Of a stretch of DNA of 46,700 nucleotides, positions 1 to 46,700 are shown in pieces. The DNA is from Peptostreptococcaceae bacterium. GTDB taxonomy: Bacteria; Bacillota; Clostridia; Peptostreptococcales; BM714. The notes under the pieces are model-generated. The model was not told the origin of the DNA and ran no database searches. It was given only the letters and a program-made list of their open reading frames with translations. A program made the position numbers and the translations under genes. The stretch spans positions 1 through 46,700 of the forward strand of contig JAENWJ010000010.1 in the NCBI GenBank assembly GCA_016649995.1, read 5' to 3'. Position 1 is the first letter of the stretch; each line of letters begins with the position of its first letter.

Positions 1-219
1 ATCAAATTCGCTATTCTCATGTGTTTTACGAGGAATTGAAGCAGTTACTTCTATATTTTAACATTTCTTGCACCCCCCTTCAACAACAACATTTTAAATA
101 TTCTAATAGCTCTTAATTTTGAAAGTGCTTAATAAGCCTCGTCTTGAAGCGACATTAGAGCTGAAATATTCAGGTCATTCCTTTCAAAACTTAAATAGCA
201 GAAACAGATTGTACAATAA

Positions 220-456
220 CATCATCATTTAACTGATGCTATTTATTTTGCCAGAGAAGGCATAGGAGGAGTCTACCTTGTTTTTGACGGAAAGGTAATA
301 AGCGGTTCGCGAGCCGAGAAGCTTCGCACCGAAAGTTACAACGCATTCGAAAGCATAAACTATCCCTTTGTAGCCAAAATAGTAGATAATATGGTTGTTT
401 ACAATGAAAAAGCCCATATCAACCGCAAGAGTCTGGCTACAACCTTTGGAAACTCA
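220..456 (+). pseudogene. Unidentified gene fragment
   Basis: A frame open from just after the TAA at 217 reads like natural protein (for example [18 protein letters not shown], then a stretch ending near [10 protein letters not shown]) but has no plausible start codon. It runs on into the antisense of the cysteine desulfurase instead of stopping. I do not recognise the family. The likeliest reading is the C-terminal remnant of a decayed gene whose stop was lost at the junction with the neighbour. The bases before it (1-219) show no convincing gene. A chance open frame is possible. Confidence 0.3.
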
Positions 457-1614
457 CTAAAAAAGCTTCAAGACCTCTTTGATGCTTTTAAGTGCATAGT
501 CGACTTCTTCCATTGTCGCCCAATATCCCAAGCTAAATCTCACCGTTCCCTGCGGAAATGTCCCCAAGGTCTTGTGGGCTGCAGGGGCGCAGTGAAGTCC
601 GCATCTTGTACTTATTCCATATCTCTTGCTAAGTTCATGGGCAATGAGTGCATTGTCCCGCCCTTCAAAATCAATAGATACAACCGCAGTTCGTTTTAAA
701 AGGTCTTTTCTTCCTGCAAGTCTCGCCTCTGGAATTTCCAAAAGGCCGTCTATAAAATGCCCTGTCATTTCAAGCTCGCGCATCGCAATTTTTTCTACCC
801 CGGTTTTTTCAATGTGGCAAAGCGCCGCATGGAGTCCGAAGATTCCAACAACGTTTGGCGTTCCCGACTCAAATTTGTCAGGCATATATGTAGGTTGTTC
901 CTCCATCTCCGAAAGGCTCCCGGTTCCTCCCTCAATAAAGGTTGAAACTCTTTCTACAAGGCTGTCCCTTATTGCGAATCCCCCTGTACCCTGTGGCCCC
1001 AAAAGGCTCTTGTGCCCAGTGAAAGCAATGGCGTCTGCGCCTATCCTTTGCATGTCAATATTCAAAAATCCAGCTGTTTGAGCAGCATCGACAATAAACG
1101 GGATTCCTTTTTCTCTGCAAACAACCCCTACAGATTCAAGATCAAGAATGGTCCCGCTTACATTTGAACCATGTGTCATTATTACGGCTTTCGTGTTTTC
1201 CTTTATTTGTCTTTTAAAGTCCTCTATGTCAAGGTTCCCTTCATCGTCACACGCCGCGCGGCTAAAATCGACTCCTCTTTTCTTAAGTGCCATTAGAGGC
1301 CTCATCACCGCATTATGCTCCACGGAAGAAACCACCACATGGTCTCCCGCTATAAGCAATCCCTTTATTAATACATTTAGGCTTTCTGTTATATTTTTGG
1401 TGAATACAACATTTTCAGGCTTGTCAAAATTAAACAGCTCGGCAATTTTCTCCCGTGTCTCGAAAACTACATTTTCTGCTGAAAAAGCACTGTCATACGC
1501 TCCCCTATTGACGCTGCTTCCAACCTCGGTTATGTAACGGTTCATTGCTTCGGCAACACCCGGGGCTTTTGGAAAAGATGTTGCTCCATTATCCATGTAA
1601 ACACTTCTATTCAT
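457..1614 (-). CDS. Cysteine desulfurase, class V aminotransferase fold
   Basis: A PLP enzyme expected to take sulfur (or selenium) from cysteine or selenocysteine as an enzyme-bound persulfide or perselenide for delivery to carrier proteins. It has 385 residues, usual for the family. The PLP lysine is in [14 protein letters not shown] (about K202), and a C-terminal GLHCAP motif supplies the catalytic cysteine (about C342), as in SufS/CsdB-type enzymes. The start has GGAG six bases upstream. It is divergent from yedE, a grouping typical of clostridial selenium genes (the cysteine desulfurase family linked to YedE/YedF/DUF3343). Whether sulfur or selenium is the true cargo cannot be told from sequence. 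Confidence 0.9.
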
Positions 1615-1649
1615 AGAATTCTCCTTTCACTGCATTGTCTACCTTCTAT

Positions 1650-1679
1650 ATTATAATGTATTCCTATTTCGATTGTCAT
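1650..1679 (-). promoter_or_regulatory. Sigma-A-type promoter of the cysteine desulfurase
   Basis: Reading leftward, a -35 box ATGACA (1674-1679) is followed after 18 bases by a perfect -10 box TATAAT (1650-1655), about 40 bases upstream of the start codon. Five of six -35 bases match TTGACA. Confidence 0.6.
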
Positions 1680-1795
1680 AGTATTTTTTTATGCAACGAC
1701 TCCACTTATTGATAATCTTTATTTCCCCGCATGGCACATCATTGTTAAAATGAAAACGCAATCAAATACATTATGATTTGAAAGGAGATAAATTA

Positions 1796-2869
1796 ATGCA
1801 AAGCAAAAAAGGCATCATTGCAACAGGTGCGGCCATTGGCCTCATAGCCGTACTTTTGGTCAAGATGGGCAACCCCGCAAACATGGGCTTCTGTATTGCC
1901 TGTTTCATACGGGATATTGCCGGAGGTCTTGGTTTACACCAAGCGGCAGTCGTTCGATATTTAAGACCCGAAATAATGGGACTCGTACTTGGCGCATTCA
2001 TAGCGGCAAAAGCCGGCAAGGAATTTTCCTCTCGTGGCGGCTCATCCCCCATGACTCGCTTTTTTCTCGGTATAATAGTCATGATAGGAGCTCTAATGTT
2101 TCTCGGCTGTCCCCTCAGAATGATATTACGGCTTGCCGGAGGCGATTTGAACGCGCTTGTCGGAATATTGGGATTTGTAGCCGGTATATACATAGGGGTT
2201 TTGTTCCTGAACAAAGGCTTCAGTCTTAAACGAACATATAGGCTTCCCGATTTCGAAGGCTACGCATTTCCCCTTTTTAATGTTTTCCTTATAATTTTGC
2301 TGGTTTGTGCTCCGGCCTTCATTATCTTCAGTGAATCAGGTCCAGGCTCAATGGCCGCTCCCATAGTAATAGCTCTCGCTGCCGGACTATTTGTAGGATT
2401 TCTTGCACAAAAATCCAGACTATGTTGTGTTGGCGGAACACGCGACATGATTCTTTTTAGAGACAATTATCTTCTACTTGGATTTTTATCAATTTTAGTT
2501 TTTGCAGCCATTGGAAATATGGCCACCGGCATGTTCACCTTAGGTTTTGAAGGCCAGCCGGTTGCTCATACCGACGGACTTTGGAACTTTCTTGGAATGG
2601 CCGTCGTCGGTTGGGGATCCGTTTTGCTTGGCGGTTGTCCTCTTAGACAGCTTATACTTGCCGGTGAAGGCAACACGGATTCTGCTTTAACATTTTTCGG
2701 AATGTTGGTTGGAGCAGGATTTGCTCATAACTTTGCCTTGGCTGCCAGCCCAAAAGGTGCTACTCCAAACGGTCAAATAGCAGTTATTATATGTTTTGCA
2801 ATATTGCTGGCAATCTCAGTTGCAAACATCGAAAAAACACCATTTAAAACGAAGGGAGACATATCATGA
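1796..2869 (+). CDS. yedE: Selenium/sulfur-metabolism membrane transporter YedE (FdhT type)
   Basis: A polytopic membrane protein of the YeeE/YedE family. It has two homologous halves, each with a conserved Cys-Pro motif (LGCPLRM near residue 105 and GGCPLRQLILAGEGNTDS near 280), plus GFCIACF near the N terminus. The sequence closely fits the long form found beside selenium genes in Clostridia. It probably moves a sulfur or selenium species across the membrane for the cytosolic carriers encoded next to it. The ATG at 1796 is chosen because AAAGGAG lies 8 bases upstream; the in-frame TTG at 1778 lies before that site. Its stop overlaps the next start (ATGA), so the two are translationally coupled. 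Confidence 0.92.
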   Translation: MQSKKGIIATGAAIGLIAVLLVKMGNPANMGFCIACFIRDIAGGLGLHQAAVVRYLRPEIMGLVLGAFIAAKAGKEFSSRGGSSPMTRFFLGIIVMIGALMFLGCPLRMILRLAGGDLNALVGILGFVAGIYIGVLFLNKGFSLKRTYRLPDFEGYAFPLFNVFLIILLVCAPAFIIFSESGPGSMAAPIVIALAAGLFVGFLAQKSRLCCVGGTRDMILFRDNYLLLGFLSILVFAAIGNMATGMFTLGFEGQPVAHTDGLWNFLGMAVVGWGSVLLGGCPLRQLILAGEGNTDSALTFFGMLVGAGFAHNFALAASPKGATPNGQIAVIICFAILLAISVANIEKTPFKTKGDIS

Positions 2870-3072
2870 ATAAAATAGATACAAGAGGAATGTCCTGCCC
2901 ACAGCCTGTTCTTATGACCAAAAAAGCGATCGAACAAAACCCAAAAGGGCTCGACATACTGGTTGGAGACAAGACCGCAAAGAATAACATTAAGCGTTTT
3001 CTTGAATCAAAGGTTTTTTCTGTCGCAATTGAAGAAAATGACGATGAATTTCTCTTAAAGGCAAGAAAGTAG
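2866..3072 (+). CDS. TusA/SirA-family sulfur (selenium) carrier
   Basis: A 68-residue TusA-fold protein with the carrier cysteine in GMSCPQPVL, the family's CPxP motif. It overlaps the yedE stop by four bases, so it is the likely cytosolic acceptor for what YedE imports or the cysteine desulfurase mobilises. The YedF proteins usually found beside this type of YedE are about 200 residues, with a TusA domain plus a C-terminal DsrE-like domain. Here only the TusA domain exists and a separate DUF3343 gene follows. It lacks the second cysteine (DHSC) seen in the other three TusA-like proteins of this window. Confidence 0.9.
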   Translation: MNKIDTRGMSCPQPVLMTKKAIEQNPKGLDILVGDKTAKNNIKRFLESKVFSVAIEENDDEFLLKARK

Positions 3073-3073
3073 T

Positions 3074-3310
3074 ATGATTTATACTATTGTTTTTTTTACA
3101 CACTCCGGCGCAGTTAAATTTGACAGGCACATGAAAAACCTGGGTTTTTTCTGCGAACTAATGCCGGTTCCAAGAAAATTAAGCTCAAATTGCGGCATCG
3201 GAGCAAAAATAGAATATGAAAGTTCTCTGGATGATATAATTTCAGCTGATACCGAAAAAATTTTTAGGCATACCGGCAACTCCTTTGAGCTCGCATATTC
3301 AGCAGAATAA
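3074..3310 (+). CDS. DUF3343 putative Se/S carrier-like protein
   Basis: A 78-residue protein matching DUF3343, small proteins that accompany YedE/YedF and cysteine desulfurases in selenium-using Clostridia and are thought to handle Se or S. The hallmark is VPRKLSSNCGIG, in which the lone conserved cysteine follows a PRxLSS motif. The start lies one base after the upstream stop codon with no strong ribosome site of its own, so translation is probably coupled. It is last in the yedE operon and is followed at once by a strong terminator. The biochemical role of the family is unproven. Confidence 0.85.
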   Translation: MIYTIVFFTHSGAVKFDRHMKNLGFFCELMPVPRKLSSNCGIGAKIEYESSLDDIISADTEKIFRHTGNSFELAYSAE

Positions 3311-3353
3311 AAAAGGGCTGTGTTTTCATTTTAGAAAACACAGCCCTTTTTTT
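3311..3353. terminator. Bidirectional rho-independent terminator
   Basis: An inverted repeat with arms AAAAGGGCTGTGTTTTC and GAAAACACAGCCCTTTT around a short AT loop, with T/A tracts on both sides. It sits between the convergent DUF3343 gene and the PAS/GGDEF/EAL gene and can serve both. Confidence 0.87.
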
Positions 3354-3355
3354 AA

Positions 3356-6300
3356 TCAATCTTTGAAATTCTTTTTTATGAAAGCTTCAATAATTTTTTC
3401 GTTTTCCGGACGCTGCGACAAATAACCCTGATACATGCCACAGCCCAAGCTCTTTATAATTTTAAGTTCTTCCTCGGTTTCTACGCCTTCGGCAATTATT
3501 TCGACTCCCAAACTTTCCCCCATTGCCACTATAGCTTTCACTATTGCTCTGTTGTCTCCTCTTTTTTCAATGCTGCCCACAAAGCTTCTATCTATTTTGA
3601 GAAAACTCGCATAGGAATCCCTTAGCTGCGTAAAGCAAGAGTATCCCGTTCCAAAATCATCAATCGATATGGCAAAACCCATTTTATTTAACCTTGAAAG
3701 TTTCCCATTCAAGTTAGTAACATTCTCCGTCGAACGGCTTTCAGTTATTTCCAAATGGACATTTTTCCCTTCAATCCCGTTCTTTTTCATAATCTCAGTA
3801 ATTGCATCTACTATATTGTTCCTCTCCATTTGCTTTACTGAGAGATTAATTGACATGAAAAAATCGTCACCGAATCTTTTTTTCCATTTTTTTAAAACAA
3901 TTAACGCTTGGTTTAAAGCAAATGCTCCCAATTGATGGATTTCACCGCTGTCTTCTGCTATGGGAATGAAAACATTAGGGGGCACCTTCCCAATGGCCGG
4001 ATTTTCCCATCTCATCAATGCTTCGCAACCCTTTACGCGTCCATTCATAGACAAAATAGGCTGATAATGCATTTCTATTTCCCCGTTCGCCAACGCCATC
4101 TTGAGCCTGTTTTCCAATTTGAAACGGTCATTAGAGTTTTCCTCCATTTGAGCAGTAAAGATTAGATATCCTCTCAAGGCGTTTCTTTTAGCTATATACA
4201 TTGCAGTATCGGCATTCTTGATGATTTCTTCCACATTATTGCCATGGTCTGGATAAATTGCAACACCTATGCTCAGCGAAATTTTGATGCTGTAATCGAA
4301 AATCTTGAATCCACTATTTAATCTTTCAATAATGCTTTCCATCTTTGCACCGATTTTTTCATGATCAGCACAATCTGTAAAAATAACGAATTCATCTCCG
4401 CCCATTCTGGCTACGACATCTTCTTTTTCCATGCTGTCTTTAATATTTTTAGCCACATACCGAAGGAGCTCGTCACCAATATTGTGTCCCAAACTGTCGT
4501 TTACTCTTTTGAATCCATCAAGATCGATATAGCAAACAGCAAACTTCTGACCTTTCCCTATGTTTTGAATCTTTTCCTTGAGCTTGTCGTAAAAAACCCT
4601 GCGATTAAAAAGCCCCGTCAAACTATCTTTGAATGCCAAAGTTTCAATTTCCTTTTCTGCTTGTTTCTTTTCGGTTATATCGGAATATATTTCATAACCG
4701 CCTACATTCTCTTTATTGAGTTTAACCGGATATGCCAAAATATCCACATCTATCAATTTATGGGTTTTGCTTCTGCGTTTGGTTTCATATTTTACAACGC
4801 TCCCCCCTATCAACTTAGCGGACAAACCCTCCGCTTCATCCAAAAGGCTTTCGGGTGCAATCAAATCATTGATGAATTCACCAATTGTTTCCGCCTTCTC
4901 ATACTCAAATATTTTGCAGAAGCCCTTATTGACATCCACTACTCTCTCCTGAGTATCTATAATGACTATGCCTAGAGGCGAATTGTCATACAATTGCTTG
5001 AAGTAAGCCCCCTGCTTTTCGATCTCTTCAAGCATACGTTTCCGTTCGCGTATATCCCTATAATTCACAATAATGCCTACCGCCTCGCCATCGACCAATA
5101 TGGGATGTCCCGCAACCTCCACTTCAATCACTTCGCCGTTCTTGGAAATACGCTTTATTTCTTCCTTTATCGGTTTCCCCGTTAAAATTTTTTTCATTAA
5201 CCCTGTTGATTCCTTCAAATACTCCTTCGGCACTATCAATTCCTCAATGCTCTTCCCTTTGCTTTCCTCAGCGCTGTATCCAAAAATCTTTTCAAAAAAC
5301 AAGTTGCTATCGACAATCTTTTGATTCGTATCGATAAGAGCTATCGCGTCCATGGAACCTTCAAAAAGCTGTTTGAAGTACTCCAACTGAATCCTAAGCT
5401 CGCGCTTGATTCGGCTTTTTTCTGTCAAATCCTTGTAGATTGCATATATGCCAAGCAGTTCCCCTTTCTTTGTAACAGGATTGATTGAAATTTCGACTGG
5501 AATGGGCCTTCCGTCCTTATGATACCTGATTGTTTCCTCATTTACACTTTCCGCATTTAAAGCCCTTTTAGAAATTTCGTCTGCTTCGCCCCTAAGTTCT
5601 CCCTTCGCAACCAAATCGTTTATTAGCCTACCCTTGGCATCTTCAAGCTTATACCCAAAAAGGTCCTCGAAAGCAGAATTGAAATGAACCACTTTGTCAT
5701 CTTTGCTCAGCAACACCAAGGCTTCGGTCGAAGTGCCCAATAACCCATCAAAATAGTTTTTTTGCAGAGCGAGTTCGTTTCTTACGCTGTTTTCTTTCCT
5801 GACGTCCTCAAATATTCTGTATGTGCCAACAACCTTGCCGTCTTGAAGAATGGGGTGCGCTGTAATTTCTATATCTATTAATCCGCCCCATTTGTCAATA
5901 ACCTTCATTTTTTTATTAAGTACACCTTCCGAATTTATCTTTTCGCATATTTCCATAAAAGCAATTTTTCCGTCCGGAATAGCAATCAAATCGTAACAAT
6001 ATTTGCCTACAGCCTCCTCGCAAAGATACCCGAATAAATCATGGAAAGCGTCATTAATCTCGACAATCTTGCTTGAACTATCGCATATCATAATCGGTGT
6101 TGAAACTTGCTTAAAGAGATTGCCATAGAAATGCTCGGTCTCTCTCCTTACCTGCACATCTTCCTTTCTCCTAAGTCGATCAAAAATAACCGTTCCGCTG
6201 TTCGGAAAATCGCTTTCGTACGGAACGATTGTAAGAATAGTTTCCATGCGGATGCCTTTAATTTTGATCGCAACTTTCACTTTATTGCTGATCACATCTT

Positions 6301-6529
6301 TCTTATTAAAAGCCGCCGAAACCTCGGAAACCACTTCCCTTAAAGATTTTTGACCGATCTGACGGTGGTCTAAATACTCCAAGAAATTTATTTTCTTTAA
6401 ATCGGCGATGCTTTTAATATTCAAAATTTCTTTTCCTCGATTATTAATCCAAATGACTTCTCCGTTTTCAAAGCTCATAATCGGCATCACGATTTCATTT
6501 AAAACAGTTTTATCATTAGCATTAATCAT
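3356..6529 (-). CDS. Multi-PAS GGDEF-EAL cyclic-di-GMP protein
   Basis: A 1057-residue signalling protein with no evident membrane segment. Residues 1-120 look like a divergent PAS domain. Four PAS/PAC repeats follow (about 131-250, 255-375, 380-498, 505-622), each ending in a coiled linker, then a GGDEF domain (about 630-795) and an EAL domain (about 803-1045). The GGDEF signature is intact (RMGGDEF, 708-714), but the inhibitory-site arginine is replaced: EKED stands where RxxD is expected. EAL residues are also intact: CEALMRW, DDFGTGYS, AEGVETEEE and QGY. It may therefore both make and degrade c-di-GMP, with PAS domains sensing a cytosolic signal. The ATG has GAGGAG about 10 bases upstream. 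Confidence 0.93.
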   Translation of the reverse strand: MINANDKTVLNEIVMPIMSFENGEVIWINNRGKEILNIKSIADLKKINFLEYLDHRQIGQKSLREVVSEVSAAFNKKDVISNKVKVAIKIKGIRMETILTIVPYESDFPNSGTVIFDRLRRKEDVQVRRETEHFYGNLFKQVSTPIMICDSSSKIVEINDAFHDLFGYLCEEAVGKYCYDLIAIPDGKIAFMEICEKINSEGVLNKKMKVIDKWGGLIDIEITAHPILQDGKVVGTYRIFEDVRKENSVRNELALQKNYFDGLLGTSTEALVLLSKDDKVVHFNSAFEDLFGYKLEDAKGRLINDLVAKGELRGEADEISKRALNAESVNEETIRYHKDGRPIPVEISINPVTKKGELLGIYAIYKDLTEKSRIKRELRIQLEYFKQLFEGSMDAIALIDTNQKIVDSNLFFEKIFGYSAEESKGKSIEELIVPKEYLKESTGLMKKILTGKPIKEEIKRISKNGEVIEVEVAGHPILVDGEAVGIIVNYRDIRERKRMLEEIEKQGAYFKQLYDNSPLGIVIIDTQERVVDVNKGFCKIFEYEKAETIGEFINDLIAPESLLDEAEGLSAKLIGGSVVKYETKRRSKTHKLIDVDILAYPVKLNKENVGGYEIYSDITEKKQAEKEIETLAFKDSLTGLFNRRVFYDKLKEKIQNIGKGQKFAVCYIDLDGFKRVNDSLGHNIGDELLRYVAKNIKDSMEKEDVVARMGGDEFVIFTDCADHEKIGAKMESIIERLNSGFKIFDYSIKISLSIGVAIYPDHGNNVEEIIKNADTAMYIAKRNALRGYLIFTAQMEENSNDRFKLENRLKMALANGEIEMHYQPILSMNGRVKGCEALMRWENPAIGKVPPNVFIPIAEDSGEIHQLGAFALNQALIVLKKWKKRFGDDFFMSINLSVKQMERNNIVDAITEIMKKNGIEGKNVHLEITESRSTENVTNLNGKLSRLNKMGFAISIDDFGTGYSCFTQLRDSYASFLKIDRSFVGSIEKRGDNRAIVKAIVAMGESLGVEIIAEGVETEEELKIIKSLGCGMYQGYLSQRPENEKIIEAFIKKNFKD

Positions 6530-6585
6530 CTTTACTCTTCTCCTCTACAATTTTTTATCCGTTTAATCATGCAGAAATTTTCTTA

Positions 6586-7428
6586 TTACTTCCAATCCTT
6601 GATAAGCATTCCCGATCCGACCTCGTTTACCCTTATATACTCAGAAAGTTTAATTTTAGCCGCCAGACATGTGCAGTGGCAGGCATAGACTTCTTTTATA
6701 CCATTATCCCTAAAATACTCTCCCGTTTTCACAACCTGAGCCGATTCTCCATCCATTAGGTGGAAGCCCCCTATGACTCCGGCAACACACTCTTCTCCGG
6801 TAACTTTTTTTGCCTGCTCAATTATGTTGCAAATTCCAGCGTGCGAGCATCCCGTTATAACCACTATGCCTTCATCGGTTTCATATGCCATAGCAGTGTC
6901 GTCAACGATGACATCGGGCTCCCACTTTCCGTTTCTATAAATCTCGCCTATTGCCGTTTTCCCTTCGAAATCATGCTTTCTTTCTGTTTCTCCAAGAAAC
7001 CACAGCTTATCGGTTAATTTAAAAGGTTTATTTGTCAATTTCATATCAAAATGTCTGGCAGCTTTTTCTTCAGATACGAGGCTTCCAATTTCATTGAGTG
7101 TTTCAAACCTGCGCGTCAGGAAAAGCTCCTCATGCGCGACAAGGCTTGGTTTTGTGTATTCAAGCTTTTCAGTCTCACATTCTGACAATATCCTTATGTA
7201 TGGATCGAGTCCCCATGTATGGTCCATGTGCCCATGAGAAAAAACAACCTTGTCTATGTCTCTGAGTGTTTCACCCATCTTGAAGGCATTCTTAATAAAG
7301 GCATCCGAATAACCCATGTCAAAGAGTATTTTCTCTCCATCCGCCTCAACAAGAAATGACAATCCCGGTTCTCCTAGATAATATCTGTCTATAATTGTAT
7401 TGTTGTCTGCAAGCACTTTTATTTTCAT
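6586..7428 (-). CDS. Metallo-beta-lactamase-fold hydrolase (COG1237 type)
   Basis: A 280-residue MBL-fold protein with the metal motif SHGHMDHTWG (H65, H67, D69, H70), a later TGCSHAG histidine and a C-terminal HC(T/C) segment. This matches the COG1237 branch, which contains archaeal dihydropterin/ribofuranosylaminobenzene phosphate synthase-like enzymes but whose bacterial members are mostly uncharacterised. It is cytosolic. The start has AGGAG seven bases upstream. It stands between the c-di-GMP protein and a hairpin, probably as a single gene. The substrate cannot be inferred from context. Confidence 0.85.
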   Translation of the reverse strand: MKIKVLADNNTIIDRYYLGEPGLSFLVEADGEKILFDMGYSDAFIKNAFKMGETLRDIDKVVFSHGHMDHTWGLDPYIRILSECETEKLEYTKPSLVAHEELFLTRRFETLNEIGSLVSEEKAARHFDMKLTNKPFKLTDKLWFLGETERKHDFEGKTAIGEIYRNGKWEPDVIVDDTAMAYETDEGIVVITGCSHAGICNIIEQAKKVTGEECVAGVIGGFHLMDGESAQVVKTGEYFRDNGIKEVYACHCTCLAAKIKLSEYIRVNEVGSGMLIKDWK

Positions 7429-7513
7429 TGCCGGCTCCTTTATTGTTTTTATAAAATCATATTATTATTCTATCATTAATTTTTTCATTTCCTGAATTTT
7501 TCGAATTAAATAC

Positions 7514-7555
7514 AGCTAAAACCGACACTTGCATTCGCAAAAGTCGGTTTTAGCT
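7514..7555. terminator. Hairpin, probable terminator
   Basis: Perfect 13-base arms AGCTAAAACCGAC and GTCGGTTTTAGCT enclose a 16-base loop. The T-rich tract lies on the right (AGTTTTTTATTT), so the best terminator reading is rightward, although the flanking genes run leftward. It may still end the nitroreductase operon with a weaker U tract. Confidence 0.5.
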
Positions 7556-7591
7556 AGTTTTTTATTTGGTTTTTTCTGATCTAACATCCTT

Positions 7592-7669
7592 TTATCGTGC
7601 AACGCAAGGATTGGAATTGGCAACCATAGCACTTTTTTTGCTATCGTGAGCTGTCAATGCAATCTGCAT
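7592..7669 (-). pseudogene. 25-codon ORF resembling the N terminus of methylglyoxal synthase
   Basis: It begins four bases after the nitroreductase stop and has GAGGTG five bases before its ATG, so it should be translated. The first 16 residues (MQIALTAHDSKKSAMV) resemble the N terminus of MgsA, which starts M-x-IALIAHDxKKxxMV. The next nine residues do not match and a TAA follows. The likeliest reading is a truncated mgsA left after a deletion. The alternative is an unrelated short peptide with a chance match. No catalytic MgsA residues remain apart from the start of the beta1-alpha1 segment. Confidence 0.4.
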
Positions 7670-7673
7670 CAAA

Positions 7674-8243
7674 TCACCTCTCCATTTCCTTTATTCGTGT
7701 AAAAACCTGCTTCAGAGGTTTCCTTTCGTTAGCCCTTTCCTCTTCAATGAACATTTCATTCAAGTCATCCTTGTTCCCCATCTTGCCTACGGCAATTATC
7801 GCCAAAAGATGCATTTCCTCCGGCACGCTAATTAGTTCCCTCAGTTTCTTCCGGCTGAAGCCCCCCATCGCGTGGGATATCAATCCTCGTTTTTCCGCTT
7901 CGATAGACATGTAGCCCCACGCCGTTCCGGCATCGAATGTCGCCCATCTATTGACTTTTTCATTTTTTTTGAAAATCGGACGCGCAGCGACCACGATAAG
8001 CACTGGAGCTTTGTCCGCCCAAAGCCTGTTTCTTTCATTTATACACTGCCTTGTTATGGACAGTTCCTCTTCGTCAAATGCAACAAGAAACTCCCATGGC
8101 TGCTCATTGAAACACGATGGGGCGTACCTCGCCGCCTCAAGAATAGCCATGACATCTTCATATTCAACAGCTTCCTCACTAAAAGCCTTAGGCGACCATC
8201 TACTCTTGATAATCTCATGAATATCATAATTGAAATCGCGCAT
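7674..8243 (-). CDS. Nitroreductase-family FMN oxidoreductase
   Basis: A 189-residue flavin enzyme of the nitroreductase superfamily. The N-terminal IIKSRWSPKAFSEE segment carries the usual FMN-phosphate-binding arginine/serine pair, and APSCFNEQPWEFLV and the C-terminal half with AIIAVGKMGNKDD are also typical. It would reduce a small electrophilic or nitro-type substrate with NAD(P)H; the true substrate is unknown. GGGGTGG precedes its ATG. It follows the cobalamin adenosyltransferase by 14 bases and is probably co-transcribed with it, so a role in flavin-based reduction near cobalamin metabolism is conceivable but not shown. It lacks the features of BluB. Confidence 0.88.
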   Translation of the reverse strand: MRDFNYDIHEIIKSRWSPKAFSEEAVEYEDVMAILEAARYAPSCFNEQPWEFLVAFDEEELSITRQCINERNRLWADKAPVLIVVAARPIFKKNEKVNRWATFDAGTAWGYMSIEAEKRGLISHAMGGFSRKKLRELISVPEEMHLLAIIAVGKMGNKDDLNEMFIEEERANERKPLKQVFTRIKEMER

Positions 8244-8257
8244 TTAACCACCCCTTT

Positions 8258-8794
8258 TTATTTTTTGAAACCAACATAATCAATAGAACATTCAAGCGTC
8301 CTCGCCAATGCATAAATCCAATCGGAAAGACGGTTGACATATTTTACGACTTCCGGTCTTATATCCGCTTCCCGGGAAAGTGTTACAATCCTTCTTTCTG
8401 CCCTCCTGCAGATTGTCCTTGCAAGGTGAAGGCTAGCAGAACGATGGCATGAACCCGGTATGATGAATTTAAATTGCTGTTCCTTGTTGATTTTTTCAAG
8501 CATTGAATCTATTTCATTTTCTAGAATTTTAATTTTTTCCTCGGTTATTCTTTCGGGAAACTTGGAATAGTCTTCTGTGGCAAGCTCTCCGGCAACATTA
8601 AACAATTCCCTTTGTACCCCGATTATCAAATTGTTTATTGAATCGTCGTCAATGAATCCCCGAGACAAACCCAAAGCAGAATTAAGCTCATCAATCGTCC
8701 CATAGCTTTCGACTCTAATATCATCCTTTGGCACGCGGGTATTGTCGTACAAACCGGTCTCTCCACCATCTCCGCCCCTTGTATAGATTTTCAT
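8258..8794 (-). CDS. PduO-type ATP:cob(I)alamin adenosyltransferase
   Basis: It makes adenosylcobalamin from cob(I)alamin and ATP. The N-terminal signature KIYTRGGDGGETGLYDNTRV binds ATP, and ESYGTIDELNSALG and the C-terminal ARTICRRAERR and VKYVNRLSDWIYALAR segments complete the trimeric helical-bundle family. The chosen ATG at 8794 gives 178 residues and has GGAGG eight bases upstream; the in-frame TTG at 8800 is only two bases from that site. It sits in a leftward run between the HI0933-type flavoprotein and the nitroreductase. Adenosylcobalamin would serve mutases or aminomutases common in amino-acid fermenters, none of which is in this window. Confidence 0.92.
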   Translation of the reverse strand: MKIYTRGGDGGETGLYDNTRVPKDDIRVESYGTIDELNSALGLSRGFIDDDSINNLIIGVQRELFNVAGELATEDYSKFPERITEEKIKILENEIDSMLEKINKEQQFKFIIPGSCHRSASLHLARTICRRAERRIVTLSREADIRPEVVKYVNRLSDWIYALARTLECSIDYVGFKK

Positions 8795-8874
8795 CCCCAA
8801 TACCTCCTTTTTTTATAATTTCAATTGCATCATCTTCCTTACATATATATCCATTCGCAATATGTCATAAAATA

Positions 8875-10110
8875 TTATTTGAAATGATTGCCTATCGCCC
8901 AAGCAGTTGAGAAGGCGGCCTGCAAATTATAACCTCCGGTTTCGCCATCTATATCCAGCAATTCTCCGACAATAAAAAGTCCCTTGGCTTTTTTTGATTC
9001 CATAGTTTTTCGATTGATTTCCTTTGTTTCAACGCCACCTGCTGTCACCATTGCAATATGAAATCCTTTGACTTCCTTAATTACAAAAACATCTTCGGTC
9101 AGATACCCAGCAAGGCTTTTCCTGGCTTCCTTCCCCAATTCCGATATACGCAAATCTTCGTCTATGCCTGCGTTCTTCATGCGGTCAATGCAAAACCGCT
9201 CGGTAAGGCCGAATGACTTTAAATATCGTTTGATTCTTGGAGGATTTTTTTGCGACGCTCTATCTGTCAGTTCCCTTTCAAATGAAACCCTGTCGCGACC
9301 TTGCAGATAATTGATTATAAGCCTATCCCCAGCCTCAAAAGCTCTTGAATTGTTTAAGATTACAGGTCCTGATAATCCATCATGGGTGAAGAGCAACGCT
9401 CCCTGGAAAGAATTTTTTTTTCGGCCATTGCGCCAATGGCCTAGGCTTACCGTCTCAAAAGACAGTCCGGCAAGATGTTCCTGCAAAAAATTATCGCATA
9501 AAACAGGCGCAAGAGCCGGTTTTGTTGCAGTTATGCCATGACCCAACCTCTCGGCAAAAACATAACCGTCACCGGAAGAACCTGTTGAAGGATAAGATAG
9601 TCCGCCAGTGGCTAAAACCAGCACTTTTGAACTATATCCCCCGGTTTTGGTTGAAATCCGAAATTCATTCTTGTCTTTTAAAACACTCGTTGCTTTTTCG
9701 TTGCAAAGCACATCCACTTCTAATCGTCTCAGTTCTTTTTCCAAAACACCCAGTATATCGGAAGCCCTACCGCTTGAAGGAAAATACTTTCCGTCGGCCC
9801 TCTTTTCAAATTCCAAACCTTTTTTTTCGAAAAATCCAATAAGGTCGGCATTGTCGAATCCTTTTATGACCAACCTTAGAAAAGCTCCTTTTTCGCCGTA
9901 TTTATACAATAATTCATCAGGGTTTCCTTCATGAGTTAAATTGCATTGGCCATTCCCCGAAATCAGCAATTTTTTTCCCAAATGATCGTTTTTTTCAAGC
10001 AGAGCAACATGTTTGAAATGCTTTTTTAGAACAAGCGCACTGAACATGCCCGCCGGCCCGCCACCTATAACGATGGCGTCATACAACACTTTTTTTGCCC
10101 CGTACTCCAT
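8875..10110 (-). CDS. HI0933/YhiN-family FAD-dependent oxidoreductase
   Basis: A 411-residue flavoprotein. The dinucleotide-binding motif DAIVIGGGPAGMFSAL lies at the N terminus, ISGNGQCNLTH follows near residue 50, and GGVETKEI and GGYNLQAAFSTAWAIG occur at the C-terminal FAD site. These are the hallmarks of the HI0933 family, whose physiological substrate is unknown. The start at 10110 is preferred because GAGGGG stands eight bases upstream; an upstream in-frame ATG at 10167 lies deeper inside nhaC with no ribosome site. The gene overlaps the end of nhaC by 32 bases, indicating a shared transcript. Confidence 0.9.
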   Translation of the reverse strand: MEYGAKKVLYDAIVIGGGPAGMFSALVLKKHFKHVALLEKNDHLGKKLLISGNGQCNLTHEGNPDELLYKYGEKGAFLRLVIKGFDNADLIGFFEKKGLEFEKRADGKYFPSSGRASDILGVLEKELRRLEVDVLCNEKATSVLKDKNEFRISTKTGGYSSKVLVLATGGLSYPSTGSSGDGYVFAERLGHGITATKPALAPVLCDNFLQEHLAGLSFETVSLGHWRNGRKKNSFQGALLFTHDGLSGPVILNNSRAFEAGDRLIINYLQGRDRVSFERELTDRASQKNPPRIKRYLKSFGLTERFCIDRMKNAGIDEDLRISELGKEARKSLAGYLTEDVFVIKEVKGFHIAMVTAGGVETKEINRKTMESKKAKGLFIVGELLDIDGETGGYNLQAAFSTAWAIGNHFK

Positions 10111-11413
10111 GATTTTTACCCCTCTTAAGCAAATAATAAATCGGCAGCATATACAGGAAAAATGCAAACGGTATAAAAAGGCTACTCACACCTATTGATT
10201 CCGCAGGAACCGCTCCGGCAATATTCCATGGAATCAGGGGTGCAATAAGCACAACCGAATTTTCAATATCCAACGCGAACTGTTCCCTTCCCTTGCCAGT
10301 ATATGGTTCTTGATTCTTCATGAGCTGAAAAACAATTATAATTGCTAGAGTTTGAGTGCAGCCAATTATAGAAGCAAATACACTTATACATATCATTATT
10401 GTGAATGGCCCCGACTTTTCCATCCATGTCTTTATTTTACCCTCGGTTTCCTCCATCAAACGAGCCTTATCCAATATGCCCGAATATGCTGCCGATATCA
10501 ATACGATGAAAGATATATTTATCATCGATACAATCCCGCCGCTTTTCATTATATCCGAAAGCATGCCTTCTCCCGACAAGCTATAGCCTGTCATGATGTA
10601 GCCAAGCACCGCGCCGAAGGTTTCACCTTGGTATAAAACGGCGACAATTCCCCCTGCTAAAACACTCAAGAACATTGCATGCTTTACCTTTATGCGAAAT
10701 GCCGCGGCAACAAACAAAAGCAAAGCTGGCAAAAACGCCCAAATTCCAATTCGGTATTCGTCTCGCATGCTTTCAAGAAAAACCGCATCGACTTTATCCA
10801 ATGGATTGAAAAGGGAAACAACAAAATAGAATGCTATTGAAGCCGCAAAAGGTAGCACCAAAGTCTTCAACATATTTTTTACATTTATGTATAGGTCGGT
10901 ACAGGTAAGAACCGAAATCAGGTTTGCGCTCGAAGACATAGGGGAGCATCGATCACCAAAATATGCACCCGCAATCACGGCTCCGCCGACGATATATGGC
11001 GCAACGCCTGCAGATTTTGCCATCACAAGCAACACGACCCCTATTGTTCCTGCCGTGCCGAATGCCGTCCCCAGCAAAAATGACATCATCGAGCTCATTA
11101 GAAATGCAAACAATATGAATATTCTTGGATTCATCCATATCAAACCGTAATAACCAATCGCGGAAATTGTGCCTGCAGCCATCCAACACGATGTTATTGC
11201 TCCTATCAATATGAATATCTGCACAATCAGCAATATCCCTTCTGTTCCAGAAATCATCATTTTAAATATATCCACAACAGAGAACCCTTTACGGAAAGCT
11301 ATCCATCCGAACAACAATATTCCAATCACAAGTGGAATTAATAAATTTATTCCACTTGCTACGCTTAAAATAAGCAAAACAAACAGTATTATTGAAGCAC
11401 CAAGCAAATGCAT
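10079..11413 (-). CDS. nhaC: NhaC-family Na+/H+ antiporter
   Basis: A 444-residue integral membrane protein of about 11-12 helices. It carries the NhaC-family landmark GAYFGDRCSPMSSSANL around residues 170-186 and a second conserved Ala/Thr-rich half with IGCTQTLAIIIVFQL. It should exchange Na+ for protons (or a malate/lactate-type organic anion, as some relatives do) across the cytoplasmic membrane. GGGTGGG precedes the ATG. It heads a leftward operon with the HI0933 flavoprotein, cobalamin adenosyltransferase and nitroreductase. A Na+ cycle fits an anaerobe that also encodes a sodium:solute symporter in this window. Confidence 0.9.
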   Translation of the reverse strand: MHLLGASIILFVLLILSVASGINLLIPLVIGILLFGWIAFRKGFSVVDIFKMMISGTEGILLIVQIFILIGAITSCWMAAGTISAIGYYGLIWMNPRIFILFAFLMSSMMSFLLGTAFGTAGTIGVVLLVMAKSAGVAPYIVGGAVIAGAYFGDRCSPMSSSANLISVLTCTDLYINVKNMLKTLVLPFAASIAFYFVVSLFNPLDKVDAVFLESMRDEYRIGIWAFLPALLLFVAAAFRIKVKHAMFLSVLAGGIVAVLYQGETFGAVLGYIMTGYSLSGEGMLSDIMKSGGIVSMINISFIVLISAAYSGILDKARLMEETEGKIKTWMEKSGPFTIMICISVFASIIGCTQTLAIIIVFQLMKNQEPYTGKGREQFALDIENSVVLIAPLIPWNIAGAVPAESIGVSSLFIPFAFFLYMLPIYYLLKRGKNHGVRGKKSVV

Positions 11414-11469
11414 TTAATCCCACCCTTTCATCTAATCTCTCCCATGAAATTGTAACATTCCTTAGGGTA

Positions 11470-11495
11470 AAAAAAAAGAGCCTTTCGGCTCTTTT
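11470..11495 (-). terminator. Terminator of the parvulin gene
   Basis: Read leftward, AAAAGAGCC and GGCTCTTTT pair around a GAAA tetraloop, followed by a run of nine or more T. It begins within the stop codon of the parvulin gene. Confidence 0.88.
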
Positions 11496-12237
11496 AGTAA
11501 ATTTCCACTTCATACTGTTTTTTCAACTCACTTATCTTTTCCATGTATACATCCCTTTGCTTTTCAGCTACGAGCCTTTGGCCAATTTCATTCTTTACCT
11601 CGTCGTAGGCTCTTACGGATGGCTCCTGCTTTTCTTCAACCTTGATGATATGGTATCCGAACTGTGTCTTTACAGGTTGACTGATTTCGCCAACATTCAT
11701 GGCAAAGGCTGCAGCCTCAAATTCTGGGACCATTTTCCCTCTACCGAACATACCCAAATCTCCACCGTTTTCTTTTGACGGGCATTTTGAATATTTTGTT
11801 GCAGCATCTTCGAATGCAAGACCTCCACCAATTTCCGCCTGTATGCTCTTAGCCGCTTCCTCGCTATCCACAAGAATATGTTTGGTACGTATGCTCTCCG
11901 GCATTTGAAAGTTGCTTTTATTTTTTTCATAGTACTCTTCAGCATCATTTTCTTCGACAGCAACGTTTGCAATTGTTTTGTTTACGACATACTGCTTGAG
12001 TATGTTAACCTTTGCAGTTTCAAGTTGCGACTTGAATAATTCGTCTCCATCCATTCCGCTTGCCATCGCATATAGATAAAAGAGCTCCTGATTTACCAAC
12101 TCATTCAAAACATATTCTCTGCCCTTTTCATTGTCGAACTGAGCGGCACGCTCCGGTCCAAGGCTCTTGATCATCATTTCCATTTCTTCTTTCAGTATTT
12201 CCCTATTTCCCACTTTTGCCAAAACATTTTTATTCAT
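11494..12237 (-). CDS. Cytoplasmic parvulin-type peptidyl-prolyl isomerase
   Basis: A 247-residue foldase. An N-terminal helical SurA/trigger-factor-like region (1-110) precedes a parvulin PPIase domain (about 115-205) with RTKHILVDSEEAA, GGDLGMFGRGKMVPEF and TQFGYHIIKVEE, followed by a short helical tail. There is no signal peptide or lipobox, unlike PrsA, so it probably acts in the cytosol. A very degenerate second copy of the 5' part of this gene and its leader lies at 16941-17239. The gene stands alone, ending at a strong terminator. Confidence 0.92.
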   Translation of the reverse strand: MNKNVLAKVGNREILKEEMEMMIKSLGPERAAQFDNEKGREYVLNELVNQELFYLYAMASGMDGDELFKSQLETAKVNILKQYVVNKTIANVAVEENDAEEYYEKNKSNFQMPESIRTKHILVDSEEAAKSIQAEIGGGLAFEDAATKYSKCPSKENGGDLGMFGRGKMVPEFEAAAFAMNVGEISQPVKTQFGYHIIKVEEKQEPSVRAYDEVKNEIGQRLVAEKQRDVYMEKISELKKQYEVEIY

Positions 12238-12362
12238 TAAATAGTCTCCTTTAAATTTAGTCTAATGCCATAGTAACAGAAAGCTTAATCCCTGTTCATG
12301 TGAACCTCCCCTTGTAAACTGCTTCGCAGCTATATCGGAGATTATAGAAGGGGATTGCGTTT

Positions 12363-12938
12363 TTAATTTTGTTCAAAAATCCAATTTCTATCCCTAAGAA
12401 GAGCTTCTATCTTACCTCCCGGCTTGACCGCATCCACCCTAACATTGGTCATGTCCATGTAAAGCCTCATTGATGTCTCGCACAAATTGCCGCCCTTCAT
12501 GATGAATACACCGTCAGTCATTGTGTCTCCATTCAAAAGGCCCCTTTTCTCCATTCCCCCGAGCACAAGGCCCATGCGCATGTGCATGCCGTCCTCCTCT
12601 ATGAAAAAGCCGGCCACTCTGTTTAGATTCTTCTCTGGAAAATTTTCCGAAATGCACGCATGACTATCCAAATGGCTTATGTCGGTCATCTTTCCTCCCG
12701 AAAATACAATTCTGCGGTTGTTCAGGAATTCCATAGAATTTCCTTCGCTTCCAAGAACCGTCCCATAGCCTTCGGCTGTCTCCCGGTGAACAATAATTTC
12801 CAAACGGTTTTTTCTAACTCTCCAAAATGAATCTTCCGGAAGCCTTAGAGACATTTGATTGAAGAGGGAATTAATCATTATTTTTTCATATCTCTTTTCA
12901 TTGAACAATTCGCACATCTTATTAAAAGTATCCTTCAT
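12363..12938 (-). CDS. Conserved-looking protein of unknown function
   Basis: A 191-residue soluble protein that I do not recognise. It has no signal peptide or membrane segment and a mixed alpha/beta composition. A central run of short beta-like stretches (RLEIIVHRE, RIVFSGGKMTD, FFIEEDGMHMRMG, GVFIMKGGN) suggests a small beta-rich domain after an N-terminal helix. GAGGTG lies six bases before the ATG at 12938; an in-frame GTG at 12947 overlaps that site and is unlikely. It is probably monocistronic. The 60 bases downstream include a weak CCCCTT/AAGGGG pairing. Confidence 0.7.
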   Translation of the reverse strand: MKDTFNKMCELFNEKRYEKIMINSLFNQMSLRLPEDSFWRVRKNRLEIIVHRETAEGYGTVLGSEGNSMEFLNNRRIVFSGGKMTDISHLDSHACISENFPEKNLNRVAGFFIEEDGMHMRMGLVLGGMEKRGLLNGDTMTDGVFIMKGGNLCETSMRLYMDMTNVRVDAVKPGGKIEALLRDRNWIFEQN

Positions 12939-13095
12939 TTTTTTCACCTCTTTAATACATTAAACCACAAATTGCATATCCCCGCCACAAGCTTCAAAAA
13001 AAACACCGAAACAGATTTCTCCATTACGGTGGCTTTTCCAGAATTGCATCAATAGAATAGTAGCCACTTTCATCAGGCTTCAGCAAGACATAAAG

Positions 13096-13135
13096 TTACC
13101 CCCCATTCGCATAGGCAATCGCAAATGGGGGGTAA
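13096..13135. terminator. Hairpin ending the aminotransferase-transporter operon
   Basis: Twelve-base arms TTACCCCCCATT and AATGGGGGGTAA pair perfectly. The leftward U tract is short (AACTTTATG), so termination may be moderate. It lies about 30 bases past the stop of the YkvI-type transporter. Confidence 0.55.
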
Positions 13136-13164
13136 GGGGGTTTAATGGCTCTTTAATTGTTATC

Positions 13165-14280
13165 CTACTTTTTGATTTCCAAAGCCTTATCTTGTTGCAT
13201 GATTTTCCAAACTCCGATTGTGCAAACCGGAACTACATAGAATGCGAAGAAGCCCCATGTTATGGTTCCGTATCCTTTAGCTATGAGACCTATCAATCCG
13301 AATTGGGCTATTCCAGCTCCAACAACGAGAAGGGCTATAGTAAGTGATGTTGTAAATTTGGTCGGCATTGTTTCGCCTTTTTCTTTGTATACTGAATTGA
13401 TACGCTCAGTAACAGCAAATATGAATCCTGTACCGGTTTCTATAAGTGTTCCGAAAAGAACTATTTGGAATGTTATTTGGAAGAAGGGCGAGCCCAATAC
13501 TCCCAAAATATGATTTGTCGGAACCGCAACTGTCAAGATTTCCGGATAGAGGCCTATCATTGCCAGGTAAAGAAGTATTCCTGGAACGATTCCGATGATT
13601 CCGGCCATGATGCCAGATCCGATTGCTTCTTTTCTTGTTTCTATATGACGAGTTGAAAAAAGAACGGCGGGGATGATTCCCAAATTGTAGAATGCATATT
13701 TAAATCCGCCCATTGCCCAGCCGGGCTTAATGTTTCCTTGGAATACAGAGTTCACGATGCCGTCGCCGTACTTAGTGAAGCAAACAACCAGGAATGCGAT
13801 GTAAACTGCATAAAGCAGGAAAGACCAGTATGAAAGGAATTTCTCGATGGTATCTGAACCGTTGAATACCAAAAGTCCTACTCCAACCATCATTCCGACA
13901 ACTCCAACATAATAATTCAATCCAAAAATTTCATTAAGTATGCTTCCTGCTGTCGATGCGATTACAGCGAGAACGATGAGAAGCAATACAAAATAACATA
14001 CTTCATAAAGCCACCATGCCTTGCCGAGCAGTTTCGTGAAGAAGCTTCTGTAGTCATACGCCTTGAATACCCTTGCAAATTCAAAGGTTACGGCACATAC
14101 TAGCGACCAAATTACTGTCGATATGCATACCATGGCGATCAGGCCGCCCAATGTTCCAAAGTTTAGAAAAAATTCTACAAGCTCACGTCCCGTTCCGTAG
14201 CCTCCTGCGATAACAACGGATTGGAAAACGATACCCGGAACAAAATATTTCTTAAATGTATCCGATTTTACAAAATTCAT
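13165..14280 (-). CDS. YkvI-like amino-acid/cation transporter-type membrane protein
   Basis: A 371-residue protein with about ten hydrophobic helices. Near its N terminus a glycine-rich unwound-helix motif, VVIAGGYGTGRELVEFF, is typical of YkvI (COG3949) proteins of the LeuT/APC fold. These are uncharacterised, but the fold and its place after two PLP enzymes suggest uptake of the amino acid they process. The ATG has AAGGAGG seven bases upstream. It is last in a leftward three-gene operon behind the sigma-54 promoter at 16834-16849, 63 bases after the class III enzyme. Confidence 0.85.
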   Translation of the reverse strand: MNFVKSDTFKKYFVPGIVFQSVVIAGGYGTGRELVEFFLNFGTLGGLIAMVCISTVIWSLVCAVTFEFARVFKAYDYRSFFTKLLGKAWWLYEVCYFVLLLIVLAVIASTAGSILNEIFGLNYYVGVVGMMVGVGLLVFNGSDTIEKFLSYWSFLLYAVYIAFLVVCFTKYGDGIVNSVFQGNIKPGWAMGGFKYAFYNLGIIPAVLFSTRHIETRKEAIGSGIMAGIIGIVPGILLYLAMIGLYPEILTVAVPTNHILGVLGSPFFQITFQIVLFGTLIETGTGFIFAVTERINSVYKEKGETMPTKFTTSLTIALLVVGAGIAQFGLIGLIAKGYGTITWGFFAFYVVPVCTIGVWKIMQQDKALEIKK

Positions 14281-14343
14281 GTGTGTTCCTCCTTAAGTCA
14301 ATTTTAGTATGATTGCGGTTTTAACAGCCAAGCTTTTTGTTCT

Positions 14344-15696
14344 CTACCACCCCTTTGCAGTTTTGAGTACCTCGTCGGGAATATCCCCGGCCAAGAACTC
14401 TTTCATTGATTCCTCTATGATATCAATTGCCTTATCTATCTCTTCACGGGTAATTACGAGAGGCGGTTGGAATCTTAGTACGCCGTCTCCCAAGAAAATT
14501 ATGATTACCCCTTTTTCCCAACATCTGTAGCAAATTTTAGCCGCCGCTTCTCTGTAGCCTTCCTTGGAAATTCTGTCTCTTACCAAGTCCACACCTATGG
14601 AAAGTCCCAAGCCCCTTACATCGCCTATGATTTCATACTCTTCCATCAACGCTTCGAAGCGCCCCTTGGCGTAATTGCCAAGTTCGGTACTCTTTTCCAA
14701 AAGATTCTCGTCTTTTATTACCTCGAGCGTCGCATATGCCGCCGCGCAAGCCAATGCATTCCCGCTCATTGTAAAGAGATGCGCGGGAGCATCCATAGAA
14801 TCCATTATTTCTTTTCTAGCTACTATAGCGCTTAGTGGAACCCCTGAACCAATGGATTTGCCTAGAATCAGCATATCGGGAACCACATCGAAATGTTCTA
14901 TTCCAAACCATTTCCCAGTGCGGCCAAAGCCTTGCTGCACTTCCTCGCTCACGAAAAGTATTCCATTCTCACTGCATAGTTCATACAAGGCTTTCATATA
15001 GCGATTGGGCGGAACGATAAGTCCACCGTCTCCCTGTATTGGTTCTATTATAACGGCCGCTATTTCTTCAGGCGGCATGAAAGTTTTCATGGCTTTCTTG
15101 AAAGCGCCCAGGCACTCCAAATCGCAGGTTTCGCATTTCTTGCCATATAGGCATCTGTAACAATCGGGGTATTCGATGTGCTCTATTTCCCCCAAAAGCG
15201 GTCCTATCTTTCTTCGCATGTTAAGGCTTATTGCGCTTAGGGACAATGCTCCGTAAGTAGATCCGTGATACGCTCCTATGAATGAAACTATTTTCTTTCT
15301 TCCGGTGTAAGCCCTTGCAAGCTTTATTGCTCCGTCATTTGCGTCGGAACCGCTATTGCCAAATGCAACTTTTTTTTCATAGTCCCCTGGCGTAACCTCT
15401 ATAAGGGCCTCTGCGTATTTAACAAGGGGCTCTGAATACATATAGGCCGCCGTATATGTTATGTATTTTTCCGCTTGTTCTTTTATCGCTTTTACTATTC
15501 TCGGATGCGCATGCCCAGTATTAAGAGCAGATGCACTCGACAACAAATCTATGAATTCGTTTCCGTCAAAGTCTTCTAGTATAGCTCCATGGCCCCTTGC
15601 AACAGCCAAAGGATAATATGGCATCCTAGCAAACTCCGGATATACCTTAGCATCCCTGTCTATGATTTCTTGCGTTTTAGTCAATTTAAAACTCAT
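14344..15696 (-). CDS. Class III PLP enzyme, isoleucine 2-epimerase/GABA-aminotransferase-like
   Basis: A 450-residue fold-type I PLP enzyme. The PLP lysine is K280 in ILGKSIGSGVPLSA, with SFIGAYHGSTYGALSLS and the phosphate-binding SGSDAND upstream. The segment order resembles Lactobacillus isoleucine 2-epimerase: LNMRRKIGP, IIEPIQGDGG, LRFQPPLVI and a C-terminal KGW. An amino-acid racemase/epimerase or omega-aminotransferase activity is therefore most likely. Residues 179-195 hold five cysteines (CYRC...CETC...C), a dense cluster that could bind metal. GGAGG precedes the start. It lies between a HisC-like aminotransferase and a transporter, suggesting catabolism of one amino acid, perhaps a branched-chain or D-form one. 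Confidence 0.9.
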   Translation of the reverse strand: MSFKLTKTQEIIDRDAKVYPEFARMPYYPLAVARGHGAILEDFDGNEFIDLLSSASALNTGHAHPRIVKAIKEQAEKYITYTAAYMYSEPLVKYAEALIEVTPGDYEKKVAFGNSGSDANDGAIKLARAYTGRKKIVSFIGAYHGSTYGALSLSAISLNMRRKIGPLLGEIEHIEYPDCYRCLYGKKCETCDLECLGAFKKAMKTFMPPEEIAAVIIEPIQGDGGLIVPPNRYMKALYELCSENGILFVSEEVQQGFGRTGKWFGIEHFDVVPDMLILGKSIGSGVPLSAIVARKEIMDSMDAPAHLFTMSGNALACAAAYATLEVIKDENLLEKSTELGNYAKGRFEALMEEYEIIGDVRGLGLSIGVDLVRDRISKEGYREAAAKICYRCWEKGVIIIFLGDGVLRFQPPLVITREEIDKAIDIIEESMKEFLAGDIPDEVLKTAKGW

Positions 15697-15711
15697 TATT
15701 ATTCCTCCATC

Positions 15712-16800
15712 CTATTTTTTCTCGAGCTGCTCGATTCTTTCGACAAGAACATCCACATCCGCGTTGATTCTGAGACGAACACAGTTTTTGCCCAAACCCT
15801 CGAAATTGCATCCCGGAACAGACAATACCTGAACTTTAAGCAACTCACTATATAAATCGACTTTCTTGTCTTCATGAACCATAGTCATTATCGGAACCGT
15901 AAGACTCGTCTCGAGAACTCCAATCGTCTTCATCGATTCAATGACTTTTTTCTTTGCAACGGCGATTTTCTCTCTGCTCTCTTCCAAAAACCCTTCCTCT
16001 TTCAAAGCCTCTTGAGCAAAAACCGCCCCCATTCCGCTTACGCAAAATGGAATAGCAACTTTTCTGTAGACGTCCATGAGTTCCACCGGTCCTACAGCGT
16101 ATCCAACCCTCATACCTGCCATTCCAAATCCCTTCGAAAAAGATTTTACCACCATTATGTTGTCGTACCTTTCCATAAGATTGATAGCGGAATTCTTTTT
16201 TTCCATGAAATCTCCATAGGCTTCGTCTACAAGAACACAAACCCCGAGCTTGGCTGCTTTCTCTACAATCTTTGAGATGGTCTCAATGGGAATTATTTGT
16301 CCCGTCGGATTATTGGGATTGTCTATATAGCAAATGGCATGTCTGCTTTCAATTGCGTTTATGAGCCTTTGGCCGTTGAACCTTCCATTGTTTCCGAACA
16401 TGTCCACCGTTTCATATATGCCTCCCATAGCCTCCACATCCATCCCAAAATCAGGAAACTGTGGGCCATGGCCTATGACCGCCGTTCCCTTGTCAATAAA
16501 CATCTTGTTGATTTTTGTCAGTGAATCCATGGACCCGCAAGCCAATTCGATTTGCCCCATATCAATGGATGCACAATCCTTCCAATAATCCATGATTGCG
16601 TTTTTCAATTTCGAATCGCCGTGAGGATATTGGCTTATCAAATCGAGGTTCATCATCCTTGCAGCTTCATTGATTGCCTTCGGAAATCCGTATGGATTAA
16701 TACCTAAAGAGCAATCTATGCCGTCGGCGGCGAAATCCTCGGGTACATTTGCATAACTTTCATGCTTTATTTTTTCTAAATGTTTTCTAATGTGATACAT
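15712..16800 (-). CDS. Class I/II aminotransferase, histidinol-phosphate-aminotransferase-like
   Basis: A 362-residue PLP aminotransferase. Motifs are LGINPYGFP, a YIDNPNNPTGQ substrate/PLP segment, VDEAYGDF and the PLP lysine in SFSKGFGMAGMRVGYAVG, all typical of the HisC/CobD subgroup. It is not near any histidine or cobalamin biosynthesis genes. Its operon partners (an epimerase-like PLP enzyme and a transporter) and its sigma-54 promoter point to inducible amino-acid catabolism instead of biosynthesis. It is the first gene of the operon; GGAGGGG lies six bases before the ATG and the predicted transcript start is only about 24 bases upstream. Confidence 0.9.
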   Translation of the reverse strand: MYHIRKHLEKIKHESYANVPEDFAADGIDCSLGINPYGFPKAINEAARMMNLDLISQYPHGDSKLKNAIMDYWKDCASIDMGQIELACGSMDSLTKINKMFIDKGTAVIGHGPQFPDFGMDVEAMGGIYETVDMFGNNGRFNGQRLINAIESRHAICYIDNPNNPTGQIIPIETISKIVEKAAKLGVCVLVDEAYGDFMEKKNSAINLMERYDNIMVVKSFSKGFGMAGMRVGYAVGPVELMDVYRKVAIPFCVSGMGAVFAQEALKEEGFLEESREKIAVAKKKVIESMKTIGVLETSLTVPIMTMVHEDKKVDLYSELLKVQVLSVPGCNFEGLGKNCVRLRINADVDVLVERIEQLEKK

Positions 16801-16833
16801 CTATACCCCTCCATTCTTTCACTCCTTAATACA

Positions 16834-16849
16834 CGCAAATACCGTGCCA
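16834..16849 (-). promoter_or_regulatory. Sigma-54 (-24/-12) promoter of the aminotransferase operon
   Basis: Leftward, TGGCACGGTATTTGCG matches the consensus TGGCACG-N4-TTGC exactly, with the invariant GG and GC ten bases apart. The predicted transcription start (about 16824) gives a 24-base leader containing the ribosome site. The same promoter block recurs, slightly diverged, at 21725-21741 beside a sigma-54 activator gene. Confidence 0.82.
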
Positions 16850-16940
16850 TTTTTAGCGCCACAGACAACGTTTTCGCCAAGGCTAGTCAATCAGCTATTT
16901 CAATCTTTATATCATTTACCTTTATTTCTTTATCTACAAT

Positions 16941-17239
16941 AATATGTTTGGCGCGGACGCTTTCCGGTATTTGGAAATCGTCTTGTTTGCTGCATACTAC
17001 TTGAGTATGTTGCCCTTTACAGTTTCAAGTTACGACTTAAAATCTCTTCCCTATCCATTCTGTTTGACATCGAATATAGATAAATGAGCTGATTAATCAG
17101 CTCATTTAAAGCATACTCTCTTCCTTTATCGCTATTGAACTGGGCATCACGCTCCGGTCCAAAGCTCTTGAACATCGTTCCCATTTCTTCTTTACAGTAT
17201 TACCCTATTTTACACTTTTGCCAAAACATTTTCGTTTAT
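16941..17239 (-). pseudogene. Degenerate copy of the parvulin gene 5' part
   Basis: This stretch aligns through its length with the first part of the parvulin gene at 11494-12237 and, further right to about 17300, with its leader. Shared blocks include GGACCGGAGCGTG, CAATTC-type variants of the following codons and TTTATCTATAT. The start codon is ATA instead of ATG, codon 10 is a stop (GGA to TAA), further stops and indels follow, and about 60 bases around the middle are deleted. The PPIase domain is absent. It is a dead partial duplication lying directly upstream of the sigma-54 promoter. Confidence 0.9.
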
Positions 17240-17299
17240 TAATTAGTCTTCTAAAATTTTAGTATGATGTTAGAATAACAGAAATCTTAATCCCTGTCT

Positions 17300-17656
17300 A
17301 GTAAATAATCCGAATTCTCTAAATATATTACGCTAGAACCTCCAACAACCATACAGTTCACTCATCCACATACCTCAAAGCGAGCGTGGAACCAACGAGC
17401 GCCATAACGATTTGATTAGACACTTTATACCTAAGGGAAAACATATGAACTAATACTCTATAGCAACAATTCCCCATATTCAAACTTGGTGCAATACGCT
17501 GCTTCGAAAGATTCTCAGATATAAGATTTCTGATGAAGCTTTCGAAGACCAGCTCAGAATATTACTTTACAGCTGAGATTAATTGATATTACAGAAAGAC
17601 TAGTTCAACTTGTTGTTGCAATTTAGGTAAAAATAATACTCTTTTTAGATAACATA
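17300..17656. other. Non-coding stretch without recognisable features
   Basis: No open frame of useful length, no strong terminator and no recognisable insertion-sequence end was found. It is the junction between the parvulin pseudogene and the AT-rich D-aminoacylase module. A short rightward open stretch near 17510-17577 may be debris of a lost gene but is not identifiable. Confidence 0.5.
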
Positions 17657-19255
17657 TTAAATTCTTCTTAAAACTTTTCCTTCAGTTTTTCCTGTATACG
17701 ATCCATTGTCTATTATAATTTCCCCATTAATGAATACATAGTTTATTCCTATAGGGTCTTTAAATGGGTCTTTAAAATCAGCACCATCAATAATTGTATC
17801 AGGATCAAATATTACAAGATCAGCATCCATGCCCACCTTGATCAAGCCTTTTCCTTGAAGATTAAATCTTGTTGCTGTAAAACCTGTCATTTTATTAACA
17901 GCTTCTTCTAATCTCAATGTTTTCTCTTCCCTTACATATTTCCCAAGAACTCTTGGGAAAGTACCACTCGAACGCGGATGACATTTAGCACCTGGCGCAG
18001 CTGCAATAGAATCTGAACCTATCATAGTGTATGGCCTTTGCATTACATACTTAACATCATCCTCGGCTAGCATGAAATAACACGCAGCATCAATTCCCTT
18101 ATTAGCTATAATTATATCAAGTAGTGCTTCCAGTGGGTCTATTCCTAACATTTTACCAACTTGGGCAAGGGTCTTACCTTCATATTCAGAGGTTTCAGGT
18201 GTATAAGAAATCAGTACTCCTTCAGCACCATTACACTCCTTAATAAAATTCTCCCATTCATCATTTGTATTAATCTCTTCTATTATTCGTTTTCTTGTAT
18301 CTAAATCTTTTAATCTTTCAATAATTTTATCTACTCCACCTTCATGCACCCAAGGTGGAAGGCAAGCTCTTAGTGTAGTACTACCAGCAGTATATGGATA
18401 TTGATCAATTGTAACATCAATCCCCCTATCTCTGGCATCCTCCACTAACTTAATAGTTTCCTTCACAATTCCCCAATTTTTTATCCCCACAGCTTTGTGG
18501 TGATGAACTTGTACTGCTATGCCAGCTACTTCTGCAACTTTAATAAGCTCTTTAACTGAATTAACCGAATCATATGATTCATTTCGCATATGCGAAAGAT
18601 AAACTCCGTTAAATTCTTTTAAAGCTTTAGCAACTTCCTCTATCTCTTCTGGTTGTGAATATATACCAGGAGGATAAATCAATCCAGAAGAAAGGCCAAA
18701 TGCACCATCTTTCATCGCTTCTTCTAGTTGATCATGCATCTCTTTAATTTCTTGCTTTGTAGGAAGTTTTGAATCAAACCCCATCACATTTATTCTTATT
18801 GTCCCTTGCCCAACAAATGCACCAATATTAGTACCAAGATCTAAATCATCAATTACATTTAAATACTCCCCAAACCTTTCCCAATTATATTCAGGGTTTG
18901 CCCCACCCTTAAAAGCTCCTACATATTTATCCAGAAGTTCTACCTTGTCTGGACTTATTGGTGCTGGAGATATCCCACAACATCCAATCATTTGAGTCGT
19001 TATACCTTGTTTTAACTTAGATAGCATCCCAGGATCTCTTAAAAGCACAAAATCGGAATGTGTATGACAGTCAATGAAACCAGGTGATAAAACCTGCTTC
19101 TTTGCATCAATTGTTTCACCGGAGTAGGCATCTTCGGATAATTTGCCCACATATGCGATTTTTCCATCCTTTAGACCAACATCACCCAAATACCACGGAT
19201 TACCTGATCCGTCTACTATCTTTGCATTTTTTATTAACAAATCAAAGTTATACAT
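17657..19255 (-). CDS. N-acyl-D-amino-acid deacylase (D-aminoacylase)
   Basis: A 532-residue amidohydrolase that should remove the acyl group from N-acyl-D-amino acids, giving the free D-amino acid. The metal pair is in FIDCHTHSDF (H64, H66), followed by the cysteine of IGCCGISPAP (family NCG position), SHMRNE, VQVHHHKAVG, the QYPYTAGSTTL segment and a late GSDS(I/A)AA region. The size is as expected and there is no signal peptide. GGAGG lies six bases before the ATG. It ends a leftward operon with a Na+ symporter and a DUF997 protein. The base composition is visibly more AT-rich than the flanking genes, suggesting acquisition from elsewhere. Confidence 0.92.
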   Translation of the reverse strand: MYNFDLLIKNAKIVDGSGNPWYLGDVGLKDGKIAYVGKLSEDAYSGETIDAKKQVLSPGFIDCHTHSDFVLLRDPGMLSKLKQGITTQMIGCCGISPAPISPDKVELLDKYVGAFKGGANPEYNWERFGEYLNVIDDLDLGTNIGAFVGQGTIRINVMGFDSKLPTKQEIKEMHDQLEEAMKDGAFGLSSGLIYPPGIYSQPEEIEEVAKALKEFNGVYLSHMRNESYDSVNSVKELIKVAEVAGIAVQVHHHKAVGIKNWGIVKETIKLVEDARDRGIDVTIDQYPYTAGSTTLRACLPPWVHEGGVDKIIERLKDLDTRKRIIEEINTNDEWENFIKECNGAEGVLISYTPETSEYEGKTLAQVGKMLGIDPLEALLDIIIANKGIDAACYFMLAEDDVKYVMQRPYTMIGSDSIAAAPGAKCHPRSSGTFPRVLGKYVREEKTLRLEEAVNKMTGFTATRFNLQGKGLIKVGMDADLVIFDPDTIIDGADFKDPFKDPIGINYVFINGEIIIDNGSYTGKTEGKVLRRI

Positions 19256-19293
19256 ATAATTACCTCCAATAAAATTTTATTAGTTGACTTAAA

Positions 19294-20796
19294 TTATCTT
19301 TCTGTAATAACGCTAGGATAAGTCTTGCCAAACCATATCATAATAATTCCCTTAGGAGCCTTAGGTGTTACCTTGCTAACTAAAACAGTTAAGATTCCTG
19401 AAATTATTAGTGAAATTACAATTGCATTCATACCCATAGTTATATTTAAAAAATTCCCTGCTCCTAAAATATAAGTGACCATTCCACCTATCATGCCCGC
19501 TGCTGCCCCGTATTCATTTGTTCTTTTCCAATATACGCCTAATAACATTGGCCAAAAGAATGCTGAACCTAAACCACCTATTGCAAATGTTATTATGTAT
19601 TGCAAACTATTTGGCGGATTAATTGCTAAAGCAAATATGCAAAGAGTAATGATCGTTGTTGAAGCTATGGCTACCTTTTTCAACTTTTTGCTATCAGCCT
19701 TTGGATTAATAAATGTTTGATATGCATTTCTAACGAATGTACTACTTAATACGATAATCATTGCTCCAACTGTTGATTGTATAGCACCAGCTACACCTGC
19801 TAACGTCAATCCTGCCATCCATGGCGGTAATACTGTCATAGTTATTGCAGGAATTATTTGGTCAGCCACTGTTAATTCCGGGAACATGGCACGGCCTAAA
19901 CTCCCTACCCATATTAGTATTATTGACCACACTAACACAAATCCTCCGCCCAAAATAATTGATTGGTGCATAGATTTTGTGTCCTTATATGTTAAAGCTC
20001 CCATAGCACCATGTGGTAGGCCTATAAAAACAAGTCCATATGTAATCCACAAAGAAATTTGATAAGGAATGCTCCAACTCCATGGAGTCACTAATTTCGG
20101 ATCAATGCTAATTAGAGTTTCATATGTTTGTTGCAATGGCATAGCATACTTAATGGCCCCTACAAATAATGTTACTACAGCTACTGTCATAATAACTCCT
20201 TGAAAAGCTATAGCCGTTGCAACTCCTTTTATGCCACCCAAAGCAGCGGTTATTAATACTAATCCTGCAAAAATAACTAGTCCTAATATGTAAGGCAAAC
20301 CTGTCATCGATTCAAATAGCCTCGCACCACCTACAAATTGGGCAACATCGTAACCGCCCAAAAAAATCAAAATTGCTAAAACACCAAAAATCCCAATTAA
20401 CTTATTGTTATTATATCGAGAGCTAAATAAGTCTAAATAAGATTGTGCACCAATTCTTCTTGATACGATTCCAACCTTTTTCCCTATTTCTCCAAGAATT
20501 GCAAAATTCATAAAGCTTTGTGCTAAAATTGCTAACACCCAAGTAAGTCCAACACTCCAAGCCAATCCCGGCCCTCCAAGAAATGTACCCGCACTACATA
20601 GTCCGGCCGCTATCATCATAGCAACAACTAGTGGACCCATCGTACGATTACCCGTAAAATATTCATCCATATATTTATCATCTTTTGCTTTGTCCATTAC
20701 TTTTTTCGAGTATATACCTATAGCAATCATGAATATGGAATATATTATAAAAGTAATAATTATGGCAATTCTAGCACTTCTACCTACCTCAAACAT
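19294..20796 (-). CDS. Sodium:solute symporter, PanF-like
   Basis: A 500-residue SSS-family transporter with about 13 helices. A GLCSAGTFLGGPGLAWSVG segment sits in helix 2, GGYDVAQFVGGARLFESMTG follows, and GGIKGVATAIAFQGVIM and AGVAGAIQSTVGAMIIVLSS carry the conserved Na+/substrate helices. It is closest in style to pantothenate-permease-like members. Next to a D-aminoacylase its cargo may be an N-acyl amino acid. ATG 20796 is chosen because AGGAG lies eight bases upstream; the in-frame GTG at 20805 overlaps that site. A DUF997 partner precedes it. Same AT-rich composition as its neighbours. Confidence 0.9.
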   Translation of the reverse strand: MFEVGRSARIAIIITFIIYSIFMIAIGIYSKKVMDKAKDDKYMDEYFTGNRTMGPLVVAMMIAAGLCSAGTFLGGPGLAWSVGLTWVLAILAQSFMNFAILGEIGKKVGIVSRRIGAQSYLDLFSSRYNNNKLIGIFGVLAILIFLGGYDVAQFVGGARLFESMTGLPYILGLVIFAGLVLITAALGGIKGVATAIAFQGVIMTVAVVTLFVGAIKYAMPLQQTYETLISIDPKLVTPWSWSIPYQISLWITYGLVFIGLPHGAMGALTYKDTKSMHQSIILGGGFVLVWSIILIWVGSLGRAMFPELTVADQIIPAITMTVLPPWMAGLTLAGVAGAIQSTVGAMIIVLSSTFVRNAYQTFINPKADSKKLKKVAIASTTIITLCIFALAINPPNSLQYIITFAIGGLGSAFFWPMLLGVYWKRTNEYGAAAGMIGGMVTYILGAGNFLNITMGMNAIVISLIISGILTVLVSKVTPKAPKGIIMIWFGKTYPSVITER

Positions 20797-20848
20797 TTTT
20801 TCCACTCCTTTATTTAAATGTATTTATGATACAGTAATAATTTGTTTA

Positions 20849-21163
20849 TCACCCTTCAGTACTTTCAATTGTATCATCTAAACTCATATCTTGGAACTTG
20901 AACTTAACCACATATACAATAATTCCAAAAAAGATAAAACTTGTCACAATTGATACAAACCACCAAGTAGGCATTCCCAAAATATATGTATAATCTTTTG
21001 GATCGCCTCTTCCTAAAAAGTATCCCAAAGTTATCATTACAGTTGTGAACGCCAATTGTATACTAAAAACTAATTTCATTTCTTTTTCACAAATTACAAA
21101 TCGTGGATCAACCTCGATTTCGTCCAATTCATAATTTGTGTCATAATACTCTTCTTTTGTCAT
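20849..21163 (-). CDS. DUF997/YhdT-type small membrane protein
   Basis: A 104-residue protein with two hydrophobic helices (about residues 30-50 and 66-90) separated by a short loop containing LGMPTWWFVS. This is the layout of DUF997 (YhdT) proteins, which are routinely encoded just before PanF-type symporters and may act as a small subunit. It lies 52 bases upstream of the symporter start and is first in the operon, with AAGGAGG before the ATG. Extended acidic tails flank the helices. Function is inferred only from position and layout. Confidence 0.75.
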   Translation of the reverse strand: MTKEEYYDTNYELDEIEVDPRFVICEKEMKLVFSIQLAFTTVMITLGYFLGRGDPKDYTYILGMPTWWFVSIVTSFIFFGIIVYVVKFKFQDMSLDDTIESTEG

Positions 21164-21369
21164 TTAAGTGACCTCCTTTTAAGTTGGTTTAAAATACAAT
21201 GTTTAAAAAACTATAAATTTCACATATAATATCACCTCCCCTCTTGAATATATTATAAGGAAAGATTAAATGCGTATAATGGTGAAATTAATAAAAATGA
21301 GCCATTCAGCATCAACCTCGGGTAAAATAGAGTTGTCTATAAGCCATCAATCCGAGGAGGAAATACCAA

Positions 21370-21471
21370 ATGACTCAGATTAATACTGCCCTAGATTCCG
21401 AAATGTTGCACGGACTTTTTACATCAATCGCAAATATGAAACATTTGCCGCTTGATTGTATAATTAAATAA
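21370..21471 (+). pseudogene. IS256-family transposase N-terminal remnant
   Basis: A 33-codon frame beginning MTQINTALDSEMLHGLFTS matches the usual opening of IS256 (mutator-type) transposases (MTQxxxTLxxELLHxLFT), with GAGGAGG upstream. A stop follows within 33 codons and the catalytic domain is missing, so only the left end of the element is left. Confidence 0.72.
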
Positions 21472-21569
21472 ATGCACCCCCTTTATTGGTGCAAAATAAA
21501 AATGTGCCAGAACCCCATTACCGTGTATGATTGATTTAAGACAATAAATCTTATACGGAGATTGGGACT

Positions 21570-21698
21570 ATGGCACAAACACAGCATACCACAGTACCAA
21601 GAAGTTTCAAACATTTAAGACTAGATCAAAGAGGAATGATTGCTGCTTATCATGATCAGGGATTATCTGCCAGACAGGTTGGAGATAAAATTGCCACA
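21570..21698 (+). pseudogene. IS30-family transposase N-terminal remnant
   Basis: The first 43 codons encode the IS30 helix-turn-helix start: FKHLRLDQRGMIAAYHDQGL followed by SARQVGDKIA. After that the frame runs into unrelated sequence that carries the orphan sigma-54 promoter. All of the DDE domain is gone. The 90 bases before it, including a TGCACC/GGTGCA pairing near 21473-21497, probably include the left end of the element. Confidence 0.85.
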
Positions 21699-21724
21699 CC
21701 CCCATTCATTCATTTCTTATATAC

Positions 21725-21741
21725 AAGCAAATACCATGCCA
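21725..21741 (-). promoter_or_regulatory. Orphan sigma-54 promoter beside the activator gene
   Basis: Leftward, TGGCATGGTATTTGCTT keeps the GG and GC of the -24/-12 elements ten bases apart. About 50 bases from the -24 element through the leader match the 16800-16849 promoter block with roughly nine mismatches. What it now reads into is the IS30 remnant, not a gene. Confidence 0.7.
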
Positions 21742-22006
21742 CTTTGCATGATACGTGTTTCGTTTTTTATCTAAGCATTGCAAACACAAGGTTTCACCAG
21801 GTAAACAATTTTAATCCACCTTATAATACACTTATCGTCCCACCGCCACAATGAGCTTCATGTCACATTTTGGAGCACTATATTCGGTCTTTTTCGTTCA
21901 TTTTAGGGATGTTAAAAAACGAATCCGTCCGTATTTTCTGAAATTCCCCTCTATTTTCAACGCTTTTCATTAATACTTTTACTATTAAATTATACTTTAC
22001 AACGCA

Positions 22007-22041
22007 TGTTGCATAATGTAACATGTACCATATATGTAACA
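22007..22041. promoter_or_regulatory. Tandem imperfect palindromes upstream of the sigma-54 activator
   Basis: TGTTGCATAATGTAACA (22007-22023) is a 17-base palindrome with one mismatched pair. It is followed directly by TGTACCATATATGTAACA, a weaker palindrome with the same right half. They lie 25 bases before the activator gene and about 270 bases upstream of the orphan sigma-54 promoter, a suitable distance for an activator site or an autoregulatory operator. Confidence 0.5.
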
Positions 22042-22065
22042 CAATATAATTAAGGAGAAAATGAT

Positions 22066-23820
22066 ATGTCAAAACTTCTATGCGAAACCTTGTATGCTCT
22101 CACCCATGAATCGACTAAGCCCAAAAGTAATGGATCTTTGGATGAATTTTTCATCAACAAAATTTTCCCTTCCATTGCATCCATATACCCTCTTAAAAGC
22201 AGCGCATTGCTTTTGGTGGACAGGGAAGACAGAATATTGTCCATTGTTTCCCGTGACGCAGATTTAAAAAAATGCAATTTCGAAAACAGGATGTTTTCTT
22301 TCGCTAAGTCATCTTTAGAAAAACATAACTTCATGATAAGATACGGCAAGACAACACTATACCTTTTAAAGAATATTCCACACATGCTAAAGAAACCCAG
22401 ATACTCTCTTCTGCTCATATCAGAAAACGAGATACCCGAAGCCTTTTTTGATTTGGATCGGATATCCAAGAGTCTTGAAACCCTTGCGCTTGAAAATGAA
22501 AGGCAAAATGGGTCCTACAGGATTCTGCTAAAGTATCTCGATGCCATAGACGACGGCATATCCGCCTGCGACAAGGATGGAAATGTAACCTACATCAACT
22601 CAAGCGCCTGCAGCTTGCTTGGAGTCGACAAGAGCAAGGTCATCGGCAAAAACCTCAACCACCCCCCTTTCAAGGACACTATACTTGTACAGATACTAAA
22701 ATCAAAAAAAACGCAGATGGACTTTGAATATAATCTCAACTACAAGGGAAAACCGTCACATCTCATGAATTCTGCTTATCCCGTATTTGACAATGACGGA
22801 AATATCATGGGTGCAATAGATATTTTCAGCAGGATAAAGCGTTCGTACCAAATTGCCAGTAATATGGCAGGTCATAGGGCTATTTACGAATTCAACGACT
22901 TCATTGGCAGCGGCCTAGCTCTTCAAAACAAGATAAATCTTGCAAAGGAATTTTCAAATATAAATAAAAACACCCTTCTCGAGGGTGAAAGCGGAACAGG
23001 AAAGGAACTTTTTTCACAATCAATCCATAATTTCAGTGACAGAAAATCGGGCCCATTTGTGGCAATAAACTGCGCAAACTACCCTATAGATCTTTTTGAC
23101 AGCGAATTATTCGGTTACGATGAGGGAGCGTTTACAGGGGCCAAGAAGGGCGGAAAATCCGGTAAATTTGAATTGGCCGATGGCGGAACCCTTTTTCTCG
23201 ACGAAATAGGCGAAATGCCCATGCAGATGCAAGCAAAACTGCTAAGAGCCATCGAAACAAAGCAGGTTACTCGACTAGGCAGCAACAAGACAATAACCAC
23301 AGATGTTCGAATAATTGCAGCAACCAACAGGGATTTGGAATCCATGATCGAAAAAAAACAATTTAGGGAGGATCTCTACTACAGGCTTAAAATCCTATAT
23401 CTAAAGATCCCGCCACTCAGAGAAAGAAAAGAAGATATTAAAGAACTTTGCGAACATTTCATCGAAAAAATCAATCCGGAAATGGAGAAGCCTGTCTCCA
23501 GGCTCTCGGACGAAGCGCTTTCATTGATTCGAGCATATGACTGGCCAGGAAACATACGTCAATTGGAAAACATACTTTCAATTGCAATGTTCATGTCAGG
23601 GGGTGGCTTCCTTGAAAAAAGCCATCTTATTCAAGCCGGTCTGGAATGCACTAAAAAAACGCCTGATGAAACCAAAAGACTGGAGGATTCCAGTATGGAC
23701 CTACTCTTAAGTACCTTGGAAGAGAACGGTTACAATATAAAACAAACTTCAGAGGTTCTTGGAATATCCAGAAACACAATATATCGAAAGATGAAAAAAT
23801 ACGGCATTGTAAGAGCATAA
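22066..23820 (+). CDS. PAS-domain sigma-54-dependent transcriptional activator
   Basis: A 584-residue enhancer-binding protein. Residues 1-145 form an unrecognised N-terminal sensor region, a PAS domain covers about 155-262, the AAA+ domain about 280-515, and a Fis-type helix-turn-helix ends the protein (555-580). The core is intact: Walker A GESGTGKE (307-314), the sigma-54 contact loop GAFTGA (354-359), Walker B GTLFLDE (374-380) and DLYYRL. It should activate a -24/-12 promoter in response to a small cytosolic ligand. The likely targets are the orphan promoter beside it and the aminotransferase operon promoter about 5 kb away. AAGGAG precedes the ATG. G+C and codon use match the chromosome, not the AT-rich module. 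Confidence 0.92.
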   Translation: MSKLLCETLYALTHESTKPKSNGSLDEFFINKIFPSIASIYPLKSSALLLVDREDRILSIVSRDADLKKCNFENRMFSFAKSSLEKHNFMIRYGKTTLYLLKNIPHMLKKPRYSLLLISENEIPEAFFDLDRISKSLETLALENERQNGSYRILLKYLDAIDDGISACDKDGNVTYINSSACSLLGVDKSKVIGKNLNHPPFKDTILVQILKSKKTQMDFEYNLNYKGKPSHLMNSAYPVFDNDGNIMGAIDIFSRIKRSYQIASNMAGHRAIYEFNDFIGSGLALQNKINLAKEFSNINKNTLLEGESGTGKELFSQSIHNFSDRKSGPFVAINCANYPIDLFDSELFGYDEGAFTGAKKGGKSGKFELADGGTLFLDEIGEMPMQMQAKLLRAIETKQVTRLGSNKTITTDVRIIAATNRDLESMIEKKQFREDLYYRLKILYLKIPPLRERKEDIKELCEHFIEKINPEMEKPVSRLSDEALSLIRAYDWPGNIRQLENILSIAMFMSGGGFLEKSHLIQAGLECTKKTPDETKRLEDSSMDLLLSTLEENGYNIKQTSEVLGISRNTIYRKMKKYGIVRA

Positions 23821-23855
23821 AAAAAGATCTGTCCTTTTTGCAGGGCAGACCTTTT
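23821..23855. terminator. Shared terminator between convergent regulators
   Basis: An A-rich run, arms AGATCTGTCC and GGGCAGACCT with one mismatch and one wobble pair, and a CTTTT tail. It sits between the sigma-54 activator and the XRE-cupin gene. Confidence 0.6.
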
Positions 23856-23871
23856 GACGCACAAATATCTA

Positions 23872-24423
23872 TTAATACAATGAAGGAGAAAAACACGAAA
23901 TTGCAGTTGTAACTGTTTTTAATGGATTGTATATCCTGTGGCTTACATTCTCCTGTATGTAGATGCTGTCTCCCTCTTCAAGAACATACTTTTCTTCCCC
24001 GAGATATACATGAAAAGAACCATGCAAAACAAAAATGCATTCATCGACTTTGTGGGACAAGTAATCCTCATTGCTCCAGCTTTCTGCATCCATATGAATA
24101 TAGATGATTTCCATCTTGGGTCTTATCGTCTTGTTTGAGGCCATCGGAGTAACGAATTCATATATCATTGTACTGTTAGGCAACGCCAATTTTTTACGCT
24201 TTTCTGCCTTTATAAGAAAATGATCGGCATTTTCCTCTGAAAGAAAACTGTAAATCGGGGTGTCCAGCGCCAACGCGATTTTCCTAAGCGAAGAAAGTGA
24301 AGGATCAATAATGCTTCGTTCAATCTGAGAAATATAACTCGCAGTAAAATTAACCTGCTTTGCCAATTCGCTCAATGTCATACCTTTTTCCTGTCTCAGC
24401 TTTCTTATCTTTGCACCTATCAT
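23872..24423 (-). CDS. XRE-family regulator with C-terminal cupin domain
   Basis: A 183-residue transcription factor. The N-terminal Cro/CI helix-turn-helix has IRKLRQEKGMTLSELAKQ, then TASYISQIERSIIDPSLSSL. A linker and a small-molecule-binding cupin domain (about 105-180) follow, with VDECIFVLHGSFHVYLGEE and LEEGDSIYIQENVSHRIYNP. Such proteins often control amino-acid or polyamine uptake and metabolism. The leftward amino-acid ABC importer immediately to its right is a reasonable target. ATG 24423 is chosen because GGAGG stands seven bases upstream; the in-frame ATG at 24441 has no such site. Confidence 0.9.
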   Translation of the reverse strand: MIGAKIRKLRQEKGMTLSELAKQVNFTASYISQIERSIIDPSLSSLRKIALALDTPIYSFLSEENADHFLIKAEKRKKLALPNSTMIYEFVTPMASNKTIRPKMEIIYIHMDAESWSNEDYLSHKVDECIFVLHGSFHVYLGEEKYVLEEGDSIYIQENVSHRIYNPLKTVTTAISCFSPSLY

Positions 24424-24599
24424 ATACAACCTCCAATGCATTCTTTTTGCACGACTGCTTAGATAAAATAAATAAATAGTTCATGAATCCAACTCTTTTT
24501 CACTATTATTTTACCACAAGATTATTTTATTATCCACATATTTCCTAAAAATACGGGCAATTGCCCATTGATTTCTTTGTGTTTCACATCAAAATTAAA

Positions 24600-24624
24600 A
24601 GCGACCGCAAAATTGCGGCCGCTT
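24600..24624 (-). terminator. Terminator of the amino-acid ABC operon
   Basis: Arms GCGACCGCAA and TTGCGGCCGC with one mismatch. Leftward the stem is followed by TTTTAATTTT. It lies just past the ATPase gene. Confidence 0.7.
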
Positions 24625-24631
24625 CATAAAA

Positions 24632-25393
24632 TCAAGATAGTATTTTGTCGAGGAATATTTTTATCCTCGGATGCTCGGGATTGACAAAAATCTTGTCGGG
24701 ATGTCCATCTTCTACAATTTTTCCGTCCTCCATGAATATTACGCGATCCGATATTTCCCGGGCAAAGTTCATTTCATGGGTGACTATCATCATCGTCATG
24801 TGTTCCGCCGCAAGGGCTTTTATGACTCCGAGTACCTCCCCTATCAATTCGGGATCAAGTGCGGATGTCGGTTCATCAAATAGCATTATATCCGGATCCA
24901 TAGCCAATGCTCTGGCGATAGCCACGCGCTGCTTTTGCCCCCCCGAAATCTGTGAAGGGTAGCTGTTTTCCTTGTCCATCAAGCCCACCTTATCCAAAAT
25001 AGCCTTCGCCTTTTCTCTTGCTTGGCTCTTGCTCCTATTCTTGACAAGGGTTTGAGCAACCATAACATTCTCAAAAACGGTCAAATGCGGAAACAGATTG
25101 AATCCCTGAAAAACCATTCCCATTTTTGCCAGACCATCACTGACGGTATTTTTTTTAATTATCCCGTCATCTTCCCTATTCTTTCTGCTCACAATCTTGA
25201 GGCCCTCAATTTCCATTATTCCTTCATCAATGGACTCTAATTGTATTACAGATCTTAAAAGTGTACTTTTCCCGGCTCCGGAAGGGCCTATGATCGATAT
25301 GATTTCTCCACGATCTACTTCCAAATTGATTCCATCAAGCACCTTTAATGGTCCGAAATTTTTCGAAACATTTTTTATTTCAATCATTTTCAT
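24632..25393 (-). CDS. Polar amino-acid ABC transporter ATP-binding protein
   Basis: A 253-residue ABC ATPase of the GlnQ/HisP class. Walker A is [11 protein letters not shown], the Q-loop is [13 protein letters not shown], the signature is [15 protein letters not shown], Walker B is [14 protein letters not shown] and the switch histidine is in [11 protein letters not shown]. It powers uptake by the permease and binding protein encoded just upstream. AGGTG precedes the ATG and it begins nine bases after the permease. The insertion after residue 45 ([10 protein letters not shown]) is slightly longer than usual but lies in a surface loop. Confidence 0.93.
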
Positions 25394-25401
25394 GAATACA
25401 C

Positions 25402-26046
25402 CTACTCATAGTACGAATATTTTTTTTCCATGCGGCTGAATGTCAAAACAATCACCGATGTAAAAACGAGGTAAATCGCTGCCGCTATGAAAAAAGGCGT
25501 GATTATAAACTCCCTGGTAACAATTTCCTTGGCATTTCTCAATATTTCCGCCAATGCGATTACCGAAACAAGCGCGGTGTCCTTGACTAGAGTTATGGCC
25601 TCATTGCCCAAAGGAGGAAGAATCCTTTTTATCGTCTGCGGTATGATTATTTTTCGCATTGTCTGGCTGTAATTCATTCCAAGAACCTTTGCTGCTTCAT
25701 ACTGTCCCTTGTCAATGGATTGTATTCCCGCCCTAAAAATTTCCGTCAGGTATGCCGCGTAATTGACTATGAATGTCAATGCAGCCGGAATAAACGGTCC
25801 GCTCCAGCGCACTCCAAATACCGGCAAGCCATAGTAAGTGAAAAATAGTTGGAGCAGAAGGGGAGTCCCTCTGAAAACCCAAGTGTATATGCCTACCGCA
25901 CTGCTTAAAATCTTGTTCTTTGAAATTTTTCCTAAAGCAAACATAAGCCCAAGAGGCAGTGAGAAAACCGCCGTTGCGGCATAAAGCCCCAAGGTGACCC
26001 CGCTGCCTTTCAGTATATATAAGGTTATGCTTAAAAGCTTATCCAA
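25402..26046 (-). CDS. Polar amino-acid ABC transporter permease
   Basis: A 214-residue HisM/GlnP-type permease with about five helices. It has the family coupling motif [20 protein letters not shown] and, near the N terminus, [19 protein letters not shown]. It begins with TTG (a GGAG stands just upstream) and follows the binding protein gene by 12 bases. It probably works as a homodimer, since only one permease gene is present. It imports an amino acid chosen by the lipoprotein upstream. Confidence 0.92.
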
Positions 26047-26058
26047 ATTCTCCAGCTC

Positions 26059-26874
26059 CTATTTGACTACTATCGCTTCCCCAAACCATTCCTCTGAAAT
26101 GGCATCGGCTGCTCCATCGGCTTTCATTTCATCCAAGATTCTATCGAGCTCTTCGCCGAAGGCAGTGTCTTCCTTGCGATATGCAACTCCGTACTCCTCG
26201 TCTGTGAAGTAGTCATCCAAAACTTTATACATGTCAGGTTTCTTGGCGATATAGTATCTTCCAACAATCTCATCTACAACTACAGCGTCAGTTCCCTCAT
26301 TGGCAAGGTCAAGAAGCGCTTCAACATTATTTGAATATTTTCTTATGTCTTTGAGTTTTTCGGCAACTGCAGCCTCATCGTTTAATGCAATATCGGAGCT
26401 GCTTCCCAATTGAACACCGACAACCTTGTCTTCAAGGTCCGCTTTTGCCGCTATGTCGGAGTCAAGTCTAACTATGATGATCTGTCTATTATTAAGATAA
26501 GGCTTTGTGAAGCCCATTGTTTCTTTGCGCTCGTCGGTAATCGTGAGTCCGTTCCATATTACATCAATATCGCCATTTTTAAGGCTAAGAGCGATTCCAT
26601 CCCAGTCTACCGGTTTTAAAACAACTTCAATGCCCATTCTGCTTGCAACCTCTTTAGCCAAATCGATGTCAAAGCCAACAATTTCTCCATTGTCGTCCCT
26701 GAATCCCATTGGTGGGAAACTGTCATCCAAACCAAGAACAAATTCACCTTTATCCATTATTGCCTGCAAAGAATCCGGCGCTTCAACGACCTCAGGCTCT
26801 TCCTTTGGTGTACATCCACTAAAGGCAGCCATGACCATGGCCAATACCATCAACAATACTAGAATTTTTTTCAA
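26059..26874 (-). CDS. Amino-acid-binding lipoprotein of the ABC importer
   Basis: A 271-residue periplasmic-binding-type protein (SBP family 3). A signal peptide ends in the lipobox AFSGC, so it is anchored outside the membrane. The mature part has the family sequence KGEFVLGLDDSFPPMGFRDD, GFDIDLAKEVASRMG and DVIWNGLTITDERKETMGFT. An acidic and an arginine residue in the pocket region suit a polar or amino-acid ligand, but the exact one cannot be told. Translation starts at TTG with AAAGGGG seven bases upstream. It is the first gene of a three-gene operon. Confidence 0.93.
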   Translation of the reverse strand: MKKILVLLMVLAMVMAAFSGCTPKEEPEVVEAPDSLQAIMDKGEFVLGLDDSFPPMGFRDDNGEIVGFDIDLAKEVASRMGIEVVLKPVDWDGIALSLKNGDIDVIWNGLTITDERKETMGFTKPYLNNRQIIIVRLDSDIAAKADLEDKVVGVQLGSSSDIALNDEAAVAEKLKDIRKYSNNVEALLDLANEGTDAVVVDEIVGRYYIAKKPDMYKVLDDYFTDEEYGVAYRKEDTAFGEELDRILDEMKADGAADAISEEWFGEAIVVK

Positions 26875-26968
26875 ATTAATTTCCCCTTTACTTTTTATTG
26901 TTTCGAATTATAGCACAAAAGTATTATACTTTAGCGAACTAAATTTGTAAAGCATTAATGCGAAAAAG

Positions 26969-27006
26969 AAAATATGAGAAAGGCCCTTGGGTCTTTCTCA
27001 TATTTT
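26969..27006. terminator. Bidirectional terminator
   Basis: Near-perfect palindrome: AAAATATGAGAAAG on the left and CTTTCTCATATTTT on the right, around GGCCCTTGGGT. It overlaps the last codon of the small membrane protein gene. Confidence 0.72.
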
Positions 27007-27285
27007 CTTAGTCATTTTATTTATGGACACATATTCTATCATTCCTATAATCAGAAATCCTATTCCTAGATACAAGGCACCAATCATTTTAGTGTTCCAT
27101 TCCTTAGCATATAAAGCCCATCCTATTGCTGAAAAAAGCATTATACGCCCATGGATGCTTAGCGCTTTTGTGAAAATCTTGGGAAATTCCATCTTTTTTT
27201 CCGCCATGCTTTTGGCATATCCCAAGCTGATTATCAGAGAGAGCAGCATTGGAACAACCAATATGGCCAAATCCCTACCAGTCAT
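26998..27285 (-). CDS. Small membrane protein of unknown function
   Basis: A 95-residue hydrophobic protein with three predicted helices (about residues 6-24, 46-62 and 66-84) joined by a basic loop (AKSMAEKKMEFPK). I do not recognise a family. It follows the cupin gene by 15 bases, so the pair is probably one operon, with AAGGGAAGTG before the ATG. The stop codon lies inside the terminator stem. Confidence 0.6.
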   Translation of the reverse strand: MTGRDLAILVVPMLLSLIISLGYAKSMAEKKMEFPKIFTKALSIHGRIMLFSAIGWALYAKEWNTKMIGALYLGIGFLIIGMIEYVSINKMTKKI

Positions 27286-27300
27286 ATGTCACTTCCCTTT

Positions 27301-27648
27301 CTATTTATGGCCTTCTTTAGGTACTATACAAATGAATTTCAATCTGTCTTTTCCTATGTTTCTGAATTGATGAAGTTCTCCTGAAGGAACATACGCGTAT
27401 CCGCCGGACTCTATGGCATAAACCTTGTCGCCTACTTGGAGCTCTCCATTCCCTGCAATTATATAGTTTATATGGGGCCAGTCATGCACATGCTTTGGCG
27501 AAAAGCCGTCCACACCCAATTCAAATTCCCTCATAACATAATCCGACCAACCTTCATCAGCGCCTATCAAGACCTTCATGAAGGCATCTTTAGCCTCAGG
27601 ATTTGTAACCTTAATCTCTTTTACCGAATCCATATTTGCAACAATCAT
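27301..27648 (-). CDS. Cupin-domain protein
   Basis: A 115-residue single-domain cupin. The barrel motifs are FSPKHVHDWPHINYIIAGNG and VYAIESGGYAYVPSGELHQF, which supply three histidines and a glutamate-type position for a metal. Small cupins like this can bind or isomerise small metabolites; no substrate is evident. The ATG at 27648 is favoured because GAGGTG stands six bases upstream, whereas the in-frame GTG at 27657 overlaps that site. It is divergent from the LysR regulator at 27855, which is a candidate controller. Confidence 0.85.
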   Translation of the reverse strand: MIVANMDSVKEIKVTNPEAKDAFMKVLIGADEGWSDYVMREFELGVDGFSPKHVHDWPHINYIIAGNGELQVGDKVYAIESGGYAYVPSGELHQFRNIGKDRLKFICIVPKEGHK

Positions 27649-27718
27649 TAATATCACCTCTCAGTTTTTTCTTTATTATATACCATTTCAGTCCATTCCG
27701 TAAAATCTTTTATCAGCA

Positions 27719-27769
27719 ACGCTCGGGCCGGCGCCGCCTCCGCGGGGTCCTATGCTTTTTTTACCCCGC
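27719..27769. other. GC-rich patch with hairpin between cupin and LysR genes
   Basis: About 30 bases of almost pure G+C (for example GGGCCGGCGCCGCC) stand out sharply from the AT-rich intergenic background. A GCGGGG/CCCCGC pairing (27742-27747 with 27764-27769) follows with a run of seven T in its loop. No gene or known element explains it. Confidence 0.4.
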
Positions 27770-27854
27770 AACTAATAAAACAAGCTTGAAAGTATTCAAT
27801 TGATTCAAACCCCGTGATATACTTATAGCGACGCATTTAGGAGGAACCTTGCAC

Positions 27855-28760
27855 ATGGATATCAAACAATTGGAGGCTTTTGTAGCAATCGCAAAGCTCA
27901 AGAGTTTTTCCAAAGCCGCTGAATCCCTTTACATTACCCAACCCACAATTAGCACTCATATCAAAAATCTTGAATATGAATTGAATGCTACCCTTATTGA
28001 TAGGTCATCTAAGAAAATTTATCTTACGCAGGCGGGAGATATCCTTTACAAATACGCCGTGGATATCTTGAATAGTCGCGATTATGCAATATATTCACTG
28101 AATGACTATAACGGTAGAATAGAAGGTCTTCTGGAGATTTCGGCCAGTTCGGTGCCGGAGGAGTATTTGCTGCCGGATATGCTTATGTCGTTCAATGAGA
28201 TTTTCCCCGATGTAAACTACAAGATTTTCAAGTACGATTCGGGCATTGTTATTGACAAAATTCTTCAGGGAGAAATCAATTTTGGCATAGTGGGTTCGAA
28301 AATAGATTCCAAAAAACTGGAATATCTGAAGATTATGAGCGATGAAATCATATTGGCAGCTCCACCATTAGATATGTATTCATCGGTAGAGATTACTCCT
28401 GATGAATTGAAAAACTTTAAATTCATCTTGCGTGAAAAAGGCTCCGGCTCAAGAAAAGCTCTTGAGGAAGCACTTTCAAAGCAAGGCATTTTCATTTCAG
28501 ATCTAACCATACGAGCCTTCATCGAAAACAACAGAACGATTGTGCAATGCCTCAAGAAAAATATGGGGCTGACTTTCATTTCGAGGCACGCCGTCCTTAA
28601 GGACCTGAACGAAGGCTCTCTTATAATAATTCCGGTAAAGGACATGCATATCTTCAGAGATTTCTATTTTGTCTACAACCGGACAATAGCGCTTTCACCC
28701 TTGGCAGAAGCTTTTAAGACCTTCGTCATCAACAGGTGCTGCCATTCATCTCACGACTAA
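27855..28760 (+). CDS. LysR-family transcriptional regulator
   Basis: A 301-residue LysR regulator. The N-terminal winged helix has MDIKQLEAFVAIAKLKSFSK, then AAESLYITQPTISTHIKNLE, followed by a linker helix and the two-lobed effector-binding domain (about 90-295). The sequence style is close to the CysL/CbbR-like group. The ATG at 27855 is used because GGAGG lies nine bases upstream; the TTG at 27849 is only three bases away. It is divergent from the cupin/small membrane protein operon, the usual place for a LysR target. Its stop codon and last residues come from a dispersed repeat, so the C terminus may have been altered. Confidence 0.93.
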   Translation: MDIKQLEAFVAIAKLKSFSKAAESLYITQPTISTHIKNLEYELNATLIDRSSKKIYLTQAGDILYKYAVDILNSRDYAIYSLNDYNGRIEGLLEISASSVPEEYLLPDMLMSFNEIFPDVNYKIFKYDSGIVIDKILQGEINFGIVGSKIDSKKLEYLKIMSDEIILAAPPLDMYSSVEITPDELKNFKFILREKGSGSRKALEEALSKQGIFISDLTIRAFIENNRTIVQCLKKNMGLTFISRHAVLKDLNEGSLIIIPVKDMHIFRDFYFVYNRTIALSPLAEAFKTFVINRCCHSSHD

Positions 28761-28790
28761 AGTCACGGGTATTTTGGCGCTTCTCATAAA
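28752..28790 (+). repeat. Dispersed hairpin repeat, copy A (shortened)
   Basis: Contains CACGACTAAAGTCACGGG and then TATTTTGGCGCTTCTCATAAA, shared with copies at 33135-33186 and 45016-45065. The core can form an imperfect stem (CACGAC/GTCACG). It resembles subterminal palindromes of IS200/IS605 elements. It supplies the stop codon of the LysR gene. Confidence 0.7.
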
Positions 28791-28816
28791 TGGCAATAAT
28801 GTGATTGGTTCTTAAC

Positions 28817-28860
28817 ACAAAAGCTCCCTAAAAGGCAATTGCCTTTTAGGGAGCTTTTGT
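28817..28860. terminator. Perfectly symmetrical bidirectional terminator
   Basis: A 44-base perfect palindrome centred on AATT, with arms reading ACAAAAGCTCCCTAAAAGGC from the left. It separates the convergent LysR and VTT genes. Confidence 0.87.
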
Positions 28861-28867
28861 TAAAGTT

Positions 28868-29488
28868 TCACGATTTAAAATGCTTCTTTTCATACCCTTC
28901 AAGAAAAACCTTTGAAACATATCCCACAAAAACCATAAGCGTAATTACAAGGATAGAACGAACAGGATTGTCATACATCGCCTTGAAATTATACCCTATG
29001 ATGCTTAGGAAAAGAATCATCACCAGCTTCCCGGCAAGTGTTGCAGCCACAAATCGCTCGGTCGAAAGATCTGACAATGCGGCTATGAATGAAACAAGGA
29101 AACTTGGAGTAAACGGAAAGCAATACAACAAGAAAAAAGGAGTGAAGCCTCTTTCCTTTAATCTCTCTAACCTATGGGCCATTTTATCATTTGCGTAGAT
29201 TTTATTGAACAGGCCATGGCTTCCAAAGTTTCTAAGCAGCATGAAAACCAGTATTGTTCCTATCGATGTTCCAACCCAAGAATAGATATACCCGAAGAAA
29301 AATCCAAAAACAAATACATTTACTGTCACAAAAATAACCAACGGAAGGAAAGGTAAAAAGGCCTCTATTGAAACAAGTCCAATACCCAAAATGAATCCGA
29401 ATTCCCTCAAGTACCCTATAGCCGCCACGAGGTTTTCTTCGTTAATGTATGTCATTACTTCCTTTATTAAACCGACCAACGAATCCAT
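28868..29488 (-). CDS. TVP38/TMEM64-type (VTT domain) membrane protein
   Basis: A 206-residue membrane protein of about five to six helices. The VTT/DedA-like core is visible as EAFLPFLPLVIFVTVNVFVFG, then GTSIGTILVFMLLRNFG, and FFLLYCFPFTPSFLVSFIAAL with its conserved FTPS. Proteins of this superfamily include lipid scramblases and transporters; the role here is unknown. GGAGG lies ten bases before the ATG. It follows the YheT-like hydrolase by about 85 bases and may belong to the same leftward transcript as feoAB. Confidence 0.85.
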   Translation of the reverse strand: MDSLVGLIKEVMTYINEENLVAAIGYLREFGFILGIGLVSIEAFLPFLPLVIFVTVNVFVFGFFFGYIYSWVGTSIGTILVFMLLRNFGSHGLFNKIYANDKMAHRLERLKERGFTPFFLLYCFPFTPSFLVSFIAALSDLSTERFVAATLAGKLVMILFLSIIGYNFKAMYDNPVRSILVITLMVFVGYVSKVFLEGYEKKHFKS

Positions 29489-29573
29489 TACGGCAAATCC
29501 TCCAAATAAGTCTTATATGATGAATATACCACAAAAGTTCATCCGGGAAACCTGTTCGCCATGGGTAAATCGA

Positions 29574-30554
29574 TTATTGACCCTGCCCGTCAATAAAATA
29601 CTTGCATATGCTTTTTTCATGCCAAAATGCACCTTTCCCTGTGTGGGAAAAACCCACATGCCCTCCAAATTCGGTAATAACCCAGTCTATGCAATCGTTT
29701 ACCTTCATTTCCTCTTCATCCGGATAACATTCATGTCCTAGGAAAGGATCATCCAATGCATTAATTATCATTACAGGCACTGAAATCTCCGACAGATACG
29801 GCTTGGAGCTTGCCTTTTCATAATAATCCATCGCATCCCTAAACCCATGAATCGGTGCTGTATATCTGTCATCATAACCCTTTATTGTATGTATGTTTCG
29901 AAAACCGCTTAGGTCGATTTCATCGGGATAAGTAGTTTTCTTCCTTTTAAGGGTCTCGCCGAGTTTCCTCAGAAAACGCTTTCTATAAAAAAGGTTTTTT
30001 GGCAAATCCAAAGCTATCGAGGCTGACGCAAGGTCATAGGGCGCGGAAACAGCAGCCGCCTTCGATATCAAATAGCTATCCCTAGCATTTGCCCCTTCCT
30101 CTCCCAAAAACTTGAGTAGAACATTGGCTCCTAGGCTAAACCCGACCATAAAAATATTTTTATAATCAGTTTCATTCAAAACATATTGAAGCAGCTGTCT
30201 CACATCATTTGTATCCCCGCTATGGTAAAAACGCAATAGACGGTTAGTCTGTCCTCCGCAGCCCCTGAAGTTCATGCACAATGTATCCATCCCCGAATCA
30301 TTCAGGGTTTTAGCCATGCCTTTCATATACGGTCTATCTGCACTCGATTCGAGTCCATGGAGAATAACGGCAAGCGTCGTTCCTCCCACAATAGACCAAT
30401 CCAGATCCATAAAATCACCGTCGTCCAATTCAAGCCTTTTCCGCACATAGCTCAGATCCGAAATACTTCGGATCTGAGAATGGTAAATAGTATTAAAATG
30501 AGCGTTTTCAAAAAAGCGCTGCGGTCTATATTTCATCATCTTTTGCATGGCCAT
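29574..30554 (-). CDS. YheT-like alpha/beta hydrolase
   Basis: A 326-residue alpha/beta-fold hydrolase of the YheT/ABHD1-3 group. The N-terminal YRPQRFFENAHFNTI, the oxyanion segment AVILHGLESSADRPYMKGMA, NFRGCGG, the nucleophile elbow GFSLGAN (serine) and a late GGHVGF with the catalytic histidine are all present. Substrates are probably lipid-like esters. It overlaps the end of the FeoB-associated gene by 29 bases, so it belongs to the iron operon's transcript, although no iron role is known for the family. A GAGG nine bases upstream favours this ATG over several internal ones. Confidence 0.88.
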   Translation of the reverse strand: MAMQKMMKYRPQRFFENAHFNTIYHSQIRSISDLSYVRKRLELDDGDFMDLDWSIVGGTTLAVILHGLESSADRPYMKGMAKTLNDSGMDTLCMNFRGCGGQTNRLLRFYHSGDTNDVRQLLQYVLNETDYKNIFMVGFSLGANVLLKFLGEEGANARDSYLISKAAAVSAPYDLASASIALDLPKNLFYRKRFLRKLGETLKRKKTTYPDEIDLSGFRNIHTIKGYDDRYTAPIHGFRDAMDYYEKASSKPYLSEISVPVMIINALDDPFLGHECYPDEEEMKVNDCIDWVITEFGGHVGFSHTGKGAFWHEKSICKYFIDGQGQ

Positions 30555-30711
30555 CTTTAATATCCTCGTCTCTGTATGCGCAGCTCTTGCCGCATGTTCC
30601 GCAGCCTCCCGGGCACTGTCCCTTTTTTACCCTCACAAAATTTTTCCATATTATATAAGAGGCATATATGAGAATTGCACCGGCTATTATGAATGTAAGT
30701 ATCTGACCCAT
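30526..30711 (-). CDS. FeoB-associated Cys-rich membrane protein
   Basis: A 61-residue protein with one N-terminal helix (QILTFIIAGAILIYASYIIW), a basic stretch and then a cysteine motif CPGGCGTCGKSC. This is the layout of the FeoB-associated family that accompanies FeoB in Firmicutes, where it is thought to help ferrous iron transport in the way FeoC does elsewhere. AGGAGG, six bases before the ATG, abuts the feoB stop, and the gene overlaps the hydrolase that follows. Confidence 0.85.
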   Translation of the reverse strand: MGQILTFIIAGAILIYASYIIWKNFVRVKKGQCPGGCGTCGKSCAYRDEDIKDGHAKDDEI

Positions 30712-30721
30712 TTAAAGCCTC

Positions 30722-32728
30722 CTATCCGACAAACAAGCTGCCGATTTGATACACTCCAAAAGAGATAACCCAAGCTATTATCAATTGATATGCAACTGAA
30801 AAGCCAGTCCATTTCCATGAACCAGTTTCTTTTTTGATTACGCTAATAACCCCTATGCAAGGGATGTAAAGCAAGACATACACCATGAAGCTGTAGGCGC
30901 TAAGCGATGTAAAAGAACCGGAAAGAGCCTCCATAAGGCTTACCCCGCTGCCTGCCCCGGCGCCATATGCAATGGACATGTTGCTTACAATTACTTCCTT
31001 AGCAACAATTCCCGTCAGAAGCGAAAGCGATGCCCTCCAATTCCCAAAACCAAGTGGAGCATATATTGGAGCTATGAGCTTACCTATAGATGCTGCAAAA
31101 CTGTCCGCAAAGGCGGCCGGTCCTCCAAGATTGTAGTTAAGTAAAAACCAAATAACTATGGAAGCCGCAAATATTAGAGTTCCAGCCTTAACTATGAACT
31201 CCTTGACTCTTTCCCATACATGTATCCCTATTCCCTTTGCGGTTGGAATCCTGTAGGGCGGCAATTCTATCAATAGAGGATTCGGTTCGCTTTTAAAGAT
31301 TGTTCTCTTGAATACGAATGCCACCATAACCGCTACTGCTATTCCCAAGAAATAGAGCGAAAATACTACCATAACCTTGCTCCTAGGAAAAAAAGCAGAT
31401 GCGAAGAGTGTGTAAACCGGCAGTCTTGCCGAACAGGATATGAAAGGATTTATGAGTATCGCCGTCATCCTGTCCTGTCTGTTCTCAAGCGTGCGCGTGC
31501 TCATTATTGCAGGCACATTGCAACCGAAACCAAGAATCATCGGAATAAAAGCCCTGCCCGACAAACCTATGCGCCTCATGGTTCTGTCCATTATAAAGGC
31601 GACCCTTGCCATATATCCGCTATCTTCAAGGATAGATATCGCAAAGAAAAGCGTTGCTATGTTTGGCAAAAATACCAATATACCCCCGACCCCTCCGATG
31701 ATTCCTTCCACTATCAAAGATATGAGCCAGTCCGATACGCCCGCACTCGCAAGCCACCCAAATACCGCGTTTGCAAGTATGTCGGAAAAAAACACATCAA
31801 CCAATGTCAAAAGCCTATTTCCCACCACATCGAATGTAAATGCAAAAACGCCGAGCATTATCAATATAAAAAGCGGCATTCCAAGATACTTGTTCATTAC
31901 TATTTTGTCTATCTTGTCGGAAACCGTTTCCATGTCGCGTTCCTTGTCAATTAGGATTTCGTCGACAATATCGTTAATGAGTTCGTATTTCTTTTTGACA
32001 ATCAATTCTTCGTATCTTTCCCCATGACGGTTTTCAGGATTGAGATAGGCCTTTTGACCCTTTCCCATCAAGTTCATTATTTCAAGATCTTCCTCTATAA
32101 CTCGGAGAGACAGCCACCTGTGGTTAAACTTGTTGAGACATGCCAAGTGGTCAATGAGAGAATGCGTGTCCTCTATCCTATCCTCAATATCCTCTCCATA
32201 GTCTACTTCTATGGGCAAATACATGTACGAGCTCTTCGCCGTTTCTACTACTGCATCAAGCAGCCTATCCTTGTCACCCATCTTCGATGCTGTTATCGGA
32301 ATAACGGGTGTGTTAAGCCTTTTTGAAAGAGCATCAATATCTATTCCTATCCCTTTTTTCTCAACCACATCCATCATGTTAAGGGCGATTATCACTGGCC
32401 TTCCCATTTCTATGAGTTGTATGGTGAGATACAGATTCCTCTCGAGATTGGACGCATCCACTATATTGAGTATTACATCGGGTTTTTCGTCTATGATGTA
32501 CTTTCTTGTTACTATCTCTTCCATTGTATATGGAGATATGCTGTAAATTCCCGGCAAGTCGGTCAAAAGAATATTTTCTTCACCGTGTTCAAAACGGCCT
32601 TCCTTCTTTTCAACGGTAACTCCAGGCCAGTTCCCAACATAATGGCGTGCACCTGTCAGCTCATTGAAAAGAGTCGTTTTGCCACTGTTGGGATTGCCTG
32701 CAAGCGCCACCTTTATCTGTTTATCCAT
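30722..32728 (-). CDS. feoB: Ferrous iron transporter FeoB
   Basis: A 668-residue inner-membrane Fe(II) importer. The N-terminal G domain has GNPNSGKTTLFNELTG (G1), a G2 threonine in NWPGVTVEKKEG, DLPGIYS (G3), LNMMDV (G4) and a guanine-dissociation-inhibitor helical region to about 260. It is followed by the permease with paired gates, including FGCNVPAIMSTRTLENRQDR and the later GIVAKEVIVSNM. FeoA precedes it by 10 bases and the FeoB-associated protein follows. Control by Fur is likely from the operator before feoA. It supplies iron for an anaerobic metabolism rich in Fe-S enzymes. Confidence 0.96.
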   Translation of the reverse strand: MDKQIKVALAGNPNSGKTTLFNELTGARHYVGNWPGVTVEKKEGRFEHGEENILLTDLPGIYSISPYTMEEIVTRKYIIDEKPDVILNIVDASNLERNLYLTIQLIEMGRPVIIALNMMDVVEKKGIGIDIDALSKRLNTPVIPITASKMGDKDRLLDAVVETAKSSYMYLPIEVDYGEDIEDRIEDTHSLIDHLACLNKFNHRWLSLRVIEEDLEIMNLMGKGQKAYLNPENRHGERYEELIVKKKYELINDIVDEILIDKERDMETVSDKIDKIVMNKYLGMPLFILIMLGVFAFTFDVVGNRLLTLVDVFFSDILANAVFGWLASAGVSDWLISLIVEGIIGGVGGILVFLPNIATLFFAISILEDSGYMARVAFIMDRTMRRIGLSGRAFIPMILGFGCNVPAIMSTRTLENRQDRMTAILINPFISCSARLPVYTLFASAFFPRSKVMVVFSLYFLGIAVAVMVAFVFKRTIFKSEPNPLLIELPPYRIPTAKGIGIHVWERVKEFIVKAGTLIFAASIVIWFLLNYNLGGPAAFADSFAASIGKLIAPIYAPLGFGNWRASLSLLTGIVAKEVIVSNMSIAYGAGAGSGVSLMEALSGSFTSLSAYSFMVYVLLYIPCIGVISVIKKETGSWKWTGFSVAYQLIIAWVISFGVYQIGSLFVG

Positions 32729-32738
32729 TTACTTACCC

Positions 32739-32966
32739 CTATTTCCCCAAATTTCTCACTTCTACTTTTTCGCTGATTCCTCTTCCAAGAACCAACCTTG
32801 ATCCCCTTACGCTAATGACAATTGCGTTGTTTTTCTCGCTGGAAAGCACCTTTACTTTAACCCCTGGTGTCAAACCCATGTTGTAAAGCCTCATCTTAAG
32901 ATTTCTCCCCGAATGTATGCAATCAATTATCACAAAGGAATTGGCTTCCGCTTCTGCAATAACCAT
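32739..32966 (-). CDS. feoA: Ferrous iron transport accessory protein FeoA
   Basis: A 75-residue SH3-like protein with the FeoA sequence RLYNMGLTPGVKVKVLS and VRGSRLVLGRGISEKVEV. It interacts with FeoB and is needed for Fe(II) uptake. The ATG at 32966 has AGGAGG seven bases upstream. An upstream in-frame ATG (33032) would make the reading frame pass through the Fur box and lacks a ribosome site, so it is rejected. First gene of the feoA-feoB-FeoB-associated-YheT operon. Confidence 0.93.
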   Translation of the reverse strand: MVIAEAEANSFVIIDCIHSGRNLKMRLYNMGLTPGVKVKVLSSEKNNAIVISVRGSRLVLGRGISEKVEVRNLGK

Positions 32967-32989
32967 AAGTCTGCCTCCTGTTCTATTTT

Positions 32990-33008
32990 GATATTGATAA
33001 TCATTATC
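32990..33008. promoter_or_regulatory. Fur box upstream of feoA
   Basis: GATATTGATAATCATTATC matches 18 of 19 positions of the classical Fur consensus GATAATGATAATCATTATC. It lies 24 bases before the feoA start, where a bound repressor would block transcription when iron is plentiful. Confidence 0.82.
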
Positions 33009-33134
33009 ATTGTATATAGACAATTTTACCACCCTTTTCGATGGTTGTAAATACCTCTCTTAAAATAATGTTCCTTAATATTATGCCACCATTTTGAACA
33101 TATGTCCATAATACCTTTTTCTTTATGATTAAAC

Positions 33135-33186
33135 TTTTGAACATCCTATGACTAAAGTCACGGGTATTCTGGCACTTCTCAAAAAT
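33135..33186 (+). repeat. Dispersed hairpin repeat, copy B
   Basis: TTTTGAACATCCTATGACTA, then AAGTCACGGGTATTCTGGCA and CTTCTCAAAAAT. It matches copy C over about 50 bases and copy A over about 38. No open frame is inside it. It lies in the gap between feoA and the first rhodanese gene, against that gene's terminator. Confidence 0.7.
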
Positions 33187-33219
33187 AAAAGCGCATTGCC
33201 TCTAAGGCAATGCGCTTTT
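33187..33219 (-). terminator. Terminator of the twin-rhodanese gene
   Basis: Perfect 14-base arms AAAAGCGCATTGCC and GGCAATGCGCTTTT around a five-base loop, with the T-rich end on either side. It lies 11 bases after the stop codon of the twin-rhodanese gene. Confidence 0.87.
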
Positions 33220-33230
33220 ATTTTAAAAAA

Positions 33231-34205
33231 TTATTTTACTGTTTCATAGCCTTTGTTGCTCCAACCGGAAGGAGCATTAGCCTCCATTCCCATTCCACCA
33301 TTTAATGAAACGGCATCGTATCCAAGCATTCTAAGCGCGGCCACCGTCTGACCCGCGGTTTGACCCGTGTAGCAATAAACAACTACAGTTTTGTCTTTAG
33401 GGATTGTATTGAAGGATTCCTGCATTCCGGCAGCCCAAGGTATATTGAATGCCCTGGCTATATGACCGCTTTCAAAGGCATCTGCGCCTCTTACTGAAAG
33501 AATGTATATGCTGTCGTCTTTCTCGTCAATCAGTTTCTTGAGGTTGTCTTCGCTTATCTTGTAGTTCTTGTAGATGGTATCGCTTACATCAGCCAAACCT
33601 TCATAGTATGAAGCTATTGCAGTCATCATATCTTTATCTATTTCCGTATTTACAGCAGAATCAAAATCGGAAGCTTCCGTTACAGTAACGGATTCAACTC
33701 CTGCAACCTTGCTGATTCCAAGATTCCAACCGAGGTTTACCGAGTATGCCTCGAATCCCGCAAAATTGAGAAGCGCAACAGTCTGTCCTGCAGTTTGACC
33801 CGTGTAGCAATATACATAAACGGGTTTGTCCATTGGGAGCTTGTCAAGATTGTCGCTTATTGCAACGCCCCAAGGTGCGTTTATAGCTCCCTTGATGTGG
33901 CCTTCAGCGTAAACGTCAGGCTGTCTGATGTCGAGTACAAACATGTCCTCTTCATTTTTAACCTTTTCTACAAAAGCATCCTGCGCGATTTTGTAGTTAT
34001 GGGCAGGCTTGTCTGCGAAATAATTTTCAACAGCCAGCTCCATGGCACCCGTCTCGCTCGAAACAGAAACCTCGACGGGTGCAGTTTTTTCGATTTTTTC
34101 TGCCGGCTCGGTTTGAGTCTCCGGTGCCGGAGTGCCGCATCCTGCAACAAGAGCTAATATAAGCATTGTCACAATCACAAGTATTAATTTATTCTTTTTA
34201 AACAT
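33231..34205 (-). CDS. Secreted lipoprotein with two active rhodanese domains
   Basis: A 324-residue lipoprotein (lipobox LVAGC, Cys23) carrying two rhodanese domains (about 70-165 and 215-310). Both keep the catalytic cysteine in the same loop, YCYTGQTAGQTVA, at about C133 and C278, so the protein is an internal duplication with both halves potentially active. Anchored outside the membrane, it should move sulfane sulfur from donors such as thiosulfate or polysulfide. That fits the YeeE/TusA systems elsewhere in the window. GGAGG precedes the ATG, and an extended -10 promoter lies at 34252. Confidence 0.92.
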   Translation of the reverse strand: MFKKNKLILVIVTMLILALVAGCGTPAPETQTEPAEKIEKTAPVEVSVSSETGAMELAVENYFADKPAHNYKIAQDAFVEKVKNEEDMFVLDIRQPDVYAEGHIKGAINAPWGVAISDNLDKLPMDKPVYVYCYTGQTAGQTVALLNFAGFEAYSVNLGWNLGISKVAGVESVTVTEASDFDSAVNTEIDKDMMTAIASYYEGLADVSDTIYKNYKISEDNLKKLIDEKDDSIYILSVRGADAFESGHIARAFNIPWAAGMQESFNTIPKDKTVVVYCYTGQTAGQTVAALRMLGYDAVSLNGGMGMEANAPSGWSNKGYETVK

Positions 34206-34251
34206 AAATAGAATTCCTCCTCATATTTTGTGTTATTTAATTAACAAATTT

Positions 34252-34260
34252 ATTATACCA
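34252..34260 (-). promoter_or_regulatory. Extended -10 promoter of the twin-rhodanese gene
   Basis: Leftward TGGTATAAT is a perfect -10 hexamer with the TG extension. A TTGAGA box lies 15 bases upstream, which is short, so recognition would rest on the extended -10. Confidence 0.45.
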
Positions 34261-34331
34261 ATTTTTATACGGTCTCAATAAAACAATTTGCTAATGCAAC
34301 ATTAGAAAACTTATTAGCCAATTCTTTATTA

Positions 34332-34370
34332 TTAAAAGCCAAGTCACTTGTAAGCGGCTTGGCTTTTAAT
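34332..34370 (-). terminator. Terminator of the second rhodanese gene
   Basis: Twelve-base arms TTAAAAGCCAAG and CTTGGCTTTTAA around a loop of about 14 bases. It sits some 25 bases past the gene's stop. Confidence 0.75.
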
Positions 34371-34393
34371 ATATGAAGGAGTTTAATAACTTT

Positions 34394-35305
34394 TTATGAT
34401 GCATCCTGTTCGTTAAATTCAACTTTTTCGCCACTTGGCAGCTGAACCGGAAGGGCCTTGTCGGAAGACCATTCCAACCATGCTCCGTCGTAAAGCTTGA
34501 GGTTTTCATACCCTGCATTTGCAAGCGCAAGATAGGTTTGCGCCCCTCTTATGGATGTCTTGCAATACATTATTACGGTTGAATCCTTTTCTATTCCATT
34601 TTCCATGTACATTATTGCAATGTCCTGAGCCGACTTGTAGGTTCCGTCGCTGTATTGGTTTTCAACATAATTAATATGAATCGAACTAGGGATTGTTCCC
34701 TCTTCATATTCCTCAATTGTTCTTGTATCTATCAAGAAGGTATCGGGATCGGGATAATTTAATTGTTCTATTACGGTGTCCACAGTCGCAATCATTGTCT
34801 CGTCAAATTCTCCGGCTTCATAAGAAACACTTTTCACATTGGGAACTTCCGTTGAACTATTCATTCCGGATGCCTCCAAAGCTTTCAAACCCCCACTAAC
34901 GACCTTAACCTGATCATTGCCGTAGGCTTTCAGCGTCCACCAGAATCTTGCAGCATCCATGTGATTGTTATCGTCATATACAATTATCTGCACTCCGTTG
35001 TCGATTCCGCTTTCTCCAAGTATTTTCTCGATCTGATCCTTTCCTCCAACCATGTTGGGAAAAGGTTCATTGACTACTATGTCTCCTCGTGTAATATTCA
35101 CGGCGCCTTCAATATGAGCCGCTTCGTAGGCATCCGCCATTTGGGCGTCAACCAGAACCGCTCCGTCTTTTACCATTGAAATGGCCCGCTCCGCTTCAAT
35201 TATATACGGTCCTTCTGCCTGTCCTGTAGTTCCCAAACATCCTGAAAGAGCTCCCAAAGCCAAGACCAAGGTTAAAAGCACTGCCGCTTTTGCGTATTTT
35301 TTCAT
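34394..35305 (-). CDS. Lipoprotein thiosulfate sulfurtransferase (rhodanese)
   Basis: A 303-residue lipoprotein (lipobox LSGC, Cys23) with the classical two-domain thiosulfate:cyanide sulfurtransferase layout. The N-terminal rhodanese domain is inactive: IIVYDDNNHMDAAR has Asp where the cysteine would be. The C-terminal one carries the catalytic loop YCKTSIRG (C248). It should take sulfane sulfur from thiosulfate outside the membrane and pass it to an acceptor. A separate gene from the twin-rhodanese lipoprotein just downstream: a terminator and promoter lie between them, so they are independently expressed. Confidence 0.92.
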   Translation of the reverse strand: MKKYAKAAVLLTLVLALGALSGCLGTTGQAEGPYIIEAERAISMVKDGAVLVDAQMADAYEAAHIEGAVNITRGDIVVNEPFPNMVGGKDQIEKILGESGIDNGVQIIVYDDNNHMDAARFWWTLKAYGNDQVKVVSGGLKALEASGMNSSTEVPNVKSVSYEAGEFDETMIATVDTVIEQLNYPDPDTFLIDTRTIEEYEEGTIPSSIHINYVENQYSDGTYKSAQDIAIMYMENGIEKDSTVIMYCKTSIRGAQTYLALANAGYENLKLYDGAWLEWSSDKALPVQLPSGEKVEFNEQDAS

Positions 35306-35451
35306 GTATAATCCTCCATCCTTTTCTATAATATGATTGTTAATTTAACAACAAACATCACTGATAGTATACAAGACGCATCCAGATATCCGGTATCCAT
35401 TTCTTTAATATTGCATCTGATTATTAAATGCAAAATGTTTTTTGAATGTAA

Positions 35452-35460
35452 TGGTATAAT
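35452..35460 (+). promoter_or_regulatory. Extended -10 promoter before the glycosyltransferase
   Basis: TGGTATAAT is a perfect extended -10 element about 34 bases upstream of the ATG, with AAAGGAGGGG between. No good -35 box is visible 17 bases upstream. Confidence 0.42.
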
Positions 35461-35493
35461 AATCACAGAAATTCCAAAGGAGGGGAACATCAA

Positions 35494-37041
35494 ATGGAAA
35501 GATCCAATTCTTTTATAAAAAAACACGGCATATTCATATTGATGCTTTTTGTATACGCCATAGCCAATGTGTTTTTTCTTGAGCAATTCCCCTTTATGCA
35601 TTCAGACGAATCTTGGCTCAGCGGGTTTTCCCAAACTGTATTGAAGGAAGGGCGCTTTGATTTAACTGAACCCTTCTTCAATCTTTATCCTAGAAATCCA
35701 CATGCCATTAAAATATTTTTTGTGGCCATTCAAGCATTTGTAATCAATCTATTCGGTCACAGCCTATTTAATATGAGAATGATTTCACTGGTTTCCGGCC
35801 TATTTTCGCTTTGTCTTTTCTACAGAATTGTCATGACACGATTCGGGAACAGTAAATTCGCATTGCTTGCCACAGGTCTTCTGGCCGTTGACATACAATT
35901 CATATATGCATCGCATTTGGCAAGGCAGGAAAGCATTTTGCTGCTCATAAGTCTCGCTGCATACGATTATTTCATTAGAAAAAATCCGCCGACAACAAGG
36001 AGCGCCGCCATGCTTGCAGTCATACTGGCTCTGGGCATAGGTATTCATCCAAACAGCTTCATCATTTCAATCCCTTTCGGCTTAATGCTTTTTTATCGAT
36101 TTTTGAATAACAGGGCTAGGGGCGTAGACCTTCTGGCCTTCACGGTCGTACTTGGCGCTGCAGCCGCCTTTTTCATAGCCCTGAGTCTTCGCATGGACCC
36201 CGGCTTCATAGGGAACTACGCAGCCTACGGCGAAACCCTGGGCGTTGCCGAAAGTCTTGTTTCCAAGCTTCTACAGATTAAACTGTTCTACCAGAAGCTT
36301 TTTCTTCAGGTGAGCGGAACATACTACACACCGGACATAAGGCTTCAGCTTCTGCTCATGATTCCGGCTTCTCTTTGGGGCATAGCGAGGCTTGTAAAAT
36401 CAAAAGGAACCTCCGGTGAGGCATATCCCCTATTGGGTCTTTTGGGAATAAATCTTGGGTATTTGCTTGTCGGCCGTTACAACCAGACGAGCATAGTTTT
36501 TCTTTTTCCATGGTTCTATTTGCTGACGGCAGAGCTTTTGTACCCGCTTACGAAACAGCGCAATGCATTACTTGGGATTCTTGTTGCGGCAACACTCTCG
36601 ATAAGTTGTTTTCAAATAGCCGCACACCCCGGAAAAGACTATTCTTCTTACCTAGAAAAAATATCGAGCCAGGTTCCCAAAGATGCTAGGGTGCTCGCAA
36701 ATCTTAACACAGGATACTATTTCAACCCGGACAATCTTCGCGATTACAGGAACCTTGCGCATCTTAAAGAAAACTCGCTCAGCTTCGAGGATTACATAGA
36801 TATGAATCAGATAGAATTTATACTCTACCCCGAGGAAATGGATATCATATGGAATACCCGTCCAGTCTACAACAGCCTCTATGGAAACCCTGCGGATTAT
36901 TATGAATCTATGAAAACCTTCCTCGAAGAAGACTGCATGCTTGTTGGAACCTTTACAGACGACACCTATCCAGTTCGAATAGTAAGGCTTATGGGACAAA
37001 AGGAAAGGACCCTACGCATTTACAAGGTCCTTGATCGATAG
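35494..37041 (+). CDS. GT39/ArnT-like membrane glycosyltransferase
   Basis: A 515-residue protein with about ten to twelve hydrophobic helices. The acidic catalytic-type loop FMHSDESWLSGFSQ lies after the first helix, as in GT39 dolichyl/polyprenyl-phosphate sugar transferases. A soluble C-terminal domain (about 395-515) follows. Such enzymes transfer a sugar from a polyprenyl-phosphate carrier to an acceptor outside the membrane. It faces, 26 bases away, the operon with an ArnC-like GT2 and the dTDP-4-aminosugar genes, so it is a good candidate for the final transfer of that sugar. The acceptor is unknown. Confidence 0.8.
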   Translation: MERSNSFIKKHGIFILMLFVYAIANVFFLEQFPFMHSDESWLSGFSQTVLKEGRFDLTEPFFNLYPRNPHAIKIFFVAIQAFVINLFGHSLFNMRMISLVSGLFSLCLFYRIVMTRFGNSKFALLATGLLAVDIQFIYASHLARQESILLLISLAAYDYFIRKNPPTTRSAAMLAVILALGIGIHPNSFIISIPFGLMLFYRFLNNRARGVDLLAFTVVLGAAAAFFIALSLRMDPGFIGNYAAYGETLGVAESLVSKLLQIKLFYQKLFLQVSGTYYTPDIRLQLLLMIPASLWGIARLVKSKGTSGEAYPLLGLLGINLGYLLVGRYNQTSIVFLFPWFYLLTAELLYPLTKQRNALLGILVAATLSISCFQIAAHPGKDYSSYLEKISSQVPKDARVLANLNTGYYFNPDNLRDYRNLAHLKENSLSFEDYIDMNQIEFILYPEEMDIIWNTRPVYNSLYGNPADYYESMKTFLEEDCMLVGTFTDDTYPVRIVRLMGQKERTLRIYKVLDR

Positions 37042-37066
37042 CTTGCCGAGTAAATAATGACTTAAG

Positions 37067-37819
37067 TCAAGCGGTTATGTCTTTTTTGATTTTTTCCTTC
37101 TCGTCGAAATAGGCTTCCCCAGTCTTCCTGAGACCCTTCCATCTATTATTTATTATTCGCTTTACTATGCCGGATTCCTTACCCATTATCAGAATCCTAT
37201 CCGAGATGTAAAGCGCCTCTTCAATATCATGGGTTACGAATACTACGGTCAAGCCTTTTTCATTCCATATTGCAAGCAGCAATTCCTGCAATGACTCCCT
37301 CGTTATGGCGTCAACACTGGCAAATGGTTCATCCATAAGAAGTATGTCAGGCTCGGAGGCAAGGGCCCTTGCGATGGCGCCCCTTTGGCGCATCCCTCCC
37401 GACAATTCATGTGGAAAATAATTGCCGTAGCCTTTAAGGCCAACCTGAGATAAGATATCCGAAGTCTTTTCATCGTAGAAAGCCTCTGAACGCTTTTCAT
37501 GGCGTTTTCTGATCGGCATAGCCACATTGTCTCCAAGCCTTAGCCACGGAAACAATTGGTGGTTATCCTGAAAAACCATTACCGCGTAAAAGCTGGGCCC
37601 TTTTATTGGTTTCCCATAAAGCAGAACCTCCCCCGACTTTGTATCCTCGAATCCTCCGAGTATGTTCAGTGCCGTGGTCTTTCCGCAACCAGACGCACCA
37701 AGTATTGAAATTATCTCACCCTTGTCAACCTCCAGCGAAAAATCCTTAAGAATCAGTTTTGAAACTCCATCCTTCATATAATGCTTTACGATGTTTCTGG
37801 CTTCCAATACCGCCTTCAT
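37067..37819 (-). CDS. ABC importer ATP-binding protein, SsuB/TauB/NrtD type
   Basis: A 250-residue ABC ATPase. Walker A is GASGCGKTTALNILGG, the Q-loop is VFQDNHQLFPWL, the signature is SGGMRQRGAIARALA, Walker B is DILLMDEPFASVD and the switch is VTHDIEEAL. The start at 37819 makes an ATGA overlap with the permease stop. A much earlier in-frame ATG at 38029 would add 70 residues of non-ABC sequence lying antisense-free inside the permease frame, and is rejected. Last gene of the seven-gene operon; a tight importer set. Confidence 0.92.
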   Translation of the reverse strand: MKAVLEARNIVKHYMKDGVSKLILKDFSLEVDKGEIISILGASGCGKTTALNILGGFEDTKSGEVLLYGKPIKGPSFYAVMVFQDNHQLFPWLRLGDNVAMPIRKRHEKRSEAFYDEKTSDILSQVGLKGYGNYFPHELSGGMRQRGAIARALASEPDILLMDEPFASVDAITRESLQELLLAIWNEKGLTVVFVTHDIEEALYISDRILIMGKESGIVKRIINNRWKGLRKTGEAYFDEKEKIKKDITA

Positions 37820-38580
37820 TCGGTCATTCCCCATTTCTTGACTGTCCTGTTCTCTATGAATCCAAATACAAATTTTTCGACTGCTATACCAATTATTATT
37901 ATGACGGCAAGACCCGAAACTATTCCCGCAACATCCATAAACACCCTGCTTCTGTATATTGCCCAGCCGATTCCTCCCGCCAGGCCGGCTGCTCCAAAAA
38001 TCATTTCGGCGCTTATTAGGGCTCTCCAAGCTCTCGCCCAGGCTATCTTTAGTCCTGCAATCAAGAATGGAGCCGAAGCCGGGATTAAAATACGGATGAT
38101 TTTTTCACTCGTTGAAAAGCCATAGTTGTCACCAACCTTAAAGTAGATATCCGGGATCGATGCCATGCCGGAAAGAACATTCTGCATTAGAGGCCAAAAG
38201 GCTCCATGCACTATTATTATAGTAATTGCAGTCTTGCCGGTCCCCACCCAGAGTATTACGAGGGGAAGAAGCGCAACACCCGGCAATGGGTGAAGAAGTG
38301 CGACTATAGTTTCAAATATTTTCTTGAAGCCTGAGGCCTTGAGACAAACATAACCGACACACATGGCCAAAAAAACGCTGATTAAAAGCCCCTTTCCAAT
38401 AAGCTCAAGAGAATAGAGTATCTGAACAATTAGATTTCCCTCAAAAATACCCTCTCTGAGGCTTTCTGCAACCTCAAAAGCCGAGGGAAAAACCATCGGA
38501 TTCAACCATCCTGATACAGAACACGCCTGCCACAGTGCAATCAATGCAATAATTATTCCTATTCCTTTCATTCCCTTCAT
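37816..38580 (-). CDS. ABC importer permease, SsuC/TauC/NrtB type
   Basis: A 254-residue permease with about six helices and the coupling motif GDNYGFSTSEKIIRILIPASAPFLIAGLKI, cut here to its key residues G, S and IP. The closing ARAWRALISAEMIFG is typical of the family importing nitrate, sulfonates, taurine or thiamin precursors. Its start overlaps the binding-protein stop by one base (TAATG) and its end overlaps the ATPase by four. It pairs with the lipoprotein encoded just upstream. Confidence 0.92.
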   Translation of the reverse strand: MKGMKGIGIIIALIALWQACSVSGWLNPMVFPSAFEVAESLREGIFEGNLIVQILYSLELIGKGLLISVFLAMCVGYVCLKASGFKKIFETIVALLHPLPGVALLPLVILWVGTGKTAITIIIVHGAFWPLMQNVLSGMASIPDIYFKVGDNYGFSTSEKIIRILIPASAPFLIAGLKIAWARAWRALISAEMIFGAAGLAGGIGWAIYRSRVFMDVAGIVSGLAVIIIIGIAVEKFVFGFIENRTVKKWGMTE

Positions 38581-39524
38581 TATCCCTCGCCCCTAACAAG
38601 CTTATCGATTTCTCCGAGATCATCTATATATCCCTCGCCTTTCATAAAATCATGGATTTTTTTCATACCATTGATTTCCAGGGTATACAACATGTCTTCT
38701 CTTGTGATGTACTCGTAAATTTTTTCTTCATCCAAACCATAGGATTTCGATAGAATCTGAGACGCCTCATATGGATTTTTTTCTATGAATGATACCGCCT
38801 CGGCCAATGCATCCTTAAATGCATCCTCCCAGAGCGGATTCGTCATTGAAAATTTGTCCGTAGAAACTCCTACCACAAAGGTGAACCTTTCCTCCATGGC
38901 CTCTTTTCCTGTCAAAACTACATGAGCCTTTGGATTTTCAAGCTCCATGAAAATGTACGGGGGACTCGTAAAATGGCCTGCTATGTCTATGTTCGCAAGC
39001 AGTGCGTGCATTCCGTCCGGATGCGTCATTGAAACAATCCTGTCATCGAAATACCTCGCGTCCCCAAGCTCTCTTTCCGCAGCCATGGATAGAAGCATGT
39101 GCTGAATGCTTCCCGGCTGTGGGAGTGCTATGCGATCCGATTCGTCGAAATCCGAAAGTGATTGTATGTCCTCATCAAGGCTAACCAGGGCAAGCGGAAC
39201 CTCGGATAACCCTGATAGTATTTTCCATTCCATGCCCTTGTCCGCTCCTATAAAAAATGGCGGAAGCGCCATGAATCCTATATCAAGGTCTCCTGCTACC
39301 ATGGATTCCCTTATGGATGTTGTATTTGCCATCTGCTTCCATTCTATCTCCACGCCCGGCAAAGAGTCTTTTAGAAATCCTTTTTCCTTCATTATTGTCA
39401 CCGGCGCATATGCCAGTCCGTATTGCTCTGCAACCGAAAAACCTTTTCTTTCCTGCGAACATCCTGCAAGAAGAATAAGAACAACAAATGCCACAATGAT
39501 TTCTTTAACCATATATCTTTTCAC
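38580..39524 (-). CDS. Substrate-binding lipoprotein, SsuA/TauA/NrtA-like
   Basis: A 314-residue lipoprotein (lipobox LLAGC, Cys22) of the NMT1/SsuA-like binding fold. The N-terminal YGLAYAPVTIMKEKGFLKD and MVAGDLDIGFMALPPFFIG resemble NrtA/SsuA/ThiY proteins; the ligand cannot be assigned. It follows the ATP-grasp gene by 18 bases and overlaps the permease. Placing this importer inside a sugar operon is unusual and suggests that the imported molecule is used by the enzymes encoded upstream. Confidence 0.9.
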   Translation of the reverse strand: MKRYMVKEIIVAFVVLILLAGCSQERKGFSVAEQYGLAYAPVTIMKEKGFLKDSLPGVEIEWKQMANTTSIRESMVAGDLDIGFMALPPFFIGADKGMEWKILSGLSEVPLALVSLDEDIQSLSDFDESDRIALPQPGSIQHMLLSMAAERELGDARYFDDRIVSMTHPDGMHALLANIDIAGHFTSPPYIFMELENPKAHVVLTGKEAMEERFTFVVGVSTDKFSMTNPLWEDAFKDALAEAVSFIEKNPYEASQILSKSYGLDEEKIYEYITREDMLYTLEINGMKKIHDFMKGEGYIDDLGEIDKLVRGEG

Positions 39525-39542
39525 AACATCAATCCTTTCACT

Positions 39543-40784
39543 CTACAGAAACGGTCCCTTTATTATCATGTTTTTTCCACTTTCGTCAAAGAATTTGAGC
39601 CTTTCGTATACTTCATCCACGCTTGCCTTTAAGGCGTCCCTGTCCATGCCCTTTGCAAGGAAGTAACCGGCCCGTTGGGTTGCATTTTCAATACTGCCCA
39701 ACCTCTCTCCATCTTGTAAATGGTATCCAGCCTTGAACACGCCTTCTATTTGGAGTAGCTCCTCCTGGGGAGTTTGTCCGCAAATCCTTCCCGGCAATGC
39801 AAAAAAAAGCTGGGCTGAAAGATGCTCTTTTATTTTCCAGGCATCGTGATTCAAAAGTTTTTCATATGAAATGGGGCTGCCAAGTATAAAATCGGTCTGC
39901 AGCTTAAGTATGTCCACTCCAGTCAATTCGGGTATTGTCATATCCTCATAGGCGCCTCCTATTCTGCAAGCAATTTCGTTTATCATTATACCTTCCGACC
40001 CCACAAGCATCTGATAGTAAATGGGACCGTTCCTTATACCAAAAATCCTTGTCGTAATATCAGTCAATTCTCGTATTTCCTTTTCCCGGGAAAACATATG
40101 CCTTGACGGAAATTGGTGAGCTGTGCAGATGCCTATGTGTATGCCTCTTTCCATGACTATGCGGTCAACAACAGTAAGAATCTTGGCCCTGCCGTCAACA
40201 ACCCAGCCGCTCACAGTTATTTCGTCGTTTGGATAATAGTTTTCTATGAGAACCTCCGACTGCCTTGAGTAGCTCAGCGTTTCCATTATACTGCTCCGTA
40301 CAGCTTCAACGGAGTCCAAACGGAACACCCCTCTCTGCCCTTGGCTATCAAGTGGCTTTATGACATAGGGAGCCTTAAGGTGTGCGATTTCGCTGTCCTT
40401 GAATCTTTTGCCTATGAACGCATGCGGCAGCGTCGGAACGCCACCTGATGCCATGATTGTTTTCATTCTTCTTTTATCCGTAGCATCGAGAGCTTTTTCA
40501 GGATTAAAAAAAAACCGGAGTCCCAATGCTTCCGATACTGCGGCAGCCGTATATACCGGTTGGTCTGTACCCGTAGTCATTACGCCGTCAACATTATACC
40601 TGCCTGCCACTTCCAGGCAGGCCTCGGTGTCAAATGTGCTCGCATCGCTCTTGAAAGTGCTAAAGGCCTTTCCGGGGGCGTTTGGGTAGTAGTCGACGGC
40701 TACAACTTCGTGGCCCATTTCGTTTTCAAGCCTATTGATTGCGTTTGCCTGGCACGGACCGGCTCCCAGCATCATTACTCTCAT
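39543..40784 (-). CDS. ATP-grasp carboxylate-amine ligase
   Basis: A 413-residue ATP-grasp enzyme. The N-terminal Rossmann-like part begins MRVMMLGAGPCQANAINRLE. Then come the ATP-binding YVIKPLDSQGQRGVF, IENYYPNDEITVSGWVV and the metal-binding NEIACRIGGAYEDM. It would couple a carboxylate to an amine through an acyl phosphate. In its setting (rmlB, wecE-like, GT2 upstream with a one-base overlap, importer downstream) the amine could be the 4-amino group of the sugar. That is inference; peptide-type or other ligase activity is possible. Confidence 0.88.
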   Translation of the reverse strand: MRVMMLGAGPCQANAINRLENEMGHEVVAVDYYPNAPGKAFSTFKSDASTFDTEACLEVAGRYNVDGVMTTGTDQPVYTAAAVSEALGLRFFFNPEKALDATDKRRMKTIMASGGVPTLPHAFIGKRFKDSEIAHLKAPYVIKPLDSQGQRGVFRLDSVEAVRSSIMETLSYSRQSEVLIENYYPNDEITVSGWVVDGRAKILTVVDRIVMERGIHIGICTAHQFPSRHMFSREKEIRELTDITTRIFGIRNGPIYYQMLVGSEGIMINEIACRIGGAYEDMTIPELTGVDILKLQTDFILGSPISYEKLLNHDAWKIKEHLSAQLFFALPGRICGQTPQEELLQIEGVFKAGYHLQDGERLGSIENATQRAGYFLAKGMDRDALKASVDEVYERLKFFDESGKNMIIKGPFL

Positions 40785-41542
40785 TATTCCGCATCTCCTT
40801 CCATTTCCAATCTTTCAATCTCATATAGCTTGCCACGCTTGCGAAATCTTCTCAGAATCTTGAACTCCGAATAGTAAATTATCAGATTCGCGAAAATTTT
40901 AAGCAGCTTAGAAAATGTATAGTTGGACTGTCCGTGAACCCTTTCCTCTTGGCCAAAGGGCACCCAAGCTATACTGTCAGTTTTTTTCATCAATTCTGCG
41001 GACACATATACAAAGGCCGTATTTCCATTTAACTGTTCCGGTTTTAGGCCGGCTGCAAACATCCTGCAGCTGCTTATTCGGACAGGCTTATTCCTCTTTA
41101 ATATAAAATTGAAGGCAAGGTAAGTCAATCTAGATCCGAGACGCCTGTATCTCTTCTGCATCTGCTGGTTCGGGACCGCAAAAACCAATTCGGCACCCTT
41201 GTCGATTTCCTTCTTCATTGACAAAAGTATTTTGGGCGGGTGTTGAAGGTCATCGTCCAGTGTTGCAATCAAATCTCCTGCAGCATATTGCATCCCGCAA
41301 AAGGTAGCGTTTTGCTGACCTACATTTTGCCTCAGCTTTATCAGTTTTATTCTGTTATCCGAGTTTCTAAGCTCCCTCATCACACTGTAGCTGTCGTCCA
41401 CGCTTGCATCATCAACAAGTATAATTTCTACAGATTCAAAACCTTTTCTTCCCGTATGAAAAATATTTTTACATAGTGTTTTTAAAGATTTCGACCCATT
41501 GTAAACCGGAACAACGACGGATAACTTTTCTTTAGGCTTCAT
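40784..41542 (-). CDS. GT2 family glycosyltransferase, ArnC/DPM1-like
   Basis: A 252-residue GT-A fold transferase. Motifs are VVVPVYNGSKSL, ILVDDASVDDS, the metal motif TLDDDLQHPP after QQNATFCGMQYAAGDLIA, and RVHGQSNYTFSKL. The order resembles the polyprenyl-phosphate sugar transferases ArnC and DPM1, but the C-terminal pair of membrane helices found in ArnC is missing. It should load a nucleotide-activated sugar on a polyprenyl phosphate. It directly abuts the wecE-like stop and overlaps the ATP-grasp start by one base. Confidence 0.92.
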   Translation of the reverse strand: MKPKEKLSVVVPVYNGSKSLKTLCKNIFHTGRKGFESVEIILVDDASVDDSYSVMRELRNSDNRIKLIKLRQNVGQQNATFCGMQYAAGDLIATLDDDLQHPPKILLSMKKEIDKGAELVFAVPNQQMQKRYRRLGSRLTYLAFNFILKRNKPVRISSCRMFAAGLKPEQLNGNTAFVYVSAELMKKTDSIAWVPFGQEERVHGQSNYTFSKLLKIFANLIIYYSEFKILRRFRKRGKLYEIERLEMEGDAE

Positions 41543-42703
41543 TCATTCACCCCTTGCCATTTCATTTAGAATTCTATCTGCCTTTGAAATTACATATTCA
41601 AGCTCATCCGCGCGGAGGTTTTCATATAGCGGAAGTCTCACGAGTCCCGCCGCCTTCTCGGATGTCCTTGGAAGATCTTCGTCCTTATACCCCATGGCTA
41701 TACCCATGGACGAAGAATGCAGCGGCCAAAAATGCGAGAACGCTTGAATCGAAGCCTTCTCCATTTCGCCTTGAAAAAACCTTCTTGCTTCCCGTGATTC
41801 AAACACTATGAAAAACAGATGTGCGTTGAAGGCTCTCCCATCAGCAGGGCTTTGCGAATGCTCTATTATAAATTTGCAGCCTCTATATTTTTCAAGAAGC
41901 CTTTCATATGCCTCAAAAACGAATATGCGTTTTCTGATTATCGAATCCATTTCATCCAATTGAGGTCCAAGTAATGCCATAAGCAAATCAGAAGGAAGAT
42001 ACATGGATCCCTCTTCCACCCATTGGTAGTTGATTGTTTCGCCTCGAAGGAAACGCGCCTTGTCGGTTCCCCCATTTCTTATGGCTTCGGCTCTGCTTAA
42101 TAGGTTTTCATGGCTTTTCCCTATGACCAGTGCTCCGCCCTCTCCCGCTTTGAAGTTTTTTGTGGCGTGGAAACTAAAGCAGCCAAAATCTCCCCATGTT
42201 CCCAATTGGCGACCGCTTTCTTCCGACCCCAACGCCTGGGCAGCATCCTCAATCAGCATGAGCCCTTGGCTATCTGCCAATTCACGAAGAGCTTTTACAT
42301 CCCTCGAAATCCCTCCATAATGGACCGCAAGTATTGCCCTCGTTCTTCCTGTAATCTTTTCTTTAATTTCATCGAAACCGACGTTCATGCCTTCCGCCGC
42401 GACATCTGCAAAGATTGGTTTCGCGCCTACTTTAAGAATACAGTTTGCAGTTGAAGGATATGTGTATGAAGGCATTACAACCTCATCTCTCGGCTTTAGG
42501 CCGGAAAGGCGGGCCGCCATTTCGAGCGAATGGGTTCCTGATGTAGTTGCAAGGACCGTTCTTCCTCCTAGGAGTCTTTTAAGCTTTTTTTCCACATGCC
42601 GGGTAAAGATACCCCCTCCGGATATCGATCCTTTTTCCAATGCCGATAAGACCGCCTCTTTTTCTTTTCTTCCAATAATAGTCCTATTAAAGGGAATTTT
42701 CAT
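41543..42703 (-). CDS. WecE-like dTDP-4-keto-6-deoxysugar aminotransferase (DegT/DnrJ/EryC1)
   Basis: A 386-residue PLP aminotransferase of the DegT family. The landmark VMPSYTYPSTANCILKVGA, EDAAQALGSE, the PLP lysine in SFHATKNFKAGEGGAL and INYQWVEEGSMYLPSDLLMA match WecE/RffA. It would convert the 4-keto product of RmlB into a dTDP-4-amino-4,6-dideoxyhexose (Fuc4N type). The start is put at 42703 because AAGAG lies about nine bases upstream; ATG 42712 is the alternative. The gene begins inside the last codons of rmlB. Confidence 0.88.
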   Translation of the reverse strand: MKIPFNRTIIGRKEKEAVLSALEKGSISGGGIFTRHVEKKLKRLLGGRTVLATTSGTHSLEMAARLSGLKPRDEVVMPSYTYPSTANCILKVGAKPIFADVAAEGMNVGFDEIKEKITGRTRAILAVHYGGISRDVKALRELADSQGLMLIEDAAQALGSEESGRQLGTWGDFGCFSFHATKNFKAGEGGALVIGKSHENLLSRAEAIRNGGTDKARFLRGETINYQWVEEGSMYLPSDLLMALLGPQLDEMDSIIRKRIFVFEAYERLLEKYRGCKFIIEHSQSPADGRAFNAHLFFIVFESREARRFFQGEMEKASIQAFSHFWPLHSSSMGIAMGYKDEDLPRTSEKAAGLVRLPLYENLRADELEYVISKADRILNEMARGE

Positions 42704-43700
42704 ATTTATCATCTCTTAGTCTTTCACGCTCCACATGCCAATCTACGGTTTTTGCAATCGCTTTTTCAAAACTATATGAAGGCTTCCATCCAGTATCTTC
42801 TCTCAGCTTGTCCCACTGAACCGAATATCTGAAGTCATGGCCCTTTCTGTCCGGGGCAAATTCTATTAGATTGTCATTCATGCTTTTTATTCTTGGGTCT
42901 CCAGCTTTTAGCCTCGATGCCGTTTCCCGTATAAGCCTTTTCGCCAATTCTATGTTTTTCAATTCCAAACCTGATGAGATATTGTATATCTGGCCCGATT
43001 TAAAGTTTTCAAGCAATTTACCAATTGCTGAGCAATGGTCCTTAACATAGATCCATTCTCGCTTCTGCCTTCCGTCTCCATAAATGGGAATTTTCTTCAG
43101 TTTAAATGCGTTTTCGATGATTTTGGGAATAAGTTTTTCGCTGTGCTGGCTTTCTCCAAAGTTGTTCGCCGAGCGAGTAACAAGCACCGGCAATCCATGG
43201 GTATACCCATATGACAATGCCAATAGGTCTCCTGCCGCCTTCGAAGCGGCATATGGATTTTTAGGATTAAGGCATGCTTTTTCCGTAAAGGACCCATTAG
43301 CGATTGATCCATAGACCTCATCCGTTGAAATCTGCATAAATCTTTTAACACCATACTTTACAGAAATGTCAAGCATATTCCGCAAGCCTTCCACATTTGT
43401 CCTTATGAATTCCCTGCTGTTTTCAATGCTTCTGTCAACATGCGATTCAGCCGCAAAATTGATTACGGCGTAAGGCCTATGGCGCTCATAAAGCATTTCC
43501 ATAACTTCTTCCGAGCATATGTCTCCATGGTAAAACAAATGCCTTGGGGAAGCTGCAAAGCTTTCAATATTGGCCATGCTTCCAGCATAGGTCATCTTGT
43601 CAATAATGCAAATCATGGCACCTGGGTCTGTCTCATGTAAATAGTGTACAAAATGGGAGCCTACGAAACCAGCCCCCCCTGTAATAAAATAGGTCTTCAT
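42687..43700 (-). CDS. rmlB: dTDP-glucose 4,6-dehydratase
   Basis: A 337-residue short-chain dehydrogenase-type NDP-sugar enzyme that turns dTDP-glucose into dTDP-4-keto-6-deoxyglucose. The NAD motif is FITGGAGFVGSHFVHYL, followed by NFAAESHVDRSIENS, QISTDEVYG and the catalytic YAASKAAGD. GDGRQKREWIYVKDHCSAI is the RmlB/RffG hallmark. It heads the seven-gene operon; no RmlA thymidylyltransferase gene is in the window, so dTDP-glucose must come from elsewhere. Its 3' end overlaps the aminotransferase gene. Confidence 0.93.
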   Translation of the reverse strand: MKTYFITGGAGFVGSHFVHYLHETDPGAMICIIDKMTYAGSMANIESFAASPRHLFYHGDICSEEVMEMLYERHRPYAVINFAAESHVDRSIENSREFIRTNVEGLRNMLDISVKYGVKRFMQISTDEVYGSIANGSFTEKACLNPKNPYAASKAAGDLLALSYGYTHGLPVLVTRSANNFGESQHSEKLIPKIIENAFKLKKIPIYGDGRQKREWIYVKDHCSAIGKLLENFKSGQIYNISSGLELKNIELAKRLIRETASRLKAGDPRIKSMNDNLIEFAPDRKGHDFRYSVQWDKLREDTGWKPSYSFEKAIAKTVDWHVERERLRDDKYENSL

Positions 43701-43760
43701 ATAACCATCCTTTTTTATGTTATAATTATTGAAAATTAAAGTTGAAAGGAAGAGGTTCTA

Positions 43761-43979
43761 TTGAAAAAAATTGACTGCTTGGGAGACATGTGCCCAATAC
43801 CAATTCTCAGGTCACAAAAGGCATACGACGAATCCTCTCCCGGAGAATCATTCATGCTCGTAAGCGACCACAGCTGCGTGGTTGAATCCGTGCAGGACCA
43901 TTTCAAAAATAAATCAGTATCATTGTCCGTTGACGAGGTTATGAACGGCATATGGGAGATTACTTTTACGCGAATTTAA
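43761..43979 (+). CDS. TusA-like sulfur carrier with second cysteine
   Basis: A 72-residue TusA-fold protein with the carrier cysteine in CLGDMCPIPIL and a second in SDHSCVVESV. The DHSC element is shared with the tandem YeeD-like proteins at 45903 and 46183, not with the one at 2866, so it belongs to the same subgroup. Translation starts at TTG; AGGAAGAGG lies five bases upstream and no ATG competes. It stands alone, divergent from rmlB and convergent with the LysR gene, from which only four bases separate it. Probably a sulfur-transfer partner of a YeeE-type or rhodanese protein. Confidence 0.88.
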   Translation: MKKIDCLGDMCPIPILRSQKAYDESSPGESFMLVSDHSCVVESVQDHFKNKSVSLSVDEVMNGIWEITFTRI

Positions 43980-43983
43980 CAAA

Positions 43984-44880
43984 TCAGCAGAAGCTTTTCT
44001 TCCCTAATTCCTTAAATCTTTCCATAAACTCCTTCTCAACGGTGTTGGAATCCGTACCCTTCTTGTGTATGAAGAATATGTCATATTTCAAATCTCTATC
44101 CACGATATCAATGACTTTAAGCTTCTTTGTATACAATTCCTTCTTTACAGCCATATACGGCACAACCGATACCCCATAACCCTTTTGGACCGAAGCTTTT
44201 ACTGATTCCATTGAATCAAGGCTAAATACTGTATTTAAATCGTTAAAGCCAAATCCCGCCTTCTTGAACTCGTCCAAAATTTTTCTTCTTATGTTGAATT
44301 TTTCAGTAAGCATTATGAACGGCAGTTTGACCACATCCTTGATTGAAACGGAATCGGGAAATTGATCCGAATTGAGTGCAACCAAAACCAATTCGTCATT
44401 GCCAACCTTCATTACTTCCAACTCTTCAAGCAAAGGCTCTGTACACATGAATCCGAAATCACACAAGTCATTCATTACCTCTTCCTCTATGTTAAAAGAC
44501 GAGTTCGATACCATTTCATAGTTGTGGTATGGGAATTTCTTTTTTATAACATAAAGCGCGCAGGGAAGTGCATAATCGGAAATGGACCAGCACGCCTCTA
44601 TCTTGATCAGCTGATCGGATTTTTCGGCGTTTTTCATTTCCTCCTGCATCTTTTCATATGTCCTGAATATGTTTTCGGCATATTTTAAAACAATATTCCC
44701 CATTGGTGTAAGTTCAACACCCTTGTTGCTTCTTATCAAAAGCTTGTGTCCCATACTATCTTCCAACTTCTGAATTTGTTGGCTCAATGCAGACTGGGAA
44801 ATATGTGCATTGCTTGCCGCTTTCGAAATGCTCTTTATTCTAACCACTTCATAAAAATACTTCAAACTCTCTATATGCAT
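43984..44880 (-). CDS. LysR-family regulator adjoining the YeeE operon
   Basis: A 298-residue LysR protein. The N-terminal winged helix has MHIESLKYFYEVVRIKSISK, then AASNAHISQSALSQQIQKLE, and the effector domain covers 90-295. ATG 44880 is used because GGGGGG lies seven bases upstream; the in-frame TTG at 44886 is too close. It is divergent from the yeeE/yeeD-like operon, the usual geometry for a LysR activator and its target, so it may respond to sulfur supply as CysL and CysB do. The roughly 290-base gap between them also holds copy C of the hairpin repeat. Confidence 0.92.
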   Translation of the reverse strand: MHIESLKYFYEVVRIKSISKAASNAHISQSALSQQIQKLEDSMGHKLLIRSNKGVELTPMGNIVLKYAENIFRTYEKMQEEMKNAEKSDQLIKIEACWSISDYALPCALYVIKKKFPYHNYEMVSNSSFNIEEEVMNDLCDFGFMCTEPLLEELEVMKVGNDELVLVALNSDQFPDSVSIKDVVKLPFIMLTEKFNIRRKILDEFKKAGFGFNDLNTVFSLDSMESVKASVQKGYGVSVVPYMAVKKELYTKKLKVIDIVDRDLKYDIFFIHKKGTDSNTVEKEFMERFKELGKKSFC

Positions 44881-45015
44881 TTCCAAACCCCCCTATTCCT
44901 CATTTAATAACTATTAATATTTACACCATTGTAACAGATTTAAGGATTCGTTGCTTAAATTTGCATATTTTTAATATTCTACCCTTCTGGCCTTCCTATA
45001 ATCAACACAGCTAGA

Positions 45016-45065
45016 TTTGAACCTCCCACGACTAAAGTCACGGGCCTTCCGGCTCTCCTCATAAA
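45016..45065 (+). repeat. Dispersed hairpin repeat, copy C
   Basis: TTTGAACCTCCCACGACTAA, then AGTCACGGGCCTTCCGGCTC and TCCTCATAAA. This copy preserves most of the CCCACGAC/GTCACGGG pairing. It lies about 110 bases before the yeeE-like gene in the divergent promoter gap. It matches copy B over about 50 bases. Confidence 0.7.
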
Positions 45066-45176
45066 TTATTGTAATGTTATATCACCATATCCATTAATAG
45101 GTAACCTCTTTCCTATGCTATTCTTTTCATGTACCATTGTTAATTATATATCTAATTAGTTGAGGAGAGTGATCCA

Positions 45177-45878
45177 ATGACAGAAACTAACAACACCCAA
45201 TCTTCGTTGAGCAGCAGAAGATCCTCAAGACCCACTCGTACTAGAAAACCCAAAAAAAGCCAGCTTCCAAAGGCTTATATAACCTTAGGGGTAGTCATAG
45301 CGATTGGTTTGGGGCTCAGTTTCATATCTGAGACGCTTGCATTATTCTGGATCATAGGATTAGGCTTTGGCTTCGTACTTCAAAAAGCTAAATTCTGTTT
45401 CACAGCATCCATGAGAGACCCCTATCTGACCGGCAGCACAAGTGTAACCCGCGCCGTCTTAATTGCTTTCGCAATAACGACCGTCGGCTTTACTGCCATC
45501 AAATACGGCTACTTCATTAAAGGCTTGCCGATTCCCGGCATGAGCTACGTTGTACCTATCAGCTTTGCTACTGCAGCAGGCGCATTCATCTTTGGGATTG
45601 GCATGGTCATAGCAGGCGGTTGCGCCTCCGGAACTCTTATGAGAGTCGGCGAAGGTTTTGCCATGCAAGTCTTGTCTCTTATCTTCTTCATTATAGGCTC
45701 CCTATGGGGCGCACATGACTTCGGATGGTGGAAATTAAACGTCATCTCCAAAGGAAAAGCAGTATTCCTTCCGGATGTTTTCGGATGGTTCGGAGCGGTT
45801 GTAATTCAATTGCTTCTTTTGGCAGCTCTATATATAGCTGCTGAAAAATGGGAACACAGAAACGACGAAGCTCTCTAA
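45177..45878 (+). CDS. YeeE/TsuA-like thiosulfate-transporter half
   Basis: A 233-residue membrane protein with about six helices after a basic, soluble N-terminal 33 residues. YeeE-family signatures are KAKFCFTASMRDPYLTGSTS and VIAGGCASGTLMRVGEG, each with the conserved cysteine. E. coli YeeE (about 350 residues) takes up thiosulfate. The protein here is shorter, and a second, broken YeeE-type gene follows the two TusA-like genes, so the transporter seems to be split in two. GAGGAG precedes the ATG. Divergent from a LysR gene, its probable regulator. Confidence 0.88.
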   Translation: MTETNNTQSSLSSRRSSRPTRTRKPKKSQLPKAYITLGVVIAIGLGLSFISETLALFWIIGLGFGFVLQKAKFCFTASMRDPYLTGSTSVTRAVLIAFAITTVGFTAIKYGYFIKGLPIPGMSYVVPISFATAAGAFIFGIGMVIAGGCASGTLMRVGEGFAMQVLSLIFFIIGSLWGAHDFGWWKLNVISKGKAVFLPDVFGWFGAVVIQLLLLAALYIAAEKWEHRNDEAL

Positions 45879-45902
45879 AACACACTAAAGGAGGATTTAT
45901 AA

Positions 45903-46133
45903 ATGGCTAAAGAATACGAATTGGATTGCATGGGTGAAGCGTGCCCGGTGCCTTTGATTAAATTGGAAAACAAGTTGAACGAACTCGAAATCGGTGATCT
46001 CGTAATCGTTCAAATCGACCACAGCTGCGCAATGAAAAATGTTCCCGAGTGGGCAAGAAAGCAAGGCCACAACGTTGAAATCGAAGAAGTAGACGACGGC
46101 GAATGGGAAGTATTCGTAGAAAAAGCAGTATAA
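45903..46133 (+). CDS. YeeD/TsuB-like TusA-family protein, first copy
   Basis: A 76-residue TusA-fold protein. The carrier cysteine is in GEACPVPLIKLE and a second is in QIDHSCAMKNVPEWARKQGH, which resembles the corresponding part of E. coli YeeD, the partner of the thiosulfate transporter YeeE. It follows the yeeE-like gene by 24 bases with GGAGG before the ATG. The protein is identical to the one encoded by the next gene; the two coding regions differ only at synonymous sites. Confidence 0.93.
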   Translation: MAKEYELDCMGEACPVPLIKLENKLNELEIGDLVIVQIDHSCAMKNVPEWARKQGHNVEIEEVDDGEWEVFVEKAV

Positions 46134-46182
46134 ACATATTTGCCTGCGAATATCAAAAACATAACAATAGGAGGATTTATAC

Positions 46183-46413
46183 ATGGCTAAAGAATATGAA
46201 TTGGATTGCATGGGCGAAGCGTGCCCAGTGCCTTTGATAAAATTGGAAAACAAGTTGAATGAGCTCGAAATCGGTGATCTCGTAATCGTTCAAATCGACC
46301 ACAGCTGCGCAATGAAAAATGTTCCCGAGTGGGCAAGAAAGCAAGGGCACAACGTTGAAATCGAAGAAGTAGACGACGGCGAATGGGAAGTATTTGTTGA
46401 AAAAGCCGTTTAA
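46183..46413 (+). CDS. YeeD/TsuB-like TusA-family protein, second copy
   Basis: It encodes exactly the same 76 residues as the gene at 45903, with the same ribosome site and a 50-base spacer between. I count 11 differences, all in third codon positions and clustered near the two ends; the middle (about 110 bases) is identical. Two equal copies would raise expression of the sulfur carrier or allow two partners. It precedes the disrupted YeeE gene. Confidence 0.93.
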   Translation: MAKEYELDCMGEACPVPLIKLENKLNELEIGDLVIVQIDHSCAMKNVPEWARKQGHNVEIEEVDDGEWEVFVEKAV

Positions 46414-46439
46414 TCAAATCCATATCGGGAGGTATCGCT

Positions 46440-46640
46440 TTGGATATCAAAAATAATGAGTTTTATAAAAAATGGTTCAAAAATTCCTATACCTATATAA
46501 CAGGCGCCGTTCTCTTGTCTATTCTGCAGATAGTGACCTTGGCATCCACTGGTAATCCAGAGGCCACTGAAAAAGCACCCTATTTTAGCGTAAATTTTTT
46601 GTTGCAAAAATCCAATTACAATTATTCGTTTTGTATATAA
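46440..46640 (+). pseudogene. Truncated YeeE/YedE-family gene (second transporter half)
   Basis: It starts at TTG with GGGAGG seven bases upstream and opens as a YeeE-type N terminus: NNEFYKKWFKNSYTYITGAV and LLSILQIVTLASTGNP. The protein then loses any resemblance to the family (the next expected part, usually W-G-V-T, is missing) and stops after 66 residues. The break coincides with a possible insertion-sequence end at 46560, and the window ends before the rest is seen. The intact gene may resume beyond it. Confidence 0.6.
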
Positions 46641-46700
46641 ATTTTCGCTAGAAAAAGATGCCTATTTCCCCATCAATTTAATTATTCTTTTCATATTTGC
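46560..46700 (+). mobile_element. Possible left end of an insertion sequence
   Basis: GAGGCCACTGAAAAAG begins exactly where the YeeE-like reading frame becomes meaningless. It is followed by AT-rich, non-coding sequence to the edge. The bases look like terminal repeats of IS1182-like elements as I remember them; neither the other end nor the transposase is in the window. Confidence 0.3.

Follow-up and report, generated by a model that had tools for sequence, protein, structure and literature searches.

We propose that this locus, which lies in a window of 46,700 nucleotides (the whole stretch of DNA analysed), probably represents a tandem duplication, since eroded, in and around a sigma-54-dependent operon, and we offer with this a model of how its parts may now work. 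The tandem-duplication history, taken by itself, is well supported by the order and divergence of the duplicated sequences. It would make the locus a natural example of regulatory rewiring.

The promoter pair and the probable ancestral control region

Two matching -24/-12 blocks, both on the minus strand, are present as the preliminary description had reported. Promoter 1 (TGGCACGGTATTTGCG, 16834-16849) precedes the operon and has TGGCAY-N5-TTGC intact; promoter 2 (TGGCATGGTATTTGCT, 21726-21741) provided the only perfect match to TGGCAYG-N4-TTGCW in a motif scan of the window. Both putative promoters thus carry the -24 GG and -12 GC expected of the class. A sensitive blastn search of 16801-17660 against the window paired 16805-16853 with 21696-21745 (82% identity over 50 bp, E 4.3e-7), and the local-alignment score of this pairing was 53, the next best place in the scan scoring 27.

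The copy at promoter 1 comprises only about 50 bp, its homology ending just upstream of the -24 element. The region at 21700-22065 aligns over its full length, ribosome binding site (RBS) included, with the 373-bp intergenic region of a relative in the same genus (G001), and it holds two enhancer-like sites, promoter 2 and the RBS. The last of these (GAATGGGGGTGTG, 21696-21710, minus strand) aligns with AATGAATGGAGGTGTGTG-ATG in G001 and is seemingly the stranded RBS of a lost first gene. In G001, and likewise in a member of another family (G056), the activator gene is directly divergent from the operon, which bears out the earlier proposal that the two were once an unbroken pair; synteny with G001 runs on past the locus on both sides. 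Each of these relatives has one sigma-54 promoter, and a state with two functional promoters was not encountered in the comparison. By this alignment, 21700-22065 appears to be the complete ancestral intergenic region, with promoter 2 the ancestral copy in its original place, and the operon's present promoter, promoter 1, appears to be a truncated duplicate.

The activator gene that was said to lie beside the second promoter copy (22066-23820, plus strand) is a bacterial enhancer-binding protein (bEBP) by its domains, with PAS, AAA+ (Sigma54_activat, E 3e-67) and Fis-type HTH regions in an uninterrupted frame of 584 aa; its G001 orthologue is 76% identical. The nearest curated model is PrdR, at 406 bits against a cut-off of 795 for NCBIfam NF041552, so that the protein is related to PrdR and is not PrdR by that model. 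Enhancer-like site 1 (TGTTACATTATGCAACA, TGT-N11-ACA; 22007-22023, minus strand) is identical in G001 and lies 266 bp from promoter 2 (264 bp in G001); site 2 (TGTCACATTTTGGAGCA, 21861-21877, plus strand) lies 120 bp from it, exactly as in G001. No other match with at most one mismatch occurs in the 1.84-Mb genome. Promoter 2 therefore has one site within the usual 100-250 bp and the other at 266 bp, and for promoter 1 the nearest such site is 5.0 kb off: no enhancer-like site was found near it at up to three mismatches, nor any loose TGT-N10-12-ACA in 16600-17880. Sigma-54 promoters depend on an enhancer that lies apart from them, so duplication of the core promoter alone splits control from genes.

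Behind promoter 1, on the minus strand, lie a class I/II PLP enzyme (HisC/CobD-like; operon gene 1, 15712-16800, 69% in G001), a class III PLP enzyme (14344-15696) and a transporter-like membrane protein (13165-14280, 95% in G001), which is YkvI-type by inspection and had no Pfam or NCBIfam match. The closest solved relatives of the class III enzyme, an isoleucine 2-epimerase and a broad-specificity amino-acid racemase (4ysn, E 7e-145; 9wrf, E 5e-136), point to a fold-type I racemase of the isoleucine 2-epimerase group; it scores 461 bits with NCBIfam LeuMetRace, under the cut-off of 800. The operon genes are intact, with dN/dS of 0.03-0.11 against G001 at a dS near saturation; the activator was left out of this calculation, since an in-frame stop in the G001 gene disturbs the alignment.

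A parvulin pseudogene at the proposed duplication joint

Directly upstream of promoter 1, and in the same orientation, is a feature absent from the preliminary description: a truncated, frameshifted parvulin pseudogene with a copy of the parvulin promoter region (about 16875-17297, minus strand), recognized by blast, its stops and a neutral codon pattern. Its parent is the intact parvulin (PPIC) gene at 11494-12237 on the same strand, whose G001 orthologue is 82% identical; the pseudogene matches 11865-12295, at 80% over 11971-12295 and 75% over 11865-11936. The putative joint falls at 16854-16880 (minus strand), where parvulin codon ~143 is fused just upstream of promoter 1. The order is that of a downstream end joined to an upstream end, in the same orientation, between two copies, and this fusion of a parvulin fragment to the promoter, being the expected joint, argues for tandem duplication. 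Divergence is 18-20% for the promoter pair and 21% for the parvulin pair, which indicates that both pairs are of the same age.

Changes private to the pseudogene are spread evenly over the codon positions (17/15/9), whereas those of the intact parvulin genes fall mostly in position 3 (6/4/21 and 4/5/28; Fisher P 1e-4 and 3e-6); the pseudogene appears to have been dead at birth, and neutral. In the tree it joins the parvulin gene of the window itself (UFBoot 88 and 79), and a duplication later than the species split is moderately supported, subject to the rooting of the pseudogene. The copied promoter region includes a sigma-A-like candidate at 17272-17300 (minus strand; TAGACA-17-TATTCT with TG before the -10), which is a consensus match of 9/12. 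Transcripts started at this pseudogene promoter could end at a 28-bp palindrome (-20.8 kcal/mol). An isolated 33-bp stretch at 17595-17626, outside any clear gene, matches contig C39.

The history we propose would begin with a sigma-54 operon, made up of a promoter and the class I/II, class III and transporter-like genes, with the activator directly divergent from it and the parvulin gene downstream on the operon's strand. Head-to-tail duplication of a stretch that began a little upstream of the -24 element and ended in mid-parvulin would have produced, in order, the activator and enhancer, then promoter 2 with copy A and a truncated parvulin gene, then promoter 1 with copy B and the intact parvulin gene. 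Copy B would have retained the genes with a core promoter only; in copy A the enhancer, promoter 2 and RBS would have survived and the genes would have been lost, its interior now being occupied by insertion sequence (IS) fragments and a DUF997-symporter-D-aminoacylase module.

The inserted module and present regulation

The AT-rich module described earlier is indeed present, at 31-37% GC against 41% for the window. Its genes, all on the minus strand, encode a DUF997 (YhdT-like) protein (20849-21163; PF06196), a PanF-type sodium/solute symporter (19294-20805; PF00474, exceeding the TIGR02119 cut-off) and a D-aminoacylase-like N-acyl-D-amino-acid deacylase (17657-19255; PDB 1m7j, E 1.5e-86). 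In G326, from another family, PuuR, DUF997, symporter, two D-aminoacylase, class III and class I/II genes form one co-oriented run, and the class III gene adjoins a D-aminoacylase in G913 and G781. Because the G326 run unites the module with the racemase and aminotransferase genes, the inserted module appears to be non-random and pathway-matched to the operon; in the literature we found nothing linking D-aminoacylase with racemase operons.

The two transposase fragments between the promoter blocks were likewise recovered. A Mutator/IS256-type 5' fragment with the N-terminus occupies about 21299-21470 (plus strand; a relative carries a homologous element assigned to PF00872), and an IS30-like element at 21471-21695 (plus strand), cut at the promoter 2 leader, retains its 5' end and transposase N-terminus only, with HTH_38 in 43 aa (E 9e-5, under the Pfam cut-off). 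No further copies of either fragment were found in the genome, hence no parent element is named.

Promoter 2 had been described as reading only into an IS30 remnant. The debris is there, but the description was incomplete, as beyond it lies the module, which shares its strand with promoter 2. In G375 and G326 a perfect TTGACA-17-TATAAT stands at -267 and -325 of DUF997, respectively; here the DUF997 leader is 136 bp long, ends at the IS256-type fragment and has a best sigma-A match of 9/12, so the module's usual sigma-A promoter appears to be missing. Since a related module on the same strand has lost that promoter, we do not retain the label of orphan and tentatively suggest that promoter 2 may now drive the pathway-matched module. 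Bound at 21861-22023, the activator would fire promoter 2 at the normal 120 bp, and some transcripts may cross the debris and reach the module. The operon would be driven by promoter 1 with its enhancer 5.0 kb off, by the sigma-A-like pseudogene promoter, or by both.

Alternatively, promoter 2 may be a dead orphan that fires into debris and terminates, with module and operon on sigma-A promoters and the activator left with no useful target; we regard this as possible but somewhat doubtful. A weak terminator-like hairpin with a T-rich tail (about 21497-21470, minus strand; -8.4 kcal/mol, z -1) does lie between promoter 2 and the module, and the module leader contains a TATAAT, albeit with a poor -35. 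In addition, the G001 activator gene carries an in-frame TGA and the G019 operon leader shows no recognisable -24/-12 by inspection, suggesting that this group may be able to do without sigma-54 control. These points are countered by the intact state of promoter 2 and of the enhancer sites with their spacing, and by the uninterrupted activator frame. Retention of the sites, promoter 2 and activator may merely reflect recent change. The dead-orphan alternative concerns present working and is compatible with the duplication history.

A further reading, in which one enhancer serves both sigma-54 promoters, promoter 2 (120 bp) for the module and promoter 1 (5.0 kb) for the racemase operon, would place both halves of an N-acyl-D-amino-acid pathway under one signal; we judge it unlikely.

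Alternative origins

No trace of the copy A genes (class I/II, class III, transporter and a 194-aa protein) was found in 17290-21700 by blastn and tblastn. With this interior absent, how far the duplication reached is deduced from its two ends, and later loss would explain the absence. The same absence favours a history of IS-driven insertion only, in which mobile elements carrying the module split promoter from operon and the 50-bp block and parvulin fragment were duplicated separately; the two IS fragments bordering the module also fit it. However, this would require two independent duplications that came to lie side by side, shared one orientation, followed the order predicted by tandem duplication and diverged to a similar degree, and insertion copies few target bases rather than 50 bp and a distant gene. 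We consider it improbable. The preliminary description had invoked insertion with duplication or rearrangement to account for the separation of about 5 kb; duplication and rearrangement stand in the tandem history preferred here, but the parvulin pseudogene at promoter 1 speaks against a target-duplicating insertion. An assembly artefact joining unrelated stretches, although the assembly comprises 103 contigs, is highly improbable, as both flanks are syntenic with G001 and, but for the parvulin pair, no junction sequence has a second copy in the assembly, leaving no repeat available for a false join.

Relation to known systems

Promoter capture via tandem duplication is known from the rnk-citG duplication of Cit+ Escherichia coli in the LTEE (PMC5918244), and his operon fusions are further cases, as cited in PMC11111574. 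As in those systems, a head-to-tail duplication would here have placed a truncated upstream gene and its promoter before a second operon copy; unlike them, the event would be an old one that happened in nature, copy A would since have lost its contents and been filled anew, and the fused copy would also have borne a core sigma-54 promoter. With its 9/12 consensus match, the parvulin promoter is a candidate for such capture of the operon. In the literature we found nothing linking tandem duplication with sigma-54.

Clostridial sigma-54 regulons, as far as the account in PMC6615313 extends, have bEBP genes beside their targets. The present locus resembles them in its TGT-N11-ACA sites at 100-250 bp, its TGGCAT-N5-TTGCT promoter and the divergent activator of its relatives, and differs in that the operon genes lie 5 kb from the sites; the main text of that account names no aminotransferase target. 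Native bEBP sites are reported up to 3 kb upstream, with weak activation at 6 kb in an NtrC system (PMC7408454), and action of one enhancer on a promoter kilobases distant is in principle possible. In contrast to those cases, promoter 1 would be served across 5.0 kb with a competing promoter between it and the enhancer, and the two-promoter reading, if true, would exceed the native 3 kb of that review. The locus offers a natural case with its pieces still readable, enhancer and promoter on one side, operon and core promoter on the other and related genes between, and it makes testable both the native reach of a bEBP enhancer past a competing promoter and the inheritance of a resident promoter by an inserted operon.

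Displacement of the activator from its operon

In the other genome of the same genus examined (G001), the sigma-54 activator (bEBP) and the operon encoding a class I/II PLP enzyme, a class III PLP enzyme and a transporter-like membrane protein are directly divergent, 373 bp apart, with one good promoter. The same divergent pair, with TGGCATATATATTGCT, is also found in a member of another family (G056), bearing out the earlier proposal that the activator (22066-23820, plus strand) was pulled away from its operon. Synteny between the window and G001 is retained on both flanks of the disturbed stretch, which argues that activator and operon were parted in the lineage leading to the window. In G375, a further relative, PuuR, the activator, both PLP enzymes and the transporter are all co-oriented. 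The G001 activator gene carries one in-frame TGA (locus L067, about 11574), reflecting real decay or a draft-genome error, and DUF2157 and GDYXXLXY genes lie there between the transporter and a 194-aa gene (L067 16841-18458), both missing from the window. The transporter-like protein (13165-14280) is 95% conserved in G001, with no Pfam or NCBIfam model match.

The preliminary description of two diverged sigma-54 promoter blocks flanking a foreign module and IS debris is confirmed. Promoter 1 (TGGCACGGTATTTGCG; 16849-16834, minus strand), ahead of the operon, and promoter 2 (TGGCATGGTATTTGCT; 21741-21726, minus strand), near the activator, lie in blocks sharing 82% identity over 50 bp (E 4.3e-7), an alignment scoring about twice the next best place within the window; promoter 2 is the sole perfect TGGCAYG-N4-TTGCW there. 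The region 21700-22065 aligns to the entire G001 intergenic region, from promoter through ribosome-binding site, and the alignment ends at the expected start codon, where an IS30-like fragment starts. Two conserved enhancer-like sites, TGTTACATTATGCAACA and TGTCACATTTTGGAGCA, are spaced 266 and 120 bp, respectively, from promoter 2's -24 element (264 and 120 in G001) and fit the TGT-N10-12-ACA form reported for many clostridial activators including PrdR (PMC6615313), the second site ending in GCA rather than ACA. This alignment, with the conserved sites and spacing, argues that the promoter beside the activator is the original, still in place. Homology of the operon-side copy is limited to about 50 bp; no enhancer-like site was found near it, nor any further such site elsewhere in the genome at up to one mismatch.

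A probable tandem duplication marked by a parvulin pseudogene

The separation had been ascribed to insertion with duplication or rearrangement; this can be refined to a probable tandem duplication, betrayed by an overlooked parvulin pseudogene. This truncated copy directly precedes promoter 1 and is co-oriented with it, its parent gene being downstream of the operon. The start codon is gone, and the sequence carries frameshifts, stops and a deletion tens of bases long. Its private changes are spread evenly over codon positions (17/15/9, versus 6/4/21 and 4/5/28 in intact genes; Fisher P 1e-4 and 3e-6), which indicates neutral drift since birth. It clusters with the window's own parvulin, not outside both species (UFBoot 88 and 79), and divergence is similar between the parvulin and promoter pairs. 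The promoter-to-parvulin segment would have been duplicated head to tail, for which the expected joint is parvulin middle fused to promoter front, exactly as seen; the activator-proximal copy would then have been gutted and refilled. No surviving piece of that copy's interior was found, and we infer its later loss. The earlier interpretation is partly supported. Promoter capture through tandem duplication has been seen in the laboratory with rnk-citT (PMC5918244; see also PMC11111574). Each part is of a known kind; what is unusual, and open to testing, is a layout in which the enhancer is split from its genes and a related module stands in the gap.

Within the pseudogene, a perfect 28-bp palindrome (17081-17108; -20.8 kcal/mol with extension, z -5.3), missing from the intact parvulin gene, has the look of a corrected quasipalindrome and could act as a terminator. 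Between D-aminoacylase and pseudogene lie 359 bp (17298-17656), of which 33 bp match contig C39 at 91%.

A pathway-related insert

DUF997, symporter and D-aminoacylase genes occur in the same order in G375 and G326, of another family (47-70% identity). The G326 module, with a PuuR homologue at its front, runs on into a second D-aminoacylase, a class III enzyme (sharing 67% identity with the one in the window) and a class I/II enzyme, and the class III enzyme also adjoins D-aminoacylase in two more relatives (G913 and G781). Among solved structures, the class III enzyme is closest to isoleucine 2-epimerase and to a broad-specificity racemase, and the deacylase to D-aminoacylases. Such linkage and likeness argue for an insert tied to the pathway rather than a random one; conversion of an N-acyl-D-amino acid to the D- and then the L-amino acid is a reasonable reading of these similarities. 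The G001 genome yielded no D-aminoacylase match, and the three-gene set as such is missing there. Because of low GC (31-37%) and distant best matches, acquisition from outside the genus appears favoured over loss in G001. Adjoining the activator is an XRE-cupin (PuuR-like) regulator (23872-24441), whose homologues head the G326 cluster and lie near the activator in G375; it may be part of the same pathway.

Present regulation

The label of orphan for promoter 2 is not established: it faces the module across 540 bp that contain just a weak hairpin. In G375 and G326 a perfect TTGACA-17-TATAAT promoter stands 267-325 bp ahead of DUF997; the window's module leader retains just 136 bp before an IS256-type fragment, with a best promoter match of 9/12. 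Since the operon genes are intact and conserved, some promoter probably expresses them, the candidates being promoter 1, whose enhancer is 5.0 kb distant, a sigma-A-like promoter of the pseudogene (17300-17272), or both. Native enhancer sites as far as 3 kb upstream are reported, along with weak activation across 6 kb in an NtrC system (reviewed in PMC7408454). In G019, from another family, the leader of the same operon (locus L071, 1-378) has no recognisable -24/-12 element, its enzymes being 66-90% identical; sigma-54 control of the operon thus seems to come and go.
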